Shown: positions 1 to 64,000 of the stretch, in pieces
How positions within the stretch are numbered: position 1 is the stretch's first letter
Layout: each line of letters begins with the position of its first letter
Source of the DNA: Vulcanimicrobium alpinum
GTDB lineage: Bacteria > Vulcanimicrobiota > Vulcanimicrobiia > Vulcanimicrobiales > Vulcanimicrobiaceae
Assembly: GCF_027923555.1 (NCBI RefSeq)
Contig: NZ_AP025523.1
Location: forward strand, 2,360,484 to 2,424,483
Direction: 5' to 3'
DNA length: 64,000 nucleotides
Position numbers and translations under genes: made by a program
The notes under the pieces: generated by a model
The model's database searches: none
What the model was told of the DNA's origin: nothing
The model's input: the letters and a program-made list of their open reading frames with translations, nothing else

Positions 1-1248
1 GATCCCCTGGAAGAGCCGCAGCATGTATGCCGACGCGAGCACGACCGGCAGCAGCGCGACGACGGCGGCGACGGTCCAGCCCGCCTTGAAGAGCCCGGTG
101 AGGATCAGAATCTCACCGGCGAAGCCGGCAAGTCCCGGGAGCCCGAGCGCTGCGAGCGCGCCGAGCATCAGCGCGCCGGCGAGCCGTGGGTTGCGCGCGC
201 CCAGCCCGCCGAGCCGGCGAAGATCGCGCGTCTCCTCGCGCATCTCGACCGCACCGAGCGTGAGAAAGAGCGCCGCGCTGAACAGCCCGTGCGCGACCAT
301 GTACACGACCGCACCGCTGTAGGCGAGCACCGACCCGCTGAAGCACGCCAGCAGGATCAAGCCGAGATGCGAGAGCGAGCTGTACGCGACGACGCGCTTC
401 GCGTCGCGCTGCGCGAGCGCGGCGAGCGCACCGTACACCAGCGCGATCGAACCGAGCACGAACATCAGCGTCTTCGCCTGCGCCATCTCCGGCGCGAGCA
501 GCGGCAGCGTGATCACGAGAAAGCCGTACAGACCGGCCTTCGACTGCACCGCCGAGACGACGGCGACCGCCGCCGGCGGCAGCTCGGCGTACGTGTCGGG
601 CATCCAGGTGTGGAACAGGAAGACCGGCGTCTTCACCAAGAACGCGAAGGCGAAGCCGGCAAAGATCCAGGTCCCCCATACCATCCCGATCGCCGGGTGC
701 GCGGCGGTGTTGCCGATCACGTCGGTCGACCCCGCGACGACGCCGAACGCCGCGGTCGCCAGCAGCAGCGCGAGCCCGCCGACGAGGTTGTAGATCAAAT
801 ATTTCCACGCGGCACGGGCGTGCGTGCTCGACCCGATCAGCACCAGGAAGACCGGGAGCAGCATCAAGTCCCAGAACAGCGCGAAGAGCAGCAGGTCCTT
901 AGCGAGGAACACGCCGTTCATCGCGCCCTGCAGGACGAGCAGTTGTGCGGCGAGTTCGCGTCCGCGGTCGCCGCGGATCGTCAGCACCGCGCTGAACGTC
1001 ACCACGGCGAGCAAGAGCACGAGCCAGTACGAGACGGGCCCGTAGCCGAGGTGGAACGACGCGTCGAACGGGCGCGCGAGCCAATGCAGCGAGGCGTCGG
1101 CGGCGTGCGGATCGGCGATGACCGCGACGACGCTCAGCCCGGCGATCACCGCCGCGGCGGCACGCGCCGCGTCGACGGCGCCGCGAGGCAACGCGTAGAG
1201 CCCCAGGCCGATCAGGATCGGAACGAGGACCAGCGCGACCGCGATCAT
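1..1248 (-). CDS. nuoM: NADH-quinone oxidoreductase subunit M (partial, 3' end off window)
   Basis: This is an antiporter-like proton-pumping membrane subunit of respiratory complex I. The frame reads open for 416 codons from an ATG at 1248 to the left edge, so the C-terminus is missing (the family is usually about 490-510 residues). Translation shows many hydrophobic segments and family-typical stretches: FLVKTPVFLFHTWMPDTYAE, a SKAGLYGFL-like motif, RVVAYSSLSHLGLI, and SAYMLRLFQG close to the edge. Its ATG overlaps the nuoL stop by 4 nt (ATGA), which indicates translational coupling. It is the last visible gene of the operon; nuoN would be expected further left. MnhD/HyfF-type relatives are unlikely given the complete nuo order upstream. 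Confidence 0.93.
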   Translation of the reverse strand, partial: MIAVALVLVPILIGLGLYALPRGAVDAARAAAAVIAGLSVVAVIADPHAADASLHWLARPFDASFHLGYGPVSYWLVLLLAVVTFSAVLTIRGDRGRELAAQLLVLQGAMNGVFLAKDLLLFALFWDLMLLPVFLVLIGSSTHARAAWKYLIYNLVGGLALLLATAAFGVVAGSTDVIGNTAAHPAIGMVWGTWIFAGFAFAFLVKTPVFLFHTWMPDTYAELPPAAVAVVSAVQSKAGLYGFLVITLPLLAPEMAQAKTLMFVLGSIALVYGALAALAQRDAKRVVAYSSLSHLGLILLACFSGSVLAYSGAVVYMVAHGLFSAALFLTLGAVEMREETRDLRRLGGLGARNPRLAGALMLGALAALGLPGLAGFAGEILILTGLFKAGWTVAAVVALLPVVLASAYMLRLFQGI

Positions 1249-3203
1249 CGGCCTGCTCCCGCATAGGCGAACCAGGTGTAGTACGCGACGAAGCACAGCA
1301 CGCCGAACACCAGCGAGAGCGCGTACGTGCGGACCAGCCCGGTCTGGAAACTGCGGAACAGATGGCCCAGCCACTGCGCGGAGATCGCGGTCTCGCGCAC
1401 CGCGCCGTCGAGGATCTGCGGATCGAGGACGCGGTCGATCAGCGCGCCGAGCGCGCGCGCCGGCCGCACCAGCAGCGCATCGTATGCCGCGTCGAAGTAG
1501 TATGCGTTCACGAGGATCGCCGGCACGCGGATCGTCTCGGTGCGCAGGCGGGCGACCGCATCGCGGAGCGCTGCCGGCGCGGCGAAGCGCAGGTAGGCGA
1601 TTGCGAAGCCGATCAGCACGACGAGGAACACGACGATCGTCGACGCCGTCTCGGACAGGGCCGGAGCGGCGGCCGCCGCGGGATGCGGAAAGAAATCGCC
1701 CCAGTAGCGCAGCCACGGACTGCGTTCGCCGCCGGCGTCAAGCCAGCCGATCAGCACCGTCGGCACCATCAGCACCGCGACCGGTGCGGCCATCAGCCAC
1801 GACGGCGCGTGCTGGTGCGGTTCTTCTTCCTCTGCGTGACGACCCGACGAGGCCGCGGTGCCGGCGAACTCCGGATGCCGGATCCCCAGATCGGAAGGAT
1901 CGACGCCGCCGCGATACGCGCCGAAGAACGTGACGAACAGCAGCCGGAACATGTAATACGCGGTGATGCCGGCGGTGAGCACGCCGATCGCATACAGCCA
2001 CGGACGTCCGGCCGCGAACGTCGAGTACACGACGTCGTCCTTGCTGAAGAAACCGCTGAAGCCGGGGACGCCGCAGATCGCGAGGACGCCGATCAGCATC
2101 GCGAGGTACGCGAACGGGAGCCGCGTGCGCAGCCCGCCCATCCGGCGCACGTCCTGCTCGTCGGCGAGCGCGTGAATGATGATCCCCGAGCCCAGGAACA
2201 GCTGCGCCTTGAAGAACGCATGCGTCAGGAAGTGAAAGACCCCGGCATCGAACGCGCCGACGCCGACGGCCATGATCATGTAGCCGATCTGCGACATCGT
2301 CGAATAGGCCAGGATGCGCTTGATGTCCCATTGCACGCAGCCGAGAATGGCGCCGGCGAGCGCGGTGAGCGCGCCGATCACGCCGACCAGGCTGCGCGCA
2401 TCGGCCGACGCGCTCCACAGCGGCGCGAAGCGCGCGACCAAGTAGACGCCGGCGGTCACCATCGTCGCGGCGTGGATGAGCGCGGAGACCGGCGTCGGAC
2501 CCTCCATCGCATCGGGGAGCCACGTGTGGAGCGGCAGCTGCGCCGATTTCGCCGCGCAGCCGATGAACAGCCCGAGGCAGACGAGGAACAGTTCTTGCTG
2601 GGTGAACGCCGTCGTCGCGCTGCCCAGGACGCGCTCGTATCCGATCTGTCCGGTCTTCGCGACGATCAGGAAGATCGCGTACATGATCCCGACGTCGCCG
2701 ACGACGTTCATCACGAACGCTTTGCGCGCCGCCGCGACCGCCGACGGCTTGAAGAACCAGAAGCCGATCAAAAAGTACGAGGCGACGCCGACGAGTCCCC
2801 AGCCGACGAGCAGTCCGATCACGTTGTCGCTGAGGACCAGCGTCAGCATGGCGAACACGAAGAAGTTCATGTACGCGAAGAAGCGCGCGAACGCGCGGTC
2901 GCCGTCCATGTATCCGATCGAGTAGACGTGGATGAGGAAACCGACGCCGGTGATGATCAGCGTCCACACCAGCGAGAGGCGGTCCAGCTGCAGGCCGAAG
3001 TTCCACCCCGCGAGCCACGAGACCAGCGGGAGGTGCAGCCCCGTCCCCGTCACCGCGTCGCCCCACAGCACGCACGTCGCCGCGAACGGGACGCCGACGA
3101 GCGCCGAACCGATCGGCCCGGCCCACGATTTGAGCTGCGGCCCGAACGACCACAGGACCAGCGCGCCGACCAGCGGCAGCAGCCAAACCAGATAGAGCAG
3201 CAT
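1245..3203 (-). CDS. nuoL: NADH-quinone oxidoreductase subunit L
   Basis: 652 residues, the usual length for NuoL, the distal proton-translocating antiporter-like subunit of complex I with a long lateral amphipathic helix. The sequence is almost all transmembrane. Diagnostic stretches include VGWGLVGVASYFLIGFW, KSAQLPLHTWLPDAMEGPTP, VSALIHAATMVTAG and ILAYSTMSQIGYM, with the family's conserved lysine, histidine and glutamate positions. A His/Glu-rich hydrophilic loop (around residues 450-465, HAEEEEPHQH) separates the conserved core from the C-terminal lateral-helix region. The start is 2 nt downstream of the nuoK stop, and nuoM overlaps its 3' end. Confidence 0.97.
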   Translation of the reverse strand: MLLYLVWLLPLVGALVLWSFGPQLKSWAGPIGSALVGVPFAATCVLWGDAVTGTGLHLPLVSWLAGWNFGLQLDRLSLVWTLIITGVGFLIHVYSIGYMDGDRAFARFFAYMNFFVFAMLTLVLSDNVIGLLVGWGLVGVASYFLIGFWFFKPSAVAAARKAFVMNVVGDVGIMYAIFLIVAKTGQIGYERVLGSATTAFTQQELFLVCLGLFIGCAAKSAQLPLHTWLPDAMEGPTPVSALIHAATMVTAGVYLVARFAPLWSASADARSLVGVIGALTALAGAILGCVQWDIKRILAYSTMSQIGYMIMAVGVGAFDAGVFHFLTHAFFKAQLFLGSGIIIHALADEQDVRRMGGLRTRLPFAYLAMLIGVLAICGVPGFSGFFSKDDVVYSTFAAGRPWLYAIGVLTAGITAYYMFRLLFVTFFGAYRGGVDPSDLGIRHPEFAGTAASSGRHAEEEEPHQHAPSWLMAAPVAVLMVPTVLIGWLDAGGERSPWLRYWGDFFPHPAAAAAPALSETASTIVVFLVVLIGFAIAYLRFAAPAALRDAVARLRTETIRVPAILVNAYYFDAAYDALLVRPARALGALIDRVLDPQILDGAVRETAISAQWLGHLFRSFQTGLVRTYALSLVFGVLCFVAYYTWFAYAGAGR

Positions 3204-3205
3204 CG

Positions 3206-3511
3206 TCAGCCCCGGAGCGCCGCGACTTCGTCGACGTCGACGTGCGGCGTGCGGCGGAAGGTGACCGCGACGATCGCGAGACCGATCGCGGCTTCCGCCG
3301 CGGCGACGGTGATCACGAGGAACGCGAAGATATGGCCATCGATGTTCGACCAGACGCGCGCGAACGTGACGAACGCCAGATTCGCGGCGTTGAAGAGCAG
3401 TTCGATCGACATCAGCATGATCAGCGGATTGCGCCGCACGATCACGCCGACGACGCCGATGAAGAACAGCACCGCCGAGAGCGCGATGTACTGCTCGGGC
3501 GCGATGCTCAT
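3206..3511 (-). CDS. nuoK: NADH-quinone oxidoreductase subunit K
   Basis: 101 residues, the typical NuoK size, with three predicted transmembrane helices. It is a core membrane subunit of complex I carrying membrane-embedded glutamates in the proton path. These are visible in the MSIELLFNAANL segment and in the VAAAEAAIGLAIV segment of the third helix. It overlaps the end of nuoJ by 4 nt and lies 2 nt before nuoL, in the standard nuoJ-K-L order. Confidence 0.96.
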   Translation of the reverse strand: MSIAPEQYIALSAVLFFIGVVGVIVRRNPLIMLMSIELLFNAANLAFVTFARVWSNIDGHIFAFLVITVAAAEAAIGLAIVAVTFRRTPHVDVDEVAALRG

Positions 3512-4101
3512 CGCGGCACCCGCGCGATCGGCTTGACGATCGGCTCGCGCTCGATCGCGCGCCGCTTCTTGCGGCGCGGGACGCCGCCGGGACCTTCGTC
3601 GCCGGCGATCAGCACGACGCCGATCACGCTGACCATCAGTACGAACGCGGTGACTTCGAACGGCAGCAGGTTCGTGGTGAACAGCGACGCCCCGAAACTC
3701 GCGACGCTCCCGAACACGCCCGCGTCACCGGTCGCGCCGCCCGGCGCGGCGCCCGCGTGAATCCCGGACCGGATCGCGGTCACGACGATCGCTCCAAGCG
3801 CGAGCACGCCGAACACCGCGGCCGGGATCCCGATCCCGCGCGCCCTGTTGGGCCCCACGTCGAACGGCGTGACGCCGCTCGAGAGCAGCGCGATGACGAA
3901 CACGAAGAGGATCAGGATCGCCCCGCTGTACACGACGATCTGCATCACCGCCAAAAACTCGGCCTGCAGCGTCAGATACATCGCCGCGAGCGCGATGAAG
4001 TTCCCGAGCAGACCGACGACGGAGTACACCGGCTTCTTCGCGCTAATCACGAATACGGCGCTCGCGATCATCAGAATCGCGAGGATCCAAAACTCGATCA
4101 C
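3508..4101 (-). CDS. nuoJ: NADH-quinone oxidoreductase subunit J
   Basis: 197 residues with five hydrophobic helices. It is the NuoJ/ND6-like core membrane subunit of complex I. The family-typical segment YLTLQAEFLAVMQIVVYSGA around residues 42-61 is clear, followed by the helix ILILFVFVIALL. The C-terminus is basic (RRKKRRAIEREP). It sits between nuoI and nuoK with 4-nt ATGA-type overlaps on both sides. Confidence 0.95.
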   Translation of the reverse strand: MIEFWILAILMIASAVFVISAKKPVYSVVGLLGNFIALAAMYLTLQAEFLAVMQIVVYSGAILILFVFVIALLSSGVTPFDVGPNRARGIGIPAAVFGVLALGAIVVTAIRSGIHAGAAPGGATGDAGVFGSVASFGASLFTTNLLPFEVTAFVLMVSVIGVVLIAGDEGPGGVPRRKKRRAIEREPIVKPIARVPR

Positions 4102-4733
4102 GCGTCACCTTGTTCGGTCGACGGGCTCGGGGAGCGAAGGGCCGCCAGTCCCCGCCGCTGATCTTTGAGGATGTGCCCGCGATTCGTCGCCTCGTACCCC
4201 GCCGCGATATCGACGGTGTCCTTTGCGCGCGCCACGCTCCCGAGATCCGCCGGGATCCCGTTCGGCCGCTCGTCGGGCGCCGTTCCGACGCCGGCCTCCG
4301 GCGGCACGAGCAGCCGGTCTTTGGCGTACACGAACGCGCCGCGCCGGTAGTCGGCCATCTCGAAGCGCGGCGTCAGCACGATCGCGTCGGTCGGACACGC
4401 CTCCTCGCAGAGGCCGCAGAAAATGCAACGCAGCTCGTCGATCTCGTAGCGCGCCGCGTAGCGTTCGCCCGGCGACCGCCGGTCCTCCGGCGTGTTTTCG
4501 GCACCGATCACCGTGATCGCGTTCGCCGGGCACGAGATCGAGCAGAGTTCGCAGCCGATGCAGCGCTCTTTCCCGTCGTCGTAGCGCCGCAGTTCGTGCA
4601 GGCCGTGAAAGCGCGGCGCGTGCTGCTTCTTCACCGACGGATACTCGATCGTCGGCTTCTTCTTGAACGCGTAGCTGAACGTCGTCGAGAAGCCGCGGAA
4701 GAGCGCTCCGACGTTGAAGAGATTCTTACGCAT
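4098..4733 (-). CDS. nuoI: NADH-quinone oxidoreductase subunit I (2x[4Fe-4S])
   Basis: 211 residues. NuoI carries clusters N6a and N6b and passes electrons towards NuoB at the membrane arm interface. Two ferredoxin motifs are visible, CIGCELCSISCP and CIFCGLCEEACP, each followed by a proline-containing turn. The N-terminal LFRGFSTTFSYAFKKKPTIEYP region is typical of NuoI. The C-terminal 60 residues are a variable tail. The gene overlaps the 3' end of nuoH by 8 nt and nuoJ by 4 nt. Confidence 0.96.
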   Translation of the reverse strand: MRKNLFNVGALFRGFSTTFSYAFKKKPTIEYPSVKKQHAPRFHGLHELRRYDDGKERCIGCELCSISCPANAITVIGAENTPEDRRSPGERYAARYEIDELRCIFCGLCEEACPTDAIVLTPRFEMADYRRGAFVYAKDRLLVPPEAGVGTAPDERPNGIPADLGSVARAKDTVDIAAGYEATNRGHILKDQRRGLAALRSPSPSTEQGDA

Positions 4734-5745
4734 GGGCGGGCCACAGGGCGACGGCGACGGCCGTCAGGATCAGGTTGAGGGTCGCGACCGGCAAGAGCAC
4801 CTTCCAGCCGAAGTCCATCAGCCGGTCGTAGCGGAAGCGCGGCAGCGTCGTGCGCAGCCAGATGTAAAAGAACAAGAACGCCCCGGCTTTGATGAGGAAC
4901 CACAGCAAACCGATGACGCCGTCCGAGGGTAGCCCGGGGATCGGCGAGTTCCAACCGCCCAGGAACAGCAGCGTCGCCAGACACGACACGGTGATCATGT
5001 TGAGGTACTCGGCGATGAAGAACAGTCCGAAGCGCAGGCCGGAGTATTCGGTGTGGAAGCCGCCGACGAGTTCGGTCTCGGCTTCGACGAGATCGAACGG
5101 CGCACGATTCGTCTCGGCGACCGCGGTGATCACGTAGATGACGAAACCGATGATCTGGGGGATCACGAACCACAGTTTCAGCTGCGAGTGCACGATGTCG
5201 CCCAGCGCCGTCGAACCGGCCAGGATCAGCACGCCGATCACCGACATCGACATCGAGAGCTCGTACGAGATCATCTGCGCGGTCGAGCGGACGGATCCGA
5301 GCAGCGGAAACTTCGAGCCGGACGACCAGCCGGCCAGCGAGATCCCGTAGACGCCGATCGAGGTCAGCGCGAAGACGAAGAGGATCCCGGCGTTGACGTT
5401 GCCGACGGACCACAGCGTTCCGTCCTTGCTCGCCGAAAACGGGATGATCGCGAAGGTTCCCATCGCGGTGATCAGCGAGATGAACGGCGCGAGCCGATAG
5501 ATCACCGGATCGGCCGTCTCCGGCGTGAGATCTTCTTTGAAGATCATCTTCACCGCGTCGGCGGCAGGCTGCAGCATCCCCCACGGTCCGACACGGTTGG
5601 GTCCCGGACGCAGCTGCATCCAGCCCATGATCTTGCGTTCGAAGAGCATCGAGTACGCGAACGTCGTGATCACGACGAACAGGACGATCGCGGCTTTGAT
5701 CGTGACGATCAGCCAGATCGGCACGGCGTTGAGCGCGTCGATCAC
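4726..5745 (-). CDS. nuoH: NADH-quinone oxidoreductase subunit H
   Basis: 339 residues with eight or nine predicted membrane helices. NuoH forms the quinone-binding cavity together with NuoB and NuoD. Family hallmarks are visible: ERKIMGWMQLRPGPNRVGPW near residues 36-55, a PFDLVEAETELVGGFHTEYSG segment rich in acidic residues, and a terminal arginine-rich stretch LRTTLPRFRYDRLM. Length and motif order are normal. It overlaps nuoG by 4 nt. Confidence 0.97.
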   Translation of the reverse strand: MIDALNAVPIWLIVTIKAAIVLFVVITTFAYSMLFERKIMGWMQLRPGPNRVGPWGMLQPAADAVKMIFKEDLTPETADPVIYRLAPFISLITAMGTFAIIPFSASKDGTLWSVGNVNAGILFVFALTSIGVYGISLAGWSSGSKFPLLGSVRSTAQMISYELSMSMSVIGVLILAGSTALGDIVHSQLKLWFVIPQIIGFVIYVITAVAETNRAPFDLVEAETELVGGFHTEYSGLRFGLFFIAEYLNMITVSCLATLLFLGGWNSPIPGLPSDGVIGLLWFLIKAGAFLFFYIWLRTTLPRFRYDRLMDFGWKVLLPVATLNLILTAVAVALWPAHA

Positions 5746-7964
5746 GCGGGCACCAGAGCCTTCTGCACCTTCACCGAGCCGGCGCCGCCCAGGACGTTGA
5801 GCGGTGCCGCGACGATCCCGTCGACCAGCGCGACCGCATCTTCCGGGACGCGCGGATCCAGGACCGCACTCAGTCCGCGCACGACGTTCCCGTCGCCTGC
5901 GTCAGCCTGCAGTTCGTCGCCGTCGCCGACCCCGAGGGCGTGGGCGGTCGCCGGGTGCAGCGCCGCCCGCGGCGCCGTGCGCAGTTCGGCGACCCGCGCG
6001 TCGAACGCAAGGGTTCCGCCGCCGGTGAAGATCGCGGCTTGGCGGATCACGCGCAGGCGGCTGGCGGGGACCGGTGCGAGTGCCGGCGGGCCGGCCGCAT
6101 CGGGCGCGAACGCCGGCGGGGTGCGGACGAGGTCGCGGACCGCCGCCTCCATCGCCTCGACGCCGGGGAGCGCGACGCCGAGCGCCTCGGCGAGCATCAC
6201 GAGCACGTCGCCGTCGGCGAGGACGCCGTCGGGCGGCCGCACCGCGCCCGTCACCGGGAGGACGTCGCCGGCGAGATCGGTCGTCGTCCCGGTCTTCTCG
6301 AACGCGCTGCACACCGGCAGGACCAGGTTCGCGAACTCGGCCGTCTCGGTGAGGAACAGGTCGGTGACGACGACGAACGGCGTCGCGCGCAGCGCCGCTT
6401 CGACGAGCGCGCGATCGGGGAAGCGCAGCATCGGGTTCGCGCCGAGGATCGCCAGGACGCCGAGCTTCCCGTCGCGCGCCGCTTCGAGCATCGCGCGCGT
6501 GTTGAGGCCGCCGTTGACGGGACGCATCCCCACCGCGTCGGCGCCGCGGCCGTTGGGCTCTTCGGGGAGCACGTAGCGCAGCGCATCGGCGAGTTCCATC
6601 AGAGGGGCGGTCAACGCAGGACCGTCGGGGAGCATCACGCCGTCCCAGATCATCGCGACGCGGCCGGGCTTCTCGCCGAGCGCGACGCGGAGCTCCTCGG
6701 CGTTCGTCGCGCGCGTTTCGGCGACGAAGCTGTTCGCCGGGTGGTCGCCGACGGAGATCAACCGCGCGCCGCGCTGCGCGACCGCTTTCCGGATGCGCAA
6801 ATCGAAGACCGGGGCGAGCTGCGAAGGCGGCCGGCCCAGCGTGACGATCGTGTCGGCGTTCTCCAGATCGACGTGCGACGCGAAGGAGTCGTGATGGACG
6901 ACCGTCTGCGCGCCGACGCGATGGTCGAGGTTCTTCACGCCGATCGCGCGGTGGACGAACGCGGCGAGATACGCCTCTTCGTTCAGCAGCCGGCCGCCGC
7001 CGATGACGCCCGCCGCCGTGCCGGCCTTCTTCAGCTCGGCCGCCCACAGCGCGATCGCGTCGTCCCAGCCGATCTGCATCCACGCGCCGTCCTGCTTGAG
7101 CAGCGGCTGGGTGATGCGGCGCTCGTCGTTGACGAAGCCGATGTTGTAGCGGCCGCGATCGCACAGCCAAGCGTCGGAGATCGCGTCGTCTTCCTCGACG
7201 CTCATCGTGCGCAGCAGCGTGTTGCCGCGCTCGTCGACGTGCATCTGGCAGCCGACGGCGCACTGCGTGCAGGTCGTCGTCGTGCGATGGTTGTCCCACG
7301 GGCGCGAGCGGAAGCGATACGTCTTCGACGTAAGCGCGCCGACCGGACACAGCTCGGTGACGTTTCCGGTGAAGTCGGAGACGAACGGCTTGCCGCTCGC
7401 GGTCGCGATGATCGTGTGCGCGCCGCGATCTTCGGTGCGCAGCGAGGCCTCGCGGGTGATGATCTGATCGAAGCGGACGCAGCGCTGGCAGACGATGCAG
7501 CGCTCTTCGTCGAGCACGATCGTCGGACCGAGGTCGACGGCCTTCGGCTTCGCGGTCTTCGCGTCGATCATCCGCGACGCGCCCTGACCGTACGCCATCG
7601 CGTAGTCCTGCAGATCGCACTCGCCGCCCTTATCGCAGATCGGACAGTCCAGCGGATGGTTGAGCAGGAAGAACTCGAGGATCGCGCGCCGTCCGTCGTC
7701 GACCTTCGGATTGGTCGTGTGGACCTTCATCCCGTCGGCGACGACGGTGTTGCACGCGATCTGCAGCTTCGGCATCCCCTCGATCTCGACGAGGCAGATG
7801 CGGCACAGCCCCGCGGGGCCGAGCTTCTCGTGATAGCAGTAGACCGGGATCTCGCGCTGGATCGACCTCGCCGCTTCGACCAGCAGCGTCCCCTTCGGGA
7901 CCCGCACGTCGATCCCGTCGATTGAGACGGTGACGAGATCGGTCTGCGGAACGGTGGCGGACAC
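5742..7964 (-). CDS. nuoG: NADH-quinone oxidoreductase subunit G
   Basis: 740 residues with a GTG start. NuoG is the large peripheral iron-sulfur subunit. The N-terminal [2Fe-2S] ferredoxin domain has cysteines in CYHEKLGPAGLCRICLVE and the ACNTVV loop. It is followed by the His/Cys motif HPLDCPICDKGGECDLQDYA, the motif CIVCQRCVRF, and a CTQCAVGC motif that resembles the extra N7-type cluster. The rest is a molybdopterin-oxidoreductase-like fold without obvious cofactor chemistry. The GTG shares one nucleotide with the stop of the preceding 33-codon membrane ORF. Confidence 0.96.
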   Translation of the reverse strand: MSATVPQTDLVTVSIDGIDVRVPKGTLLVEAARSIQREIPVYCYHEKLGPAGLCRICLVEIEGMPKLQIACNTVVADGMKVHTTNPKVDDGRRAILEFFLLNHPLDCPICDKGGECDLQDYAMAYGQGASRMIDAKTAKPKAVDLGPTIVLDEERCIVCQRCVRFDQIITREASLRTEDRGAHTIIATASGKPFVSDFTGNVTELCPVGALTSKTYRFRSRPWDNHRTTTTCTQCAVGCQMHVDERGNTLLRTMSVEEDDAISDAWLCDRGRYNIGFVNDERRITQPLLKQDGAWMQIGWDDAIALWAAELKKAGTAAGVIGGGRLLNEEAYLAAFVHRAIGVKNLDHRVGAQTVVHHDSFASHVDLENADTIVTLGRPPSQLAPVFDLRIRKAVAQRGARLISVGDHPANSFVAETRATNAEELRVALGEKPGRVAMIWDGVMLPDGPALTAPLMELADALRYVLPEEPNGRGADAVGMRPVNGGLNTRAMLEAARDGKLGVLAILGANPMLRFPDRALVEAALRATPFVVVTDLFLTETAEFANLVLPVCSAFEKTGTTTDLAGDVLPVTGAVRPPDGVLADGDVLVMLAEALGVALPGVEAMEAAVRDLVRTPPAFAPDAAGPPALAPVPASRLRVIRQAAIFTGGGTLAFDARVAELRTAPRAALHPATAHALGVGDGDELQADAGDGNVVRGLSAVLDPRVPEDAVALVDGIVAAPLNVLGGAGSVKVQKALVPA

Positions 7965-8061
7965 TAATGTTCTCTCCGGAGCGAGCGCGCGATGAGGAAG
8001 ACCAGCGTCAGTCCCGCGGCCGCGCCGATGACGAAGTGGTACGCGTTCGCCGCGACGTCGT

Positions 8062-8065
<4 letters not shown>
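7964..8065 (-). CDS. 33-aa single-pass membrane microprotein inside the nuo operon
   Basis: The ATG at 8065 overlaps the nuoF stop by 4 nt (ATGA), and its TAG shares one base with the GTG of nuoG. A 33-codon frame therefore fits exactly between the two genes. The translation has a polar N-terminus (MNDVAANAYH), one hydrophobic helix of about 18 residues (FVIGAAAGLTLVFLIARS) and a basic end (LRREH), a typical small single-pass membrane protein. The positive C-terminus predicts an N-out orientation. I know of no standard nuo subunit at this place. Coupling on both sides argues for real translation with complex I. It could instead be a short coupling peptide with no product function. Confidence 0.6.
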
Positions 8066-9339
<1,274 letters not shown>

Positions 9340-9341
9340 GA

Positions 9342-10148
9342 CTAGTGGTGTCCGTCCTCCGCGAGTTCGGGGCGCAGCGTCGTCTCGTGCACGAGCCGTT
9401 CGTCGGAACGGACCTCGTAGCGCGGCTTGCCGACGATCAGATCGAACATCTTCAGCCCGCTCGGATCGCCGATGCCGCCGGCGTTGTTGGGGTCGGAGAC
9501 GCCGCGCGCGCCGGGCGCCTTCCGGCCGTGATTGTTGTCGACGCGCCACGTCCGTACGGGCCGCGCCGTCTGCACCAGCGGTGCGATCTCGTACGTCCCG
9601 GCGCGCATCGCGTCGATCATCGCGTCGATTTTCTCGCGGGTGAGGTCGTAGACGAACTCGAGGTTGACCTGCGCGCACGGCGCGCGGTCGCACGCCGCGA
9701 GGCACTCGACCTCTTCATACGAGAAGACTCCGTCATCGGTCGTCTCGAGATGACCGATCCCAAGGCGCTCGCGCGCGTAGTCCATGATCTCCGCCGCGCC
9801 GTTGAGCAGGCACGAGAGGTTGCGGCAGATCTGCACCATGTATTTGCCGACCGGCTTGCGGAACAGCAGGGTGTAGAACGAGATCGTGGACTCGACCGTC
9901 GCTTCCGTCTCACCGACGAGGTGCGCGATCGCGGCCTGCGCGTCGGCGCTCACGTAGCCTTCGTGATCCTGGAAGAGCTGCGCGAGCGGGATCAGCGCGG
10001 ATCGCTTCTCCTCGTACTGCGCGATTAGCGCGGCGATCTCGGGCTGAAGCCGCGCGTAGAGCGCGTCGAACGCGTTCCCCTCGCGCACGGCGAACGGCGA
10101 CCACGGCGCCGCGGCGGGCGTATCTCCATCCAGCGGAGCGATCGACAT
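9342..10148 (-). CDS. nuoE: NADH-quinone oxidoreductase subunit E, with long C-terminal tail
   Basis: 268 residues. NuoE is the thioredoxin-fold [2Fe-2S] (N1a) subunit. Its four ligands are visible as CRNLSC (C-x4-C) and CLAAC (C-x3-C). The family is commonly 160-180 residues, so this copy carries roughly 85 extra residues after the core (TARPVRTWRVDNNHGRKAPG onwards), ending AEDGHH. This tail looks poorly structured. The ATG at 10148 overlaps the nuoD stop by one base (TGATG). Confidence 0.94.
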   Translation of the reverse strand: MSIAPLDGDTPAAAPWSPFAVREGNAFDALYARLQPEIAALIAQYEEKRSALIPLAQLFQDHEGYVSADAQAAIAHLVGETEATVESTISFYTLLFRKPVGKYMVQICRNLSCLLNGAAEIMDYARERLGIGHLETTDDGVFSYEEVECLAACDRAPCAQVNLEFVYDLTREKIDAMIDAMRAGTYEIAPLVQTARPVRTWRVDNNHGRKAPGARGVSDPNNAGGIGDPSGLKMFDLIVGKPRYEVRSDERLVHETTLRPELAEDGHH

Positions 10149-11377
10149 CAGCGATCCACTTCTCCGAACACCGGATCGAGCGATCCGATCATCACCACCA
10201 TGTCGGCGATCAGCTCGCCGACGGCGATCTTCTTGAGCACTTGCAGGTTGTACATCGACGGCGGCCGCGTCCGCACGCGCCACGGGCGGTTGTCGCCGTT
10301 GGAGACGACGTAGTAGCCGAGCTCGCCGCGCGGCCCCTCGACCGACTGGTAGACGTCGCCGGGCGGGACGCGGAACGACTCGGAGACGAGCTTGAAGTGA
10401 TGGATCAACGCCTCCATCGAGAGCGCGATCGTCTCTTTCGGCGGCGGCGCGAACTTCGTGTCGACGACCTGCCACGCACCGGGCGCGTCGAGCTGCTTGC
10501 GCACCTGGCGGATGATCCGCATCGACTCGTCCATCTCGTCGAGCCGCACCAGGAAGCGCGCGTACGCGTCGCCCTCGGTGCGCGTCGGGACGTCGAACTC
10601 GTACTGATCGTAGCCGGAGTACGAGAACGCGCGGCGCACATCGTACTCGATCCCGGTCGCGCGCAGCGACGGGCCGGTGAGACTCCACGCGACGGCGTCG
10701 GCGGCGTCGATGATCCCGACGTCGACCATGCGGTCTTGCAGGATCGGATTCTTCTGCAACAACCGCCGCACGTCGCGCATCCGCGGCTCGTACATCGCGA
10801 TCACGCCGTCGAGCTTCTCGAGGAACCCCTGCGGCAGATCCTGTCCGAGCCCGCCGACGCGGATGTAGTTGGGATGCATCCGCGCGCCGCCGGAGGCCTC
10901 GAAGAGATCAAGGATCCGTTCGCGCAGATCGAAGCAGTAGAAGAATCCGGTCAGCGCGCCGAGGTCGATCCCGCCGGTACCGAGCCACACGCAGTGCGAC
11001 GCGATCCGCGAGAGCTCGGCGAGCAGCACGCGCACCTGCTGCGCGCGCGGCGGAATCAGCGCGTCGATCCCCAGCAGCTTCTCGACCGCGAGGTAGTAGC
11101 AGAGCGCGTTGGTGAGCGGGGAGAGGTAGTCCATCCGCTCGATGACGGTCGACGCCTGCGACCAGAACAGGTTCTCGGCGCTCTTCTCGATCCCGGTGTG
11201 CAGGTAGCCGATCTCGGGCGACGCCTTGGTGACGACCTCGCCTTCGATCTCGGTGATCACCTGCAGCACGCCGTGCGTCGAGGGATGCTGCGGTCCCATC
11301 GAGAGGACCATGCGGTGATCGCTCTGCTCGACGACGAGCAGAGCGAAGTCCGCTTCCGGTGCGGCGCTGCCCCTCAC
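10148..11377 (-). CDS. nuoD: NADH-quinone oxidoreductase subunit D
   Basis: 409 residues. This 49-kDa-type subunit forms part of the quinone cavity. Family motifs are clear: MGPQHPSTHGVLQV, EIGYLHTGIEKSAE, the LCYYLAVEKLLGI region, MHPNYIRVGGLGQDLP and the C-terminal SLDPVFGEVDR. The GTG start at 11377 is chosen because it overlaps the nuoC stop (GTGA). A start at the internal methionine before VLSMGPQHP would lose conserved N-terminal residues. An arginine/alanine-rich extension further upstream is the nuoC tail in another frame. Confidence 0.95.
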   Translation of the reverse strand: MRGSAAPEADFALLVVEQSDHRMVLSMGPQHPSTHGVLQVITEIEGEVVTKASPEIGYLHTGIEKSAENLFWSQASTVIERMDYLSPLTNALCYYLAVEKLLGIDALIPPRAQQVRVLLAELSRIASHCVWLGTGGIDLGALTGFFYCFDLRERILDLFEASGGARMHPNYIRVGGLGQDLPQGFLEKLDGVIAMYEPRMRDVRRLLQKNPILQDRMVDVGIIDAADAVAWSLTGPSLRATGIEYDVRRAFSYSGYDQYEFDVPTRTEGDAYARFLVRLDEMDESMRIIRQVRKQLDAPGAWQVVDTKFAPPPKETIALSMEALIHHFKLVSESFRVPPGDVYQSVEGPRGELGYYVVSNGDNRPWRVRTRPPSMYNLQVLKKIAVGELIADMVVMIGSLDPVFGEVDR

Positions 11378-12123
11378 GGCAGGTTTCCGTCCTTCGTCTT
11401 GAGATTGACCGGCCGTTCGGCCAGCTCGCTCGGCGTCGCCTCCCCGGCGGTCGCCGAAGCGCCCGGATGCGCGGCGCTCTGCGCGGCCTGCACGCTCCGG
11501 TTTTGCGCCGGCGCGTCGGCGGCGCTCGCCGCCGCACGCACTTCCGCGATCTGCTTCTGCAGCGCCGCCGCGGTGCGTCCGGCGGCCGGCGTCCTGGCCG
11601 CGACGTTCGATTTGAGCGCGAACGACGGGCGCGGGCTCCGGTCGCTCGCCGGGCCGCGCAGCGGATAATCTTTGCGCAACGGGTGCCCTTCCCAATCGTC
11701 GGGCATCTGGATGCGGCGCAGGTCCGGGTGCCCGCCGAACGTGATCCCGAAGAGGTCGAACACTTCGCGCTCCGCCCAGTCGGCGCTCGGCCACAGATCG
11801 GCGACGGACGGCACGTCCGGCGCCGCAGCGGGGACGCCGCACAGCACGCGCACGCGTTCGGGCATCGCGATCCGCGCCGCCGTCGCGGGCGTTGTCGGCA
11901 TGCGCAGCAGATGGTAGACGACGTCGAAGCGCGGCGTCCGCTCGAGGTAGTCGACGCCGCCGATGTCGAGCAGCATCGTCAGCCCTTCATCGTTGAGGGC
12001 GGCGAGGACGGCCCGCAGTTCACCAGGCGTCGTGCGCACGATGCGCGCGTCGGCGATTTCGGGACGTACTGCGGTGGGGTCCAGAGCCGTCGCTCCGGCC
12101 GGCGGCGCTTGTGAACTCGGCAT
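11374..12123 (-). CDS. nuoC: NADH-quinone oxidoreductase subunit C, with Ala-rich C-terminal extension
   Basis: 249 residues. NuoC (30-kDa type) contacts NuoD in the peripheral arm. The conserved core ends with the signature DWAEREVFDLFGITFGGHPD and GHPLRKDYPL around residues 115-155. About 95 more residues follow, rich in Ala, Ser and Gln (AALQKQIAEVRAAASAADAP), which the family does not need and which look like a helical or disordered tail. The gene is separated from nuoB by 16 nt and overlaps nuoD by 4 nt. Confidence 0.95.
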   Translation of the reverse strand: MPSSQAPPAGATALDPTAVRPEIADARIVRTTPGELRAVLAALNDEGLTMLLDIGGVDYLERTPRFDVVYHLLRMPTTPATAARIAMPERVRVLCGVPAAAPDVPSVADLWPSADWAEREVFDLFGITFGGHPDLRRIQMPDDWEGHPLRKDYPLRGPASDRSPRPSFALKSNVAARTPAAGRTAAALQKQIAEVRAAASAADAPAQNRSVQAAQSAAHPGASATAGEATPSELAERPVNLKTKDGNLP

Positions 12124-12139
12124 GCTTCTTCTGAAACTC

Positions 12140-12625
12140 TTATGCGCGGGCGAGGATGCCGCCGCGGCCGCCGGCTTTGATCTGCTGCTGGATCAAATTG
12201 ACCGCGTAGAGCAGGCCGTCGGGCGTCGGCGGGCAGCCGGGGACGTAGACGTCGACCGGGATGATCGTGTCGACCCCCTGGACGATCGCGTAGTTATCGA
12301 AAACGCCGCCGCTCGAAGCGCACGCGCCCATCGAGATCACCCACTTGGGGTCGGCCATCTGATCGTAGAGGCGCTTGACGATCGGGGCCATCTTGCGCGC
12401 GACGCGGCCCGAGACGATCATCAGGTCGGCCTGGCGCGGCGACGCGCGGAAGACCTCGGAGCCGAAGCGCGCGATGTCGTACTCTGGCGCCGTCGCGGTC
12501 ATCATCTCGATGGCGCAGCACGCCAGCCCCATCGTCAGCGGCCACACGCTCGAGGCTTGCGCCCAGCGGGCCACCGAGTCGACGGTAGTGAGGAGAAAAT
12601 CGCCGGCGCCGTTCCCTAGCGCCAC
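12140..12625 (-). CDS. nuoB: NADH-quinone oxidoreductase subunit B
   Basis: 161 residues. NuoB carries the terminal cluster N2 that reduces quinone. All four ligand cysteines are visible: the tandem pair in [11 protein letters not shown], one in MGACASSGG, and one in [11 protein letters not shown]. The GTG at 12625 lies inside the end of nuoA (10-nt overlap) and gives [14 protein letters not shown]. Longer upstream open reading is the nuoA sequence in another frame. Confidence 0.96.
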
Positions 12626-12969
12626 TGGAACCCGCCTCGCTTCCACACGTACGCGTACCCGATCGCGAGCACGATGACGAACATCAGCATCTCCGCGAGG
12701 CCAAACACCCGCAGCTGGTGCATCTGCACCGCCCACGGATAGAAGGACGCGGCTTCGACGTCGAAGATCACGAACAGCATCGCGACCAGGTAGAATCGAA
12801 CCGGGAAGCGGCCGGAGACGTCGGAGGTCGGCTCGACGCCGCACTCGTACGCTTCCGACTTGGCGGGATTCGGTTTCTTGCGGGCGGCCAGACCCGGAAG
12901 CAGGCAGAACGCCGTCGCCGCCAGGAACGCGATGGCCAGGTAGATTGCGACCGGACCGTAGGGAGACAT
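12616..12969 (-). CDS. nuoA: NADH-quinone oxidoreductase subunit A
   Basis: 117 residues, three transmembrane helices, first gene of the operon. Hallmarks are the loop [20 protein letters not shown] with the conserved Cys, and the helix [20 protein letters not shown] with its membrane glutamate/aspartate. It is divergent from a small plus-strand gene. A TAATAC hexamer on the minus strand at 12978-12983 ends only 8 nt before the ATG. If it is the -10 element, the nuo transcript would be almost leaderless; no good -35 is visible. Confidence 0.96.
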
Positions 12970-13033
12970 CGAACTGAAGTATTACACGACACCGATCCGG
13001 CGGGCCTCCGTCATCGGTCTGCTCGCGTCCGCG

Positions 13034-13357
13034 GTGGTGCTGATGGGCGCCAAGGGCTGCGAGAATCCCAACGGCCAGGGGGTCGCCGATTTCGGCAGCG
13101 TGACCGGGCGCGTCGTCGACGCGAAGTCGCTCCAGCCGATCGGCGCGTTCACCGTGGCGATCGGCGGCCAGAGCCGCACCGTCTCGCCGGCGCAGAAGGG
13201 CGCGTTCTCGGTCGACAAGGTCCCGGCCGGGACGCAGACGCTCACGATCTACGCGATCGGGTATCAGACGTACTCGCTCCCGGGCGTGGTCGTTCAGAAA
13301 GACCAGACGACGGTCGTCCCGCAGGACATCGGGATCGTTTCGACCGCGCCGCAGTAA
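13034..13357 (+). CDS. Small secreted carboxypeptidase-regulatory-like domain protein
   Basis: At least 107 residues with a single Ig-like beta-sandwich repeat of the CarboxypepD_reg type: [19 protein letters not shown], then [20 protein letters not shown] and IYAIGYQTY. The GTG at 13034 cuts into a hydrophobic signal segment. The frame stays open upstream to 12962, and reading from a CTG at 12974 restores a positive n-region ([10 protein letters not shown]) and a full hydrophobic core ending in a cysteine (GAKGC). A GGGAG ribosome-binding sequence sits 8 nt before that CTG, so a non-AUG start and lipoprotein export are plausible. The lipobox is imperfect. The precise role is unknown; such domains usually occur in cell-surface proteins. 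Confidence 0.7.
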
Positions 13358-13367
13358 ACCCTCCCCA

Positions 13368-13389
13368 ACCCGGCGCGCGTTCGCCGGGT
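13368..13389 (+). terminator. Perfect 8-bp hairpin between the secreted protein and channel genes
   Basis: ACCCGGCG and CGCCGGGT pair around a 6-nt loop (CGCGTT). There is no T-run after the stem, so this could be a weak terminator or an RNA-stabilising hairpin rather than a classic intrinsic terminator. Confidence 0.35.
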
Positions 13390-13392
13390 CGT

Positions 13393-14514
13393 ATGTCGTG
13401 CATGACGGTGGTGCTCGACGTCCTCGCCGGCGCGGCGGGGTTCATCTGCGTAGCGGTGGCGATCAGCGATCTGTTCGCGACGGTGATCGTCCCGCGCTCG
13501 GTCGGCGGCCCCTGGCGGCCCAGCGCCGTCATCACGCGCAACCTGTGGCGGCGCTGGCGCGAGGCCGCGATGCGGATCCCCGACATGGAGCGCCGCGAGG
13601 ACACCCCGGGGGTGTTCGCGCCGACGCTGATGGTCACGCTGCTGGTGTTCTGGATCAGCGCGCAGGTGATCGGCTACGGGCTCATCTTCTGGGCGCTGCG
13701 CGACGGGATCCGGCCGCCGCTTCCCAACCTCGGGAGCGCGCTGTATTTCGCCGGAACGTCCCTGCTCACGATCGGCTACGGCGATTTCGCGCCCGAGCAC
13801 CTCGCGACTCGGGCGCTGGCGATGCTCTCGGCGGTCGGCGGGCTGAGCACGTTCGCGATCGTGACGACCTTCTGGTTCCAGACCTTCGGCGCGTTCCAGC
13901 GCCGCGAAGCGTTCGTGGTGACGATCTCCGAACGCACCGGCGCACCGCCGAGCGGGCTCGAGTTCGTCAAGCGGCACATCAAGCTCGGGCTGATGGACGA
14001 CGTCGAGATCATCCTGCGCGACGGCCAGCGCTGGATCGCCGAAGTGATGGAGACGCACCTCGCGTACCCGGTGCTTGCATATTTTCGCTCCAGCCACGAT
14101 GACGAGTCGTGGATCGGAACGATCGGCGCGATGCTCGACGCGTCGACGCTCTTGGTGACGACGATCGACCTGGACCATCGCGGTCAGGCCGAGATGACGC
14201 TGCGCATCGGGACGCACCTCGTCCGCGACTTCACCGGCTTCTTCCGCCTGCCGACCGGCGACGCGAGCGGCGTCGAGTACGACGAGTTCGTCGCCGCCTA
14301 TCGCTCGCTGCGCGAACTCGGCGTCCCGCTGCACCCGCTCGACGACGCGTGGCCGGCGTTCTCGGCGACGCGCGCGAAGTATGCGGTCCCCCTCGACGCG
14401 ATGGCCCGCTGGTGGCGGATCCCGCCCGCGCGCTGGGTCGGCGACCGCTCGCGCATCCGCGTCCACGTGAACGTCGGCGTTCCCCGCGAGCCCGACGCTC
14501 CCGTGTCACGCTGA
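13393..14514 (+). CDS. Two-transmembrane potassium channel family protein
   Basis: 373 residues. The K+ selectivity filter TIGYGD is at residues 126-131, preceded by a pore helix ([13 protein letters not shown]) and flanked by hydrophobic helices near residues 8-30, 78-98 and 140-160. The C-terminal 200 residues are cytoplasmic and do not look like a standard RCK/TrkA domain. They include [20 protein letters not shown] and a Trp/Arg-rich end. The role is inferred as K+ (or other cation) permeation, probably regulated by the C-terminal domain. The ATG at 13393 is used; another ATG lies 9 nt downstream. Confidence 0.85.
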
Positions 14515-14526
14515 GCGTGACGCCGC

Positions 14527-15240
14527 TCAGCGTGAGCGGCGAGGGTGCTGCGCGAGGAAGCGGTTTGCTTCGTCGATCGGCGTGGCGAAGCCGATCGCGC
14601 GCTCTTCATCGAAACGCGATTGCGCGATCGCGATGACGTCGCCGGAAGTCGCGTCGAACACCGGTCCGCCGCTCTCACCCGGCACGATCGGCACGTCGAC
14701 TTCGATCGCGTTCTTGCGAAAGCTCGCGATGCGCCCCGCGTACATCGAAACGGTCCGCCCGAGCCGTTCGTCGTCGAACGCGTCGGGGACGGGATAGCCG
14801 AGCACGCCAATCGGCGTGCCGGGTGCCAGCCGCGCGATCGAACCGAGCCGCGCCGCGCGCTGGTTCGCGAGCGGCACGTCGACGATCGCGAGGTCGCGAT
14901 CGTCGCCCGTCGTCGCGACGACGCGAGCCGGCGCGTGCGGACCGTCGCCGATCGTTGCGACCAGGCGCCGCGCCCCAGCGATCACGTGCGCGTCGGTGAT
15001 GACGCGCGTCCCCCACGCGCCGCTGTCGACGACGATCCCGCTCCCGTACGCGTCGTCCCACTGCCCTTTGCGTTCGGGATCCTCCGACGGAACCCGCATC
15101 GTGAACAGCACGACCGACGGATGGAGCCGCTCGTACGCGACGACGTAGCGGTCGCGCTCGTCCGTCGTCGCGCGCGCCTTGCTGCAGCCCGCGAGGAATG
15201 CAGCCGCGAGCGCAGCGACGACCGCACGGCGCGGGGTCAC
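14527..15240 (-). CDS. Trypsin-like serine protease, lipoprotein (S1C/HtrA-like, no PDZ)
   Basis: 237 residues from a GTG that overlaps the hflX stop (GTGA). The N-terminus is a lipoprotein signal (AVVAALAAAFLAGC, lipidated Cys19). The catalytic triad is readable: His85 in ITDAHVIAG, Asp116 in DDRDLAIVDV, and Ser190 in PGESGGPVF. There is no PDZ domain after the protease fold, unlike DegP/HtrA. The protein probably acts on periplasmic or envelope proteins from a membrane anchor. It is the last gene of a minus-strand cluster with cobU, a BtuF-like gene and hflX, and lies convergent to the potassium channel gene. Confidence 0.85.
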   Translation of the reverse strand: MTPRRAVVAALAAAFLAGCSKARATTDERDRYVVAYERLHPSVVLFTMRVPSEDPERKGQWDDAYGSGIVVDSGAWGTRVITDAHVIAGARRLVATIGDGPHAPARVVATTGDDRDLAIVDVPLANQRAARLGSIARLAPGTPIGVLGYPVPDAFDDERLGRTVSMYAGRIASFRKNAIEVDVPIVPGESGGPVFDATSGDVIAIAQSRFDEERAIGFATPIDEANRFLAQHPRRSR

Positions 15241-16361
15241 TGCAGGCGTTCCGCTGCCGCGGTGCGCCGTGCCGCGATCGCCGCGCGCAGCATGTCGATG
15301 CCGACGCCCGTGGCAGCGCTGACTTCGAGCGCGCCGGGCGGCAGCGCTGCACGTGCGGCCGGATCGAGCCGGTCGACTTTGTTGAACACGTCGAGGTACG
15401 GCTTCGCGTCGAGTCCGAGCTCGTGCAGCGTCGTTTCCACCGACGCCTTCTGGCGCGGCCAATCGGGATTCGATGCGTCGGAGACGTGCAGCAGCAGATC
15501 AGCGTTTTCGAGTTCTTCGAGCGTGGCGCGGAACGCGTTCACAAGCTCCTGCGGAAGCGCGGTGATGAAGCCGACCGTGTCGGCCAGGCGCACGTTGACG
15601 CCCGGTGCGACGTACGCGCGCCGCAAGGTGGGATCGAGCGTCGCGAACGGCCGGTCGGCGACGAACGCGCCCTCGTTGACGCCGGAACCGGCGAGCCGGT
15701 TCAAGAGCGACGACTTCCCCACGTTGGTGTAGCCGACCAGCGCGACGAACGGATCGCGGCCGCGTCCCCCTCGCCGCGTCTCGCGCTGGCGGCGCACGTC
15801 GTCGAGCTGTTTCTGCAGCAAGGTCACGCGCTGCGCGATCCGGCGGCGGTCGGTCTCCAGCTTCGTCTCGCCGGGGCCGCGCGTGCCCACGCCGCCGCCG
15901 AGCCGCGAGAGCGCCGCACCGACGCCGATCAGGTTCGATTGCCGGTAGCGCAATTGCGCGAGCTCGACTTGCAGCTGGCCTTCGCGCGAGCGCGCGTGTT
16001 GCGCGAAGATGTCGAGGATCAGCATCGTGCGGTCGACGATCGGGAGCGGGACGATCTTCTCGAGGTTGGTGCGCTGGCGCGGCCGCAGATCGTTGAAGAC
16101 GAACAGCACGTCGGCCCGCGCCGCCTCCGCGCGTTCCGCGATCTCGCGCGCTTTGCCGCTGCCGACCAGCGTCGCCGGATCGACGTGCGGCAGCCGTTGG
16201 ATCACTTCGTCGACGATGATCGCGCCGGCGGCATCGGCGAGCGCCGTGAACTCCGCGAGCTCGGGCGCGAGCGGACGCTGCGGATCCTGCGTGTCGACGG
16301 CGACGACGAGCGCGCGCTGCGCCTGCGGTCTGGTGGGATAGAGGCGGCGGTGTTCGTTCAT
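15237..16361 (-). CDS. hflX: GTPase HflX
   Basis: 374 residues. HflX is a ribosome-associated GTPase that splits stalled ribosomes. The N-terminal HflX domain (residues about 15-180) contains VGSGKAREIAE, FNDLRPRQRTNLEK and the RYRQSNLIGVGAALSRLGGGVGTRGPGE segment. The G domain follows with G1 GYTNVGKSSL, G3 DTVGF and G4 NKVD. The ATG overlaps the stop of the upstream BtuF-like gene (ATGA), and the protease gene overlaps the hflX stop. Grouping hflX with cobalamin genes is unusual. Confidence 0.93.
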   Translation of the reverse strand: MNEHRRLYPTRPQAQRALVVAVDTQDPQRPLAPELAEFTALADAAGAIIVDEVIQRLPHVDPATLVGSGKAREIAERAEAARADVLFVFNDLRPRQRTNLEKIVPLPIVDRTMLILDIFAQHARSREGQLQVELAQLRYRQSNLIGVGAALSRLGGGVGTRGPGETKLETDRRRIAQRVTLLQKQLDDVRRQRETRRGGRGRDPFVALVGYTNVGKSSLLNRLAGSGVNEGAFVADRPFATLDPTLRRAYVAPGVNVRLADTVGFITALPQELVNAFRATLEELENADLLLHVSDASNPDWPRQKASVETTLHELGLDAKPYLDVFNKVDRLDPAARAALPPGALEVSAATGVGIDMLRAAIAARRTAAAERLQ

Positions 16362-17197
16362 GCCGGAACCTCCGCGAACGCGGCGATCAGCCAGGCGAGG
16401 CCGTCGTTGTAGCGCGGCCCGGGCCGTTCGAGGATCGCTGGATCGCGCAGCGTGAAGATGCGGTGTTCGCGCACCGCGCGCAGACCGTTCCACGGCGCGC
16501 GGTCGAGCACGGCCTCCAAGTGCACGGCGGGATCGACGATCAGCACGTCGGGCTGGCGCGCGAGCAGCGTTTCGCCGCTGTACCGCGCGTACGGGAGCGT
16601 GACGTCGTCGGCCGCGTTGCGGCCGCCGGCGAGCGCGATCAGGTTCGCGATGTACGAGCCGCGGCCGACGGTGAAGATCGGTGCGGCGCCGAGCACCACG
16701 AACGCGGTCGGCGGCCGCGCGCGCGAACGCACCGTCCGGCGCAGCGCCGCGGTGCGCGCCTGCAGCCGCTCGATCAGCGCGTTCGCTTCGCTCACGTGAC
16801 CGGTGAGGCGTCCGATCGTGCGGAGGTTGCGCGCGATGTCGTCGTAGGCGTCGTCGGGGAGCAGCACGGATCGCACGCCGGCGCGCGCCAGCTCGGCGGC
16901 GAACGTTCGCTGTGCCGGAATTCCGATTGCGAGATCCGGGTGCAGCGCGACGATGCGCTCGGCGTCGATCGATCCCGCCGAGACGACCGCCGGCAGACGC
17001 GCGGCCGACGGCGGATAATCGGTGAACGCCGAGACGGCGACGACGCGCGGCCCGGCGCCGATCGCAAAGAGGTCTTCGGTCACGGAGGGGATCATCGCGA
17101 CGATGCGCTGCGCCGGAGGCGACGCATTCGGCGAGGCGGCGACCGTCGCGAGCAGCGCCGCGGCGAGCAGTGCCGCCGCCGGAAACCGCACGATCAC
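16358..17197 (-). CDS. Periplasmic cobalamin/iron-type ABC substrate-binding protein (BtuF-like)
   Basis: 279 residues starting at a GTG that overlaps the cobU stop (GTGA); a second GTG lies two codons in. A signal peptide (FPAAALLAAALLATVAASP) is followed by a class III periplasmic-binding fold: RIVAMIPSVTEDLFAIGAG, then VVSAGSIDAERIVALHPDLAIG, and a C-terminal half with RYSGETLLARQPDVLIVD. It resembles the btuF product at 22450-23232, so the island has two paralogues. Cobalamin or a cobinamide-like corrinoid is the likely ligand because cobU is directly upstream, but haem or siderophore cannot be excluded by sequence alone. Confidence 0.85.
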   Translation of the reverse strand: MIVRFPAAALLAAALLATVAASPNASPPAQRIVAMIPSVTEDLFAIGAGPRVVAVSAFTDYPPSAARLPAVVSAGSIDAERIVALHPDLAIGIPAQRTFAAELARAGVRSVLLPDDAYDDIARNLRTIGRLTGHVSEANALIERLQARTAALRRTVRSRARPPTAFVVLGAAPIFTVGRGSYIANLIALAGGRNAADDVTLPYARYSGETLLARQPDVLIVDPAVHLEAVLDRAPWNGLRAVREHRIFTLRDPAILERPGPRYNDGLAWLIAAFAEVPA

Positions 17198-17781
17198 GAA
17201 CGCACCTCGCCGACCGGCGTCCCGATCGCGCGCACGTCGATCGCGTAGCCGGCGACGACCAGTTCGACGCGGTCGGCACGGCGTGCGATCGCCTGCGTCA
17301 TCCGTCCGAGCGCATCCCGGAAGATCCGGCCGAGCGGCGTCGGCGGCACGACGCCCCAGCCCGTCTCTTCCGCGACGACGATCGCGTCGGCCGCCGTGCG
17401 GGCGAGCGCGTCGGCGAGCGCCGCGCCTTGCGCGTCGAGCGCGTCGAGCGTCGCCACGATGTCGCGCTCGGCCCACGCGCTCCACTCGTGGAGCTGGGCG
17501 GCGATCCACGTCCCAAGGGCGTCGATCAGCACGCAGCTCCCCGGCGGCGCTTCCTCGAGAACGGTCACGAGCGACGGCGTCCGCGGTCCGGCGGTTTCGA
17601 CGAGGGTCCACCCCGCCGGACGGTCGCGGCGATGGCGCTCGATGCGATCGACCATCTCGGCGTCGCCGGGATCGACGGCCGCCGTCGCCGCGACGAGCAC
17701 GGGCCGCCCGCTTGCGTGCGCGAGCGCCTGCGCGCGGGCGCTCTTGCCGGCACGCACCGGACCGAGGACGAGAGTGAGCAT
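17194..17781 (-). CDS. cobU: Bifunctional adenosylcobinamide kinase / adenosylcobinamide-phosphate guanylyltransferase
   Basis: 195 residues, a normal CobU/CobP length. The enzyme phosphorylates adenosylcobinamide and transfers GMP to it in the nucleotide-loop assembly of B12. The P-loop GPVRAGKS is at residues 7-14, and the RIxxHxxxRP motif with the histidine that carries GMP is at about residue 50 (RIERHRRDRP). EETGWGVVPPTPLGR and FRDALGRMTQ match the family C-terminus. It is first in the minus-strand cluster. Its start lies only 15 nt from the 5' edge of the plus-strand cobalamin riboswitch. Confidence 0.92.
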   Translation of the reverse strand: MLTLVLGPVRAGKSARAQALAHASGRPVLVAATAAVDPGDAEMVDRIERHRRDRPAGWTLVETAGPRTPSLVTVLEEAPPGSCVLIDALGTWIAAQLHEWSAWAERDIVATLDALDAQGAALADALARTAADAIVVAEETGWGVVPPTPLGRIFRDALGRMTQAIARRADRVELVVAGYAIDVRAIGTPVGEVRS

Positions 17782-17795
17782 GACGTGCGCTTCGC

Positions 17796-17988
17796 CGCCG
17801 GGATCGCGTGCACCAGGAACTTCTTGCCGCGGCGCGTGAAGTGCGAATCCGAGTTCGCGTGCGCGGGAAGCCGGTGAGAATCCGGCACGGTCGCGCCACT
17901 GTCAGCGGGGAGCCGCTGCACGTCACGGTCCCACGGGATTGGAAGGCGGCAGCACCAGGCGCCGATCCGCGGAGTCAGGATACCGGCG
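17796..17988 (+). promoter_or_regulatory. Cobalamin riboswitch upstream of btuB
   Basis: Conserved cobalamin (RF00174-type) elements are in order: GGGAAGCCGGTG at 17865-17876, GAATCCGGC, the B12 core CGCCACTGTCAGCGGGG at about 17893-17910, and AGTCAGGATACC at 17973-17984. P1 can form between CGCCGG (17796-17801) and CCGGCG (17983-17988). Downstream, TCCCT (18008-18012) pairs with AGGGA (18020-18024), which covers the btuB ribosome-binding sequence AGGGAAGGA. That suggests translational control: bound cobalamin would favour the SD-masking hairpin and switch btuB off. Confidence 0.94.
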
Positions 17989-18033
17989 CGCGGACGCTGC
18001 ACCCCGATCCCTCGCGCATAGGGAAGGACTCCG

Positions 18034-19914
18034 ATGACCCTCCGCACATCGGCGGCGCTCGCCGCCGCACTCGCGGCATTCTGCGCCGCGCCGGCGCTCG
18101 CGCAGAACGCGCCCGCCGCATCGCCCGTACCGTCGCCTTCGGCGACGCCGCTTGCCGAGATCGGCCGCACCGTCGTCACCAGCGACCGCGTCGCCGAGCC
18201 GATCGGGCGCTCGTCGCGTCCGACGTTCGTCGTCGACCGCCCGCACCTCGACGCGTACGGTGCGCGCACGCTCGGCGACGCGCTCGGCGACGTCCCCGGC
18301 GCGAACCTCTTTCCGTACGGCGCGTTCGGCGCTCAGGTCGACTACGGTCTGCGCGGCACCACGTCGGCGGAGACGCTCGTCCTGATGAACGGCGTCCCGA
18401 TCTCCTCCGCCTCGAACGGGATCACCGATCTCGGGACGCTGCCGCTGCTCGGCGTCTCGCGCATCGAAGTCGTCGAGAGCGGATCGTCGACGCTGTACGG
18501 TTCGAGCGCGACCGGAGGCGTGATCAACGTGATCACCGGCGGCCGCGTGCAGCCGTATGCGCGCATCGCCGCCGGCTCGCTCGGTGACCGCGACGCCGCC
18601 GCGGGAACGAGCCTCGGCGGCTTTTCGGTCTTCATCGAACGGCGCGTCGCGACGAACGCGTACGCCTATCCGTCGTTTCACACCAGCCTCACCGACGCCA
18701 CGCCGGCCGGAACGCGCGCCAACGCCGACGCGATGCAGAGCGCGGTGCGGCTCGCGTACGACCGCGCGCTCGGCGAGCGGTGGCGTCTCCACGCGGGCGC
18801 CGACGCCGACGCCTATCACGCCGGCGTACCAGGGTCGCTCGCGTTCGGGCTGACGCCGCTCGCGCGACAGAACCAGAATCGGGGCAACGTTGCGGCGGCG
18901 TTCGAACGCTACGGCGACCGCGATACGTTCACCGCGACGCTCTCCGGGGCGACGCAGAATCTTGCCTACGGCGATCCGTCGATCGGCGGGGAATACGACA
19001 CGCTCGACCGGCGCGTCGGCCTCTCGTTCAAGGACGCCCGTGCGTGGGGTCGCAGCGACCTCGTCGCCGGGCTCGATCTCGCGCGCGAGAACGCGCTGCT
19101 GACCTTCGCCGGAACCGGGGCACCGCTGGCGCAGACGCAGGCGCAGAGCGCGGCCTACGTGCAGTTCGGACGCGATCTCTCCGCGGCGACGCGGATCACG
19201 CTGGGCGTGCGCGGCGAACACGATGCGCCGATCGCCTCGGCGCTGATCCCGTCGATCGGCGCGATCACCTCGATCGGCGCCGCGCGCCTGAGCGCGAACT
19301 ACGGTGCGAGCTTCCGCGTCCCGACGATCATCGATCTCTACTATCCCGGCGCGTCGAACCCGTCGCTCAAGCCCGAGCGGCTGCGCAACGCCGACACCAC
19401 GCTCGCGTTTCCGTCGTTCGGCGGCGGCGTCTCGCTGGGCTGGTTCGGACGGCACGGGAACAACCTCATCGTCCTCGACGACAACTTCATTCCGCAGAAC
19501 ACGCAGCACGCGTCGGTCGAAGGGCTGCAGTTCACCGCGGCGACGCGACCGCTGTTCCACGTGCGCGCGAGTGCGAGCCTCACCGACGTCTACCGCGCGC
19601 TCGATACCGATACCGGACTGCGGCTGCCGCGCACGCCCCCGGTTCGTGCCACGCTCGCGCTCGATCGCCCGTTCGACGGCGGACGGTTCGCGTACGGCGC
19701 GCGCGCGCTCGTTGCGGGATCGCAGGGTCATGCGCCGTCGGCGATCGGCGTCCCGGATGCGTACGCGACCGCCGACGCTTACCTGCGGTACCGCTTCGGT
19801 CCCGCATCGATCCTCAGCGTGCGCGTGCGCAACCTCGGCGACGAACGCTACACGGCGGTCCCTGGGTATCCCGAGCCGGGCCGTACGTTCTCGCTCGAGC
19901 TTGCGACCCGCTAA
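18034..19914 (+). CDS. btuB: TonB-dependent outer-membrane vitamin B12 receptor
   Basis: 626 residues. A signal peptide (AALAAFCAAPALAQ) is followed by a Ser/Pro-rich linker. The plug domain follows (GRTVVTSDRVAEPIGR, TLGDALGDVPGANLFPYG, LRGTTSAETLVLMNGVPI, SRIEVVESGSSTLYGSSATGGVINV), then a 22-strand-type barrel ending LELATR. BtuB identity is supported by the cobalamin riboswitch 45 nt upstream and by btuFCD and cobU on either side. The ATG has the ribosome-binding sequence AGGGAAGGA. A clear TonB box is not evident. Other TonB receptors share the fold, so the ligand call rests mostly on regulation and context. Confidence 0.92.
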   Translation: MTLRTSAALAAALAAFCAAPALAQNAPAASPVPSPSATPLAEIGRTVVTSDRVAEPIGRSSRPTFVVDRPHLDAYGARTLGDALGDVPGANLFPYGAFGAQVDYGLRGTTSAETLVLMNGVPISSASNGITDLGTLPLLGVSRIEVVESGSSTLYGSSATGGVINVITGGRVQPYARIAAGSLGDRDAAAGTSLGGFSVFIERRVATNAYAYPSFHTSLTDATPAGTRANADAMQSAVRLAYDRALGERWRLHAGADADAYHAGVPGSLAFGLTPLARQNQNRGNVAAAFERYGDRDTFTATLSGATQNLAYGDPSIGGEYDTLDRRVGLSFKDARAWGRSDLVAGLDLARENALLTFAGTGAPLAQTQAQSAAYVQFGRDLSAATRITLGVRGEHDAPIASALIPSIGAITSIGAARLSANYGASFRVPTIIDLYYPGASNPSLKPERLRNADTTLAFPSFGGGVSLGWFGRHGNNLIVLDDNFIPQNTQHASVEGLQFTAATRPLFHVRASASLTDVYRALDTDTGLRLPRTPPVRATLALDRPFDGGRFAYGARALVAGSQGHAPSAIGVPDAYATADAYLRYRFGPASILSVRVRNLGDERYTAVPGYPEPGRTFSLELATR

Positions 19915-20083
19915 GCGCCCGCGCGCAGCCGTCGATCCTCGGCCGCGCGAGGGCGAATGCTATTGGGAGAACGGCCTGCTGGTCTTCACCGCGGCGTACC
20001 ATTTGCGCCGCGGCTGGTGCTGCGGCGGCGGCTGCCGGCATTGTCCGTATCGCAACGACGTCGCCGACCCGCAGAAAAAATGA
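19901..20083 (+). CDS. Small cysteine-rich DUF5522 family protein
   Basis: 60 residues from a TTG at 19901, overlapping the end of btuB by 14 nt. The core reads ECYWENGLLVFTAAYHLRRG then WCCGGGCRHCPY. The CC-x3-C-x2-C cluster plus conserved HCPY is the signature of DUF5522, a small family of unknown function that probably binds a metal. The start is uncertain because no ATG or GTG precedes the conserved region, and the overlap implies coupling to btuB. Metal binding is inferred from the cysteines only. Confidence 0.8.
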   Translation: MRPAKRPRAAVDPRPREGECYWENGLLVFTAAYHLRRGWCCGGGCRHCPYRNDVADPQKK

Positions 20084-20084
20084 C

Positions 20085-20661
20085 TTGTTCGGCGCGACGG
20101 TTCCGACTACGCTGGCGGTGATGCCGCCTGGCGCGAACACCGCTGCCTAACTCTTTCTCGACCTGCAGGACGAAATCGTCAAGAACAGCCGCGCGCTCCC
20201 GCTAGCGCGCCTGCGGCGCACGAGCAGCGCGCTCGCGAAATGGCGGCGCTCAACCACCTGCCGGTTTGGCTCTCGTCGCTGCCTCCCGGCGGCGCGTATC
20301 TCACCGAGGTGCTCGAACCGCTGGGAGGGCCTGCACCGCGCCCGCGGACGCAGACGACCGCCGTCGCCGACGCGGGACGCGTCGAGGCGATCGCGGGGAG
20401 CGGTCGTAAAACGCTGATCCTCGTCGGCGTCGTAAGCGAGATCGTCGTGCAGCGCACGGCGCTCGATGCGCTCGTCGCCGGCTACGAGGTGCTCGTCGCC
20501 GTCAATACTTGCGGCGGCATCGACGCGCGCACGGAGGACGCGGCTGGCGCCGCATCGCGGCCGCCGGCGGCACGACGACGTCGTCGACGACCTTCGACGC
20601 CGAACTCGCCGGCGTTACGCCAGGCATCGTCTACGAAACGATCGCTGCCGCGTCGGCATAG
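20085..20661 (+). pseudogene. Decayed isochorismatase-like hydrolase (cysteine hydrolase superfamily)
   Basis: Reading across three frames reconstructs one isochorismatase-family protein. The first part is TTLAVMPPGANTA, then an in-frame TAA at 20148, then LFLDLQDEIVKNSRALPLAR. A one-base loss near 20237-20240 shifts to AALNHLPVWLSSLPPGGAYL through RKTLILVGVVSEIVVQRTAL. A second one-base loss near 20545 shifts to WRRIAAAGGTTTSSTTFDAEL and IVYETIAAASA. Aspartate in LDLQDE is retained and the expected cysteine position reads VVSEIVVQ, as in YcaC-like relatives. Three lesions in one gene make a real pseudogene more likely than sequencing error. Confidence 0.82.
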
Positions 20662-20675
20662 CGGTCCGCGTCCGG

Positions 20676-21464
20676 CTACGCGGTCCCCTTGCGCGCGCGA
20701 CGGCGCGGGATCGCGACCATCGCGCCGTCGGTCGTGCGGCGCACCGCGATCTCGGCGCCGTAGGCGCGCGTCAGCAGGTCTGCGCGCACGACCTCCGCGA
20801 CGGGTCCGTCGGCGAGGACCGTTCCGTCGCCGACGAGCACGATACGATCGACCGACGCAACCGCGAGGTTGAGATCGTGCAGCACCACCGCGATCGCCGC
20901 ACCGTCGTCGGCGAGGCCGCGCAGGATGTCGAGCGTCGCGTACGCGCCGGCGAGATCGAGGTGGCTTGTCGGCTCGTCGAGGAGCAGCGTCGGCGCCTGC
21001 TGCGCGAGCGCGCTCGCGATCCACACCCGCTGGCGTTCACCGCTGGAAAGCGTTGCGATGCGGCGTAACGCGAACTCGGTCAGGTCGAGCCGTGCGAGCG
21101 CAGCGTCGACGATCGCTTCGTCGTCGGGCTGATCGCCCCACTGCCACCACGGACGATGCGGGAGGCGTCCGAGCGCAACGGCTTCGCGCACCAGCACGTC
21201 GTCGTCGGCGTGTTCTTCCGCCGGCACGAGCGCGATGCGCCGCGCGCGTGCGCCGGGCGTGAGAGCGTGCGCGGGAACGCCGTCGATCGCGACCGTCCCG
21301 CCGTGCAGCGGGATCGTCCCGGCAAGCGCGCGCAGGAGCGTCGATTTCCCCGATCCGTTCGGCCCGACGATCGCGACGAGCTCGCGCGGCCGGAGCGTCA
21401 GGTCGACGTCGCGCAGGACGACGCGTTCGCGATAACCCAGCACGAGCGCGCGCGCCTCGATCAT
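20676..21464 (-). CDS. btuD: Cobalamin ABC transporter ATP-binding protein
   Basis: 262 residues. Walker A GPNGSGKST, the Q-loop region VPAEEHADDDVLV, the ABC signature LSSGERQRVWIASAL, Walker B LLLDEPTSHLD and the H-loop VLHDLNLA are all present. The family is the FecE/BtuD/HmuV type. The ATG overlaps the permease stop (ATGA). It is the last gene of the riboswitch-controlled btuFCD operon and is convergent to the pseudogene at 20085-20661 with 14 nt between them. Confidence 0.92.
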   Translation of the reverse strand: MIEARALVLGYRERVVLRDVDLTLRPRELVAIVGPNGSGKSTLLRALAGTIPLHGGTVAIDGVPAHALTPGARARRIALVPAEEHADDDVLVREAVALGRLPHRPWWQWGDQPDDEAIVDAALARLDLTEFALRRIATLSSGERQRVWIASALAQQAPTLLLDEPTSHLDLAGAYATLDILRGLADDGAAIAVVLHDLNLAVASVDRIVLVGDGTVLADGPVAEVVRADLLTRAYGAEIAVRRTTDGAMVAIPRRRARKGTA

Positions 21465-22459
21465 GCGATCCGGCTCCGCCGCAACGCGATGTAGAGAAAC
21501 GCGGGGACGCCGAGCAGCGAGAGGAGCACCCCGATCGGCAGTTCCAGCGGCGGCGCCGCGGTGCGCGCGATCGTGTCGGCGACGACGACGATCCCCGCTC
21601 CGGCCGGGACGCTCGCCGGGATGCTCCAGCGCGTGTCCGCTCCGCAGAACGCGCGCACCACGTGCGGCACGATCAGGCCGACGAAGCCGATGACGCCGCT
21701 CACGCTGACCGCGGCCGCAGTGAGCAGCGATGCGGCGATCAGCACGATCCAACGCGTGCGTTCCAAATCGACGCCGAGCGAACGGGCGCGCACGTCGCCG
21801 ACGCGGATCGCGTTGAGCGCCGGGACGACCGATGCCGCGAGGATCGCGCCGACCGCGGCGTACAGCGCCGCCCAGCCGAGATCGCTCCAGCCGTGGCCGA
21901 CCAGCGATCCGCCGAGCCACGCGAGGATGCTCAGCGAGACGCTCGCGTTCGGCGCCAGCAGGATCACCAGCGTCGTCATCCCGGCGAACAGCGACGACAC
22001 GGCGATCCCGGCCAGGATCAGACGTTCCGGTGAGAGACCGCGACCGCTGCGCGCGAGCGACGCGACGCCGAGCGTCGTCCCCAGCGCGACGCCGAAGGCG
22101 AGCACGCCGTAGAGCGGCGGCGGCATACCGATCGCGATCGCGACCGCGATCGAAAATGCGGCGCCCGCGCTGCCGCCGGTCAGATACGGATCGACCAGCG
22201 GATTGCGCAGCATCCCCTGGAGCAGCGAACCGCTCAGCGCGAGCGCGGCGCCGACGAGCGCGGCGATCAGCACGCGCGGCAGGCGCAGCGCCCACAGCAC
22301 CGTGCTCACCTGGTCCGCGGCGCGCGGATGCGCGAGCGCCGCGAAGATCGCGCGGGGATCGAACGCGACCGCTCCGGCCGCGATGCCGAGCGCGATCGCT
22401 CCCGCGACCAGCGCACACAGCGCGGCGAGCGCGAGCGCGCGGCGCAGATTCAGCGCCAT
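21461..22459 (-). CDS. btuC: FecCD/BtuC-family ABC permease
   Basis: 332 residues with about ten transmembrane helices. FecCD-family motifs are clear: LRLPRVLIAALVGAALALSG, LLQGMLRNPLVDPYLTGGSA, WLGGSLVGHGWSDL and SGVIGFVGLIVPHVVR. The ATG at 22459 gives MALNLRRALALAAL; longer reading upstream is btuF in another frame. It overlaps btuF by 10 nt and btuD by 4 nt. Cobalamin as substrate is inferred from the riboswitch ahead of the operon. Confidence 0.93.
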   Translation of the reverse strand: MALNLRRALALAALCALVAGAIALGIAAGAVAFDPRAIFAALAHPRAADQVSTVLWALRLPRVLIAALVGAALALSGSLLQGMLRNPLVDPYLTGGSAGAAFSIAVAIAIGMPPPLYGVLAFGVALGTTLGVASLARSGRGLSPERLILAGIAVSSLFAGMTTLVILLAPNASVSLSILAWLGGSLVGHGWSDLGWAALYAAVGAILAASVVPALNAIRVGDVRARSLGVDLERTRWIVLIAASLLTAAAVSVSGVIGFVGLIVPHVVRAFCGADTRWSIPASVPAGAGIVVVADTIARTAAPPLELPIGVLLSLLGVPAFLYIALRRSRIA

Positions 22460-23232
22460 CGCGCCGCCTGCGTCACGAGCGCTTCGACGGCGTCGGGGAC
22501 GCGCGGTCCGGGACGCAGCAGATCGTCGTCGGGGACGCGCACGATGTGCCCGGCGCGCACGGCGCGCAGCCGCGCCCACGGCTCGCCGGTGAACTGCGTC
22601 GCCGATTCCGGGACAATGATGAGATCGGGCTGCGCGGCGAGGAGCCGTTCGGCGGAGAACTCCGGCCACGGCGTGCGGGCCGCGCCCGCAACGTTGGCGA
22701 GGTTGGCGGCGCGCAAGAGATCGTCGACGTACGAGCCGGCGCCGGCGGTGACGATCGGATCGCGTCCGATCGCGACGAACGCGCGCAGGGGACGGCGCAG
22801 CGCGGCGCGGTGCGCGTTCCGCGCGAGGCGCGCGCGCATCGACGCGATCAGCGCCTGCGCCTGGGAAGCGCGGCCCGTTTCACGGCCGAGCTGCGCGATC
22901 GCGGCGAAATCGCCGGCGAGGTCGTCCACACGCAGCGTCAGCGTCCGCACGCCCGCGCGCGCGACGTCGTTCAGCTGCGCGGCCTCGTAGGTGATGCCGA
23001 CGACGAGGTCGGGCCGCAGGGCGACGATCGCCTCGGCGTTGACGGTGTTGAGCGTCCCGACGCGCGGGAGCGATCGCGCACGTGCAGGCCGGTCGGAGAA
23101 CGCGTCGACGCCGACGACCCGCGGCCCCGCACCGATCGCGAAGAGATCCTCGGTGAGCGACGGCGCGAGCGAGACGATGCGCGTCGCCGCGGCGGCAAGA
23201 AGCGCGAAAGCGAGGACTGGAGCCACGGACAT
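22450..23232 (-). CDS. btuF: Cobalamin ABC transporter substrate-binding protein
   Basis: 260 residues from the ATG at 23232, preceded by AAGGTGG. A short signal peptide (MSVAPVLAFALLAAAAT) leads into the periplasmic-binding fold: RIVSLAPSLTEDLFAIGAG, VGTLNTVNAEAIVALRPDLVVG, and a C-terminal PEFSAERLLAAQPDLIIVP. It is first in the btuFCD operon, 45 nt downstream of a cobalamin riboswitch on the same strand, so vitamin B12 is the probable ligand. It is a paralogue of the BtuF-like protein at 16358-17197. Confidence 0.92.
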   Translation of the reverse strand: MSVAPVLAFALLAAAATRIVSLAPSLTEDLFAIGAGPRVVGVDAFSDRPARARSLPRVGTLNTVNAEAIVALRPDLVVGITYEAAQLNDVARAGVRTLTLRVDDLAGDFAAIAQLGRETGRASQAQALIASMRARLARNAHRAALRRPLRAFVAIGRDPIVTAGAGSYVDDLLRAANLANVAGAARTPWPEFSAERLLAAQPDLIIVPESATQFTGEPWARLRAVRAGHIVRVPDDDLLRPGPRVPDAVEALVTQAARWR

Positions 23233-23277
23233 CCACCTTGACGCGAGGCAGCGACGTCGTTGAAGAGGATGCTCGCA

Positions 23278-23440
23278 CCGGTATCCTGACTCGCGGATCG
23301 TCGCCCTCGTGCCGGCGCCTTCCCGGTTTGTCGACCAGTGGCGGACGGCGGCTTCCCGCTTACAGTGGCGCGACCGTCCCGGAATTGCACCGGGTTCCCG
23401 TCGCGAGCAGATGAAAGCGCGCATTCGCTGGACGCACCGG
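23278..23440 (-). promoter_or_regulatory. Cobalamin riboswitch upstream of btuFCD
   Basis: On the minus strand the elements run GGGAACCCGGTG, AATTCCGGGACGG, the core CGCCACTGTAAGCGGGAAG, CCACTGG, GGGAAGGCG and GAGTCAGGATACC. These match the cobalamin riboswitch consensus in order and spacing. P1 can form between CCGGT near 23436-23440 and ACCGG at 23278-23282 (minus-strand reading). The aptamer ends 45 nt before the btuF ATG. No T-rich terminator stem follows, so control at translation is more likely than attenuation. Confidence 0.94.
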
Positions 23441-23488
23441 CGGTCCTCGACGGCGGGGAATCATCCCGCCGAAGCGGTATCGGCCCGG

Positions 23489-25429
23489 ATGCACGTTCCC
23501 ATCCGCATCCATCTCGGATCGCTCGTCCTCGCGGAAGCGCTGCTTGCCGCGTGCGGCGGCGGCGGATCGGGCGGCGGCGGAGCGACCGTGCCGCAGACGA
23601 CGGCGACGACGCCCGCTGCGAGCAACGGCGTCACGCTGCTCTCGGCGTACGGGAGCGCTCTCGTCGCGCGGGTCGCGCCGTCGTCGAACGATGCCGTGGT
23701 GCTGGCGCAGGCGGCGACGACGCCGACGGAGCCGTCGTCGGGCGCCTCGTTGACGCAGTACGCCGCGACGATCACCGACGCGGCCGGAACGACGGGCGCA
23801 TCGGCGCAGCGCGCGGCGGCGTCGGCGCGCGCTGCGGAACTGCGCGCGCGCATCCTCGAGAATCGCGACGCCGAGCGCGCCGACGGCCTGCGCGAGCAGA
23901 CGCTGCGCCCGGAACGGACGCGCGCGCTGCTGCGCGGCCTCACCGCGCAGCCCGCACGTGCGACCTCGTCCACGCGCACCACGCGCACCGTCGTTGGAAC
24001 CGTGGGAACGCAGCGGCAGTTCTTCATCATCACCTCGAACATCGGCAACTCCGGCGGCTGCGCCGCCGGAACCGGCAACGGCCAATATCAATGCGCGAAG
24101 CAGATCACCGCGACGCTCGAAGCAGCCGGCGCGCACGGCAACATCTGGGTCGACGACGCATCGCTCGCGACGGCCGGCGAGTTCACGAATGTTCCGTCGG
24201 AGTTCCAGCAGGTCGCAGCCGACTTCGACCGCTACTGGCAGATCGAGACCAACGCGTTCGCCCAGCCGTTCTTCAGCGGCGCGCAGCCGATCGTCTTCGG
24301 CTACAGCAGCACGAAGACGCAGTGCGATACGAGCGGCAACCCGCTGCCGGCGTCGCAGTACACGAAAACCGATCTGAGCTCGGCGAACAACACCTCGATC
24401 GACATCGTGATCACCGACGCGCTCGCGGGTACCGGCGAGGGCGGCTACTACTACATCGTCGATGAGTTCCCGCAGTCGGTGTGGGAGTGCGCGAGCGCGC
24501 CCAAGCCGCTCAGCAACAACACCTCGATGTTCGTGCTCACCGGGAACAACTACACCAGCGGCCCCAATTTGGCCCAGTTCAACGAGACGTACTGGCTCAA
24601 CACCGACGTCCCGCGCAGCCTCTCGCACGAATTTCAGCATCTGCTCCACGCGCATTACAAAGTGCTGCGCGCCGCGCTGAACGGCCAGCCGCAGACGGCC
24701 GACGACTCCTTCGTCGACGAGGGGATGTCGATGCTCGCCGAGGACCTCGCGACGGATCCCGCGCCGGGTCAGCACATCGACACGCCGCGGTTCACGTATT
24801 CGTTCATGCTCGAGCCGTCGCTGTACTCGCTGACCTCGTTCACCGCGTATCAGCCCAACCCGACGAGCACCGCGACGAACCCGCCGTATGGCTGGTACTC
24901 GAATACGGCCGGGAGCTACGGGCAGGCGTATCTGTTCCAGCGCTATCTATACGACCGTTTCGGCGACGACGCAATCCAGTCGATCTACAACAGCACGCAA
25001 TCGAGCGTCAACGCGGTGAGCGCGGCGGCCGGCGAACCGTTCGCCCAGCTGTATCGCGAGTTCGCGACGGCGGTCGCCGCGCAGAACACTCCGTACGGCG
25101 TCGCACCGTTCGGATTCTCGAACGCGGTGACACTACGCGGCACGGTGACGGTGCCGTCGCGCCGGAGCGGATCGCTCAGCACGCGCACGCTCACCTTCGG
25201 CGGACCGCAGCCGCCGGAGACGTTCGGCAACGCGCTGCCGAACGGGTTCCTCACGATCGCACCGGGGACCACGGCGACGACATTCATCGTCGACGGCGGA
25301 ACGCTGTTCTTGCCGGCGGCGAACGGCGCGAGCGGTTCGACGGTCGGCGTGACTGCAGCGGGGACGCCGAGTTTTCAGGGCTCGTCGGTGCAGGGCGCGC
25401 TGCCGACGCCGGCGCCCAGCTCGCAGTAA
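23489..25429 (+). CDS. Secreted lipoprotein zinc metalloprotease (gluzincin, M30/hyicolysin-like)
   Basis: 646 residues from the ATG at 23489. A lipoprotein signal (SLVLAEALLAAC) is followed by a Gly-rich stretch, then by a Thr/Ala-rich and Arg-rich propeptide-like region. The catalytic motif SHEFQHLLHAHYK places His380, Glu381 and His384, and DEGMSMLAEDL supplies Glu411 as a probable third zinc ligand; this HEFQH...DEG spacing resembles hyicolysin-type M30 peptidases. A beta-rich C-terminal domain (VTVPSRRSGSLSTRTLTF) follows. The protein is predicted to be exported and lipid-anchored. A nearby bidirectional hairpin ends transcription. The substrate is unknown. Confidence 0.82.
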   Translation: MHVPIRIHLGSLVLAEALLAACGGGGSGGGGATVPQTTATTPAASNGVTLLSAYGSALVARVAPSSNDAVVLAQAATTPTEPSSGASLTQYAATITDAAGTTGASAQRAAASARAAELRARILENRDAERADGLREQTLRPERTRALLRGLTAQPARATSSTRTTRTVVGTVGTQRQFFIITSNIGNSGGCAAGTGNGQYQCAKQITATLEAAGAHGNIWVDDASLATAGEFTNVPSEFQQVAADFDRYWQIETNAFAQPFFSGAQPIVFGYSSTKTQCDTSGNPLPASQYTKTDLSSANNTSIDIVITDALAGTGEGGYYYIVDEFPQSVWECASAPKPLSNNTSMFVLTGNNYTSGPNLAQFNETYWLNTDVPRSLSHEFQHLLHAHYKVLRAALNGQPQTADDSFVDEGMSMLAEDLATDPAPGQHIDTPRFTYSFMLEPSLYSLTSFTAYQPNPTSTATNPPYGWYSNTAGSYGQAYLFQRYLYDRFGDDAIQSIYNSTQSSVNAVSAAAGEPFAQLYREFATAVAAQNTPYGVAPFGFSNAVTLRGTVTVPSRRSGSLSTRTLTFGGPQPPETFGNALPNGFLTIAPGTTATTFIVDGGTLFLPAANGASGSTVGVTAAGTPSFQGSSVQGALPTPAPSSQ

Positions 25430-25434
25430 TGAAC

Positions 25435-25471
25435 GAAGCCCGCCGGGGGACGCATCCCCGCGGCGGGCTTC
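25435..25471. terminator. Hairpin between convergent metalloprotease and porin genes
   Basis: GAAGCCCGCC (25435-25444) pairs perfectly with GGCGGGCTTC (25462-25471), and an inner GGGGGA/TCCCCG pairing extends the stem. It lies 5 nt after the metalloprotease stop and 36 nt from the end of the opposing gene, so it may serve both directions. No long T-tract is present. Confidence 0.6.
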
Positions 25472-25506
25472 GTCGACGCCGGTTGCCGTGAGGCGGCCGA
25501 ACGTCG

Positions 25507-26706
25507 TTAGAACTTCACGATCGACTCGAACGAGACGGTCGAGAGGCCGTTCGTCGGCGAGCCGTTCGCGTTGGCCCAAACGCTGTGGTTGGAGTGATCG
25601 GCCCGGCCTTCGAGCCGGAACAGCAGCGCCGAGGAGGGGGCGTACGCGAACGTGAGCGTCCCTTCGTTCCACTGCTGGTTGTACGAGGTGCGCGCGCCTT
25701 GCGGATCGCTGAACACTTCGTACCGTCCGATCACTTGGAGTTTGCTCGTGATCTGGGCGGCGACGTACCCCGCGCCGCCGTTCCAGTTCGCGGGGCCGAA
25801 GCCCACGAATGTTCCGGTGCTGTCGGCGACCGGCGCGATCGCCTGGTGACCGTGATCGAAGTTCACGGTTCCGGTGACGAACGATCCGAACTTGTAGGTC
25901 GCGACCGCATCGATCACCGACCGGTGCGTCGCGGTGTCGAAGCCCGGCGGGAACGCCGAAGGATTCGTCCACGCCGCGTTGCTGATCCGCTCGGTGCCGG
26001 AGTAGCCTTGCGCCGTGAGGGTCAAGTTCTTGTTGGTGTACGCGAGGCCGCCCTCACCGGTGCGCGGACCGCCCGGACCTTTGGTGTTGTCCCACCCGTT
26101 GTTGACCCCCGCGATCACCGAGAGAAACGGCGTCGCCGCCCACGTCAGCCGCACGCCGGTATGCGTGAACGGGATCGCGTAGCCGAAGAGGATCGAACGC
26201 GAGTAGTTGAGATTGCTCGGGCTCTCCAGTACTTCCGCGCCGGCGAGCGTGCTGAACTTCCCGAAGAGCAGCGTGAACGGACCCGACGTCCCCGACAAAT
26301 ACGCGTTGGTGATATCGAAGCTGTTGTTGTTCGCGGTCGGGTATGACGCGAGGATGTCAGCGTCTTGGCCGGCCGTCAGTTCGATTTTGCCGCCGATCGG
26401 TGCGTTGTGGATCAGCTGCAAGTTCACACTGTTGAGCATCGGCTGCTGGTTGACCGTGTCGAAGACGCGCGAATTCGTGCCGTCGGCGAAGGTCAGGCTG
26501 CGTGAGTTACCGGCGGTCGTATACGCGGAATCCGCAAACCCCGTCGTCACCCATGCTCGTGGTGTCGGTGACGGCGACGGACTCGGAGACGCGGACGACG
26601 CCGGTGATGCAGACGGTTTCGGCGACGGCGACGGGCTGGATTGGGCGAGAGCGGACACGGGAACGCAGACGCATGCGGCGACGAACGCCGCAACGAGATA
26701 GTTCAA
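25507..26706 (-). CDS. Outer-membrane beta-barrel porin (OmpL-like, BBP2 family)
   Basis: 399 residues starting at TTG (26706) directly behind a strong GAGGAGGAGG ribosome-binding sequence. A signal peptide (AAFVAACVCVPVSALAQ) precedes a Ser/Pro repeat linker. Alternating-residue beta strands run to the C-terminus: NSVNLQLIHNAPIGGKIELT, GPFTLLFGKFSTLAGAEVLE, SRSILFGYAIPFTHTGVRLT. The last residue is a phenylalanine (SFESIVKF), typical of BAM-recognised barrels. The strands GKFSTLAGAE and FTHTGVRL match the BBP2/OmpL-like group. Substrate is unknown. Confidence 0.83.
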   Translation of the reverse strand: MNYLVAAFVAACVCVPVSALAQSSPSPSPKPSASPASSASPSPSPSPTPRAWVTTGFADSAYTTAGNSRSLTFADGTNSRVFDTVNQQPMLNSVNLQLIHNAPIGGKIELTAGQDADILASYPTANNNSFDITNAYLSGTSGPFTLLFGKFSTLAGAEVLESPSNLNYSRSILFGYAIPFTHTGVRLTWAATPFLSVIAGVNNGWDNTKGPGGPRTGEGGLAYTNKNLTLTAQGYSGTERISNAAWTNPSAFPPGFDTATHRSVIDAVATYKFGSFVTGTVNFDHGHQAIAPVADSTGTFVGFGPANWNGGAGYVAAQITSKLQVIGRYEVFSDPQGARTSYNQQWNEGTLTFAYAPSSALLFRLEGRADHSNHSVWANANGSPTNGLSTVSFESIVKF

Positions 26707-26735
26707 ACCTCCTCCTCATGGAAAAAACGTAATAC

Positions 26736-26751
26736 GGCCCATTGTAGGGCC
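26736..26751 (-). promoter_or_regulatory. GGCCC/GGGCC hairpin containing a TACAAT hexamer upstream of the porin gene
   Basis: On the minus strand GGCCC TACAAT GGGCC is followed by GTATTACGTTTTTT. It could end the upstream minus-strand gene (stem plus T6, after a 9-nt gap) or act as the porin promoter, with TACAAT as -10. No convincing -35 is present. Both readings remain open. The rest of the interval from 26707 to 26822 shows nothing else. Confidence 0.35.
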
Positions 26752-26822
26752 GGGTCTGCGTCACGCCATTGGGGATTTGGTAAGCGTATGAGCGGTTCGA
26801 CCCGACGTGTGTCGAGCGCTCG

Positions 26823-27206
26823 TCAGCGTACGAGTTCGTGCACGTCCTGCGAATTTACCCAGCCGTAGCGGCCGCGATTGGGTCCGTTCACGAGCCTGAT
26901 GCCGACAGCGTCGCGCGCGTCGGCGACGTATTTGGGGCGCACGATACCGGGCTCGCACTGCACGATCACCGCGCGCGTGCCGGGTTTCGCGAGCATCGAA
27001 TGGTTGAGTACGTCGTGGGTATCGTGCCAGTATCCGGCGGCATAATCGACGACGCGCTGCCTCGAATCCCAGACGAACACGTCGGGATCGATGTCCTCGG
27101 ATTTGAGAATGACCACCTTACCCGACGGCAAAACGCACGGGGCGGCCAGCGCGGGGAGAGAGAGCACCACGAGCAAGGCGAGCGCGCCTAGGACGCGAGG
27201 GAGCAC
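26823..27206 (-). CDS. Small secreted protein of unknown function
   Basis: 127 residues from a GTG. A clear signal peptide (VLGALALLVVLSLPALAAP) is followed by a mature part of about 105 residues with two cysteines. The C-terminal half (AVGIRLVNGPNRGRYGWVNS) has the look of a small SH3-like beta barrel. I do not recognise the family. It is divergent from the alpha/beta hydrolase gene with about 107 nt between starts. Confidence 0.65.
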   Translation of the reverse strand: MLPRVLGALALLVVLSLPALAAPCVLPSGKVVILKSEDIDPDVFVWDSRQRVVDYAAGYWHDTHDVLNHSMLAKPGTRAVIVQCEPGIVRPKYVADARDAVGIRLVNGPNRGRYGWVNSQDVHELVR

Positions 27207-27313
27207 TTCGCGCGCTTCCTACGAAGCCGCGCGGCGCTCCTTCGACGCCCGCGTTTCGAGGCCGAGTGCGGCCGGGTAGAAACGGCCGGCCACCGAACGA
27301 GGTAGCCGACATC

Positions 27314-28273
27314 GTGAAGAGACTCACTCGAACGCTCCTCGCCGGAGCCGGCGTCACCGGCGCCCTCGCCGCCGCCAACCGCGCGCTGCAGAACGCCCCG
27401 CTCCCGACCAACGCGCTCGGCGGAACGCGGCGTCCGTGGAATTGGCGCGGGTACGAGATCTTCGCGACTGAGGCCGGGACGGGCTCGCTCGTGATCCTCG
27501 TCCACGGGATCTACGCCGGCGCGTCCTCCTACGAATTCCGGAAGCTCTTCCCGCTCCTCGCGCGCCGCCATCGCGTCGTCGCGTTCGATCTGCTGGGCTG
27601 CGGGCTCTCGGACAAGCCGCGGCTCGCGTACTCGCCCGAGCTCTTCGTCGAGCAGATCGTCGATGCTCTCGATGCGTTCGGCAGCGAACCGACGGCGCTC
27701 GTCGGCGCGTCGCTCGGCGGCGCGTTCGCGATCCGCGCGGCGACGCGCGCAAGCGATCGCGTCGACCGGCTCGCGCTGATCTGCCCTGCCGGACTCGCGG
27801 GCGTGCTCGACAAGGGGCCGCGCGGCCCGCAAGGCGCGTTCGTCCTGCTGATCCGTACGCCGGTCGTCGGCGAAGCGCTCTTCAACGCGCTGGCGTCGAA
27901 GGCGTCGATTCGCTGGTTCCTGCGCAAGCAGGTGTACTCGACGCCCGAGCGCGCGACCGACGAGATCGTCGATCACTACTACGCCGTGACGCACCAGCCC
28001 GGCGCGCGTTACGTCCCCGCGGCGTTCGTAGGCGGCGCGCTCGACACCAACGTCGCGCGCGATCTTCCGTTCCTGACGATGCCGCTGCAGGTGCTGTGGG
28101 GCGAGCGCGCGCCGTCGATCAGCCCGCGCTCGCACGCCGACGAATTCCTGCGCCTCGCGCGCCACGGCAGGCTCGCGACGTTTGCCGACAGCGGGCTGCT
28201 CCCGCAAGAGGAGGAACCGGAAGCCGTCGACGCGGCGCTCGAGTCGTTCCTCTCGGTCGCGTCTTCGCGCTGA
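27314..28273 (+). CDS. Alpha/beta hydrolase-fold protein lacking catalytic Asp and His
   Basis: 319 residues from the GTG at 27314 (MKRLTRTLLAGAG). The fold is clear: oxyanion loop VHGIYAGASSYEF, the strand VVAFDLLGCGLSDKP, and nucleophile elbow VGASLGG with Ser133. Where relatives read WGERDP the sequence has WGERAPS (Ala266), and where they read SGHLPQEEEPE it has SGLLPQEEEPE (Leu295). The usual acid and histidine of the triad are therefore both replaced while the flanking residues are kept. The N-terminus is hydrophobic (LLAGAGVTGALAAA) and may be a membrane anchor. It may be a non-catalytic or differently configured member. Confidence 0.85.
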   Translation: MKRLTRTLLAGAGVTGALAAANRALQNAPLPTNALGGTRRPWNWRGYEIFATEAGTGSLVILVHGIYAGASSYEFRKLFPLLARRHRVVAFDLLGCGLSDKPRLAYSPELFVEQIVDALDAFGSEPTALVGASLGGAFAIRAATRASDRVDRLALICPAGLAGVLDKGPRGPQGAFVLLIRTPVVGEALFNALASKASIRWFLRKQVYSTPERATDEIVDHYYAVTHQPGARYVPAAFVGGALDTNVARDLPFLTMPLQVLWGERAPSISPRSHADEFLRLARHGRLATFADSGLLPQEEEPEAVDAALESFLSVASSR

Positions 28274-28283
28274 ACGCGCGCCG

Positions 28284-29063
28284 TCAGGGCGCGGGCTGAT
28301 TGCCGTCGGTCCACGACGCACCGGTGCGGAGGGCGGCGTCGGGATCGGGCGGTGCGGCGTTCGCGCAGTGACCTGCGCCGTCGCGGCATTCGTAGCGCAC
28401 GTGGATCGACGTGCCGGGCGTCGTCCCGCCGAGATCGCCTTCGTGCGCGGGCGCGGTCAGGGCGTCGCCGCCGGCCGGCGCATCGGCGGCGCCGTCGTCG
28501 CTGCCGACGATCGCGCTGTAAGGCGGCAGCGCGAAGAGCCGCAACGCGACGTAAGTTTCGCGCCGGGCATAGGTCTGCACTCCCGACGCGTCGAGGATGC
28601 TCGCATCGACGCGCAGCGAGATGCGCGACTCCTGAACGAACCCGCTGCACTGGAGCCGCGCGATCGCGTCGCTCCCGGCGTGCGCGGAGCCGTCGCAAGA
28701 CGGCGGCGCGACGGTCGTCGGCGTGACGGCGTACGTGACGGTGAACCGCGTTCCGCGCGCGTCGCCGCCCGGCGCGATCGTGCGCGTCACCGTCGCCGGA
28801 AGCCCCGCGAGTGCTGCGGCGTAGCCATCGAGCGACGCCGGCGTCCCCGCGAACGGCGCCGGGGACGCGAGCTGCGACGCGCTCGCGGCGATTGCGGCCT
28901 GCAGCCGCTGCTGATAGTCCGCGACCGCGTCTTGCAGCGCGGCGGCCGCGAGATGATCGGCAGCCGCGTGCACGCTCGCGCGGGCAAAGGTCGCGGCGCC
29001 GTCGAGCACGGCGACGGCGAGCAAAGCGAGAACCAGCGCGAACCAAAGCGCGATGCCGAGCAA
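28284..29063 (-). CDS. PilX-like pilus assembly / minor pseudopilin protein
   Basis: 259 residues from a TTG placed just after the upstream prepilin stop. A hydrophobic N-terminal helix (LGIALWFALVLALLAVAVLD) is followed by an alpha-helical spine (AAALQDAVADYQQRLQAAIA) and a polar globular part with two cysteine pairs (PPSCDGS, LQCSGF, YECRDGAGHC). It lacks a clear GF-type prepilin cleavage motif. It is the third gene after PilW-like and PilV-like prepilins, which is the usual place for PilX/minor pilin genes. The start is uncertain because no ATG or GTG is available ahead of the helix. Confidence 0.65.
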   Translation of the reverse strand: MLGIALWFALVLALLAVAVLDGAATFARASVHAAADHLAAAALQDAVADYQQRLQAAIAASASQLASPAPFAGTPASLDGYAAALAGLPATVTRTIAPGGDARGTRFTVTYAVTPTTVAPPSCDGSAHAGSDAIARLQCSGFVQESRISLRVDASILDASGVQTYARRETYVALRLFALPPYSAIVGSDDGAADAPAGGDALTAPAHEGDLGGTTPGTSIHVRYECRDGAGHCANAAPPDPDAALRTGASWTDGNQPAP

Positions 29064-29065
29064 CG

Positions 29066-29614
29066 CTACATCCGCGCCGGCGTCGCGACGTCGCGATACA
29101 CGGTCGCTCCCGGCGGATAGACCGACGGCGGGAGCGTCTCGCCGGCGGTGAGGGTCAGCGCATCGCCGGCGGCGACCGTGCCGCTCGCGTCCGGCCGGCA
29201 CGGATCGCGCGGATAGGTAACGACGACGGTGAACCGTTCCGCCGCGGCATCGTACGTCGTCGCGACCGGAAGCCGCAGCGCGTGCACGTTCGCGTCGCCG
29301 CAGGCGAGCGGGGCCCGCAGTTCGGCGCCCGCGACGTAGTCGGTCTCGCCCGGAACCAGACCCCACGAACGGTCCGCGAGCAGCGTGCTCGCGTCGGCGG
29401 ACGGTGACGACGCGTACGCGATCGCCGCGCGTGCGCGCACGAGGGCGTTCTCCGCCACCATGAGGGCGGCGTCGCGCGCGGCGGGCGGCGATGCGTTGCG
29501 CGCCAGCGCGGCGAACGCGCCGGCGGTCGCAGCGGCGGCCAGCGCGAGCACCGCAACGCAGAGCACGACTTCGAGCAGCGCGAAGCCGCGCTCACCCGTT
29601 GAGGTAGAATGCAC
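29066..29614 (-). CDS. Type IV prepilin-like protein (PilV/GspI type)
   Basis: 182 residues from a GTG. The prepilin-peptidase site is explicit: a short leader (MHSTSTGERG) then FALLEVVLCVAVLALAAAAT, with glutamate at +5 of the mature protein. A helical stretch and a small beta-rich head with a cysteine pair (PLACGD, PRDPCRPD) follow. It overlaps the PilW-like gene by 23 nt and ends 2 nt before the PilX-like gene. The protein is expected to be a minor pilin or pseudopilin processed by PilD. Confidence 0.78.
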   Translation of the reverse strand: MHSTSTGERGFALLEVVLCVAVLALAAAATAGAFAALARNASPPAARDAALMVAENALVRARAAIAYASSPSADASTLLADRSWGLVPGETDYVAGAELRAPLACGDANVHALRLPVATTYDAAAERFTVVVTYPRDPCRPDASGTVAAGDALTLTAGETLPPSVYPPGATVYRDVATPARM

Positions 29615-30668
29615 CCGCTGCTCCCGCCCGCTGCACCGCATCGCAGCGCTGTTTCTCGGCCGCAAGCGGCGCCGACTCGGCGGCGGCGGCGTACGGCGCG
29701 AAGTCGGCAAACCACGCCGCCGGCGCTTCGTTCTTCACGTCCCAGGGTGCGAGAGTGCCGCCCGAGCCGTCGTTCGTGGCGAGCTGAACGCGCGCTAGCG
29801 TGTCGACGCCGCCGTCGGACGCGCGCACGCCGCTGTACGTAAACGTGAACGTCCCCGCAATGAACCAGCCGCCGGGGACGAATTCGCTCCAGAGCGTCTG
29901 CCAGCTCATCGCGCACGCGGTGAGCGTCTTCGGCGCGGCGGTGTCGTGGCCGACGTCGCAGCGTTCGCTGCACGTGTAGCGCAACGTCGCGGTGAAACCG
30001 TTCGGGACGACGCCGGGCAGCAGGTCGACGACGCGTGATGCATCGGCGGTGTCGATGCGCACCTCGGCGATGCGGTTGCCGCCGGTCAGCGGCGCGCCGC
30101 CGGCGTCGCGCACGTCGAGGGCGATCGGCGGCGTCGGCGGCACGCCCGCCGCGACGAACGGCGAATCGTTCGCGTGCGCGTACGGATCCTGATGCGCCGA
30201 GAGCCCCGCCGGCGGGACGAGCGCGATCGCGGGCGCCGATCGCAATCCGGCGAGCACGGTCTCACCCCGCTGCGATGGGTCGCACGGTGCGATCGGCGCG
30301 GTCCCAGCGAGACGCACAAGCGCATCGGGCCCGGGCTCGTCACCCGCGCCGTGGTTGGGGAAGGTGCGGTAACTCCAGAACTTGGGGCCGCCGCCGTCGA
30401 CGGCGGCGAAGTCGAGCTGCACGCAGTCGTCGTGTCCCGCCCCGGCGGCGGGCGCGCTGCTCCAGATCGCGACGGCGCTGCGCGATTCGGCGCGAAGCTG
30501 CGCCGTCAGCCGTTCGACCGCGGCGTACGCGAGCGCCCGCACGCGCAGGCGGTTCGCGTTCGCCGCCGACTGGCGCACGAGTTCGAACGCGCCGAAGGCG
30601 GCGGCGACGAAGAGCGCCGCGGCGATCAGGATCTCGATCAGCGTGAAGCCGGCCTCTGCGACGCGCAC
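29592..30668 (-). CDS. Type IV prepilin-like protein (PilW/GspJ type)
   Basis: 358 residues from a GTG. The leader MRVAEAG is followed by FTLIEILIAAALFVAAAFGA, a textbook N-methylation/prepilin motif with Glu5. The rest is a long head domain with cysteines (CVQLDF, APCDPSQ, YTCSERC, LTACAMSW) suited to disulfides. It is first in a three-gene prepilin cluster and is divergent from the transketolase genes by 76 nt. No core pilus ATPase or secretin is in view, so pilus versus type II secretion cannot be decided. Confidence 0.8.
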   Translation of the reverse strand: MRVAEAGFTLIEILIAAALFVAAAFGAFELVRQSAANANRLRVRALAYAAVERLTAQLRAESRSAVAIWSSAPAAGAGHDDCVQLDFAAVDGGGPKFWSYRTFPNHGAGDEPGPDALVRLAGTAPIAPCDPSQRGETVLAGLRSAPAIALVPPAGLSAHQDPYAHANDSPFVAAGVPPTPPIALDVRDAGGAPLTGGNRIAEVRIDTADASRVVDLLPGVVPNGFTATLRYTCSERCDVGHDTAAPKTLTACAMSWQTLWSEFVPGGWFIAGTFTFTYSGVRASDGGVDTLARVQLATNDGSGGTLAPWDVKNEAPAAWFADFAPYAAAAESAPLAAEKQRCDAVQRAGAAGAFYLNG

Positions 30669-30744
30669 GACCGGTGCGGTGCCCGGGCCGTCCGCCGATC
30701 ATGCCCGAGGAACCGGCCTGCATCGCGGGATACAACCGTCCCAC

Positions 30745-31602
30745 ATGGATTCGCTTACGCCGAAGCGCCTGGTCGAGCTGCAGACGCATGCGAACGATGT
30801 CCGTCAGGGCATCGTTCGCTCGCTTCTCGCCGCCGGGTCGGGTCACTCCGCGGGATCGCTCGACATGGCGGACGTCTTCACCGCCCTCTACTTTCACGTG
30901 CTCCGCCACGATCCGGCGAATCCCGAGTGGCCGGAGCGCGACCGGCTCCTGCTCTCGTGCGGGCACATCGCGCCGGTGCGCTACAGCGCGATGGCGTACG
31001 CCGGCTACTTCCCAGTCGAGGAATTACTGACGCTGCGGCGGTTCGGCACGCGCCTGCAGGGGCATCCGGAACGGGTGAGCCTGCCGGGACTGGAGACGAC
31101 GTCGGGCCCGCTGGGCGAAGGTCTCGCGCAAGGCACCGGGATGGCGCTCGCCGCGAAGATGGACGGCAAGGACGGGCGCGTCTACGTCGTCACCTCCGAC
31201 GCCGAGCACCAGTGCGGTCTGCACTTCGAAGCGATGATGACCGCACCGAAGTTCAAGCTCGACAACCTCACCTGCATCGTCGATCGCAATTTCATCCAGA
31301 TCGACGGGAGCACCGAGGACGTGATGCCGCTCGAGCCGCTCGCCGACAAATACCGCGCGTTCAACTGGGACGTGCACGAATGCGACGGCAACGACATCAG
31401 CGCGTTCATCGAGACCGAAGCACGAGCTCGCCGCATCGCGGGAAAGCCGCACGTCATCATCGCGCACACCGTCCCCGGCAAGGGCGTCTCCTTCATGGAG
31501 GGCGACTACCTGTGGCACGGCAAGCCGCCGAAGGCGGACGAAGCCGCAGCCGCGCTGCGCGAGCTCACCGCCGGCCGTGAAGCGCTGACGGCGCATGTCT
31601 AG
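30745..31602 (+). CDS. Transketolase, N-terminal (thiamine pyrophosphate) subunit
   Basis: 285 residues. It is the TPP-binding half of a split transketolase of the pentose phosphate pathway. Motifs are GSGHSAGSLDMADVFTALYF, LSCGHIAPVRYSAMAYAG, LGEGLAQGTGMALAAKMDG and the TPP-binding GDG-type region reading SDAEHQCGLHFEAMM, followed by NLTCIVDRNFIQIDG. In that last region the usual GDGE reads TSDAE, so the motif is shifted but recognisable. The partner half overlaps it by 8 nt. The ATG at 30745 starts the conserved PKRLVELQ helix. Confidence 0.9.
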   Translation: MDSLTPKRLVELQTHANDVRQGIVRSLLAAGSGHSAGSLDMADVFTALYFHVLRHDPANPEWPERDRLLLSCGHIAPVRYSAMAYAGYFPVEELLTLRRFGTRLQGHPERVSLPGLETTSGPLGEGLAQGTGMALAAKMDGKDGRVYVVTSDAEHQCGLHFEAMMTAPKFKLDNLTCIVDRNFIQIDGSTEDVMPLEPLADKYRAFNWDVHECDGNDISAFIETEARARRIAGKPHVIIAHTVPGKGVSFMEGDYLWHGKPPKADEAAAALRELTAGREALTAHV

Positions 31603-32623
31603 CACGCAGAGTCCGCCGGCGCCGGCCGCCATGCACCTGGTCGACTACACGAATCCCGAGGCCGTCAAGCAGGTTCCCACGCGCAACGGCTTCGGTGAAG
31701 GGCTGATCGAGGCGGGACGGCGCGATCCGGCGGTGATCGCGATCTGCGCCGACCTCGCCGAGTCGACGCGCATGGAGCCGTTCAAGAACGCGTTTCCCGA
31801 CCGCTACATCGAGATCGGCGTCGCCGAACAGATGCTCGTCGCGATGGCGGCCGGGCTGGCGGCGGCGGGGAAGATCCCGTTCATCGCCAGTTACGCGATG
31901 TTCAACCCGGGACGGTCGTGGGAACAAGTCCGCACGACGATGGCGCTCAACCAGACGAACGTCAAGATCGCGGGCGCGCATGCCGGCGTCTCGGTCGGCC
32001 CCGACGGCGCGACGCATCAGGCGATCGAAGACATCGCGATCATGCGCGTCATCCCCAAGATGACGGTCGTCGTCCCGTGCGATGCGGTGCAGACGAAGAA
32101 AGCGACGCTCGCGGTCGCTGCCGCCTGGGGCCCGACGTATCTGCGCTTCGGGCGCGCGGAGTCGGCGGTCGTCACCACCGACGAGACGCCGTTCGAACTG
32201 GGCGTCGCGCAGACGCTCCGTGCCGGCACCGACGTCGCGATCGTCGCATGCGGGATCCTCGTCTACGACGCGCTGCTCGCGGCGGAGGAGCTCGCGAAGG
32301 ACGGCATCGCGGCGCGCGTCGTCAACAACCACACGATCCGCCCGATGGACGAGGCGGCGATCGTCGCCGCGGCGCGCGACTGCGGCGCCGTCGTCACCGT
32401 CGAGGAGCATCAGGTCCACGGCGGGATGGGCTCGCGCGTCGCCGAGATCCTCGCCGCCCGGCATCCCGTTCCGATCGAGTTCATCGGCGTGCACGACCGC
32501 TTCGGTCAATCCGGTTCACCGCACGAGCTGATCGCCGAGTACGCGATGGACGCGTCATCGATCGCCGCTGCTGCGCGGCGCGCCGTGCAGCGCAAAGCCG
32601 CGCTGAGAGGGTCCCTGCTCTGA
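31595..32623 (+). CDS. Transketolase, C-terminal (pyrimidine-binding) subunit
   Basis: 342 residues. It is the second half of the split transketolase. It has the pyrimidine-binding domain (RYIEIGVAEQMLVAMAAGLA with the catalytic glutamate, IPFIASYAMF, AHAGVSVGPDGATHQAIED) and the C-terminal transketolase domain (VAIVACGILVYDALLAAEEL, VEEHQVHGGMGSRVAE). Starts inside the first subunit and ends with a TGATG overlap onto the phosphomannomutase gene, so the three are one transcription unit. A 1-deoxyxylulose-5-phosphate synthase half is less likely because the sequence follows the transketolase-subunit pattern. Confidence 0.92.
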   Translation: MSSTQSPPAPAAMHLVDYTNPEAVKQVPTRNGFGEGLIEAGRRDPAVIAICADLAESTRMEPFKNAFPDRYIEIGVAEQMLVAMAAGLAAAGKIPFIASYAMFNPGRSWEQVRTTMALNQTNVKIAGAHAGVSVGPDGATHQAIEDIAIMRVIPKMTVVVPCDAVQTKKATLAVAAAWGPTYLRFGRAESAVVTTDETPFELGVAQTLRAGTDVAIVACGILVYDALLAAEELAKDGIAARVVNNHTIRPMDEAAIVAAARDCGAVVTVEEHQVHGGMGSRVAEILAARHPVPIEFIGVHDRFGQSGSPHELIAEYAMDASSIAAAARRAVQRKAALRGSLL

Positions 32624-33975
32624 TGCCCAACGCGTTCGACACCTCGATCTTCAAGAGCTACGACGTCCGCGGGATCGTCGGCTCCCAACTCACTCCCGAG
32701 GTGGCGTATCTCATCGGCCGCGCGTTCGTTCAGGCGCTGGGGCGCACGAACATCTGCATCGGGCGCGACATGCGTCCGTCGGGCGAAGCGATGCTCGAAG
32801 CGCTCACCCGCGGCGCGACCGACGCCGGCGCCGACGTCACGCAGATCGGGTTGATCTCGACCGACGCGCTCTATTTCGCCGTGGGGCACTATGGGTTCGA
32901 CGGCGGCATGATGATCACCGCATCGCACAATCCCGCCGAATACAACGGCCTGAAGTTCTGCCGCGAGCAGGCGCAGGCGATCTCGCTCGATACGGGACTC
33001 GGCGAGGTGCGCGATCTCGCCGTCTCGGGCGCGTTCACCGACGCGAAGCGCAAAGGAACCGTGTCGCACCGCGAGGTGCTCGACGACTTCGGCCGACACT
33101 GCGTTTCCTTCATCCGCGACCCCGCGAAGGTGAAGCCCTACACGATCGCGATCGACGCCGGCAACGGCATGGCCGGGCTCACCGTTCCGTACGTCTTCAA
33201 GTATCTGCCGCAAGTGAAGGTCGTCCCGCTCTTCTTCGAACTCGACGGCACGTTCCCGAACCACCCGGCATCGCCGATCGAGGACGAGAACAAGCTCGAT
33301 CTGCGGCGTGCGGTGCTCGAACGTCACTGCGATCTCGGCGCGGCCTTCGACGGCGACGCCGACCGGATGTTCATCGTCGACGAACGGGGCGGCTTTCCGG
33401 ACGGAAGCATCGTCACGGCGGCGGTGGGCGTCGCGACGCTCAAGAAATATCCCGGCTCGAAGATCCTCTACAACCTGATCTGCTCGCGCAGCGTCCCCGA
33501 AGCGATCGAGAAGCACGGCGGGATTCCCGTGCGATCGCAGGTCGGGCACTCGCTGATCAAGCCCGAGATGCGCGAGCAGAACATCCCCTTCGGCGGCGAG
33601 CACAGCGGGCATTTCTACTTCCGCGAGAACTGGTTCGCCGACTCCGGAATGATCGCGCTCATGCAGTGCCTCGACCTCTTCAGCGAAGAGGGGGAGACGA
33701 TCACCGAGGCGATCGCGCCCTACAACACGCGCTTCCGCTCGGGCGAGATCAACACCAAGGTCGCCGACGCCGACGCGAAGATGCGCGAGATCGCCGCGCG
33801 CTTCAGCGACGGGACGATCGATCACCTCGACGGCGTGACGGTAGAGTACCCGAACTGGTGGCTCAACGTGCGCAAGTCGAACACCGAGCCGCTGCTGCGC
33901 CTCAACGTTGAGGGCGACACGAAGGAACTGATGGAGCGCGGACGCGACGCGGCGCTCGCGGTGATCGCCGGCTGA
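32623..33975 (+). CDS. manB: Phosphomannomutase/phosphoglucomutase
   Basis: 450 residues, normal for the alpha-D-phosphohexomutase superfamily (ManB/AlgC type). N-terminal KSYDVRGIVG, the phosphoserine loop TASHNPAEYNG (Ser101), the Mg-binding loop DGDADR (residues 243-248), the sugar loop FGGEHSGHFYF and the phosphate-binding loop VRKSNTEPLLRLNVE are all present. It interconverts hexose 1- and 6-phosphates for sugar-nucleotide and exopolysaccharide synthesis. It is translationally coupled to the transketolase gene upstream. Confidence 0.93.
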   Translation: MPNAFDTSIFKSYDVRGIVGSQLTPEVAYLIGRAFVQALGRTNICIGRDMRPSGEAMLEALTRGATDAGADVTQIGLISTDALYFAVGHYGFDGGMMITASHNPAEYNGLKFCREQAQAISLDTGLGEVRDLAVSGAFTDAKRKGTVSHREVLDDFGRHCVSFIRDPAKVKPYTIAIDAGNGMAGLTVPYVFKYLPQVKVVPLFFELDGTFPNHPASPIEDENKLDLRRAVLERHCDLGAAFDGDADRMFIVDERGGFPDGSIVTAAVGVATLKKYPGSKILYNLICSRSVPEAIEKHGGIPVRSQVGHSLIKPEMREQNIPFGGEHSGHFYFRENWFADSGMIALMQCLDLFSEEGETITEAIAPYNTRFRSGEINTKVADADAKMREIAARFSDGTIDHLDGVTVEYPNWWLNVRKSNTEPLLRLNVEGDTKELMERGRDAALAVIAG

Positions 33976-33979
33976 CGAC

Positions 33980-36811
33980 GTGACCGACCCGCTCGAAGCC
34001 TACCGGGCAGCCCGCGACGACGTCGCGGACTGCCTGGCCGAGCTTCGCACCATCGTCGCCGCCGCGGCGGACCAGCGGCACGACGCCGACTCCGACGACG
34101 CCGCCCTGGAACGCACGATCGCACGCCTGCGTGACGGTCGCTTCGTCCTCGCCGTCGTCGGTGAATTCTCGAGCGGCAAATCGTTTCTGCTCAACGCGCT
34201 GCTCGGCAAGGTGCAATTCGACGAGCGCGCCGGCAGCCGCCGCATCACCGGCCTGCTCGCGACGGACATCAACCCTTCGACCGCGACGATCACCGAACTG
34301 CAGTACGCCGCCGAGGAGTCGGCGACGGCGATCTACCCCGGCGGCCGCGAGGAGCGGATTCCGCTCGGACGCCTCGCGCGTTTCGTCGCCGTCGGCGAAG
34401 AAGCGAAACTGCACGACGCGACCGGCGATGAGTCGGGCGCGCCGGAACTCGTGCGCGTGACGGTCGACTCGCCGTTCCTGCAGAGCGGCTTCGTCGTCGC
34501 CGACACGCCGGGGCTCGCATCGATCAACCCGGCCCATCGCCGCGCGACGCTGCGCTATCTCCCCGGCGCCGACTCCGTCCTCTATCTCATCGACACGCAG
34601 CAGCCGTTCACCGAAGGCGACGCATCGTTTCTGGGGATCGTGCGCCGCTATATCGAGTCGGTCTTCATCGTGCAGACGAAGATCGATCTCTGGCGGATGC
34701 GCGAAGGGTCGGCGAACGGCGAGGCTCGCGAGACGTGGCAGGCGGCGGCCCAACGGATCGTCGCGCAGACCGCCCTGCACGCGCCGGGAACGCCGGTCTT
34801 CCCGCTCTCCGCGCGCGAGTACGCGGAAGGTCTGCTAGCGCACGACGACGCGCTGATCGCGCAGAGCCGCTTCCGCGAATTTCTCGCCGCGCTCGACGCG
34901 TCGTTGGTCGCGACGACCGGCCGCTCCCGTTTGCGCCGCGCCGCCGCCGAGGCGCGGCGGATCGCAACCCACGCCGCCGACGCGTTCGCATTCGAGGCTG
35001 CGGCCTGCGAGATGCCGGCCGCCGCGCTGCGCCTGCGGCGCGATGCGATCGCGCCCGTGCTCGACGCGTTCGACGCCGCGGCCCACGCGGGGCAGGAACG
35101 TCTGCACGACGCCGGCACGACGCTCGCTGCGGCGACGCGCGCGCAGGGCGCGCAGATGCGCGCGGCGCTCGCGCGAACGCTGCTGCGCGCGTTCGACACC
35201 GCCGACGTCGCGCGGCTGCGCGACCGCGCGAAACTCCACATCCTCGTCGACGACGTCCTCGCGACCGCGGTCGGACGTTTCGCCGCCGACATCGCCGAGC
35301 TCGTCGCGAAACGCCTGCGCCACGACGCGCGCGCCGCGTCCACCGACGTCGTCGGCGCCGCGCGCGCCGCCGACGCCGAGGGTGCGCTCACACTGCTGCT
35401 CGATGCCGTCGCCGCCGAACGTCTTCCCGTCACCGAGAGCGCGGCGGCGGCGTTCGGCGCCGATCCGGCGAGCGGCGCGTGGAGCAGCGACCTCGAGACG
35501 GGAATCCGCTCGTCGATCGTGCTCGGAGCGCTCGGCGGGCCGGCCGTCGGCTTCGTCGACGCGATCGCGACCCGCTTTGCGTCGGGGCCGCCCGGGACGT
35601 ATATGAAGCGCGAGCTGCTCGCCGATCTCGAAGGCGGGATCGCCGCCGCGTTCGATGCCGATCTCGGCGCCTACGTCGACAGGATCGCCGAGCGGATCGC
35701 CGCGATCGCGGCGTCGCTGGCAACGCGCGTCGCCGCGCTCGCCCCCCGCGTCCGCGTCGAATCGCTGGGGCCGCTCGAACGCGCGCTCGCATCGCACGCC
35801 GCGGGCGCCGACCGTGCCGCAGCAGCACGGGACGCGCGCGCCCGCGCCGGCGAAGTTCACGCGCTCGCGACGCGGATCGAGACGCGCACCGAAGCGTTCG
35901 CACGCACGAGCCGCGTCGGCCGCGCCGAGCTCGCCGATCCCGCGGTCCCGCTCGATCCCGCCGCCGGCCGCGCGCAGGTCGCCGTCGAACACCGCTTCGA
36001 CCCGTCGACCTACGAACACGGGCTCCATCCCGAGCGCTGGCGCGTCGCCCTGCTCGGCGCGTTCAAACGCGGGAAATCGAGCCTGATCAACGCGATCGCC
36101 GGCGCGCGCGTCCTCCCCGACGAGGGAAGCGACGTCGAGATGCACTTCCCCGTGCACGTGCGGTACGGTCCGGAGAACAAGGCGTATGCGCTCGGCGACG
36201 ACGCGGGCTGGAACGCGATCCCGCTCGGCGATGCGCTCGAGGCCGCGACCCGGACGCCGGTGCTGATCGAGACGCCGTGGTCGCTGCCGCGTCAGCTCGT
36301 CCTCGTCCACGCGCCGGCGTTCGACTCCGGCTTCCCGCTCGCGCCCGAGATCGCGCGGGCCGCAGCGTCGGCGGCGAGCGAGGTCGTCGCGCTCTTCTCC
36401 CGCCAGCTCTCCGACCGCGAACTCGAGCTCTACGGCCGCGTCGCCGAGACCGGAAAAGCGATGACGTTCGTGCACACGATGGCCGATCACGAGGACGCCG
36501 CCGAGCGCCGCAACGTGGTGATGCTGGCCGACCGCTACCTGCGCGAACGCGGGATCGCACCGCAGCGCACCTTTACGATCTCGACGCTCGAGTTCCGCGA
36601 GGCGCAAGCCGCCGGGCGCGCCCCGGCCGGCTGGAACGAACTCATTGCGCTCCGCTCGACATTAGAGGGGCACGCCGAGGAACACATGGCGCGATTGGAG
36701 CGGGCCGAGCGCGACCGCGCCGAACGCGAACGGCTGGCGGCGAGCCGGCCGGTGCAAGAGCAGGCGACGGAGCGCCGCTCGTTCTTGGGACGCCTCTTCG
36801 GAGGCCGCTGA
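33980..36811 (+). CDS. Double dynamin-like GTPase (two G domains in one chain)
   Basis: 943 residues from a GTG. The first G domain is complete: G1 GEFSSGKS (61-68), G3 DTPG (175-178) and G4 TKID (233-236). A long alanine-rich helical region follows, with a membrane-interaction candidate near residues 513-540 (SIVLGALGGPAVGFVDAIAT). A second G1 GAFKRGKS is at 693-700. The second G3 is degraded to VHAPAFDS and no NKxD is seen. The C-terminus is charged (RLERAERDRAERERL). The layout resembles the fused bacterial dynamin DynA, with one active and one possibly structural GTPase half. Role inferred: membrane remodelling or protection. It starts 4 nt after manB. Confidence 0.82.
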   Translation: MTDPLEAYRAARDDVADCLAELRTIVAAAADQRHDADSDDAALERTIARLRDGRFVLAVVGEFSSGKSFLLNALLGKVQFDERAGSRRITGLLATDINPSTATITELQYAAEESATAIYPGGREERIPLGRLARFVAVGEEAKLHDATGDESGAPELVRVTVDSPFLQSGFVVADTPGLASINPAHRRATLRYLPGADSVLYLIDTQQPFTEGDASFLGIVRRYIESVFIVQTKIDLWRMREGSANGEARETWQAAAQRIVAQTALHAPGTPVFPLSAREYAEGLLAHDDALIAQSRFREFLAALDASLVATTGRSRLRRAAAEARRIATHAADAFAFEAAACEMPAAALRLRRDAIAPVLDAFDAAAHAGQERLHDAGTTLAAATRAQGAQMRAALARTLLRAFDTADVARLRDRAKLHILVDDVLATAVGRFAADIAELVAKRLRHDARAASTDVVGAARAADAEGALTLLLDAVAAERLPVTESAAAAFGADPASGAWSSDLETGIRSSIVLGALGGPAVGFVDAIATRFASGPPGTYMKRELLADLEGGIAAAFDADLGAYVDRIAERIAAIAASLATRVAALAPRVRVESLGPLERALASHAAGADRAAAARDARARAGEVHALATRIETRTEAFARTSRVGRAELADPAVPLDPAAGRAQVAVEHRFDPSTYEHGLHPERWRVALLGAFKRGKSSLINAIAGARVLPDEGSDVEMHFPVHVRYGPENKAYALGDDAGWNAIPLGDALEAATRTPVLIETPWSLPRQLVLVHAPAFDSGFPLAPEIARAAASAASEVVALFSRQLSDRELELYGRVAETGKAMTFVHTMADHEDAAERRNVVMLADRYLRERGIAPQRTFTISTLEFREAQAAGRAPAGWNELIALRSTLEGHAEEHMARLERAERDRAERERLAASRPVQEQATERRSFLGRLFGGR

Positions 36812-36866
36812 CCGGCCCCGCAGACGCAAGGGGACCGGCTCGCAAGACCCCCGAATCGGGCTGGAC

Positions 36867-38033
36867 GTGTCCGACACCTATATCCTCGGCCCGGCGCGGA
36901 TCGCGCTCGGAGACGGCAGCCTGACCCACGGCAGAATCGCCGTCGAACGCGGGAGAATCGCCCGCATCCTGTCCGAGGACGGACACTCCGATCTGCAGCC
37001 TCCCGACGGCGCGCTCGTCGCGCCGGGGCTCATCGACGTGCACACCAACGGCGCCGACGAGTTCCTCTTCAACCGCGATCAGGGCAACGCGGTCGAAGTG
37101 GCTTCGCGTGCCTACGCGCGCCAGGGCGCGACCGGGTATCTCGCCGGGATCATGACCGCGCCGTGGGAATCGATGATGCACGCCGCCGCCGAAGTCTCCG
37201 AAGCGGCGAACGAACTCGTCGAGAAGGGCGACCCGATCGGGGCGCGGTGTCTGGGAATCCACTTCGAGGGACCATTCCTCAACCCGAAGTTCCGCCGCGT
37301 CCACCGCGGCGAGTGGATCCTGCCGGCGACGATGGAGCGCGCGCAGGAGATGGTCGAAGCCTGCCGCGGCGCGCTGGTGCTGGTGACGATGGCGCCCGAA
37401 GCCGACGGCGTCGACGAGGTTGCACGCTTCTTCTACGATCAAGGGATCGTGTGCTCGGCCGGACACACAGCGGCGCACTACCGCGAAGGGATGCTCGCGA
37501 TCGGGCTCGGCTTCCGCACCGTCACACATGCGTTCAACGCGATGCCGCCGCTCGATCATCGCGATCCGTCGATCCTTGCAGCGTTCATCCAAGAATCGCG
37601 TACGACAGTGCAGCTGATTTGCGACGGCTACCACGTCTCGCCGCCGATGGTCGATCTGCTCTACCGCACCTTGCACGACCGGCTCGTCCTCACCACCGAC
37701 AACATGCCGCCGGCGGGAAGCGGTTACCGCATCGAAGGCGGGGTCGTCCGCGCCGAGGACGGCACGATTGCGGGGAGCGCGCTGCTGATGGATCAGGCGG
37801 TGCGCAACCTGATGGCGTACGCCGACATCCCGTTCGAGACCGCGATCGTCTCGGCGACGCGCAGCCCGGCGCGCCTGCTCAACCTCGACCGCGAGTTGGG
37901 GACGATCGAAGCCGGGAAGCGGGCCGACCTCTCGGTGTGGAGCGACGAGTACCAGGTCCTCGCGACGATCGTCGGCGGCTTGCCGGTGTTCGGCGGCGCG
38001 CACCTCTACTGGCCCTCGAAGGCGAGCGCCTGA
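36867..38033 (+). CDS. nagA: N-acetylglucosamine-6-phosphate deacetylase
   Basis: 388 residues from a GTG. Amidohydrolase-fold motifs: APGLIDVHTNGADEF (metal-binding His), GIHFEGPFLNP (metal-binding Glu), SAGHTAAHY and THAFNAMPPLDHRDP (His ligands), LTTDNMPPAGSG (catalytic Asp) and a C-terminal LGTIEAGKRADLSVWSDE. It removes acetate from GlcNAc-6-P in amino-sugar and peptidoglycan recycling. No nagB or PTS genes lie nearby. The segment between it and the dynamin gene (55 nt) shows only a weak CCGGCCCC/GGGGACCGG pairing. Confidence 0.92.
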   Translation: MSDTYILGPARIALGDGSLTHGRIAVERGRIARILSEDGHSDLQPPDGALVAPGLIDVHTNGADEFLFNRDQGNAVEVASRAYARQGATGYLAGIMTAPWESMMHAAAEVSEAANELVEKGDPIGARCLGIHFEGPFLNPKFRRVHRGEWILPATMERAQEMVEACRGALVLVTMAPEADGVDEVARFFYDQGIVCSAGHTAAHYREGMLAIGLGFRTVTHAFNAMPPLDHRDPSILAAFIQESRTTVQLICDGYHVSPPMVDLLYRTLHDRLVLTTDNMPPAGSGYRIEGGVVRAEDGTIAGSALLMDQAVRNLMAYADIPFETAIVSATRSPARLLNLDRELGTIEAGKRADLSVWSDEYQVLATIVGGLPVFGGAHLYWPSKASA

Positions 38034-38071
38034 GGCGTTAGCCCCGGCCCGTTCGCGGGTAGGAGCGCTCG

Positions 38072-39301
38072 GTGCCCGTTCTCACGGTCGCGCTCTCCGC
38101 GTGCGCGCTCCTCTGCGTCATCGTGCGCCCGCTTCGCTGGAACGAGGCTTGGTGGGCAGCCGGGGGCGCGCTCGCGCTCGTGCTCAGCGGCGCGCTGGCG
38201 CCTGCGCAGGCCGCCGGCGCGCTCGCGCGCGGCGTCGACGTCTATCTGTTTCTGATCGGGATGATGGCCCTCGCCGAGTTCGCGCGCGAGGAGGGCGTGT
38301 TCGCGTGGATCGCATCGGTTGCGGTGCGCGCGGCGCGCGGTTCGCGCGCACGTCTGCTCGCGCTCGTCTACGGCGCCGGGATCGTAACGACCGCGCTGCT
38401 CTCGAACGACGCCACGATCGTCGTCCTCACGCCGGCGGTGATCGCGGCCTTGCGCCGCACCGACGCGAACGCGGAGCCGTACGTCGTCGCGTGTGCGCTG
38501 GTCGCCAACGCCGCGAGCCTCGCGCTCCCGATTGCGAACCCGTCGAACTTGCTCTTCTTCGCCGACGGGATGCCGCCGCTGGGAACGTGGCTGACGTCGT
38601 TCGGTCTCGCCTCGCTCGTTGCGATCGTTCTGACCTACGCTGCGCTGGCGCTCATCTTTCGCCGTGCCGTCGCGAGCCCTTTGCGCGTCGACGACGGACG
38701 CGTCGCCGCACCGCGCGCGGCGACGCTCGCGGTGCTCGCCGCCGCCGCCGTCGCGCTGGTGGTGACGGCGTCCCTCGGCGGGCCGTTGGGGCGGGTCGCG
38801 TTCGGGCTCGGGATCGTCGCCGCGCTCGTCGCCGCCTTGCGCTCCGCAGATGCGCCGCTCGCGATCGCGCGCGGGATCGCCTGGCCCGTCGTCGCACTCA
38901 CCGCGGGACTCTTCGTCATCGTCGACGCGCTCGATGCCGCCGGCGCGCGTGCGCTTCCGCGCGAACTCTTCGCGTCGGCCGCTCACCTGAGCGCACCGCT
39001 GGGCCGGCTCGCCGTTGCGTTCGCCGCGGGCTTTGCGTCGAACGTCGTCAACAACTTGCCGGTGGGGCTCGATCTCGGCGCCTACGTCGGCCGCGCGCAT
39101 CCGCCGCAGGCGCTGGCGTCGGCGGCGCTTGCGGGCGTGAACCTCGGGCCGAACTTCACCACCAACGGTTCGCTCGCGACGCTGCTGTGGCTCGCGATCC
39201 TGCGCCGCGAAGGCGTCGCGATGTCGCCGCTGCGGTTCGCGGCGATCGGTCTGACAGCGACACCGCTGGCGCTCGCAGGCGCCGCGCTCCTTGCGCGCTG
39301 A
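38072..39301 (+). CDS. ArsB/NhaD-superfamily (ion transporter) permease
   Basis: 409 residues from a GTG, about eleven transmembrane helices. Features of the ion-transporter superfamily are repeated polar re-entrant motifs: TALLSNDATIVVLTPAVIA and LALPIANPSNLLFF in the first half, and FASNVVNNLPVGLDLG with LGPNFTTNGSLATLLWLAIL in the second. These resemble ArsB/ArsB-like arsenite exporters and the SLC13/CitM branch. No arsR or arsC is adjacent, so the substrate (arsenite or an organic anion) is not decidable here. Confidence 0.8.
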   Translation: MPVLTVALSACALLCVIVRPLRWNEAWWAAGGALALVLSGALAPAQAAGALARGVDVYLFLIGMMALAEFAREEGVFAWIASVAVRAARGSRARLLALVYGAGIVTTALLSNDATIVVLTPAVIAALRRTDANAEPYVVACALVANAASLALPIANPSNLLFFADGMPPLGTWLTSFGLASLVAIVLTYAALALIFRRAVASPLRVDDGRVAAPRAATLAVLAAAAVALVVTASLGGPLGRVAFGLGIVAALVAALRSADAPLAIARGIAWPVVALTAGLFVIVDALDAAGARALPRELFASAAHLSAPLGRLAVAFAAGFASNVVNNLPVGLDLGAYVGRAHPPQALASAALAGVNLGPNFTTNGSLATLLWLAILRREGVAMSPLRFAAIGLTATPLALAGAALLAR

Positions 39302-39460
39302 TCAGCCGTGCGCGGCATCGGCGGTACAGCCCGGCCGATGGCCGTCGCGCGCAGAGACGAGCGCACCGCATTCGTCGCAGAGGTGGTGCAGCCAGCACGC
39401 GTCGTCGCCCTGCGCGCTCTCGCGCTCGTCCTCTGCAGCTTGCGGCTGATCGTCGCCCAT
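39302..39460 (-). CDS. Small CxxC-type protein (52 aa), possible zinc ribbon
   Basis: 52 residues on the opposite strand, tail-to-tail with the permease gene (stop codons adjacent). It has acidic N-terminal residues, then DDACWLHHLCDECGALVSAR and HRPGC. The His/Cys pattern (C, HH, CxxC, C) is that of small zinc-binding proteins. The frame is short and the start is one of several. The Cys-rich composition contrasts with the Arg/Ala noise typical of false frames here. Confidence 0.45.
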   Translation of the reverse strand: MGDDQPQAAEDERESAQGDDACWLHHLCDECGALVSARDGHRPGCTADAAHG

Positions 39461-39553
39461 CGGACCCACTCTACCGGCCTGCGGCCGCCCGCGCAACGGG
39501 CGACCCGAAGGCAACGGCAGGAAAGGCCGCCGTCGGCGCGCAGAGCGTTCGGG

Positions 39554-40312
39554 ATGAGCACGCCCGGGATTACCATCGACGACCGCGACGGCGTCCGCCA
39601 CGTCGTCCTCGACCGGCCGGAAAAGAAGAACGCTCTGACGGCGGCGATGTATGCCGCGATGGCCGCGGCGATCGCGTCGGCCGCGGCGGACGGCGTCGGA
39701 GCGATTCTCATCGCGGGGCGCGGCAGCGCGTTCACCGCCGGAAACGATCTGCGCGACTTCCTCGATCACCCTCCGCACGGGGACGATGCGCCGGTCTTCG
39801 ACTTCCTCCTCGCGCTCGCGACCACCGACGTCCCGATCGTCGCCGCGGTACGCGGCCCCGCGATCGGCGTCGGCACCACGATGCTCCTGCACTGCGATCT
39901 GGTCTACGCGGCGCCGACCGCGCGCTTCAAGGTGCCGTTCGTCGATCTGGGGCTCGTCCCCGAAGCGGGGAGCAGCGTCCTGCTGCCGCGACGCATCGGG
40001 CGTGCGCGTGCCGGCGCCGCGTTCTTCCTCGGCGAGGCGATGGATGCCGAGACGGCGCACGCCATCGGCATCGTCACCGCGCTCATCGACGACGCCGCAC
40101 TCGACGAGACCGCCGAATCGGTCGCGGCCGCGATCGCGGCGAAACCGCGCGCGGCCGTGCGCGAGACGAAACGGCTGCTGATCGCTAGCGATCGCGACGA
40201 GATCGTCGCGGCGATCCGGCGCGAAAGCGCGGCGTTCCGCGAACGGCTCGCTTCCGACGAAGCGCGCGCCGCGATGGCGTCGTTCTTCCAGGGATCCGGC
40301 GCCCGCGGATGA
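39554..40312 (+). CDS. Enoyl-CoA hydratase/isomerase family protein
   Basis: 252 residues from the ATG at 39554. Crotonase-fold motifs: VVLDRPEKKNALTAAMY, the oxyanion-hole loop AFTAGNDLRDFLD, and the second oxyanion region AVRGPAIGVGTTMLLHCDLVYA followed by FVDLGLVPEAGSSVLLPRRIG with an acidic residue placed as in 2-enoyl-CoA hydratase/isomerase catalysis. The role is probably fatty-acid or CoA-thioester turnover. Its stop overlaps the SDR gene by 4 nt, so the two are one unit. Confidence 0.88.
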   Translation: MSTPGITIDDRDGVRHVVLDRPEKKNALTAAMYAAMAAAIASAAADGVGAILIAGRGSAFTAGNDLRDFLDHPPHGDDAPVFDFLLALATTDVPIVAAVRGPAIGVGTTMLLHCDLVYAAPTARFKVPFVDLGLVPEAGSSVLLPRRIGRARAGAAFFLGEAMDAETAHAIGIVTALIDDAALDETAESVAAAIAAKPRAAVRETKRLLIASDRDEIVAAIRRESAAFRERLASDEARAAMASFFQGSGARG

Positions 40313-41130
40313 GCCTGGGGGGGAAAACGCTGTTCGTGACGGGTGCGAGCCGCGGGATTGGTTTGGCGATCGCGCTGCGCGCGGCGCGCGACGGCGCCAA
40401 CGTCGTCGTCGCTGCGAAAACGGTCGTGCCGCATCCGAAACTGCCGGGGACGATCCACACCGCGGCCGCCGAGATCGAGGCCGCCGGCGGGAAGGCCCTC
40501 GCCGTTCACTGCGACGTGCGCGACGAAGCGCAGATCGTCGCGGCCGTCGATGCCGGCGCGGGGCGTTTCGGCGGGATCGACATCGTGGTGAACAACGCGA
40601 GCGCGATCCGGCTCGGCGGCACCGCGCAGGTCGATGCGAAGGCATTCGACTTGATGACGGGCATCGGTCCGCGCGCGACCTATCTGGTGACGCGCGCCGC
40701 GCTGCGACATCTCGAACGCGCGGCGAACCCGCACGTCCTCACGCTCTCGCCGCCCATCGCGCTGCACTCGAAGTGGGTCGGCGACGCGCCCGCGTACACG
40801 TTCAAGAAATACGGGATGACGCTGCTGACGCTGGGCTTCGCAGCGGAGTTCCGCGATCGCGGGATCGCCGCCAACGCGCTCTGGCCGCGCACGACGATCG
40901 CGACCGCCGCGGTCCAGAACCTCCTCGGCGGCGACGCCGTCATCGCCGCCTCGCGCAGGCCCGAGATCGTCGCCGACGCCGCGTACGCGATCCTCATCAG
41001 CGACGCGCGCACGCGGACCGGGAACACGTTCATCGACGAGGACCTCCTGCGGTCGGAGGGCGTGACCGACTTCACGCGTTACGCCGTGACGCCCGGTGCG
41101 ACGCTGGCCGACGACATCTTTCTGGACTAG
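40309..41130 (+). CDS. Short-chain dehydrogenase/reductase (HSDL2-like)
   Basis: 273 residues. NAD(P)-binding TGASRGIG at 11-18, NNAS strand-4 motif (VVNNASAIRL), and catalytic Tyr163/Lys167 in AYTFKKYG. The pattern TLSPPIALHSKWVG with PAYTFKKYGMT and WPRTTIATAA is typical of the hydroxysteroid-dehydrogenase-like-2 branch. The dinucleotide site includes AAKTVVPHPKLPGT. The substrate is unknown, and coupling with the enoyl-CoA hydratase suggests a lipid or CoA-thioester route. Confidence 0.88.
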   Translation: MSLGGKTLFVTGASRGIGLAIALRAARDGANVVVAAKTVVPHPKLPGTIHTAAAEIEAAGGKALAVHCDVRDEAQIVAAVDAGAGRFGGIDIVVNNASAIRLGGTAQVDAKAFDLMTGIGPRATYLVTRAALRHLERAANPHVLTLSPPIALHSKWVGDAPAYTFKKYGMTLLTLGFAAEFRDRGIAANALWPRTTIATAAVQNLLGGDAVIAASRRPEIVADAAYAILISDARTRTGNTFIDEDLLRSEGVTDFTRYAVTPGATLADDIFLD

Positions 41131-41237
41131 CGTGAAAGTTTGCTGAGACGGCCTTCCGCCTCGCGCGAAGCGGCGGTATGCTCGATGGCGCGAACCTCGT
41201 TCGCGCACGCATTCATACCGTCGTCCGAGGAGCCATC

Positions 41238-41516
41238 ATGAACGTCCGATTCACCGCGCTCGCCGCAGCCATCGTCGTTTCGACGACCGGTCTCGCCTTC
41301 GCCGCCCCGACGCAAAACACGACCATCGCCGCCCTGAGCAACGATCGCGGGAGCGACCGGAACCTGCGCAACGTGCGCCGCCGCTTGGAGCGGATCATCG
41401 ATCAGCTGCAGCGCGACCAGCGCGACTACGGCGGTCACCGCGTTCGCGCGATCCAGGATCTGCAGCAGGCCCGCTTAGAGATCGACGCCGCACTCCAGGC
41501 GGACGCCGCGCACTAA
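41238..41516 (+). CDS. Small secreted helical protein of unknown function
   Basis: 92 residues from the ATG at 41238, preceded by GAGGAG. A signal peptide (MNVRFTALAAAIVVSTTGLAFA) precedes a charged helical region (NLRNVRRRLERIIDQLQRDQ, then HRVRAIQDLQQARLEIDAAL), probably a helical hairpin or coiled coil in the periplasm. Several such small proteins exist in bacteria with no assigned role. Followed by livF on the opposite strand. Confidence 0.72.
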   Translation: MNVRFTALAAAIVVSTTGLAFAAPTQNTTIAALSNDRGSDRNLRNVRRRLERIIDQLQRDQRDYGGHRVRAIQDLQQARLEIDAALQADAAH

Positions 41517-41535
41517 CTGCATTCAACGGCGAACG

Positions 41536-42251
<716 letters not shown>

Positions 42252-42255
<4 letters not shown>

Positions 42256-43040
42256 GTTGCAGGCGCTCCCAGATACGCTTCGATCACCTTCGGGTCGGTG
42301 CGGATCTCCGCCGGAAGCCCTTCGGCGATCTTCTCGCCGTGGTCGAGCACGGTGATGCGCTCGCTGACCTCCATGACGAGGCTCATGTCGTGCTCGATCA
42401 GGAAGACGGTGACGCCGCGTTCGCGGATGCGGCGGATCAGAGCGACGAGATCGCGCTTCTCGCTGGGGTTCATCCCCGCCGCCGGCTCGTCGAGCAGCAG
42501 CAGTTTCGGATCGGACGCGAGGGCGCGCGCGATCTCCAGCCGCCGCTGAAAGCCGTACGCGAGGTTGCGTGCGTACGTTCCTGCATAAACGTCGAGCTCG
42601 ACGAAGCGGAGCAATTCCATCGCACGTTCGGTTGCGCGCACTTCTTCTCTGCGCTGGCTCGGGGGGTGCAGCAGCGAGCCGACGAGGTTGGTCTTCAACC
42701 GCGCGTGCTCGCCCGTCATGACGTTCTCGAGCGCCGACATGAACGCGAAGAGCCGGATGTTCTGGAACGTGCGCGCGATCCCGGCGGCGGTGATCGCGCT
42801 CGTCGTCGCACCGGTGAGATCGCGGCTGTCGAACGTGACGCTCCCCGCCGCCGGCTTGTAGATGCCGGTAATCACGTTGAAGACGGTGGACTTCCCAGCA
42901 CCGTTGGGGCCGATCATCGCCACGATCGCGCCTTCGTCGATCGCGAAGCTCAGATCGTCGATCGCGACCAGACCGCCGAAACGCTGCGTGACGTGGTCGA
43001 GGGCGAGCAGCGGCTTGTCCTGAAGCTCTCGAAGGGACAT
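42252..43040 (-). CDS. livG: Branched-chain amino-acid ABC transporter ATP-binding protein LivG
   Basis: 262 residues from the ATG at 43040, which overlaps the livM stop (TGATG). Walker A GPNGAGKST, the LivG-specific GIARTFQNIRLFAFMSALENV, a signature region LAYGFQRRLEIARALAS (the canonical LSGGQ reads YGFQR, typical of LivG), Walker B LLLDEPAAGMNPSEK, and LIEHDMSLVMEVSERITVLDHG. Livs energise the transporter with LivF. Confidence 0.94.
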
Positions 43041-44128
43041 CAGCGGATCGCCTCGCTGTACAGCTCGCCTTCGGCGGCGGCGGCGCGCGCGTCGAGATCC
43101 GCCGAGTGCAGTTCCGCCTTGCGCTGGCCGCTGGGGATCAGTCCTTCGGGCCGGAACAGCATCATCAGCACCAGGATGACGCCGTAGATCAGAAACCGTG
43201 AATTGGTGAGATCGACGCGCCCGAGCGCGTTCGAAAACGCACCGGACGGGAGCGCGTGCGCGAACCCGTGCAGCAGATTCGTCCCCTGCGGCAGCAGAAA
43301 GCGGTCGAGCGCCGAGAGCAGGACGCTGCCGAGGATCACGCCCGGGATGTTCCCCATCCCGCCCAGCACCAGCATCGCCAAGATGAAGACGCTCACGTTG
43401 AACCCGAACTGATCGGGCGAGACGAGCTGCAGCTTCGAGGCGTACGCGCAGCCGGCGAGACCGCTGAACGACGCGCCCATCGCGAACGCGGCGAGCTTGG
43501 TCGTCGTCGTGTTGATCCCCATGTGCGCGGCGGCGAGCTCGTCTTCGCGGATCGCCATCCACGCGCGTCCGAGCCGGCTCTGCCGCAGGTTGTTCGCAAC
43601 CCACACCGCCAGCGCGATCAGCGCGAGGATCAGAAAATAATACGGCAGGACGTCGAACCCGAAGCGCAGACCGAAGAACACCGGCTGATCGAGCGAACCG
43701 ATCCCGTTGGGGCCGCCGGTGAATTGCGAGAGATTTAGAAACGTCTGCGGCACGATCTCACCGAAGCCGAGCGTGACGATCGCGAGATAATCGCCGCGCA
43801 GCCGCAGCGTCGGCGCGCCGAGCAGGATCCCGAACACCGCGGCGATCCCCGACGCGACGAACAACAGCACCCAGAACGGCAGATGGATCCCGAACTGCGG
43901 CGAGGCCAGCATCGCGAACGCGTACGAGCCGATCGCGAAGAACGCCGCGTAGCCCAGATCGAGCAGGCCGGCAAACCCGACGACGATGTTGAGCCCGAGT
44001 GCGAGCAGCACGAACGCGCCGGCGTCGGCCAGGAAGTTCGTGAACGCGCCGTTGTGCCCGATGAACGGCAGCGCGATCGCGACCGCGAACGCGAACGCCG
44101 CGTTGCGCGCACCCGGTGTCAGCGTCAT
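43040..44128 (-). CDS. livM: Branched-chain amino-acid ABC transporter permease LivM
   Basis: 362 residues. Ten or so membrane helices with LivM motifs: LGLNIVVGFAGLLDLGYAAF, LRLRGDYLAIVTLGFGEI, NLRQSRLGRAWMAIREDELAA, MGASFSGLAGCAYASKLQLV and VLGGMGNIPGVILGSVLL. The C-terminal 30 residues are an acidic/alanine-rich tail. ATG overlaps the livH stop (ATGA). Confidence 0.94.
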   Translation of the reverse strand: MTLTPGARNAAFAFAVAIALPFIGHNGAFTNFLADAGAFVLLALGLNIVVGFAGLLDLGYAAFFAIGSYAFAMLASPQFGIHLPFWVLLFVASGIAAVFGILLGAPTLRLRGDYLAIVTLGFGEIVPQTFLNLSQFTGGPNGIGSLDQPVFFGLRFGFDVLPYYFLILALIALAVWVANNLRQSRLGRAWMAIREDELAAAHMGINTTTTKLAAFAMGASFSGLAGCAYASKLQLVSPDQFGFNVSVFILAMLVLGGMGNIPGVILGSVLLSALDRFLLPQGTNLLHGFAHALPSGAFSNALGRVDLTNSRFLIYGVILVLMMLFRPEGLIPSGQRKAELHSADLDARAAAAEGELYSEAIR

Positions 44129-45036
44129 ACTTTGTTGGGAAGCGCCTCGCCGAGCAAGCCCGACGGCCGGAAGATCAGCACCAGCACCAGGATCGAAAAC
44201 ACCAGCACGTTCGCCCACTGATCGCCGATGAATTGCGTCGTCATAGCCTCGATGAGCCCGATGAGGAAACCGCCGAGCATCGCGCCGGCGAGGTTGCCGA
44301 TCCCGCCCAGCACGGCGGCGGTGAACGCCTTGAGCCCGGCGGCGAAGCCGTTGAAAAACCAGGTCGAGCCGTAGTACACGCCCGAGACGAAGCCGGCGGC
44401 GCCCGCCAGCGCCGAGCCGATCAGGAACGTCAGCGCGATCGTGGTGTTGATGTCGATCCCCATCAGCTGCGCGGCGTCCTTGTCCTGTGCCGTCGCGCGC
44501 ATCGCTTTCCCGAGCCGCGTGTTCTGCACGAAGTTCTGCAGCACGATCATCAGCACGACGGCGAGCAGGATCACCATCACCTGCTTCGCCTGGATCGTCA
44601 CCGCGCCGACGCCGAACTGCACCTTCGGCAGCAGATCGGGGAACGGCACCGGCGAGGGGCCCTTCCAATAGAGCATCAGGTTCTCGAGGATGAACGACAT
44701 CCCGATCGCGGTGATCAGCGGCGCGAGCTTCGGTGCGTTGCGCAGGCGACGGTATGCGAGCCGCTCGATGATCACGCCGGTGAGCCCGCACAGGATCATC
44801 GCGCCGACGATCGTGACCAGCACGATCGCGATCAGCGCCGGGCCGGTGACGACGCCGCTCACGCCGAGCAGCGTCAGGATCGCCAGCGAGAAGAACGTTC
44901 CCAGCGTGTAGACGTCACCATGCGCGAAGTTGATGAGCTCGATGATCCCGTAGACCATCGTGTAGCCCAGCGCGATCAGGGCGTAGATCCCGCCCAGCGA
45001 CAGCCCGTTGATGAGCTGCTGGAGGAAGAGTTCCAC
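44125..45036 (-). CDS. livH: Branched-chain amino-acid ABC transporter permease LivH
   Basis: 303 residues from a GTG immediately after the livK stop. Membrane protein with LivH motifs: QLINGLSLGGIYALIALGYT, ELINFAHGDVYTLGTF, TRLGKAMRATAQDKDAAQLM and VLGGIGNLAGAMLGGFLIG. It pairs with LivM to form the channel. Confidence 0.94.
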   Translation of the reverse strand: MELFLQQLINGLSLGGIYALIALGYTMVYGIIELINFAHGDVYTLGTFFSLAILTLLGVSGVVTGPALIAIVLVTIVGAMILCGLTGVIIERLAYRRLRNAPKLAPLITAIGMSFILENLMLYWKGPSPVPFPDLLPKVQFGVGAVTIQAKQVMVILLAVVLMIVLQNFVQNTRLGKAMRATAQDKDAAQLMGIDINTTIALTFLIGSALAGAAGFVSGVYYGSTWFFNGFAAGLKAFTAAVLGGIGNLAGAMLGGFLIGLIEAMTTQFIGDQWANVLVFSILVLVLIFRPSGLLGEALPNKV

Positions 45037-46281
45037 TCAGGACTTCAGCGTGATCACGTCGATGACGACGCGTTTGCCGCCCTTCACCTCGTCGAGCGAG
45101 AGCACCGGCGACGTCGTGTCGCCGGCGGCGTCGAACCCGACCTTACCGATCGGCGACTCAAAGTCCGTCGTCGCTGCGATGTTCTTCAGCACGTCGGCGC
45201 GGGTCGGCATCTTGCCGCCGTTGTCCTTGATCGCTTTTTCGATCGCCGCGATCTCGATTTTTGCCGCGGTGTACGCGTTCGCCGAATACGGGCCGACGTC
45301 GCCGTTGAAGCGTGCCTTATATGCGGCGATGAAGTCCTTCGCGCTCGGAAGCTTCGAGGCGTCCGGGGCGGCGATCGTCATGTACGAGCCGTTCGCCGCG
45401 TCGCCGGCCTGCTTCTCGAACTCGTCGTCGCCGATCCCGTCGCCGCCGAGCATCGCGATGCTGCCCATCCCGACGTCGGCCATCTGACGGCGGATCAGCC
45501 CGCCCCCGGTCGAGGTGTTGCCGCCGAAGAACACGGCGTCGGGATTCAGCGACTTCACCTTGGTGAGCAGGGCCTTGAAGTCGACTTGGTTGGCGGTGAT
45601 GTGCTCGTGACCGAGCACGGTCCCGCCCAGCTGCCGGAACGACGCGTCGAAGACGTCGGCGAGCCCCTTGCCGTACGTCTCGTTGTCGTCGATCACGAAG
45701 ACCTTCTTGAACTTGAGGCGCTGCGCGGCGGTCTGCGCGAGCGCAGCGCCTTGTTTCGCGTCGCGCGTGCAGACGCGGAAGTACGTGTTCACGTCGGGGT
45801 GCGCGGTGCGCAGTTTCTTCGCGTCGTCGCCGATCGTCAGGCCGTCGTTGGTGTTCGAGGGCGAGATCTGCGCGAGGCCGGCGTCGTTGGAGAGCGGGAT
45901 CTCCGACTTCGCGACGTTCGAGTTGAACGGGCCGACCATCGCCAGCACCGCGGAATCGGCGATGAACGTTTTCACGTTCTGGGCGCCGGCGGCCGGGTCG
46001 TGTTTGCCCTGCACGGCGTCGTCGAGCAGCGAGGCCTCGAGCTTGAACTTCCCGCCGGCGAAGCCGTTCTTGTTCGCCTCTTCGACCGCCAGCACGACCC
46101 CGTTCTGCGTGGGGACGCCGATCGAGGCGTCGGCGCCGCTGACCGGCAGATCGACGCCGATCTTGATCGTGCCGCCGGAGTCGCCCGAACTCGACGAGGA
46201 GCTCGAGCCGCCGCCGCATGCGGCGAGCGCGGCGGTCAGGACGGCGGCGAGGACGATGCGCATCAACGGGGGCAGCGGCAT
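45037..46281 (-). CDS. livK: Branched-chain amino-acid ABC transporter substrate-binding lipoprotein LivK
   Basis: 414 residues from the ATG at 46281, with GGAG 7 nt upstream. A lipoprotein signal (MRIVLAAVLTAALAAC) precedes a Gly/Ser linker and a type I periplasmic-binding fold: IKIGVDLPVSGADASIGVP, VLAVEEANKNGFAGGKFKLE, AVLAMVGPFNSNVAKSEIPL, KKVFVIDDNETYGKGLADVF. First gene of the livKHMGF operon. It follows cbiX by 86 nt on the same strand. Ligand could be branched-chain or other hydrophobic amino acids, or amides. Confidence 0.92.
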   Translation of the reverse strand: MPLPPLMRIVLAAVLTAALAACGGGSSSSSSSGDSGGTIKIGVDLPVSGADASIGVPTQNGVVLAVEEANKNGFAGGKFKLEASLLDDAVQGKHDPAAGAQNVKTFIADSAVLAMVGPFNSNVAKSEIPLSNDAGLAQISPSNTNDGLTIGDDAKKLRTAHPDVNTYFRVCTRDAKQGAALAQTAAQRLKFKKVFVIDDNETYGKGLADVFDASFRQLGGTVLGHEHITANQVDFKALLTKVKSLNPDAVFFGGNTSTGGGLIRRQMADVGMGSIAMLGGDGIGDDEFEKQAGDAANGSYMTIAAPDASKLPSAKDFIAAYKARFNGDVGPYSANAYTAAKIEIAAIEKAIKDNGGKMPTRADVLKNIAATTDFESPIGKVGFDAAGDTTSPVLSLDEVKGGKRVVIDVITLKS

Positions 46282-46367
46282 ACGACGACTCCAGGGACCG
46301 GGAGCGAATCGGGCCTGAGTACGCCTGCGTGACGGGAGCACCCTGCGGCGCTGCGGCCCTTCCGCTG

Positions 46368-46730
46368 TCAGCCGGAGCCGAGCGCGCTGCGCGCGAGCGA
46401 CGTCAGCACGTCGGCGATCTCGGGCCGGCCGCCCAGGAACTCGGAAAGTTCGAACGTCACTCCGGGATGCCGCGCCCGGGCGGCCTCGACGATCTCCACC
46501 AGATCGCGCCGGACGTGCATCCCCGGGTGCAGAAAGTACGGCAGGACGACGACGCGCCGCGCGCCGGCCGCGACCGCGCCGTCGATCGCCGCCGGGATCG
46601 TCGGCTCGGTCATCTCGAGGAACCCGGGGACGACCGGCGATCCGAGCCGCGCGGCGACCTGGGCCGCAAGCGCTTCGAGCGCCGCGTTCGCCTCGGCGGA
46701 ACGGCTGCCGTGGCCGGCGAGGACGATCAC
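46368..46730 (-). CDS. cbiX: Short sirohydrochlorin cobalto/ferrochelatase (CbiX/SirB small type)
   Basis: 120 residues from a GTG overlapping the metH stop (GTGA). A single chelatase domain: VIVLAGHGSRSAEANAALEA (metal-binding His), a MTEPTIPAAIDGAVAAGARR helix and VVVLPYFLHPGMHVRRDL with the second histidine, ending in LGGRPEIADVLTSLA. The size is that of the homodimeric small CbiX, half of the two-domain SirB/CbiX. It inserts Co2+ (or Fe2+) into sirohydrochlorin for cobalamin or sirohaem. Coupling directly to B12-dependent metH points to cobalt. Confidence 0.85.
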   Translation of the reverse strand: MIVLAGHGSRSAEANAALEALAAQVAARLGSPVVPGFLEMTEPTIPAAIDGAVAAGARRVVVLPYFLHPGMHVRRDLVEIVEAARARHPGVTFELSEFLGGRPEIADVLTSLARSALGSG

Positions 46731-49700
46731 ACCGCCGCGAGTTCGCGGACGGCGGCGGCGTTGAAGTACGCGGCGCGCGGATGGTGGATCACGATCGCCG
46801 CCGTCGACTGCTCCGGCATGATCTGGTGCGCCGCGGTGAGCGACGCGCCGATCGCCTTTTCGACGTCGAGCAGTTTCCACACCAGCTCGTGCTGGGAGAG
46901 ATCCGGACACGCACCGTAGCCCCACGAGTAGCGTTTGCCGCGCTCGCCGCTCAGGCCGAGTTCGTCACGGACGCGCTGGTGCGTCCGTTCGGCCAGCGCT
47001 TCGGCCGACTGCACGCTGAAGCCGTGCAGAAAGTACGCCTCGCTGTAGTCGTTACGCGCCTGCAGCGCCTCGATCCGCTCCGCCGGCTCGTTCCCCATCG
47101 TGACGACCTGCAGCGCGATGACGTCGCTCGCCGCGCCGCCGTCGGGTTCGCGCAGGTAGTCCGCGAGACACAAGTGCTCGCCGCCGGCCTGACGAGCGAA
47201 CGTGAAGCGCGCGATCTCACGGGCGCGATCCTGCGGATCGTACACGATGACGTCGTCGCCGCTCCCCGCAGCGGGGAAGTAGCCGTAGACGACGCGCGGC
47301 GCCAGCAGGGCACCGCTCTCCGCGAGCGACTGATAGCGCCGCAGACGCGGTTCGAACTCGGCGGCGACGAGCCGGTCGAACTCGTCACCCTTCGTGTTTG
47401 CCGCGCCCCACGACAAACGGTAGAGCGAGCGCAGATCGAAGCACGGCCACAGTTCGCGCACGTCGACGTGTTTCACGGTGCGCGCGCCGAAGAACGGCGG
47501 CGCAGGGACGTCGGCGTCGCCAAGTTCCGGGCGCGCGGTGAGCCCCGCAGTCGCGGATGCGGCATGCGTGCCGGTGTCCTTCGCCCGCAGCGTTTCCGCT
47601 TCGCCGCGCAGGCGCTCGACCAGCGCCGCGCGCGAGACGTCGTCGGTCAGCGCATCGAGCAGTTCGAGTCCCTCGAACGCATCCTTCGCGTAGAAGACGC
47701 CGGGCTCGAAGAAACGGTCGGGCGCAAACGCGGTGCGCCGTCCGAAGTCGCGGTTGATCGCCGCACCGCCGATCACGACCGGATACTCCAAGCCGCGCGA
47801 AACCTGTTCTTTCACCAGCGTCGGCATCTGCTTGGACGTCGAGACGAGCAGCGCGGAGAGGCCGATCGCGTCGGCGTTCACCTCGACCGCTTTGTCGAGG
47901 ATCGTCCCGACCCGAACCTGCTTGCCCAGATCGTGCACGGTGTAACCGTTGTTCGAGAGGATCGTGCCGACGAGATTCTTGCCGATGTCGTGCACGTCGC
48001 CGAAGACCGTGGCCAGCACGATCACGCCCTTGGTGACCCCCTCTTTTCGTTCGAGGAACTGCTCGAGGTGCGCGACGGCCTTCTTCATCACCTCGGCCGA
48101 CTGCAGGACGAAGGGCAGGATCAGTTCGCCGGCGCCGAACTTATCGCCGACTTCCTTCATCGCCGGGAGCAGGACGTTGTTGAGGACGTCGACCGGATCG
48201 CGGCGCGCGAGCGCTTCGTCGATCTTGGCTTCGATGCCGTCCTTGCGACGGCGCAGGATCGCCTGATGAATGCGCACTTCGACCGGCTGATCGGTGTCGT
48301 CCTCGACCGCGGCGGAAGCGCCGCCGCCGGTGACGACCTTCGCTTCGAAGTGTTCGATGACGCGCTGGAGCGCGTCGGGGCGCCGGTTGAGCACGAGGTC
48401 GTCGCACAGTTCGCGTTCGTACGCGTCGATCTCGGCATACGGCGTGATCTCCGCCGCATTGACGATCGCCATGTCGAGCCCGGCCTCGACGCAGTGATGC
48501 AGCATCACGGAGTTGAGCACGTGCCGCGCCGCCGGCTTGAGACCGAACGAGACGTTGGAGACACCGAGCGACGTCAGCACGCCGGGCAACTCGCGCTTGA
48601 TGGCGCGGATCCCCTCGATCGTCTCGACCGCCGAGTCGATGTACTCGGTGTCGCCGGTCGCCAGCGTGAACGTCAGATCGTCGAAGATCAGCGCGCCGGC
48701 GGGGAGGCCGTACTCGTGCACGACGATGTCGTGAATCCGTTGGGCGACCTCGAGCTTGCGCTGCGCGGTCTTCGCCATCCCGGCTTCGTCGATCGTCAGC
48801 GCGACGACGGCGGCGCCGGCTTCCTTCACCAGCGGCATCACCGAATCGATCTTGACGCGGCCGTTCTCGAGATGGATCGAGTTCACCACCGGGCGCCCCG
48901 CGTAGATCTTCAGGGCGGCTTCGATGACCTTCGGTTCGGTCGAGTCGATGACGAGCGGCGCTTCGACCGACTGCGCGAGGCGTTTGACGATCGTCGCCAT
49001 CTGCACGTCTTCGTCGGTGCGTTCGGTGAGCGCCGTGCAGACGTCGAGCAGATGCGCGCCGCCTTCGACCTGTCCGCGCGCGACGAGCGTGATCTCGTCG
49101 TAGTCGTCAGCGAGCAGGAGCCGTTTGATCTTGCGCGAGCCCTGCGAGTTCACGCGCTCGCCGATCAGCAGCACCGTCCCTTCCTGGCGCAGCGCGACAG
49201 CGGTCATCGCCGATGCGGCGAGCTGCAGCGGTTGCGGATCGGGGATGCGCGGACGGCGGCCGGACGCGGCGAGCGCGTCGAGCCCGCTGCGGAACGCGGC
49301 GATGTGCTCGGGCGTCGTGCCGCAGCAGCCGCCGATCGCGTTGACGCCGAGTTCGCCGACGAACGAGCTGAGTTCGCGTCCCATCTCGTCAGGGGTCTCG
49401 GGATAGATCGTCTCGCCCTTCGGCCCCATCTTCGGCAGGCCGGCGTTGGGGATCACGCTGACGAAACAGCGCGAGTGCTCGACCAGATAGCGGATTGGGT
49501 CGCGCATGTGCGTCGGGCCGGTCGAGCAGTTCAGCCCGATCACGTCGATCGGGAGCGCGTCGAGCGTCGCGCAGACGGCGGCGATGTCGGTGCCGAGCAG
49601 CATCCGGCCGGTGACGTCGAGCGTCGCCTGCGCCTGGATCGGCACGCGGCGCACGCCCGCATCGAAGCCGCGCACGATCCCCGCGATCGCCGCCTTCATC

Positions 49701-50212
49701 TCGAGCAGATCCTGGCTCGTCTCGAGCAGCAAAAGATCGACGCCGCCCTCGATCAGCGCCGCTGCCTGTTCCTGATAGAGATCGGCGAGCTGATCGAAGG
49801 TGATCTTCGAGAGCGCCGGGTCCGACGACGAGATGAGCATCCCGGTCGGTCCGAGCGCGCCGGCGACGAAGCGCGGGCGCTCGGGCGTCGCGAACGCATC
49901 GGCGGCGCGCCGCGCGAGCTGCGCCGCGGCGAGGTTGATCTCGCGCGTCTTGGCGCCCAGTCCGTATTCGTCGAGCTTCAGACGCGACGCGGTGAACGAG
50001 TCCGTCTCGACCACGTCCGCACCCGCGGCGAAGTAATCGCGGTGGATCGCCTCGATCAGATCGGGCCGCGTGAGGACGAGCGCCTCGTTGCACCCGTGGT
50101 AGGCGGCTCCGCCGAAGTCCTCGTCGCGGAGGTGCTGGGCCATGAGCTGCGTGCCCATCGCTCCGTCGAACAGCAGCACGCGCTCGCGCAGCGCGGTAAG
50201 GTACTCGGCCAT
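46727..50212 (-). CDS. metH: Cobalamin-dependent methionine synthase
   Basis: 1161 residues, full four-module MetH. The homocysteine domain has zinc ligands Cys229 (GLNCSTGP) and Cys296/Cys297 (GGCCGTTPEH). A pterin-binding domain follows (LIGERVNSQGSRKIK, DVCTALTERTDEDVQM, IDSTEPKVIEAALK). The B12 module has the cap helices (EIGD-type region VGDKFGAGELILPFVLQSAEVMK, 20 or fewer residues conserved) and DVHDIGKNLVG at about residues 738-748, supplying the axial histidine. The C-terminal AdoMet-activation domain shows the YSWGYGACPDLSQHELVWKL region. It methylates homocysteine from methyl-tetrahydrofolate. No cobalamin riboswitch precedes it. Confidence 0.95.
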   Translation of the reverse strand: MAEYLTALRERVLLFDGAMGTQLMAQHLRDEDFGGAAYHGCNEALVLTRPDLIEAIHRDYFAAGADVVETDSFTASRLKLDEYGLGAKTREINLAAAQLARRAADAFATPERPRFVAGALGPTGMLISSSDPALSKITFDQLADLYQEQAAALIEGGVDLLLLETSQDLLEMKAAIAGIVRGFDAGVRRVPIQAQATLDVTGRMLLGTDIAAVCATLDALPIDVIGLNCSTGPTHMRDPIRYLVEHSRCFVSVIPNAGLPKMGPKGETIYPETPDEMGRELSSFVGELGVNAIGGCCGTTPEHIAAFRSGLDALAASGRRPRIPDPQPLQLAASAMTAVALRQEGTVLLIGERVNSQGSRKIKRLLLADDYDEITLVARGQVEGGAHLLDVCTALTERTDEDVQMATIVKRLAQSVEAPLVIDSTEPKVIEAALKIYAGRPVVNSIHLENGRVKIDSVMPLVKEAGAAVVALTIDEAGMAKTAQRKLEVAQRIHDIVVHEYGLPAGALIFDDLTFTLATGDTEYIDSAVETIEGIRAIKRELPGVLTSLGVSNVSFGLKPAARHVLNSVMLHHCVEAGLDMAIVNAAEITPYAEIDAYERELCDDLVLNRRPDALQRVIEHFEAKVVTGGGASAAVEDDTDQPVEVRIHQAILRRRKDGIEAKIDEALARRDPVDVLNNVLLPAMKEVGDKFGAGELILPFVLQSAEVMKKAVAHLEQFLERKEGVTKGVIVLATVFGDVHDIGKNLVGTILSNNGYTVHDLGKQVRVGTILDKAVEVNADAIGLSALLVSTSKQMPTLVKEQVSRGLEYPVVIGGAAINRDFGRRTAFAPDRFFEPGVFYAKDAFEGLELLDALTDDVSRAALVERLRGEAETLRAKDTGTHAASATAGLTARPELGDADVPAPPFFGARTVKHVDVRELWPCFDLRSLYRLSWGAANTKGDEFDRLVAAEFEPRLRRYQSLAESGALLAPRVVYGYFPAAGSGDDVIVYDPQDRAREIARFTFARQAGGEHLCLADYLREPDGGAASDVIALQVVTMGNEPAERIEALQARNDYSEAYFLHGFSVQSAEALAERTHQRVRDELGLSGERGKRYSWGYGACPDLSQHELVWKLLDVEKAIGASLTAAHQIMPEQSTAAIVIHHPRAAYFNAAAVRELAAV

Positions 50213-50274
50213 TGCGTTCAGGGTACCGCCCCAACGAGCCGGAACGCTGCGCTCCGCTGTCCAACATATCTCCG

Positions 50275-51207
50275 ATGGAGACGATTGGACAGCTCGCGGC
50301 GCGGATCGACGCGCTCGCCGCGCTCGTCCGCGCCGCCCCGGTCTCAACCGCGCTGCGCGACGCTTATGCGGCGCTGCGGCTCGAAGAGATCGCGGCCTCC
50401 AGCCGGCTCGCCGGCGCGTCGCTCGATCTGGTCGAAGTGCGCGCCCTGCTCGAGCGCGGACGCGCCCTCGGCGGGCACCGCTTGACCGACTACCTGATCG
50501 TCCGCGGATACGCCGACGCCGCCGCCTGGGCCGCGCAGCACGGCACGCGCCGCACCCCGGTGACCGGCGCCGACCTGCGGACGCTGCACCGCCTGGCGAC
50601 GCGCGGGATGAGCGAGAACGCCGGAGCCTGGCGCACCCGCACCGTCCCGCCGCTCGCCGACGGCACGGTCCCGCCGCCGCACTGGATGGTCCCGTTCGAA
50701 ACGGAGAGCTACGTCGGCCGGCTGGCACTCGGTGCCGATGAACCAGCGCCGACGGCACTGGCACGCGCGATCGCGCGGCTCGTCCGCCTCCAGCCGTTCC
50801 CCGACGCGAACGGGCGTGTCGCACGCCTCGTCGCCAACCTGCTCGCATACCGGCGCGGCCTGCCGCCGCTGATCTTCGACGCGCGCGGCCGCCGCTCGTA
50901 CGACGGCGCCCTGCGTGCGGCGCTCGCCGGCGACGTGGCCCCGCTGGCCCGCTCCGTCGCGCGTTCGCTGACCCGCGGGCTCGAACGGCTGCGCGACGCC
51001 GTCGAAGCGACGGAGGAACTTCGCCCGCTCGCCGACTTCCGGGGTGCCGGGACGCCGGACCGGCTGTACAAGGCGGCCCAGCGTGGCCGATTGCGTGTAG
51101 TGCGGCGGGGCGGAAGACTCTTCAGCACCGGGCACTGGATCGCCGACTATCAACGAAGGCCCCGTTTCGACGGCCCCCTTGACGACCAGACGAGAATAAG
51201 GAAATGA
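50275..51207 (+). CDS. Fic/DOC-fold protein with altered active-site motif
   Basis: 310 residues from the ATG at 50275. The Fic fold is recognisable, but the signature HxFxDGNGRxxR reads QPFPDANGRVAR (residues 173-184): the catalytic histidine is Gln173 and the first glycine is Ala178. The usual inhibitory SSxIEG helix reads SSRLAG (residues 42-47), with Ala46 in place of the inhibitory glutamate. AMPylation activity is therefore doubtful, though the acidic residue, NGR and Arg184 remain. A winged-helix-like tail (RLYKAAQRGRLRVVRRGGRL) follows. It overlaps the glucan phosphorylase gene by 4 nt. Confidence 0.8.
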   Translation: METIGQLAARIDALAALVRAAPVSTALRDAYAALRLEEIAASSRLAGASLDLVEVRALLERGRALGGHRLTDYLIVRGYADAAAWAAQHGTRRTPVTGADLRTLHRLATRGMSENAGAWRTRTVPPLADGTVPPPHWMVPFETESYVGRLALGADEPAPTALARAIARLVRLQPFPDANGRVARLVANLLAYRRGLPPLIFDARGRRSYDGALRAALAGDVAPLARSVARSLTRGLERLRDAVEATEELRPLADFRGAGTPDRLYKAAQRGRLRVVRRGGRLFSTGHWIADYQRRPRFDGPLDDQTRIRK

Positions 51208-52895
51208 CCGAAGCGCGCGTCGCGTATGTTTCGATGGAAATTGCCGTTGCGTCCGATGTCGCCACCTACAGCGGCGGCCTCGGGGTGCTCGCCGGCGACG
51301 TGATCCGCGCCGCGGCCGACGCGGGCTTCCCGATGGCCGGCGTCACGCTGCTCTATCACGAGGGCTATTTCCGCCAGCACCTCGACGCGACGGGCCACCA
51401 GCACGAAGAACCGCAGAGCTGGCGCCCCGAGGACACGATGGAGCGGCTCGCCGCGACGGCGACCGTCACGATCTCCGGCCGCGCGGTCACCGTCGGCGCG
51501 TGGCGCTATCTCGTGCAGGGCGTCGACGGCCACCGCGTACCCGTCTACTTTCTCGACACCGACCGCGACGAGAACGACGATGCGTCACGCGCGCTCACGC
51601 GCCGGCTCTACGGCGGCGACGCGCGCTATCGTCTCGAGCAGGAAGCGCTCCTCGGGCTGGGGACGGTCGCGATCCTCGCGGCGCTCGGCGAGCACCGCAT
51701 CGAGACTTACCACCTTAACGAGGGCCACGCGGCGCTCCTGGCGCTCGGCCTGCTCGAACGGACGCGCGACCTCGAACGCGTGCGCCAGCATTGCGTCTTC
51801 ACGACCCACACGCCGGTCGCGGCCGGTCACGACCGCTTCGGTACCGACCTTGCCGGCGACGTGCTCGGCCACGACCGGATGAACGCGCTGCGCGCGGCGG
51901 GCTTGCTCTACGACGAGCAGCTGCACATGACGCACCTTGCGCTGCGGGCGAGCCGCTATGCGAACGCCGTTGCGATGCGCCACGGCGAGGTCGCGCGCAC
52001 GATGTTTCCCGAGTATCGGATCGACGCGATCACCAACGGCGTGCACGCGGGCCAGTGGACGTCGGCCGCATTCCGCGACCTCTTCGATCGGCATCTGCCG
52101 GCGTGGCGCCGCAACAACTTCGCGCTGCGTCAGGCGATCGGCATTCCGCTGCGCGAGATCGCATCGGCGCACGAAGCGGCGAAACGCGAGCTCTTTGCGC
52201 GGATCGAACAGGCCGGCGGTCCCCGGCTCGATCCCGCCGTCTTCACGATCGGCTGCGCGCGCCGTTCGACGGCGTACAAGCGCAACGACCTGATCCTGCG
52301 CGACCGCGCGCGCCTAACCGCGCTCGCCGAACGCTACGGCGGCCTGCAGCTCGTCTTCGCAGGCAAAGCGCATCCGCACGATCACGACGGGAAAGCGCAA
52401 ATCGCACGCATCGTCGACGCCTCCCGCGAACTGTACGGCACGGTCGAGATCGCGTTCGTCGAGGGCTACGACATGAACTGGGGCGGCGCGCTCACCTCGG
52501 GCGTAGACCTGTGGCTCAACACCCCGCGCCCGCCGCTCGAAGCCTCGGGGACGAGCGGGATGAAAGCCGCGCTCAACGGCGTCCCCTCACTCAGCGTCGT
52601 TGACGGCTGGTGGGTCGAAGGCGCGATCGAAGGCGTCACCGGCTGGTCGATCGACGCACGCACCGACGGTGACGACGCCTGGGCCGCATTCGAACTCTAC
52701 CACCAACTCGAAAACACGATCGTCCCTCTCTACTACGAACGCCCCGACGCCTACACCGATGTCATGCGCGGCGCAATCGCTTACAACGGCGCCCACTTCA
52801 ACGCGCAACGCATGCTCGCCGAATACGCAATCGACGCCTACACCGGCGCCCCACCCGCCGCCGTCACCGAGATCGCCACCCTCAAAGCCGGCTGA
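51204..52895 (+). CDS. Alpha-glucan phosphorylase (maltodextrin/glycogen phosphorylase, AglP type)
   Basis: 563 residues, the short alpha-glucan phosphorylase family. Motifs: YVSMEIAVASDVATYSGGLG, HLNEGHAALLALGLLERTRD, CVFTTHTPVAAGHDRF, TNGVHAGQWTSAAFRDLFDR, FAGKAHPHDHDGKAQI, YDMNWGGALTSGVDLWLNTP and PPLEASGTSGMKAALNG with the PLP-binding Lys454. It removes glucose-1-phosphate from alpha-1,4-glucan using phosphate. It is co-transcribed with the Fic-like gene and followed by a strong terminator. Confidence 0.94.
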   Translation: MTEARVAYVSMEIAVASDVATYSGGLGVLAGDVIRAAADAGFPMAGVTLLYHEGYFRQHLDATGHQHEEPQSWRPEDTMERLAATATVTISGRAVTVGAWRYLVQGVDGHRVPVYFLDTDRDENDDASRALTRRLYGGDARYRLEQEALLGLGTVAILAALGEHRIETYHLNEGHAALLALGLLERTRDLERVRQHCVFTTHTPVAAGHDRFGTDLAGDVLGHDRMNALRAAGLLYDEQLHMTHLALRASRYANAVAMRHGEVARTMFPEYRIDAITNGVHAGQWTSAAFRDLFDRHLPAWRRNNFALRQAIGIPLREIASAHEAAKRELFARIEQAGGPRLDPAVFTIGCARRSTAYKRNDLILRDRARLTALAERYGGLQLVFAGKAHPHDHDGKAQIARIVDASRELYGTVEIAFVEGYDMNWGGALTSGVDLWLNTPRPPLEASGTSGMKAALNGVPSLSVVDGWWVEGAIEGVTGWSIDARTDGDDAWAAFELYHQLENTIVPLYYERPDAYTDVMRGAIAYNGAHFNAQRMLAEYAIDAYTGAPPAAVTEIATLKAG

Positions 52896-52919
52896 CCTTC
52901 GCATCGCCGCCCAACGCGA

Positions 52920-52951
52920 AAGGGACCGCGCCGACAACAGCGCGGTCCCTT
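52920..52951 (+). terminator. Intrinsic terminator after the glucan phosphorylase gene
   Basis: A perfect 12-bp stem (AAGGGACCGCGC / GCGCGGTCCCTT) with an 8-nt loop, followed by CATTTCTTG. It is 24 nt past the stop codon. It also lies 31 nt from the end of the convergent PRC-barrel gene, so it may serve both. Confidence 0.8.
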
Positions 52952-52981
52952 CATTTCTTGGTCTCAGTCGATCGCGAAGCG

Positions 52982-53411
52982 TCAGCGACGCGTCGGCCAG
53001 TAGTAGTCCACGCCGTAATAGTCGTAGATCTGCTCCTCGCGCGACCGATCGTTCCAATCGAAGTCGCCGTTCCCACCGCCGCTGCCGCTACCGACGCGGT
53101 TGAACGTAGGCGCCCGGCTCAACTGATCCTGCGTGATATCGGTGCGGAATCCGCCGAGGTTCGTGTCGAAACTCAGCTTCCGCCACGGCACCGGATACTC
53201 GTTCACCCATCCCGAGGAAGCCGCCGAACGACATCACGGCATAGGCCGCGTTCCCGCTCGCCTTATCGATGATCAAACGCTTAATCGTCCCGATGTGCTT
53301 CCCGCCGGCATCGTACACCGGCGTCCCCTCAACGCGATCGCTCCCGATCAGCGGCCCGCTCGTCGAAGGATTCGTCGTCCCACCTTGCGTCGACATCGTG
53401 CTGGCATTCAT
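52982..53411 (-). pseudogene. Frameshifted PRC-barrel domain gene
   Basis: The ATG at 53411 follows a GGAGGA ribosome-binding sequence. The first part reads IGSDRVEGTPVYDAGGKHIG then RLIIDKASGNAAYAVMSFGG, a standard PRC-barrel start. At about 53203-53212 (GGGATGGGTGAACG) the frame shifts, and the rest of the domain continues one frame over as NEYPVPWRKLSFDTNLGGF then RTDITQDQLSRAPTF and a DY-rich tail ending at 52982. One inserted (or two missing) base explains it. It could be a real lesion or a sequencing/assembly error. Confidence 0.82.
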
Positions 53412-53553
53412 ACAAGTTCCTCCACTGGTGAACGCCCCAACTATTCCCATCACGCCAACACCCCTCGCGAGCGCACGCAAGCTCAACAGACCCGCAACGT
53501 ACAAAAGACTCTTAAAGCGCAGCGAAGCGCACAACGCCACGCTCGTCCCATGA

Positions 53554-53693
53554 GCGGCTCGGGGCGTGCTGCTGTTCGGCGGTACTTGCGAACGAGCGAA
53601 GCCCGGAGGGCGAGAGCGAGCGAGCACGTAGCGACTGAAGCGCAGGATGCGCGAAAGGAGCGTGCCGCCGAACAGCAGCACGCCCCGAGCCGC
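53554..53693. repeat. 140-bp element with perfect 29-bp inverted repeats
   Basis: GCGGCTCGGGGCGTGCTGCT...GGCGG at 53554-53582 is the exact reverse complement of 53665-53693. The 82-bp middle is rich in GAGCGAG/GCGAAG-like repeats. No ORF of note and no transposase lie inside. The element sits between the PRC-barrel gene (52982-53411) and the RND gene (from 53717). It may be a miniature non-autonomous element, a structured RNA or a strong bidirectional terminator. The rest of the interval 53412-53716 shows no gene. Confidence 0.85.
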
Positions 53694-53716
53694 GAGCCCG
53701 CGAACCGCGCGAACGG

Positions 53717-56700
53717 TTACGCGCGAGCCGGTTCTTGCGTTGGCGCGGTCGTGCCTCGTCCGTCCGTATCCGGCGGTCGCGTGATGTGCTTCGACCGCCC
53801 GATCCCAAGCCGATCCTCCAGCCCCGCAATCAGCACGTACAGCACGGGCGTAATCACCAGGTTGAGGATCGTCGACACGATCATCCCGCCGAACACCGCG
53901 GTCCCCAGCGAGTGCCGCGACGCACTCCCCGCACCCGACGCAAACACCAACGGCGTCACGCCAAGAACGAACGCAATCGACGTCATCAAAATCGGACGCA
54001 GCCGCGTTTCGGCCGCGCGCCGCACCGCCGTGATCGTGTCGAGCCCCTGATCGCGCATCTGATTCGCGAACTCGACGATCAGAATCGCGTTCTTCGATGC
54101 CAGGCCGATCAGCATGACGTACCCGACCTGCGCGAAGACGTCGGAGGTGATGCCGCGGATCCACAGCCCGCCGATCGCGCCGAGCAGCGCGAGCGGAACG
54201 GCGAAGAGGATGATCAGCGGATCGGCAAACGACTCGTACTGCGCCGCGAGCACAAGGAACACGAACACGATCCCCAGACCGAAGATCAGCGCGGCCTGCG
54301 CGCCGCTCTCGATCTGTTCGCGTGAGATCCCGCTCCACTCGGACGCGAAGCCCGGCGGCAGATGCGCGGCGAGGCTCTGCATGAAGTTGAGCGCCTCACC
54401 CGACCCGTGACCGGCTTTCGGGCTGCCGGTGATGTCGATCGACCGGTAGAGGTTGAAGTGGGTGATGTTCTGGGGCCCCTTCGTCTGCTGGACGCTCATC
54501 AGCGACGAGATCGGGATCGCCGGCGGCAGCACCTGAGCGCCGTTCGCGATGATCGGCGTGCTCGACCGCACGTAGATGTTGTTGAGGTCGTTGATGCTCG
54601 AGCGGTACGGCTGATCGGCCTGCACGTAGACGCGGTACGACTTGCCGCTCATGTCGAAGTCGTTCACGTAGACCGATCCGAGGTAGACCTGCATCGTGTT
54701 GAACAGGTCGGTGAGCGGGACGCCGAGCGAGAGCGCCTGACTGCGGTCGACGTTGACGAGCACCGTCGGCTTGTCGTTGCGGAACGTCGTGTAGACGCGG
54801 CTGGTCGGCGCAGACGGCGCGTTCGCAGGGATGATGATCGAGTACGCCGCGCCGAGCATCGCCGGAATCCCGGCGTTGCCGCGGTCCTCCAGCTGGAAGT
54901 CGAAGCCGCCCTGGAACCCGAGGCCCGGGATCGCCGGCGGGTTCACCATGAACGCCTGCACGCCGGGGAGGAAGAACAGCTGCATGTTGACGCGGTTGAT
55001 CACCGCATCGAGCGTGTGCTGCGCGCCGGCGCGCTCCGACCATGGCCGCAGACGGATGAACATGGTCGCGTAATTCGAGCCGTTGCCGGTGAAGCTGAAC
55101 CCGGCCGCGTCGAACACGTCGGAGATCTCCGGCTGCTGCTTGAGAATCGACTCGATGATCTTCTGCTTCTGATGCGTGTAGTCGAGCGAGACGCCGGGCG
55201 GCGCCTGCATCGCGATGATCGCGAAGCCTTGATCTTCGTCGGGGATAAAGCCGGTCGGGATGCTGGTGTACGCCCAAGCCGTCACCCCGAGGAGCACCGC
55301 GAACGCGGCCAACGCCGCGTACCGCCACGCGAGGACGCGCGGCAGAACGCGCCGGTAGCCGCTGCGGGTCGCTTCGATAGCGCGGTTCACCGGCCGGAAG
55401 ATCCGGCTTTCGCGGTGCTTGTTGCGGCCCAGCAGCAGCGAGGAGAGCACCGGCGTCAAGGTCAGCGCGCAGAACAGCGAGATCGCGATCGAGCACGCGA
55501 TCGTGAGCGCGAACTGCTTGTAGAGCTGACCCGTCGTCCCCGGGAAGAACGCCACCGGGACGAAGACCGCGAGCAGGACGAGCGACGAGGCGACGACGGC
55601 GCCCTGAATCTCGGTCATCGCTTCGCGGGCGCCCTCCAGCGGCGGCATCCCCTTCTCCTGGATGAAGCGCGCGATGTTTTCGATGACGACGATCGCGTCG
55701 TCGACGACGAGCCCGGTCGCGAGCGTCAAGCCGAAGAGCGTGAGCTGGTTGATCGAGAACCCGAGCACGTTCATCAGGAAGAACGTCCCGATCAGCGAGA
55801 CGGGGATCGTCAGCGCGGGGATCAGCGTCGTGCGCCAATCCTGCAAGAACAGGAAGATGACCAGCACGACCAGCGAGATCGCGATGACCAGCGTGATCAC
55901 GACTTCCTTGATCGACTCGCTGACGAACTCAGTCGTGTCGAACGCGACGTGGTAGGTCATCCCGGCCGGGAACTTCTGCGAGAGCCGTTCCAGCGTCGCG
56001 CGCACTTGCTTGGAGACCTGCAGAGCGTTGCCGCTCTGCAGCTGCAGAACGCCGAGACCGATGCCGTCGTGGCCGTCGAACGCCAAGCCGCCGTTGTAGC
56101 TTTCCGCGCCCAGCGTCACCCGGCCGATGTCGGAGACTTTCACGAACCCGCCGTCGGCCGTCGTGCGCAGGATGATGTTCGAGAACTCGGTGGTGTTCGT
56201 CAGCCGGCCGGTCGCGCGAACGCCGTACTCGTACGGCTGTTTGCCGTTGGTCGGAGGGGCGCCGATCGCGCCCGCCGCGACCTGGACGTTCTGGCTCTGC
56301 AGCGCCGTGACGACGTCGCCGGCGGTCAGGTGGTTGTCGGCGAGCCGCTTGGGGTCGACCCACAGGCGCATCGCGTACTTGCGTTCGCCGAACACGAGGA
56401 CGTCGGAGACGCCGACGATGCGCTTGAGATCGTTCGTGACGTTGTTTTCGAGGTAGTTCGTCATGTAGATCGGATCCCAGCGCGGATCCGTCGACGTCAC
56501 GCCGATCGCCATGACAAACGTCCCGGAGTTCTTCGCGACCGAGACGCCGGTCAGCTTGACCTCGTTCGGCAGCCGGCCTTGCGCGAGATTCACCGCGTTC
56601 TGCACGTCGTTCGCCGCTTGGTCGAGATTGCGATCGAGGTTGAACGTGCACGTGATCTGCGAGGTGCCGTCGCTGCCGCTCTGCGAGCTGATGTAGCGCA

Positions 56701-56923
56701 GGCCTTGCACGCCGTTGATCGCCTGTTCCAGCGGCGTCGTCACCGACGACTCGACGGCTTCGGCGCTGGCGCCGGTGTAAACCGCCGTGACGGTGACCGT
56801 CGGCGGCGCGATGTTCGGGTACTGCGCGATCGGTAAGATCGGAATCGAGATCATCCCGAGCAGCAGGATCACCAGAGACGCCACCGACGCGAAGATCGGG
56901 CGTCGCAGAAAGAACTCGGTCAC
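53717..56923 (-). CDS. RND-family (HAE1) efflux pump inner-membrane transporter
   Basis: 1068 residues from a GTG overlapping the preceding stop (GTGA). Twelve transmembrane helices and two large periplasmic loops, as in AcrB/MexF. Motifs: MTEFFLRRPIFASVASLVIL, YPNIAPPTVTVTAVYTGASA, NQLTLFGLTLATGLVVDDAI (with the Asp pair of the proton relay), FLVLAAQYESFADPLIILFA and a late-helix LIGLASKNAILIVEFANQMR. It ends with a polar tail. No membrane-fusion or outer-membrane partner is adjacent in the window. The substrate range is unknown; family members export drugs and hydrophobic compounds. Confidence 0.95.
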   Translation of the reverse strand: MTEFFLRRPIFASVASLVILLLGMISIPILPIAQYPNIAPPTVTVTAVYTGASAEAVESSVTTPLEQAINGVQGLRYISSQSGSDGTSQITCTFNLDRNLDQAANDVQNAVNLAQGRLPNEVKLTGVSVAKNSGTFVMAIGVTSTDPRWDPIYMTNYLENNVTNDLKRIVGVSDVLVFGERKYAMRLWVDPKRLADNHLTAGDVVTALQSQNVQVAAGAIGAPPTNGKQPYEYGVRATGRLTNTTEFSNIILRTTADGGFVKVSDIGRVTLGAESYNGGLAFDGHDGIGLGVLQLQSGNALQVSKQVRATLERLSQKFPAGMTYHVAFDTTEFVSESIKEVVITLVIAISLVVLVIFLFLQDWRTTLIPALTIPVSLIGTFFLMNVLGFSINQLTLFGLTLATGLVVDDAIVVIENIARFIQEKGMPPLEGAREAMTEIQGAVVASSLVLLAVFVPVAFFPGTTGQLYKQFALTIACSIAISLFCALTLTPVLSSLLLGRNKHRESRIFRPVNRAIEATRSGYRRVLPRVLAWRYAALAAFAVLLGVTAWAYTSIPTGFIPDEDQGFAIIAMQAPPGVSLDYTHQKQKIIESILKQQPEISDVFDAAGFSFTGNGSNYATMFIRLRPWSERAGAQHTLDAVINRVNMQLFFLPGVQAFMVNPPAIPGLGFQGGFDFQLEDRGNAGIPAMLGAAYSIIIPANAPSAPTSRVYTTFRNDKPTVLVNVDRSQALSLGVPLTDLFNTMQVYLGSVYVNDFDMSGKSYRVYVQADQPYRSSINDLNNIYVRSSTPIIANGAQVLPPAIPISSLMSVQQTKGPQNITHFNLYRSIDITGSPKAGHGSGEALNFMQSLAAHLPPGFASEWSGISREQIESGAQAALIFGLGIVFVFLVLAAQYESFADPLIILFAVPLALLGAIGGLWIRGITSDVFAQVGYVMLIGLASKNAILIVEFANQMRDQGLDTITAVRRAAETRLRPILMTSIAFVLGVTPLVFASGAGSASRHSLGTAVFGGMIVSTILNLVITPVLYVLIAGLEDRLGIGRSKHITRPPDTDGRGTTAPTQEPARA

Positions 56924-57415
56924 GCTGGCTTCGACCTCGGGGAAGAAAGAGTGGTTGCCGGGAGCGTCGCCTCGAGGCGCCGTCGCCCGCGGCGGATGCG
57001 CGAGGCGGCGGTGCGGAGCGGGACGCCGAGCCGTTCGCCGACCGCTCGCGCCGGCAGGTCCGCCAGCGCGTGCAGCGCCAATGCGGGCTCATTCTGCGTC
57101 AGCGCTCGGACCAATGCGTCGGATTCACGGCGGACCGCTTCATCTTCAGCCGACGGCAGCGGTTCGGGGATCGCCGCGACACGCGGCTTGGACCGTTCGG
57201 CGGCGATCGTGATCGCCTTGCGGCGCGCGATCGTCATCAGCCAGGGGAGCGGGTCGCGGCCGGCTTCGAATCGGGCGCGCGCGCGCCAGGCGGCCAGGAA
57301 CGCATCGTGGAGCGCGTCGTCTGCATCATCGGGGTCGCCGGTGACGCGCGCCGCGGACCGAGGCGCGGTAACGCACGTACCATTGGGCGATGTCAGGCCC
57401 GGCGGTTGTCATCAT
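56920..57415 (-). pseudogene. ECF sigma-70 factor gene with a frameshift, coupled to the RND pump
   Basis: From ATG ATG at 57415/57412 the frame reads TTAGPDIAQWYVRYRASVRG, a sigma region-2-like start, then meets a stop. Near 57345-57358 (GGCGCGCGTCACC) shifting by one base continues as VTGDPDDADDALHDAFLAAW (region 2) and RFEAGRDPLPWLMTIARRKA, then a region 4 helix-turn-helix (DLPARAVGERLGVPLRTAAS) to a stop at 56920. The lesion lies in a GCGCGCG tract, so it may be a sequencing error; otherwise the gene is broken. The downstream 105-residue frame alone lacks most of region 2. Confidence 0.75.
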
Positions 57416-57434
57416 CGAGTCGATTGGTTATAGT
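57406..57434 (+). promoter_or_regulatory. Sigma70-type promoter for the MarR gene
   Basis: TTGTCA (57406-57411) and TATAGT (57429-57434) are separated by 17 bp. Its -10 element physically overlaps the -10 of the opposing promoter (57427-57432), and the start point would be near 57441. An AAAGGTGG ribosome-binding sequence follows at 57440-57447. Confidence 0.6.
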
Positions 57435-57456
57435 CGTCAAAGGTGGTACTTGTCAA
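57427..57456 (-). promoter_or_regulatory. Sigma70-type promoter for the sigma/RND unit
   Basis: On the minus strand TTGACA (57451-57456) and TATAAC (57427-57432) are separated by 18 bp, close to consensus. The predicted start point near 57420 lies only about 5 nt before the ATG at 57415, so the transcript is nearly leaderless. It overlaps the divergent promoter on the other strand. Confidence 0.7.
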
Positions 57457-57890
57457 GCAATAGCGGACGCGCCTGGCAGGCGATGACCGATTTCCTTCGA
57501 CTGCAGAAACGCTACATGGTCGAATCGTTTGCAGAACTCGACCTGAGCGTGCAGCTCGCCCATGCCCTGGCGTCGATCCCGCGCGAGGGGATGACGATGC
57601 GCGCGCTCGCCGACGAGTTGGCGTGCGACGCGTCCAACGCCACGGGCCTGGCGGACCGCCTCGAGGAACGCGGCCTGATCGAGCGGCGCGTCTGTCAGGA
57701 CGACCGCCGCGTCAAGCGCGTCTTTCTCACCGTAGCGGGCCGGCGGATGCAGGACAAGATCCAAATGCGGTTTCTCACCCCGCCCGCCGCGATCGCGGCG
57801 CTCAGCCCCGCCGACCAGCGCGCGCTGCGCGAGATCCTCGAGCGGGCGCTCGCGTTCGCCGACGCCGAACGCGTCGATCCCGGCGCCTAG
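57450..57890 (+). CDS. MarR-family transcriptional regulator
   Basis: 146 residues from TTG at 57450 (AAAGGTGG just upstream); the ATG at 57483 would drop the first helix (GRAWQAMTDFLRLQKRYMVE) that normally forms the dimer interface. The winged helix is clear: MTMRALADELACDASNATGL, ADRLEERGLIERRVCQDDRR and VKRVFLTVAGRRMQDKIQMR. It lies divergent to the sigma/RND unit with overlapping promoters, so repression of the pump and of itself is the likely role. Its ligand is unknown. Confidence 0.9.
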   Translation: MSSNSGRAWQAMTDFLRLQKRYMVESFAELDLSVQLAHALASIPREGMTMRALADELACDASNATGLADRLEERGLIERRVCQDDRRVKRVFLTVAGRRMQDKIQMRFLTPPAAIAALSPADQRALREILERALAFADAERVDPGA

Positions 57891-57901
57891 CCTGCCAATC
57901 C

Positions 57902-58942
57902 TCAGACGTCCAGCGCGATCTCCTGCGGGAGCCAGCCGTCGAGCGCCGCGACGTCGCCGACGACGCGTCCCGCGACGTTGCGTACCGCGACCCGGACGTG
58001 CGGCTCGAGCGCGGCGCGCGCATCGGGCTCGAGTGCGCGCAGCCGGTCGAGCAGCGCGATCGTCGCCGGCGGGGCCGCGCGGCGCGTCCCGTCGAGCACC
58101 TTGAGGGCGACGCCGAGTCCCGCGTCGAGGAGCGCGTCGCAGTGGACCGCCTCCGCGCCCGCCTTGCCGACGACCCGCCCGTGCGTCGCCCGCATCAGAT
58201 CGGTGTCGAACCGGCCGGTCCCGGCGACGTACCACGGTTCGTTCGCCATCGCCGCCGCGACGCGCGCCAGCGCGGCGGCGTCGTCATCATCGAGGTGCTC
58301 CAGCGACGCAAACCGCGCGAACGACATCGCGGCGTTGCGCAGCGTCGTCGCGTAGACCGGAATCCCGCAGCCGTCGACAGCGAGCTTGTCGCCGTCGAAC
58401 GTATCGTCGCTCACCCGCTCGCACAGCGCGAGGATCTCGCGCTGGGCGGGATGCGACGGTTCGAGATAGCCTTCGAACGGCGCGCCGAGCAGTTTCGCGA
58501 ACGCGAGGATCCCGGCGTGCTTCCCGCTGCAGTTGTGGTTGAGCTGGGTCGGAGCCTCGCCGCGCGCGGCGAGCGCGGCGGCGGCCGGCTCGTACGCCGG
58601 CGTCTGCACGCCGCAACGCAGATCGTCGACGCGCGCCCCGATCCGTTCGAGCATCGCCGCGACGACCTCGGTATGGCCGGGCTCGCCGTTGTGCGACGCG
58701 CACATCACCGCGAGCTCGCGGTCGCCGAATCCGAACGCCTCGAGCACGCCGGCGCGCACCGCGGCCGCCGCGATGAACGGCTTGGCCGACGAGCGCAGGA
58801 AGACCGGCGTCTCGATGGTGCCAATCTTCTCGACGATCGTCCCGTCCGCGCTCGCAACGCAAGCGGCGACGTGATGGACCGACTCGACGCGCGTGCCGCG
58901 GCGCACCGCGACGGCGGGCACGCCCGCCAGTTCCCAAAACAT
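57902..58942 (-). CDS. L-asparaginase II-type family protein
   Basis: 346 residues. The family (Rhizobium-type AnsA/asparaginase II) motifs are VESVHHVAACVASADGTIVE, VFLRSSAKPFIAAAAVRAGV, ELAVMCASHNGEPGHTEVVA, LNHNCSGKHAGILAFAKLLG and VDGCGIPVYATTLRNAAMSF. These include the SSAKP, SH(N/S)GE, CSGKH and DGCG blocks of the fold, with Ser, Lys and Cys positions retained. Hydrolyses L-asparagine to aspartate and ammonia. Convergent to marR with 11 nt between. Confidence 0.9.
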   Translation of the reverse strand: MFWELAGVPAVAVRRGTRVESVHHVAACVASADGTIVEKIGTIETPVFLRSSAKPFIAAAAVRAGVLEAFGFGDRELAVMCASHNGEPGHTEVVAAMLERIGARVDDLRCGVQTPAYEPAAAALAARGEAPTQLNHNCSGKHAGILAFAKLLGAPFEGYLEPSHPAQREILALCERVSDDTFDGDKLAVDGCGIPVYATTLRNAAMSFARFASLEHLDDDDAAALARVAAAMANEPWYVAGTGRFDTDLMRATHGRVVGKAGAEAVHCDALLDAGLGVALKVLDGTRRAAPPATIALLDRLRALEPDARAALEPHVRVAVRNVAGRVVGDVAALDGWLPQEIALDV

Positions 58943-58994
58943 GACGGGGAGCCCGCGTACTGGACGGTGCCGCGACGACCCTTTCCGCGGGCCG

Positions 58995-59165
58995 TCAGGC
59001 GGCGGTGAACGAGGAGCGCGCCTCCTTGCGGTCGTTGCACGCCTCGTCGTCAGCGCAGCGACGCTCCCTTCCGTCGATCGCGGGGACGGTGTCGTCGAAC
59101 GGGACCACGCGCCCGCACTCGGCGCAGGTCGCCAGGTCTTCCCGGACGTCGTTGGATCCGCTCAT
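58995..59165 (-). CDS. Small zinc-ribbon-like protein (56 aa)
   Basis: 56 residues from the ATG at 59165 (a second ATG at 59177 adds four). A CxxC pair (TCAECGRVVPF) and a later pair (RCADDEAC) fit a short zinc ribbon, followed by a charged tail. Function unknown. Interval 59166-59259 holds no other gene. Confidence 0.55.
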   Translation of the reverse strand: MSGSNDVREDLATCAECGRVVPFDDTVPAIDGRERRCADDEACNDRKEARSSFTAA

Positions 59166-59259
59166 AGCACCGTCCATTCCCGTGAGTGGTCTCGTCCTCT
59201 CATCGTCGCCGATCACACCGGCGGCGACAATGGACAAAGGGTGAAGGCGCCGCGCGCGC

Positions 59260-60219
<960 letters not shown>

Positions 60220-60326
60220 GGTCGTGTCTGGTGCTCCTGAACGGTGGCGGCGTTGGTGTTGCTGAGAACCCGACGCCCGCACGAAAGGGTGCGTTCCCGG
60301 GGCGGCACGAACGCACGTTCGTCCTC

Positions 60327-61349
60327 GTGTTTTCTCTCACCGAACGGTCCCTCTACGTGCGGGACCTCGATCTCTGGATCGACTCGATGCGTCCCCGTTC
60401 GCGCTGCTACGTCTCGCACGGGCACAGCGACCACGCACGCGAGCACGACACCATCGTGACGACGCCCGCCAACGCGCGGATCTGCCGCTCGCGCTTCGAG
60501 CGCTCGCTCGCCCACGCCAAGCAGATGGCCCTGCTCCCGGCGCGCGGCCGGCCCGCCTGCGATTTTGAGGAGCGCAACTTCAACGAACCGTGGGAGGACG
60601 GCCGGCACCGGCTCACGCTGTTCCCCGCGGGCCACGTGTTGGGCAGCGCGCAATTGCTGATCGAGGGCGATGCCGGACGCTTCGTCTATACCGGCGACTT
60701 TAAGCTGGCGCGTTCGTACACGTGCGAGCCGCCCGAGGTGAAGCGCTGCGACGTGCTCTTGATGGAGTGCACGTATGGCCGCCCGCAATACGTCTTCCCG
60801 TCGCGCGACGAAGTCGAGGACGCGCTGGTCACGTTCGCGACCAAAGCGCTCGAAGACGGCGTCGCGCCGGTGCTGATGGCCTATTCGCTGGGCAAGGCGC
60901 AAGAAGCGATGGCGATCCTCGGCAAGGCGGGGGTTCCGCTCACCGTGCACGGCGCGGTGCACGCGATCGCGCGCTGTTACGAAGAGTCGGGGGTGCGCCT
61001 GCCGCCGTACGAACGCTACGACGCCGTGACGTACGACGGCACGCGCGCGTTGATCTGGCCGCCGTCGGGGAAGCGGCTACCGAAGGCGCTCGCGGGGAAG
61101 CGCTCGCGCACCGCAATGCTCTCCGGCTGGGCGCTCGACGCGAGCGCGCCTTTCCGATATGGGGTCGACGTCTGCATCCCGCTGAGCGATCACGCCGACT
61201 ACGCTGCGCTGCTGCGCTACATCGAGCTCGCGCAGCCGAGCAAAGTGTTGCTCAACCACGGCTGGCGCGACTTCGTCTGGCGCCTGCGCCGCATGGGCAT
61301 CGACGCCAGCTACCTGGAAGCCAACGAACAGCTCTCGCTCTTCTCGTGA
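60327..61349 (+). CDS. Metallo-beta-lactamase-fold protein, Ysh1/exonuclease-like
   Basis: 340 residues from the GTG at 60327; longer starts upstream add a tail unlike the family. The metal motif SHGHSDH (His31, His33, Asp35, His36) is clear, followed by [20 protein letters not shown] (third histidine) and [17 protein letters not shown]. Then [20 protein letters not shown] and [20 protein letters not shown] match the beta-CASP-like branch seen in predicted exonucleases and RNA-processing factors. It is probably an exonuclease or RNA-processing nuclease. Confidence 0.85.
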
Positions 61350-61355
61350 CGTCTA

Positions 61356-62219
61356 CTAAGGGCGGAAGAACGATGCGAGCGCTTCGTGCGTCGCGTCGGG
61401 ATCTTCTTCGGCGAGGAAGTGTCCCGCGTCGATCGCGTGGCCGCGGACGTCGTCGCACCAATCGCGCCAGACGGCGAGGACGTCGTACCACGTGCCGACT
61501 TCGGCGCGCGTTCCCCACAGCGCCAGCATCGGCGCCGCGATCTTGCGCACGCCGCGGTCGGCTTCGTCGAGCGCGTAGTCGTAGGTCGCCGCGGCGCGGT
61601 AGTCTTCGCACGCCGCGTGGATCGTCTCCGGGTTGCGCAGGCAGCGCACGTAGTCGTCGAGCGCTTCCGGCGCGAACACGTTCTTGCGGTTCGGGCGGCC
61701 GGCGAAATAGAAATCGGGGTTCGCGCCGATGAGCGTCTCGGGCAGCGGCGCCGGCTGCGCGAGGAAGAACCAGTGCCAGTAGCCGAGCGCGAAGCGCATG
61801 TCGGTGCGCCGGAAGTGCTCGCCGGTGGGGATGATGTCGAGGGTCGCGAGCTTCGTCACGCGCTCCGGGTGATCGAGCGCGAGACGATACGCGACGCGCC
61901 CGCCGCGATCGTGGCCGGCGACGGCGAAACGCTCGTGCCCGAGCGCGCGCATCACCGCGACGCAGTCGCGCGCCATCGCGCGCTTGGAGTACGGCTCGTG
62001 ATCCTCGGTGGTCGGCGGTTTCGAGCTCTCCCCGTACCCGCGCAGATCCATCGCGACGACGTGAAACTCGCGCGCCAGCCGCGGCGCGACGAGATGCCAC
62101 ATCACGTGCGTCTGCGGGTGGCCGTGCAGCAGCAGCAGCGGCGGACCGCTGCCGCCGTGGCGCACGCGGATCTCCGCTTCGCCCGTGTCGATGCGGGTCA
62201 GGGTGAAGCCGTCGAACAC
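61356..62219 (-). CDS. Haloacetate/fluoroacetate dehalogenase-type alpha/beta hydrolase
   Basis: 287 residues from a GTG. The nucleophile elbow GHDRGGRVAYR places Asp104 with Arg105 and Arg108. The cap has His149-Trp150 (GYWHWFF) and Tyr213, and the base is His267 (DAGHFLAEED). This set matches the catalytic and halide-binding residues known for fluoroacetate dehalogenases (nucleophilic Asp, two Arg for carboxylate, His/Trp/Tyr for halide). An epoxide hydrolase is less likely given the paired arginines and HW motif. Acts on short haloacids if the match holds. Confidence 0.87.
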   Translation of the reverse strand: MFDGFTLTRIDTGEAEIRVRHGGSGPPLLLLHGHPQTHVMWHLVAPRLAREFHVVAMDLRGYGESSKPPTTEDHEPYSKRAMARDCVAVMRALGHERFAVAGHDRGGRVAYRLALDHPERVTKLATLDIIPTGEHFRRTDMRFALGYWHWFFLAQPAPLPETLIGANPDFYFAGRPNRKNVFAPEALDDYVRCLRNPETIHAACEDYRAAATYDYALDEADRGVRKIAAPMLALWGTRAEVGTWYDVLAVWRDWCDDVRGHAIDAGHFLAEEDPDATHEALASFFRP

Positions 62220-62223
62220 GGTG

Positions 62224-62502
62224 CTACTCGGACCCGATATCCCACACCATGCCGAGATCGCGCTTGGCGAACGCGCGGAACGCGATCAGCGTCTCGGTGG
62301 CGTTGATCCCGCTGCACGACGCGATCCGCTCGGTCACCAGATCGCTGAGCTGTTCGTGTTCGCGCACGCGCACGATCGCGACGAGATCGTAGGGCCCCGC
62401 CACACTGTAGCATTCCGTGACGCCGTCGATCTCGAGCAGTTCTTCCGCCAGCGAACGGACGCGGCCGGGTTCGACGTTGAGCAGCACGAGCGCGGTGATC
62501 AT
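62224..62502 (-). CDS. Stand-alone Lrp/AsnC ligand-binding domain protein
   Basis: 92 residues covering only the RAM/AsnC effector domain: MITALVLLNVEPGRVRSLAE, the turn TECYSVAGPYDLVAIVRV and the conserved GINATETLIAF region. There is no helix-turn-helix DNA-binding part. Such short proteins can form oligomers with full-length Lrp proteins or sense amino acids. Located just downstream of a hypothetical gene and followed by the dehalogenase-type gene, all minus strand. Confidence 0.87.
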   Translation of the reverse strand: MITALVLLNVEPGRVRSLAEELLEIDGVTECYSVAGPYDLVAIVRVREHEQLSDLVTERIASCSGINATETLIAFRAFAKRDLGMVWDIGSE

Positions 62503-62512
62503 GCGGAGGCCG

Positions 62513-63811
62513 CTACCCCGGTGCGCCCAAAGGCACCTGCGATGGGGACGGGGATGCCGACGGAATCGGCGATGCGCTCGGGATCGCCGACGGTGATGGT
62601 GAGGGCGCCGGTGCGGTGTGGCCGCAGGCGGTGGGCGGCGGTGCCTGCGGCGGCGTCGACGTGAGGCCGAAGGCGAGCGGGAACGACGACGTGCCGTCAG
62701 TCATGTACTCGCCGCGAATCGTGCGGGTCTCGTTCGCCGCGAGCGCGATCTCGTAGACGAGGTAGCGTGCCGACTGCGACGGATCGACGCACGCGACGCT
62801 CAGCGGCGGCGCGTCGCCGAGCTGGATCGTCGTCGTCGCCGTCCCGCCGGCCGGCGTTTCGTAGAGAAATACGGACTGCGGCGTTTCGGTCGGGTTGACG
62901 ACATGAAGTTCGACGGCGCGCACGACGCCGTAGTCGCCTCCGAGCGGACGCCCCCCGGGACGTAAGTTTTTGAACGCCGGCACGCCGACCAGAAACGGCG
63001 GCGGTTCCGGGCCGCCGACCGTGAACGCGAGCGCGAGCGGCGGGATCAGCGTGAGATCGAATTCACCGCGCCGGCCGTGCGTATCGGACGGCAATTCGGT
63101 CCCGGCGAGCAGCGAGAGCGGATCAAAGCCGCCGCTCGCCGCGACGATCGAGGCGGTCACCGGTCCGCCGTCGAGCACCTGCAGATCGAAGATCGCGGCG
63201 ACGAGGTCGCCGGGATTCATCGCCGCGTCGTCGAGCGGGATCGCGTACGGCGCGCCGGCCGCGAGCGCCGCGATCGCGCTCTCCTGAACGCTGCGCACCT
63301 GCATGTAGCGCAGCGTCGAGACGTGCCCGGTGTAGCCGAAATCGGCCGACGGGCCGGCGCTCGCGCCGAGGATCTGCATGCGCGTCGCGCTGCCCGAAGG
63401 CTGCAGCACGAGATAGAGCCGCCGCGCCGGCGTCTCGGAGACGTGATAGACGTACGTGCGCGCCGGACGCGTGCGATCGATCGCGATCGGACTGCGATAA
63501 AGCACGCCGTCGGCGGCGATCTTTTCCGGGTCGTCGCTGTAAAACAGTACCTGCGGGTCGAGCCGCGGCAGCGCGTCGACCTGCACGTGGACGCCGGTCG
63601 TGCCGCGCACGTCGCTTGCGACGCCGTTGCCCGCGAGCGTGACGTCCGCTTGAGCGTCGGCAACCTCGCCGCCGCGCAACGGCTGCGCGAACGTCACGCC
63701 GCGCACGATCGCCGTCGCGCCGGGCTGCAAGTGTGCGTTCGCAGCGATCGCGTCGTGCACGCGCGCAAGCACGAACACCGGTGAGACGGTGCCCGCGAGT
63801 TCGACCGACAC
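62513..63811 (-). CDS. Hypothetical secreted-type protein with Ser/Pro-rich termini
   Basis: At least 432 residues. The central part (residues about 20-380) is beta-rich with few charged helices, e.g. VLFYSDDPEKIAADGVLYRS, TYVYHVSETPARRLYLVLQP and a later ALAFTVGGPEPPPFLVGVPA. The C-terminal 50 residues are a Ser/Pro repeat (SPSPSAIPSASPIPSASPSP). GTG at 63811 is the first standard start, but the frame continues open upstream for about 40 codons with another Ser/Pro/Ala stretch and reads into the hairpin at 63891-63909 without a standard start or clear signal peptide. Family not recognised. Confidence 0.6.
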   Translation of the reverse strand: MSVELAGTVSPVFVLARVHDAIAANAHLQPGATAIVRGVTFAQPLRGGEVADAQADVTLAGNGVASDVRGTTGVHVQVDALPRLDPQVLFYSDDPEKIAADGVLYRSPIAIDRTRPARTYVYHVSETPARRLYLVLQPSGSATRMQILGASAGPSADFGYTGHVSTLRYMQVRSVQESAIAALAAGAPYAIPLDDAAMNPGDLVAAIFDLQVLDGGPVTASIVAASGGFDPLSLLAGTELPSDTHGRRGEFDLTLIPPLALAFTVGGPEPPPFLVGVPAFKNLRPGGRPLGGDYGVVRAVELHVVNPTETPQSVFLYETPAGGTATTTIQLGDAPPLSVACVDPSQSARYLVYEIALAANETRTIRGEYMTDGTSSFPLAFGLTSTPPQAPPPTACGHTAPAPSPSPSAIPSASPIPSASPSPSQVPLGAPG

Positions 63812-63890
63812 CGCCGCGGGGACGACGCCCGCCGGCGGCGGCGCCGGCGAGGCGCTCGGGCTCGGCTGCGGGATTGCACTCGCGCTAGCA

Positions 63891-63948
63891 GGCCGATGAC
63901 AAATCGGCCGAGTTGATGTTGGCGTGACGGCGTTTTTCGCGTATTATA
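63891..63948 (-). promoter_or_regulatory. Leader hairpin and -10 element upstream of the right-edge gene
   Basis: On the minus strand TATAAT (63943-63948) is an exact -10, with weak -35 support near 63966-63971. The predicted leader contains a perfect 7-bp stem, GGCCGAT / ATCGGCC with a 5-nt loop, at 63891-63909. It could be a regulatory hairpin for the downstream gene. Sequence from 63949 to 64000 shows only a short CCTCA/TGAGG pairing. Confidence 0.4.
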
Positions 63949-64000
63949 AGAGCAAGTCTCCTCATACCTTGGTGAGGTTGCGGCCGATGCGGACTCATGA

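What the first reader, a model, noticed from the sequence alone, without database searches (positions are those of the whole stretch)
53554..53693. 140-bp element with perfect 29-bp inverted repeats
The arms match exactly over 29 nt around an 82-nt centre, far beyond a normal terminator. The interior is full of AGCGAG-type short repeats. No gene or transposase is inside. It may be a MITE, a structured RNA or a protein-binding palindrome.
Basis: seen in the sequence. Interest (0 to 1): 0.6.

Follow-up and report, generated by a model that had tools for sequence, protein, structure and literature searches.

The report
Gene-end hairpin element with matching arms
The 140-bp hairpin is one of hundreds of related structured DNA elements that sit just after the ends of bacterial genes; their long arms change sequence between species but keep matching each other, so the fold itself appears to be what evolution preserves, and the strand that folds seems to be the one opposite the gene.

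Summary
The hairpin is real and far beyond chance: exact 29-bp arms, against 13-15 bp in simulated windows. The genome is Vulcanimicrobium alpinum WC8-2 (Eremiobacterota). The element belongs to a family: 7 matches here, 131 in 11 genomes of the genus, hits in 55 of 148 genomes of the phylum and in some Planctomycetota. No Rfam family matches.

Anatomy: sharp ends, ~30-bp arms and a conserved core with two small hairpins (a three-way junction). Arms differ by locus and species but stay about 95% paired; in orthologous elements 571 pairs changed on both sides, 125 on one. 88 of 118 elements start 3-44 nt after a stop codon, oriented with that gene; nine of 11 species keep one behind rpsI, the other two have an ordinary terminator there.

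The folding strand appears to be antisense to the gene: mismatches are wobble-type on that strand 87:22, the reverse of published terminators (68:8). Near-identical copies within genomes show dispersal. Best reading: a dispersed, resident gene-end element selected for a structure in antisense transcripts (this last step is inferred). Main rivals: a sense-strand terminator, or a mobile element folding as single-stranded DNA.

The parts
53545..53700 (-). whole element (approximate ends; termini are degenerate in this copy), read in the sense of the upstream RND gene
   Evidence: copies elsewhere share identity from about -7 to +9 around the arms; right-end profile GGCACGAT
53665..53693 (-). 5' arm in gene sense, 29 nt, exact
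53554..53582 (-). 3' arm in gene sense, 29 nt, exact complement
53594..53619 (+). conserved core GAGCGAAGC..GGA..GCGAGAGCGA with inner hairpin 2 (GCCC-GGA-GGGC, 53601-53611); the strand antisense to the gene is shown
   Evidence: invariant columns of alignments A1/A2; GGA loop in 76 of 116 elements
53640..53652 (+). inner hairpin 1 GCGCA-GGA-UGCGC (antisense strand)
   Evidence: sequence; fold
53717..56923 (-). RND efflux pump gene (AcrB family); its stop codon lies 23 nt from the element's arm
   Evidence: Pfam PF00873, 1147 bits
52984..53411 (-). next gene on the same strand, PRC-barrel protein; reading frame appears shifted near 53206
   Evidence: Pfam PF05239; codon signal of the C-terminal part in another frame

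Best explanation
A family of dispersed, ~165-nt structured elements resident at transcript 3' ends. Shown by sequence: conserved ends and core, ~30-bp arms that co-vary, fixed orientation just behind a stop codon or a terminator, long persistence at housekeeping genes, and wobble-type mismatches on the strand antisense to the host gene. Inferred: the folded molecule is RNA read from the downstream side (antisense or convergent transcripts). It folds into a three-way junction with GGA loops and blocks, ends or marks for processing transcription that would run backwards into the gene; some copies also carry a terminator-like hairpin for the sense direction. Copies still spread occasionally, by an unknown route.
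For: 118 of the CM hits examined have arms of mean 30.7 bp, although the arms lay essentially outside the search model; mutual information is 0.8-1.6 bits at every arm position and all four Watson-Crick types occur at every position. Orthologous elements: 571 arm pairs changed on both sides, 125 on one, of 2051. RNAalifold on 8 rpsI elements: 59 pairs, 29 with compensatory change. Mismatches (gene sense) A.C 87 vs G.T 22, p=2.5e-10, in convergent (54:11) and tandem (28:9) contexts; third codon positions show the opposite bias, so mutation bias does not explain it. Published B. cereus terminators show 68 GU: 8 AC on the transcript strand (PMC5381666). Antisense folds better in 110 of 118. 88 of 118 start 3-44 nt after a stop codon. 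rpsI element in 9 of 11 species.
Against: No promoter signal was found for an antisense transcript and no transcription data exist here. Tight spacing to the sense stop codon would fit a sense function just as well. Near-identical copies within genomes show that copying also shapes the family, so some paired changes may come from copying rather than selection. Folded ssDNA would give the same wobble asymmetry.
Confidence: 0.45

Rival explanations
1. An elaborate sense-strand (or bidirectional) transcription terminator: the mRNA folds into the hairpin cluster behind the stop codon and releases RNA polymerase, without needing a U-tract.
For: Position just after stop codons. Ordinary intrinsic terminators occupy the place in genomes lacking the element: rpsI of G007 and G010, where the G010 terminator hairpin matches inner hairpin 1 and keeps a remnant of the 5' arm, and RND of G005. 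About 40 elements have a long inner hairpin 1, some followed by TTTT. Hairpin clusters without poly-U are reported at transcript ends (PMC8355165).
Against: No T-run follows the arms. Wobble asymmetry is the reverse of that in real terminators. Several elements follow a complete intrinsic terminator with its T-tract, where a second one is not needed.
Confidence: 0.27
2. A mobile element acting through folded single-stranded DNA of the strand antisense to the gene, in the manner of integron attC sites or IS200/REP hairpins, inserting at gene 3' ends.
For: Copies in one genome up to 95% identical over just the element; sharp ends; at least 84 and 44 copies in two Planctomycetota; strand-specific fold.
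Against: No Y1 transposase (PF01797) in the own genome, and only in 1 of 11 genomes of the genus; no target duplication noticed; copies kept and re-paired at the same genes in many species, which dead copies would not be.
Confidence: 0.18
3. The arms are kept identical mainly by copying one arm from the other during replication (template switching), without selection on a folded product.
For: Changes are 4.6 times more often on both sides than on one; arms turn over fast between orthologs.
Against: Does not explain the conserved core and ends, fixed orientation, retention at rpsI, or the strand asymmetry.
Confidence: 0.08

Closest known systems
Intrinsic transcription terminators, including hairpin clusters
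   Same: place behind stop codons; stable hairpins; compensatory evolution; ordinary terminators sit there in genomes without the element
   Different: no T-run; much larger; conserved core; wobble on the opposite strand; some elements follow a terminator
REP / GTAG and CGTC palindromes
   Same: dispersed, intergenic, palindromic, several phyla
   Different: REP stems are 5-13 bp with short loops (PMC3733652); here ~30-bp variable arms around an ~82-nt core; no RAYT in the genome
Integron attC sites
   Same: behind genes, variable arms, function on the strand antisense to the gene (attC features from general knowledge)
   Different: ends TGTGGC/GGCACGAT instead of attC core sites; host genes are housekeeping genes
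Bacterial MITE-type repeats (Correia/NEMIS, ERIC)
   Same: size of 100-170 bp, dispersed, palindromic (from general knowledge)
   Different: those have shared terminal repeats; here each locus has its own arm sequence

Membership tests
Intrinsic (Rho-independent) terminator | stable hairpin at the transcript end | tested here: inconclusive
   stable hairpin just behind stop codons; the transcript end itself was not observed
Intrinsic (Rho-independent) terminator | T-run directly after the hairpin | tested here: not met
   after the arms the longest T-run within 25 nt is 1-3 in 112 of 118 (sense) and 0-3 in 117 of 118 (antisense); some inner hairpins 1 carry TTTT
Intrinsic (Rho-independent) terminator | G.U intermediates on the transcript strand | tested here: not met
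   22 G.T to 87 A.C in gene sense against 68:8 published
REP (GTAG/CGTC) element | short stem of 5-13 bp with tag | tested here: not met
   arms mean 30.7 bp; definition from PMC3733652
REP (GTAG/CGTC) element | RAYT (Y1) transposase for GTAG type | tested here: not met
   PF01797 absent in own genome, present in 1 of 11 of the genus
MITE | shared terminal inverted repeats | tested here: not met
   arms locus-specific; only ~8-nt ends conserved
MITE | target site duplication | tested here: inconclusive
   none seen by eye in the few same-genome pairs checked; no systematic test
Integron attC | conserved R'/R'' core sites at the ends | tested here: not met
   right-end profile is GGCACGAT
Known Rfam family | match above gathering score | tested here: not met
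   none in 12 loci holding elements; the window copy only far below cut-offs

The most novel reading that the evidence does not exclude
A widespread, undescribed class of gene-end elements, present in several phyla, whose working form is a three-way junction of the strand antisense to the gene (RNA insulator against backward transcription, or a new kind of ssDNA mobile element), with arms that turn over fast while staying almost perfectly paired.
Probability: 0.35. Interest if true: 0.85.

Novelty: new variant of a known kind. Interest (0 to 1): 0.64.

Why it matters
If true, many bacteria mark the ends of essential genes (rpsI, infB, nusG, hppA, rpsM) with a structured element that is not in Rfam and was not found in the papers searched, and whose fold is on the 'wrong' strand. 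That would open a direct test of how bacteria limit antisense transcription, or reveal a new class of mobile hairpin. The arms also give a natural record of compensatory evolution in a ~30-bp helix over more than a hundred copies, and the host (V. alpinum WC8-2) is in culture.

Tried and rejected
Rfam: no match above cut-offs. Intrinsic terminator in either direction: no T-run after the arms. REP/RAYT: Y1 transposase absent. Antisense promoter within 120 nt: no enrichment over shuffles. Mutation bias as the cause of the A.C excess: third codon positions show the opposite. Another long repeat in the window, 41694-41813, lacks the core. Halomonas, Nitrospira and other single hits of the core pattern: the two such genomes tested gave no model matches, so they are left open. 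A first ortholog-versus-paralog comparison included gene flanks and was misleading; it was redone on elements only. Literature searches found no description in Eremiobacterota or Planctomycetes.

Full report
What was checked. The window's inverted repeat is exact over 29 nt (53554-53582 and 53665-53693) with an 82-nt centre. Simulated windows of the same third-order composition never gave more than 15 nt, and 464 kb sampled across the genome, window included, held no other comparable repeat. The genome is 3,508,363 bp in one contig, which equals the published size of Vulcanimicrobium alpinum WC8-2 (PMC9758169). The repeat lies 23 nt behind the stop of an AcrB-type pump gene and about 140 nt before a PRC-barrel gene on the same strand.

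Finding the family. A search with the centre found two further loci with quite different long arms but the same inner motif, behind rpsI and infB; a motif search added more. In two related species the same pump gene is followed by an element with the same core and different arms. A covariance model of the centre (R1; only a few arm bases included; built from 16 sequences, the window's own among them, which match by construction) finds 131 matches in 11 genomes of the genus, 4-22 each, 7 in the own genome. One of those seven (775458) lacks arms and one (681455) has a shortened core. 55 of 148 genomes of the phylum have hits at E <= 1e-6; two Planctomycetota hold at least 84 and 44. An exact scan of named genomes gave 64 stretches: Eremiobacterota, Planctomycetota, some unnamed bacteria with 26-33-bp arms, and scattered others, many of which look like chance or a smaller shared hairpin. 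One viral contig matched without arms.

Anatomy. The element spans about 165 nt: TGTGGC at the left, ~30-bp arm, core with two small hairpins, arm, GGCACGAT at the right. Profiles fall to near background right after GGCACGAT, and copies in the same genome match over just this span. On the strand antisense to the host gene the core reads GAGCGAAGC-N-GGA-N-GCGAGAGCGA; 107 of 118 elements have a GGA in at least one inner hairpin loop on that strand, none on the other. RNAalifold on rpsI elements gives a three-way junction with 59 pairs, 29 of them with compensatory changes; the sense strand gives 56 and 28.

Arms co-vary. Arms were essentially outside the model, so their pairing is an independent test. 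At each of 30 positions all four Watson-Crick types occur, with mutual information of 0.8-1.6 bits. Between orthologous elements of different species, 1294 of 2051 pairs are unchanged, 571 changed on both sides and 125 on one side. These counts use overlapping species pairs, so they are not independent events.

Which strand folds. Of non-Watson-Crick arm pairs outside the six innermost, 87 are A.C and 22 G.T when read in gene sense; counting distinct sequence contexts only, 71 and 21. A.C on one strand is G.T on the other, so wobble lies on the antisense strand. In Bacillus cereus terminators the transcript strand shows 68 G.U to 8 A.C (PMC5381666). The bias holds for convergent and tandem neighbours, and third codon positions show the reverse mutation pattern. 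In the own genome alone the counts are too small to tell (4 and 3). Antisense also folds better in 110 of 118. RNA and single-stranded DNA cannot be told apart by this.

Where it sits. By codon usage, 88 of 118 elements begin 3-44 nt after (or, in two, 4 nt before the end of) a stop codon of a gene in the same orientation; the next gene converges in 77 and follows in 36. Gene calls are approximate. Nine of 11 species carry one behind rpsI; other shared hosts are infB, nusG, hppA, rpsM, the pump and glutamate dehydrogenase. In the two species without it at rpsI there is an ordinary terminator; that of G010 has the same hairpin as inner hairpin 1 of related elements and keeps part of the 5' arm. 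Among elements 60-240 nt from the stop, most follow a complete intrinsic terminator, one of them behind a tRNA gene. In Planctomycetota orientation is less strict.

Dispersal. In genomes with 16-21 copies, elements at different genes reach 90-95% identity. Over all, orthologous elements (74.7%) are only slightly more alike than others (70-73%). So the family both persists at loci and spreads or is copied between them.

Interpretation. A neutral dead repeat would lose its pairing; these keep it at the same genes across species. That argues for a function in place. The place is that of terminators, but the strand evidence and the terminators already present upstream of some copies argue against a plain sense terminator. 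I therefore favour a structure read in antisense transcripts that protects or insulates the gene end, with moderate confidence. CsrA (11 of 11) and Rho (9 of 11) occur in the genus; GGA loops make CsrA a candidate partner, which is speculation. The descriptive core (one family, co-varying arms, gene ends, antisense-strand signal) I hold at about 0.9.

Noticed in passing
window 52984-53411 (- strand): The PRC-barrel gene appears frameshifted near 53206: its N-terminal part and its C-terminal part (ending ..YDYYGVDYYWPTRR) lie in different frames.
   Followed up: partly
L239, L256 (other Eremiobacterota, palsa MAGs): Elements of the same core with perfect arms of 48 and 46 bp, longer than any seen in the own genus.
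   Followed up: no
L217, L221, L231, L245, L257, L268 (Halomonadaceae): A related hairpin core (TCGCTCTCGC..TCC..GCTTCGCTC) in a repeated context with further CCATCCATGG hairpins, perhaps a distant branch of the same design.
   Followed up: no
L081, L084, L087, L090, L105 near the elements: A second dispersed repeat, CACCCTGAGCTTGTCGAAGGG and variants, often lies close behind the elements in this genus.
   Followed up: no
L078, L079, L088, L089, L094, L097 (G033, G038): In a related family of the class the elements have shorter, similar arms (around GGCATGCC) and are followed by another conserved palindromic stretch (GAGGCGGCGAGAGCCGCC).
   Followed up: no
L135, L160, L137, L186: Elements often occur as facing pairs, roughly 100-800 nt apart, in several cases between converging genes.
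   Followed up: partly
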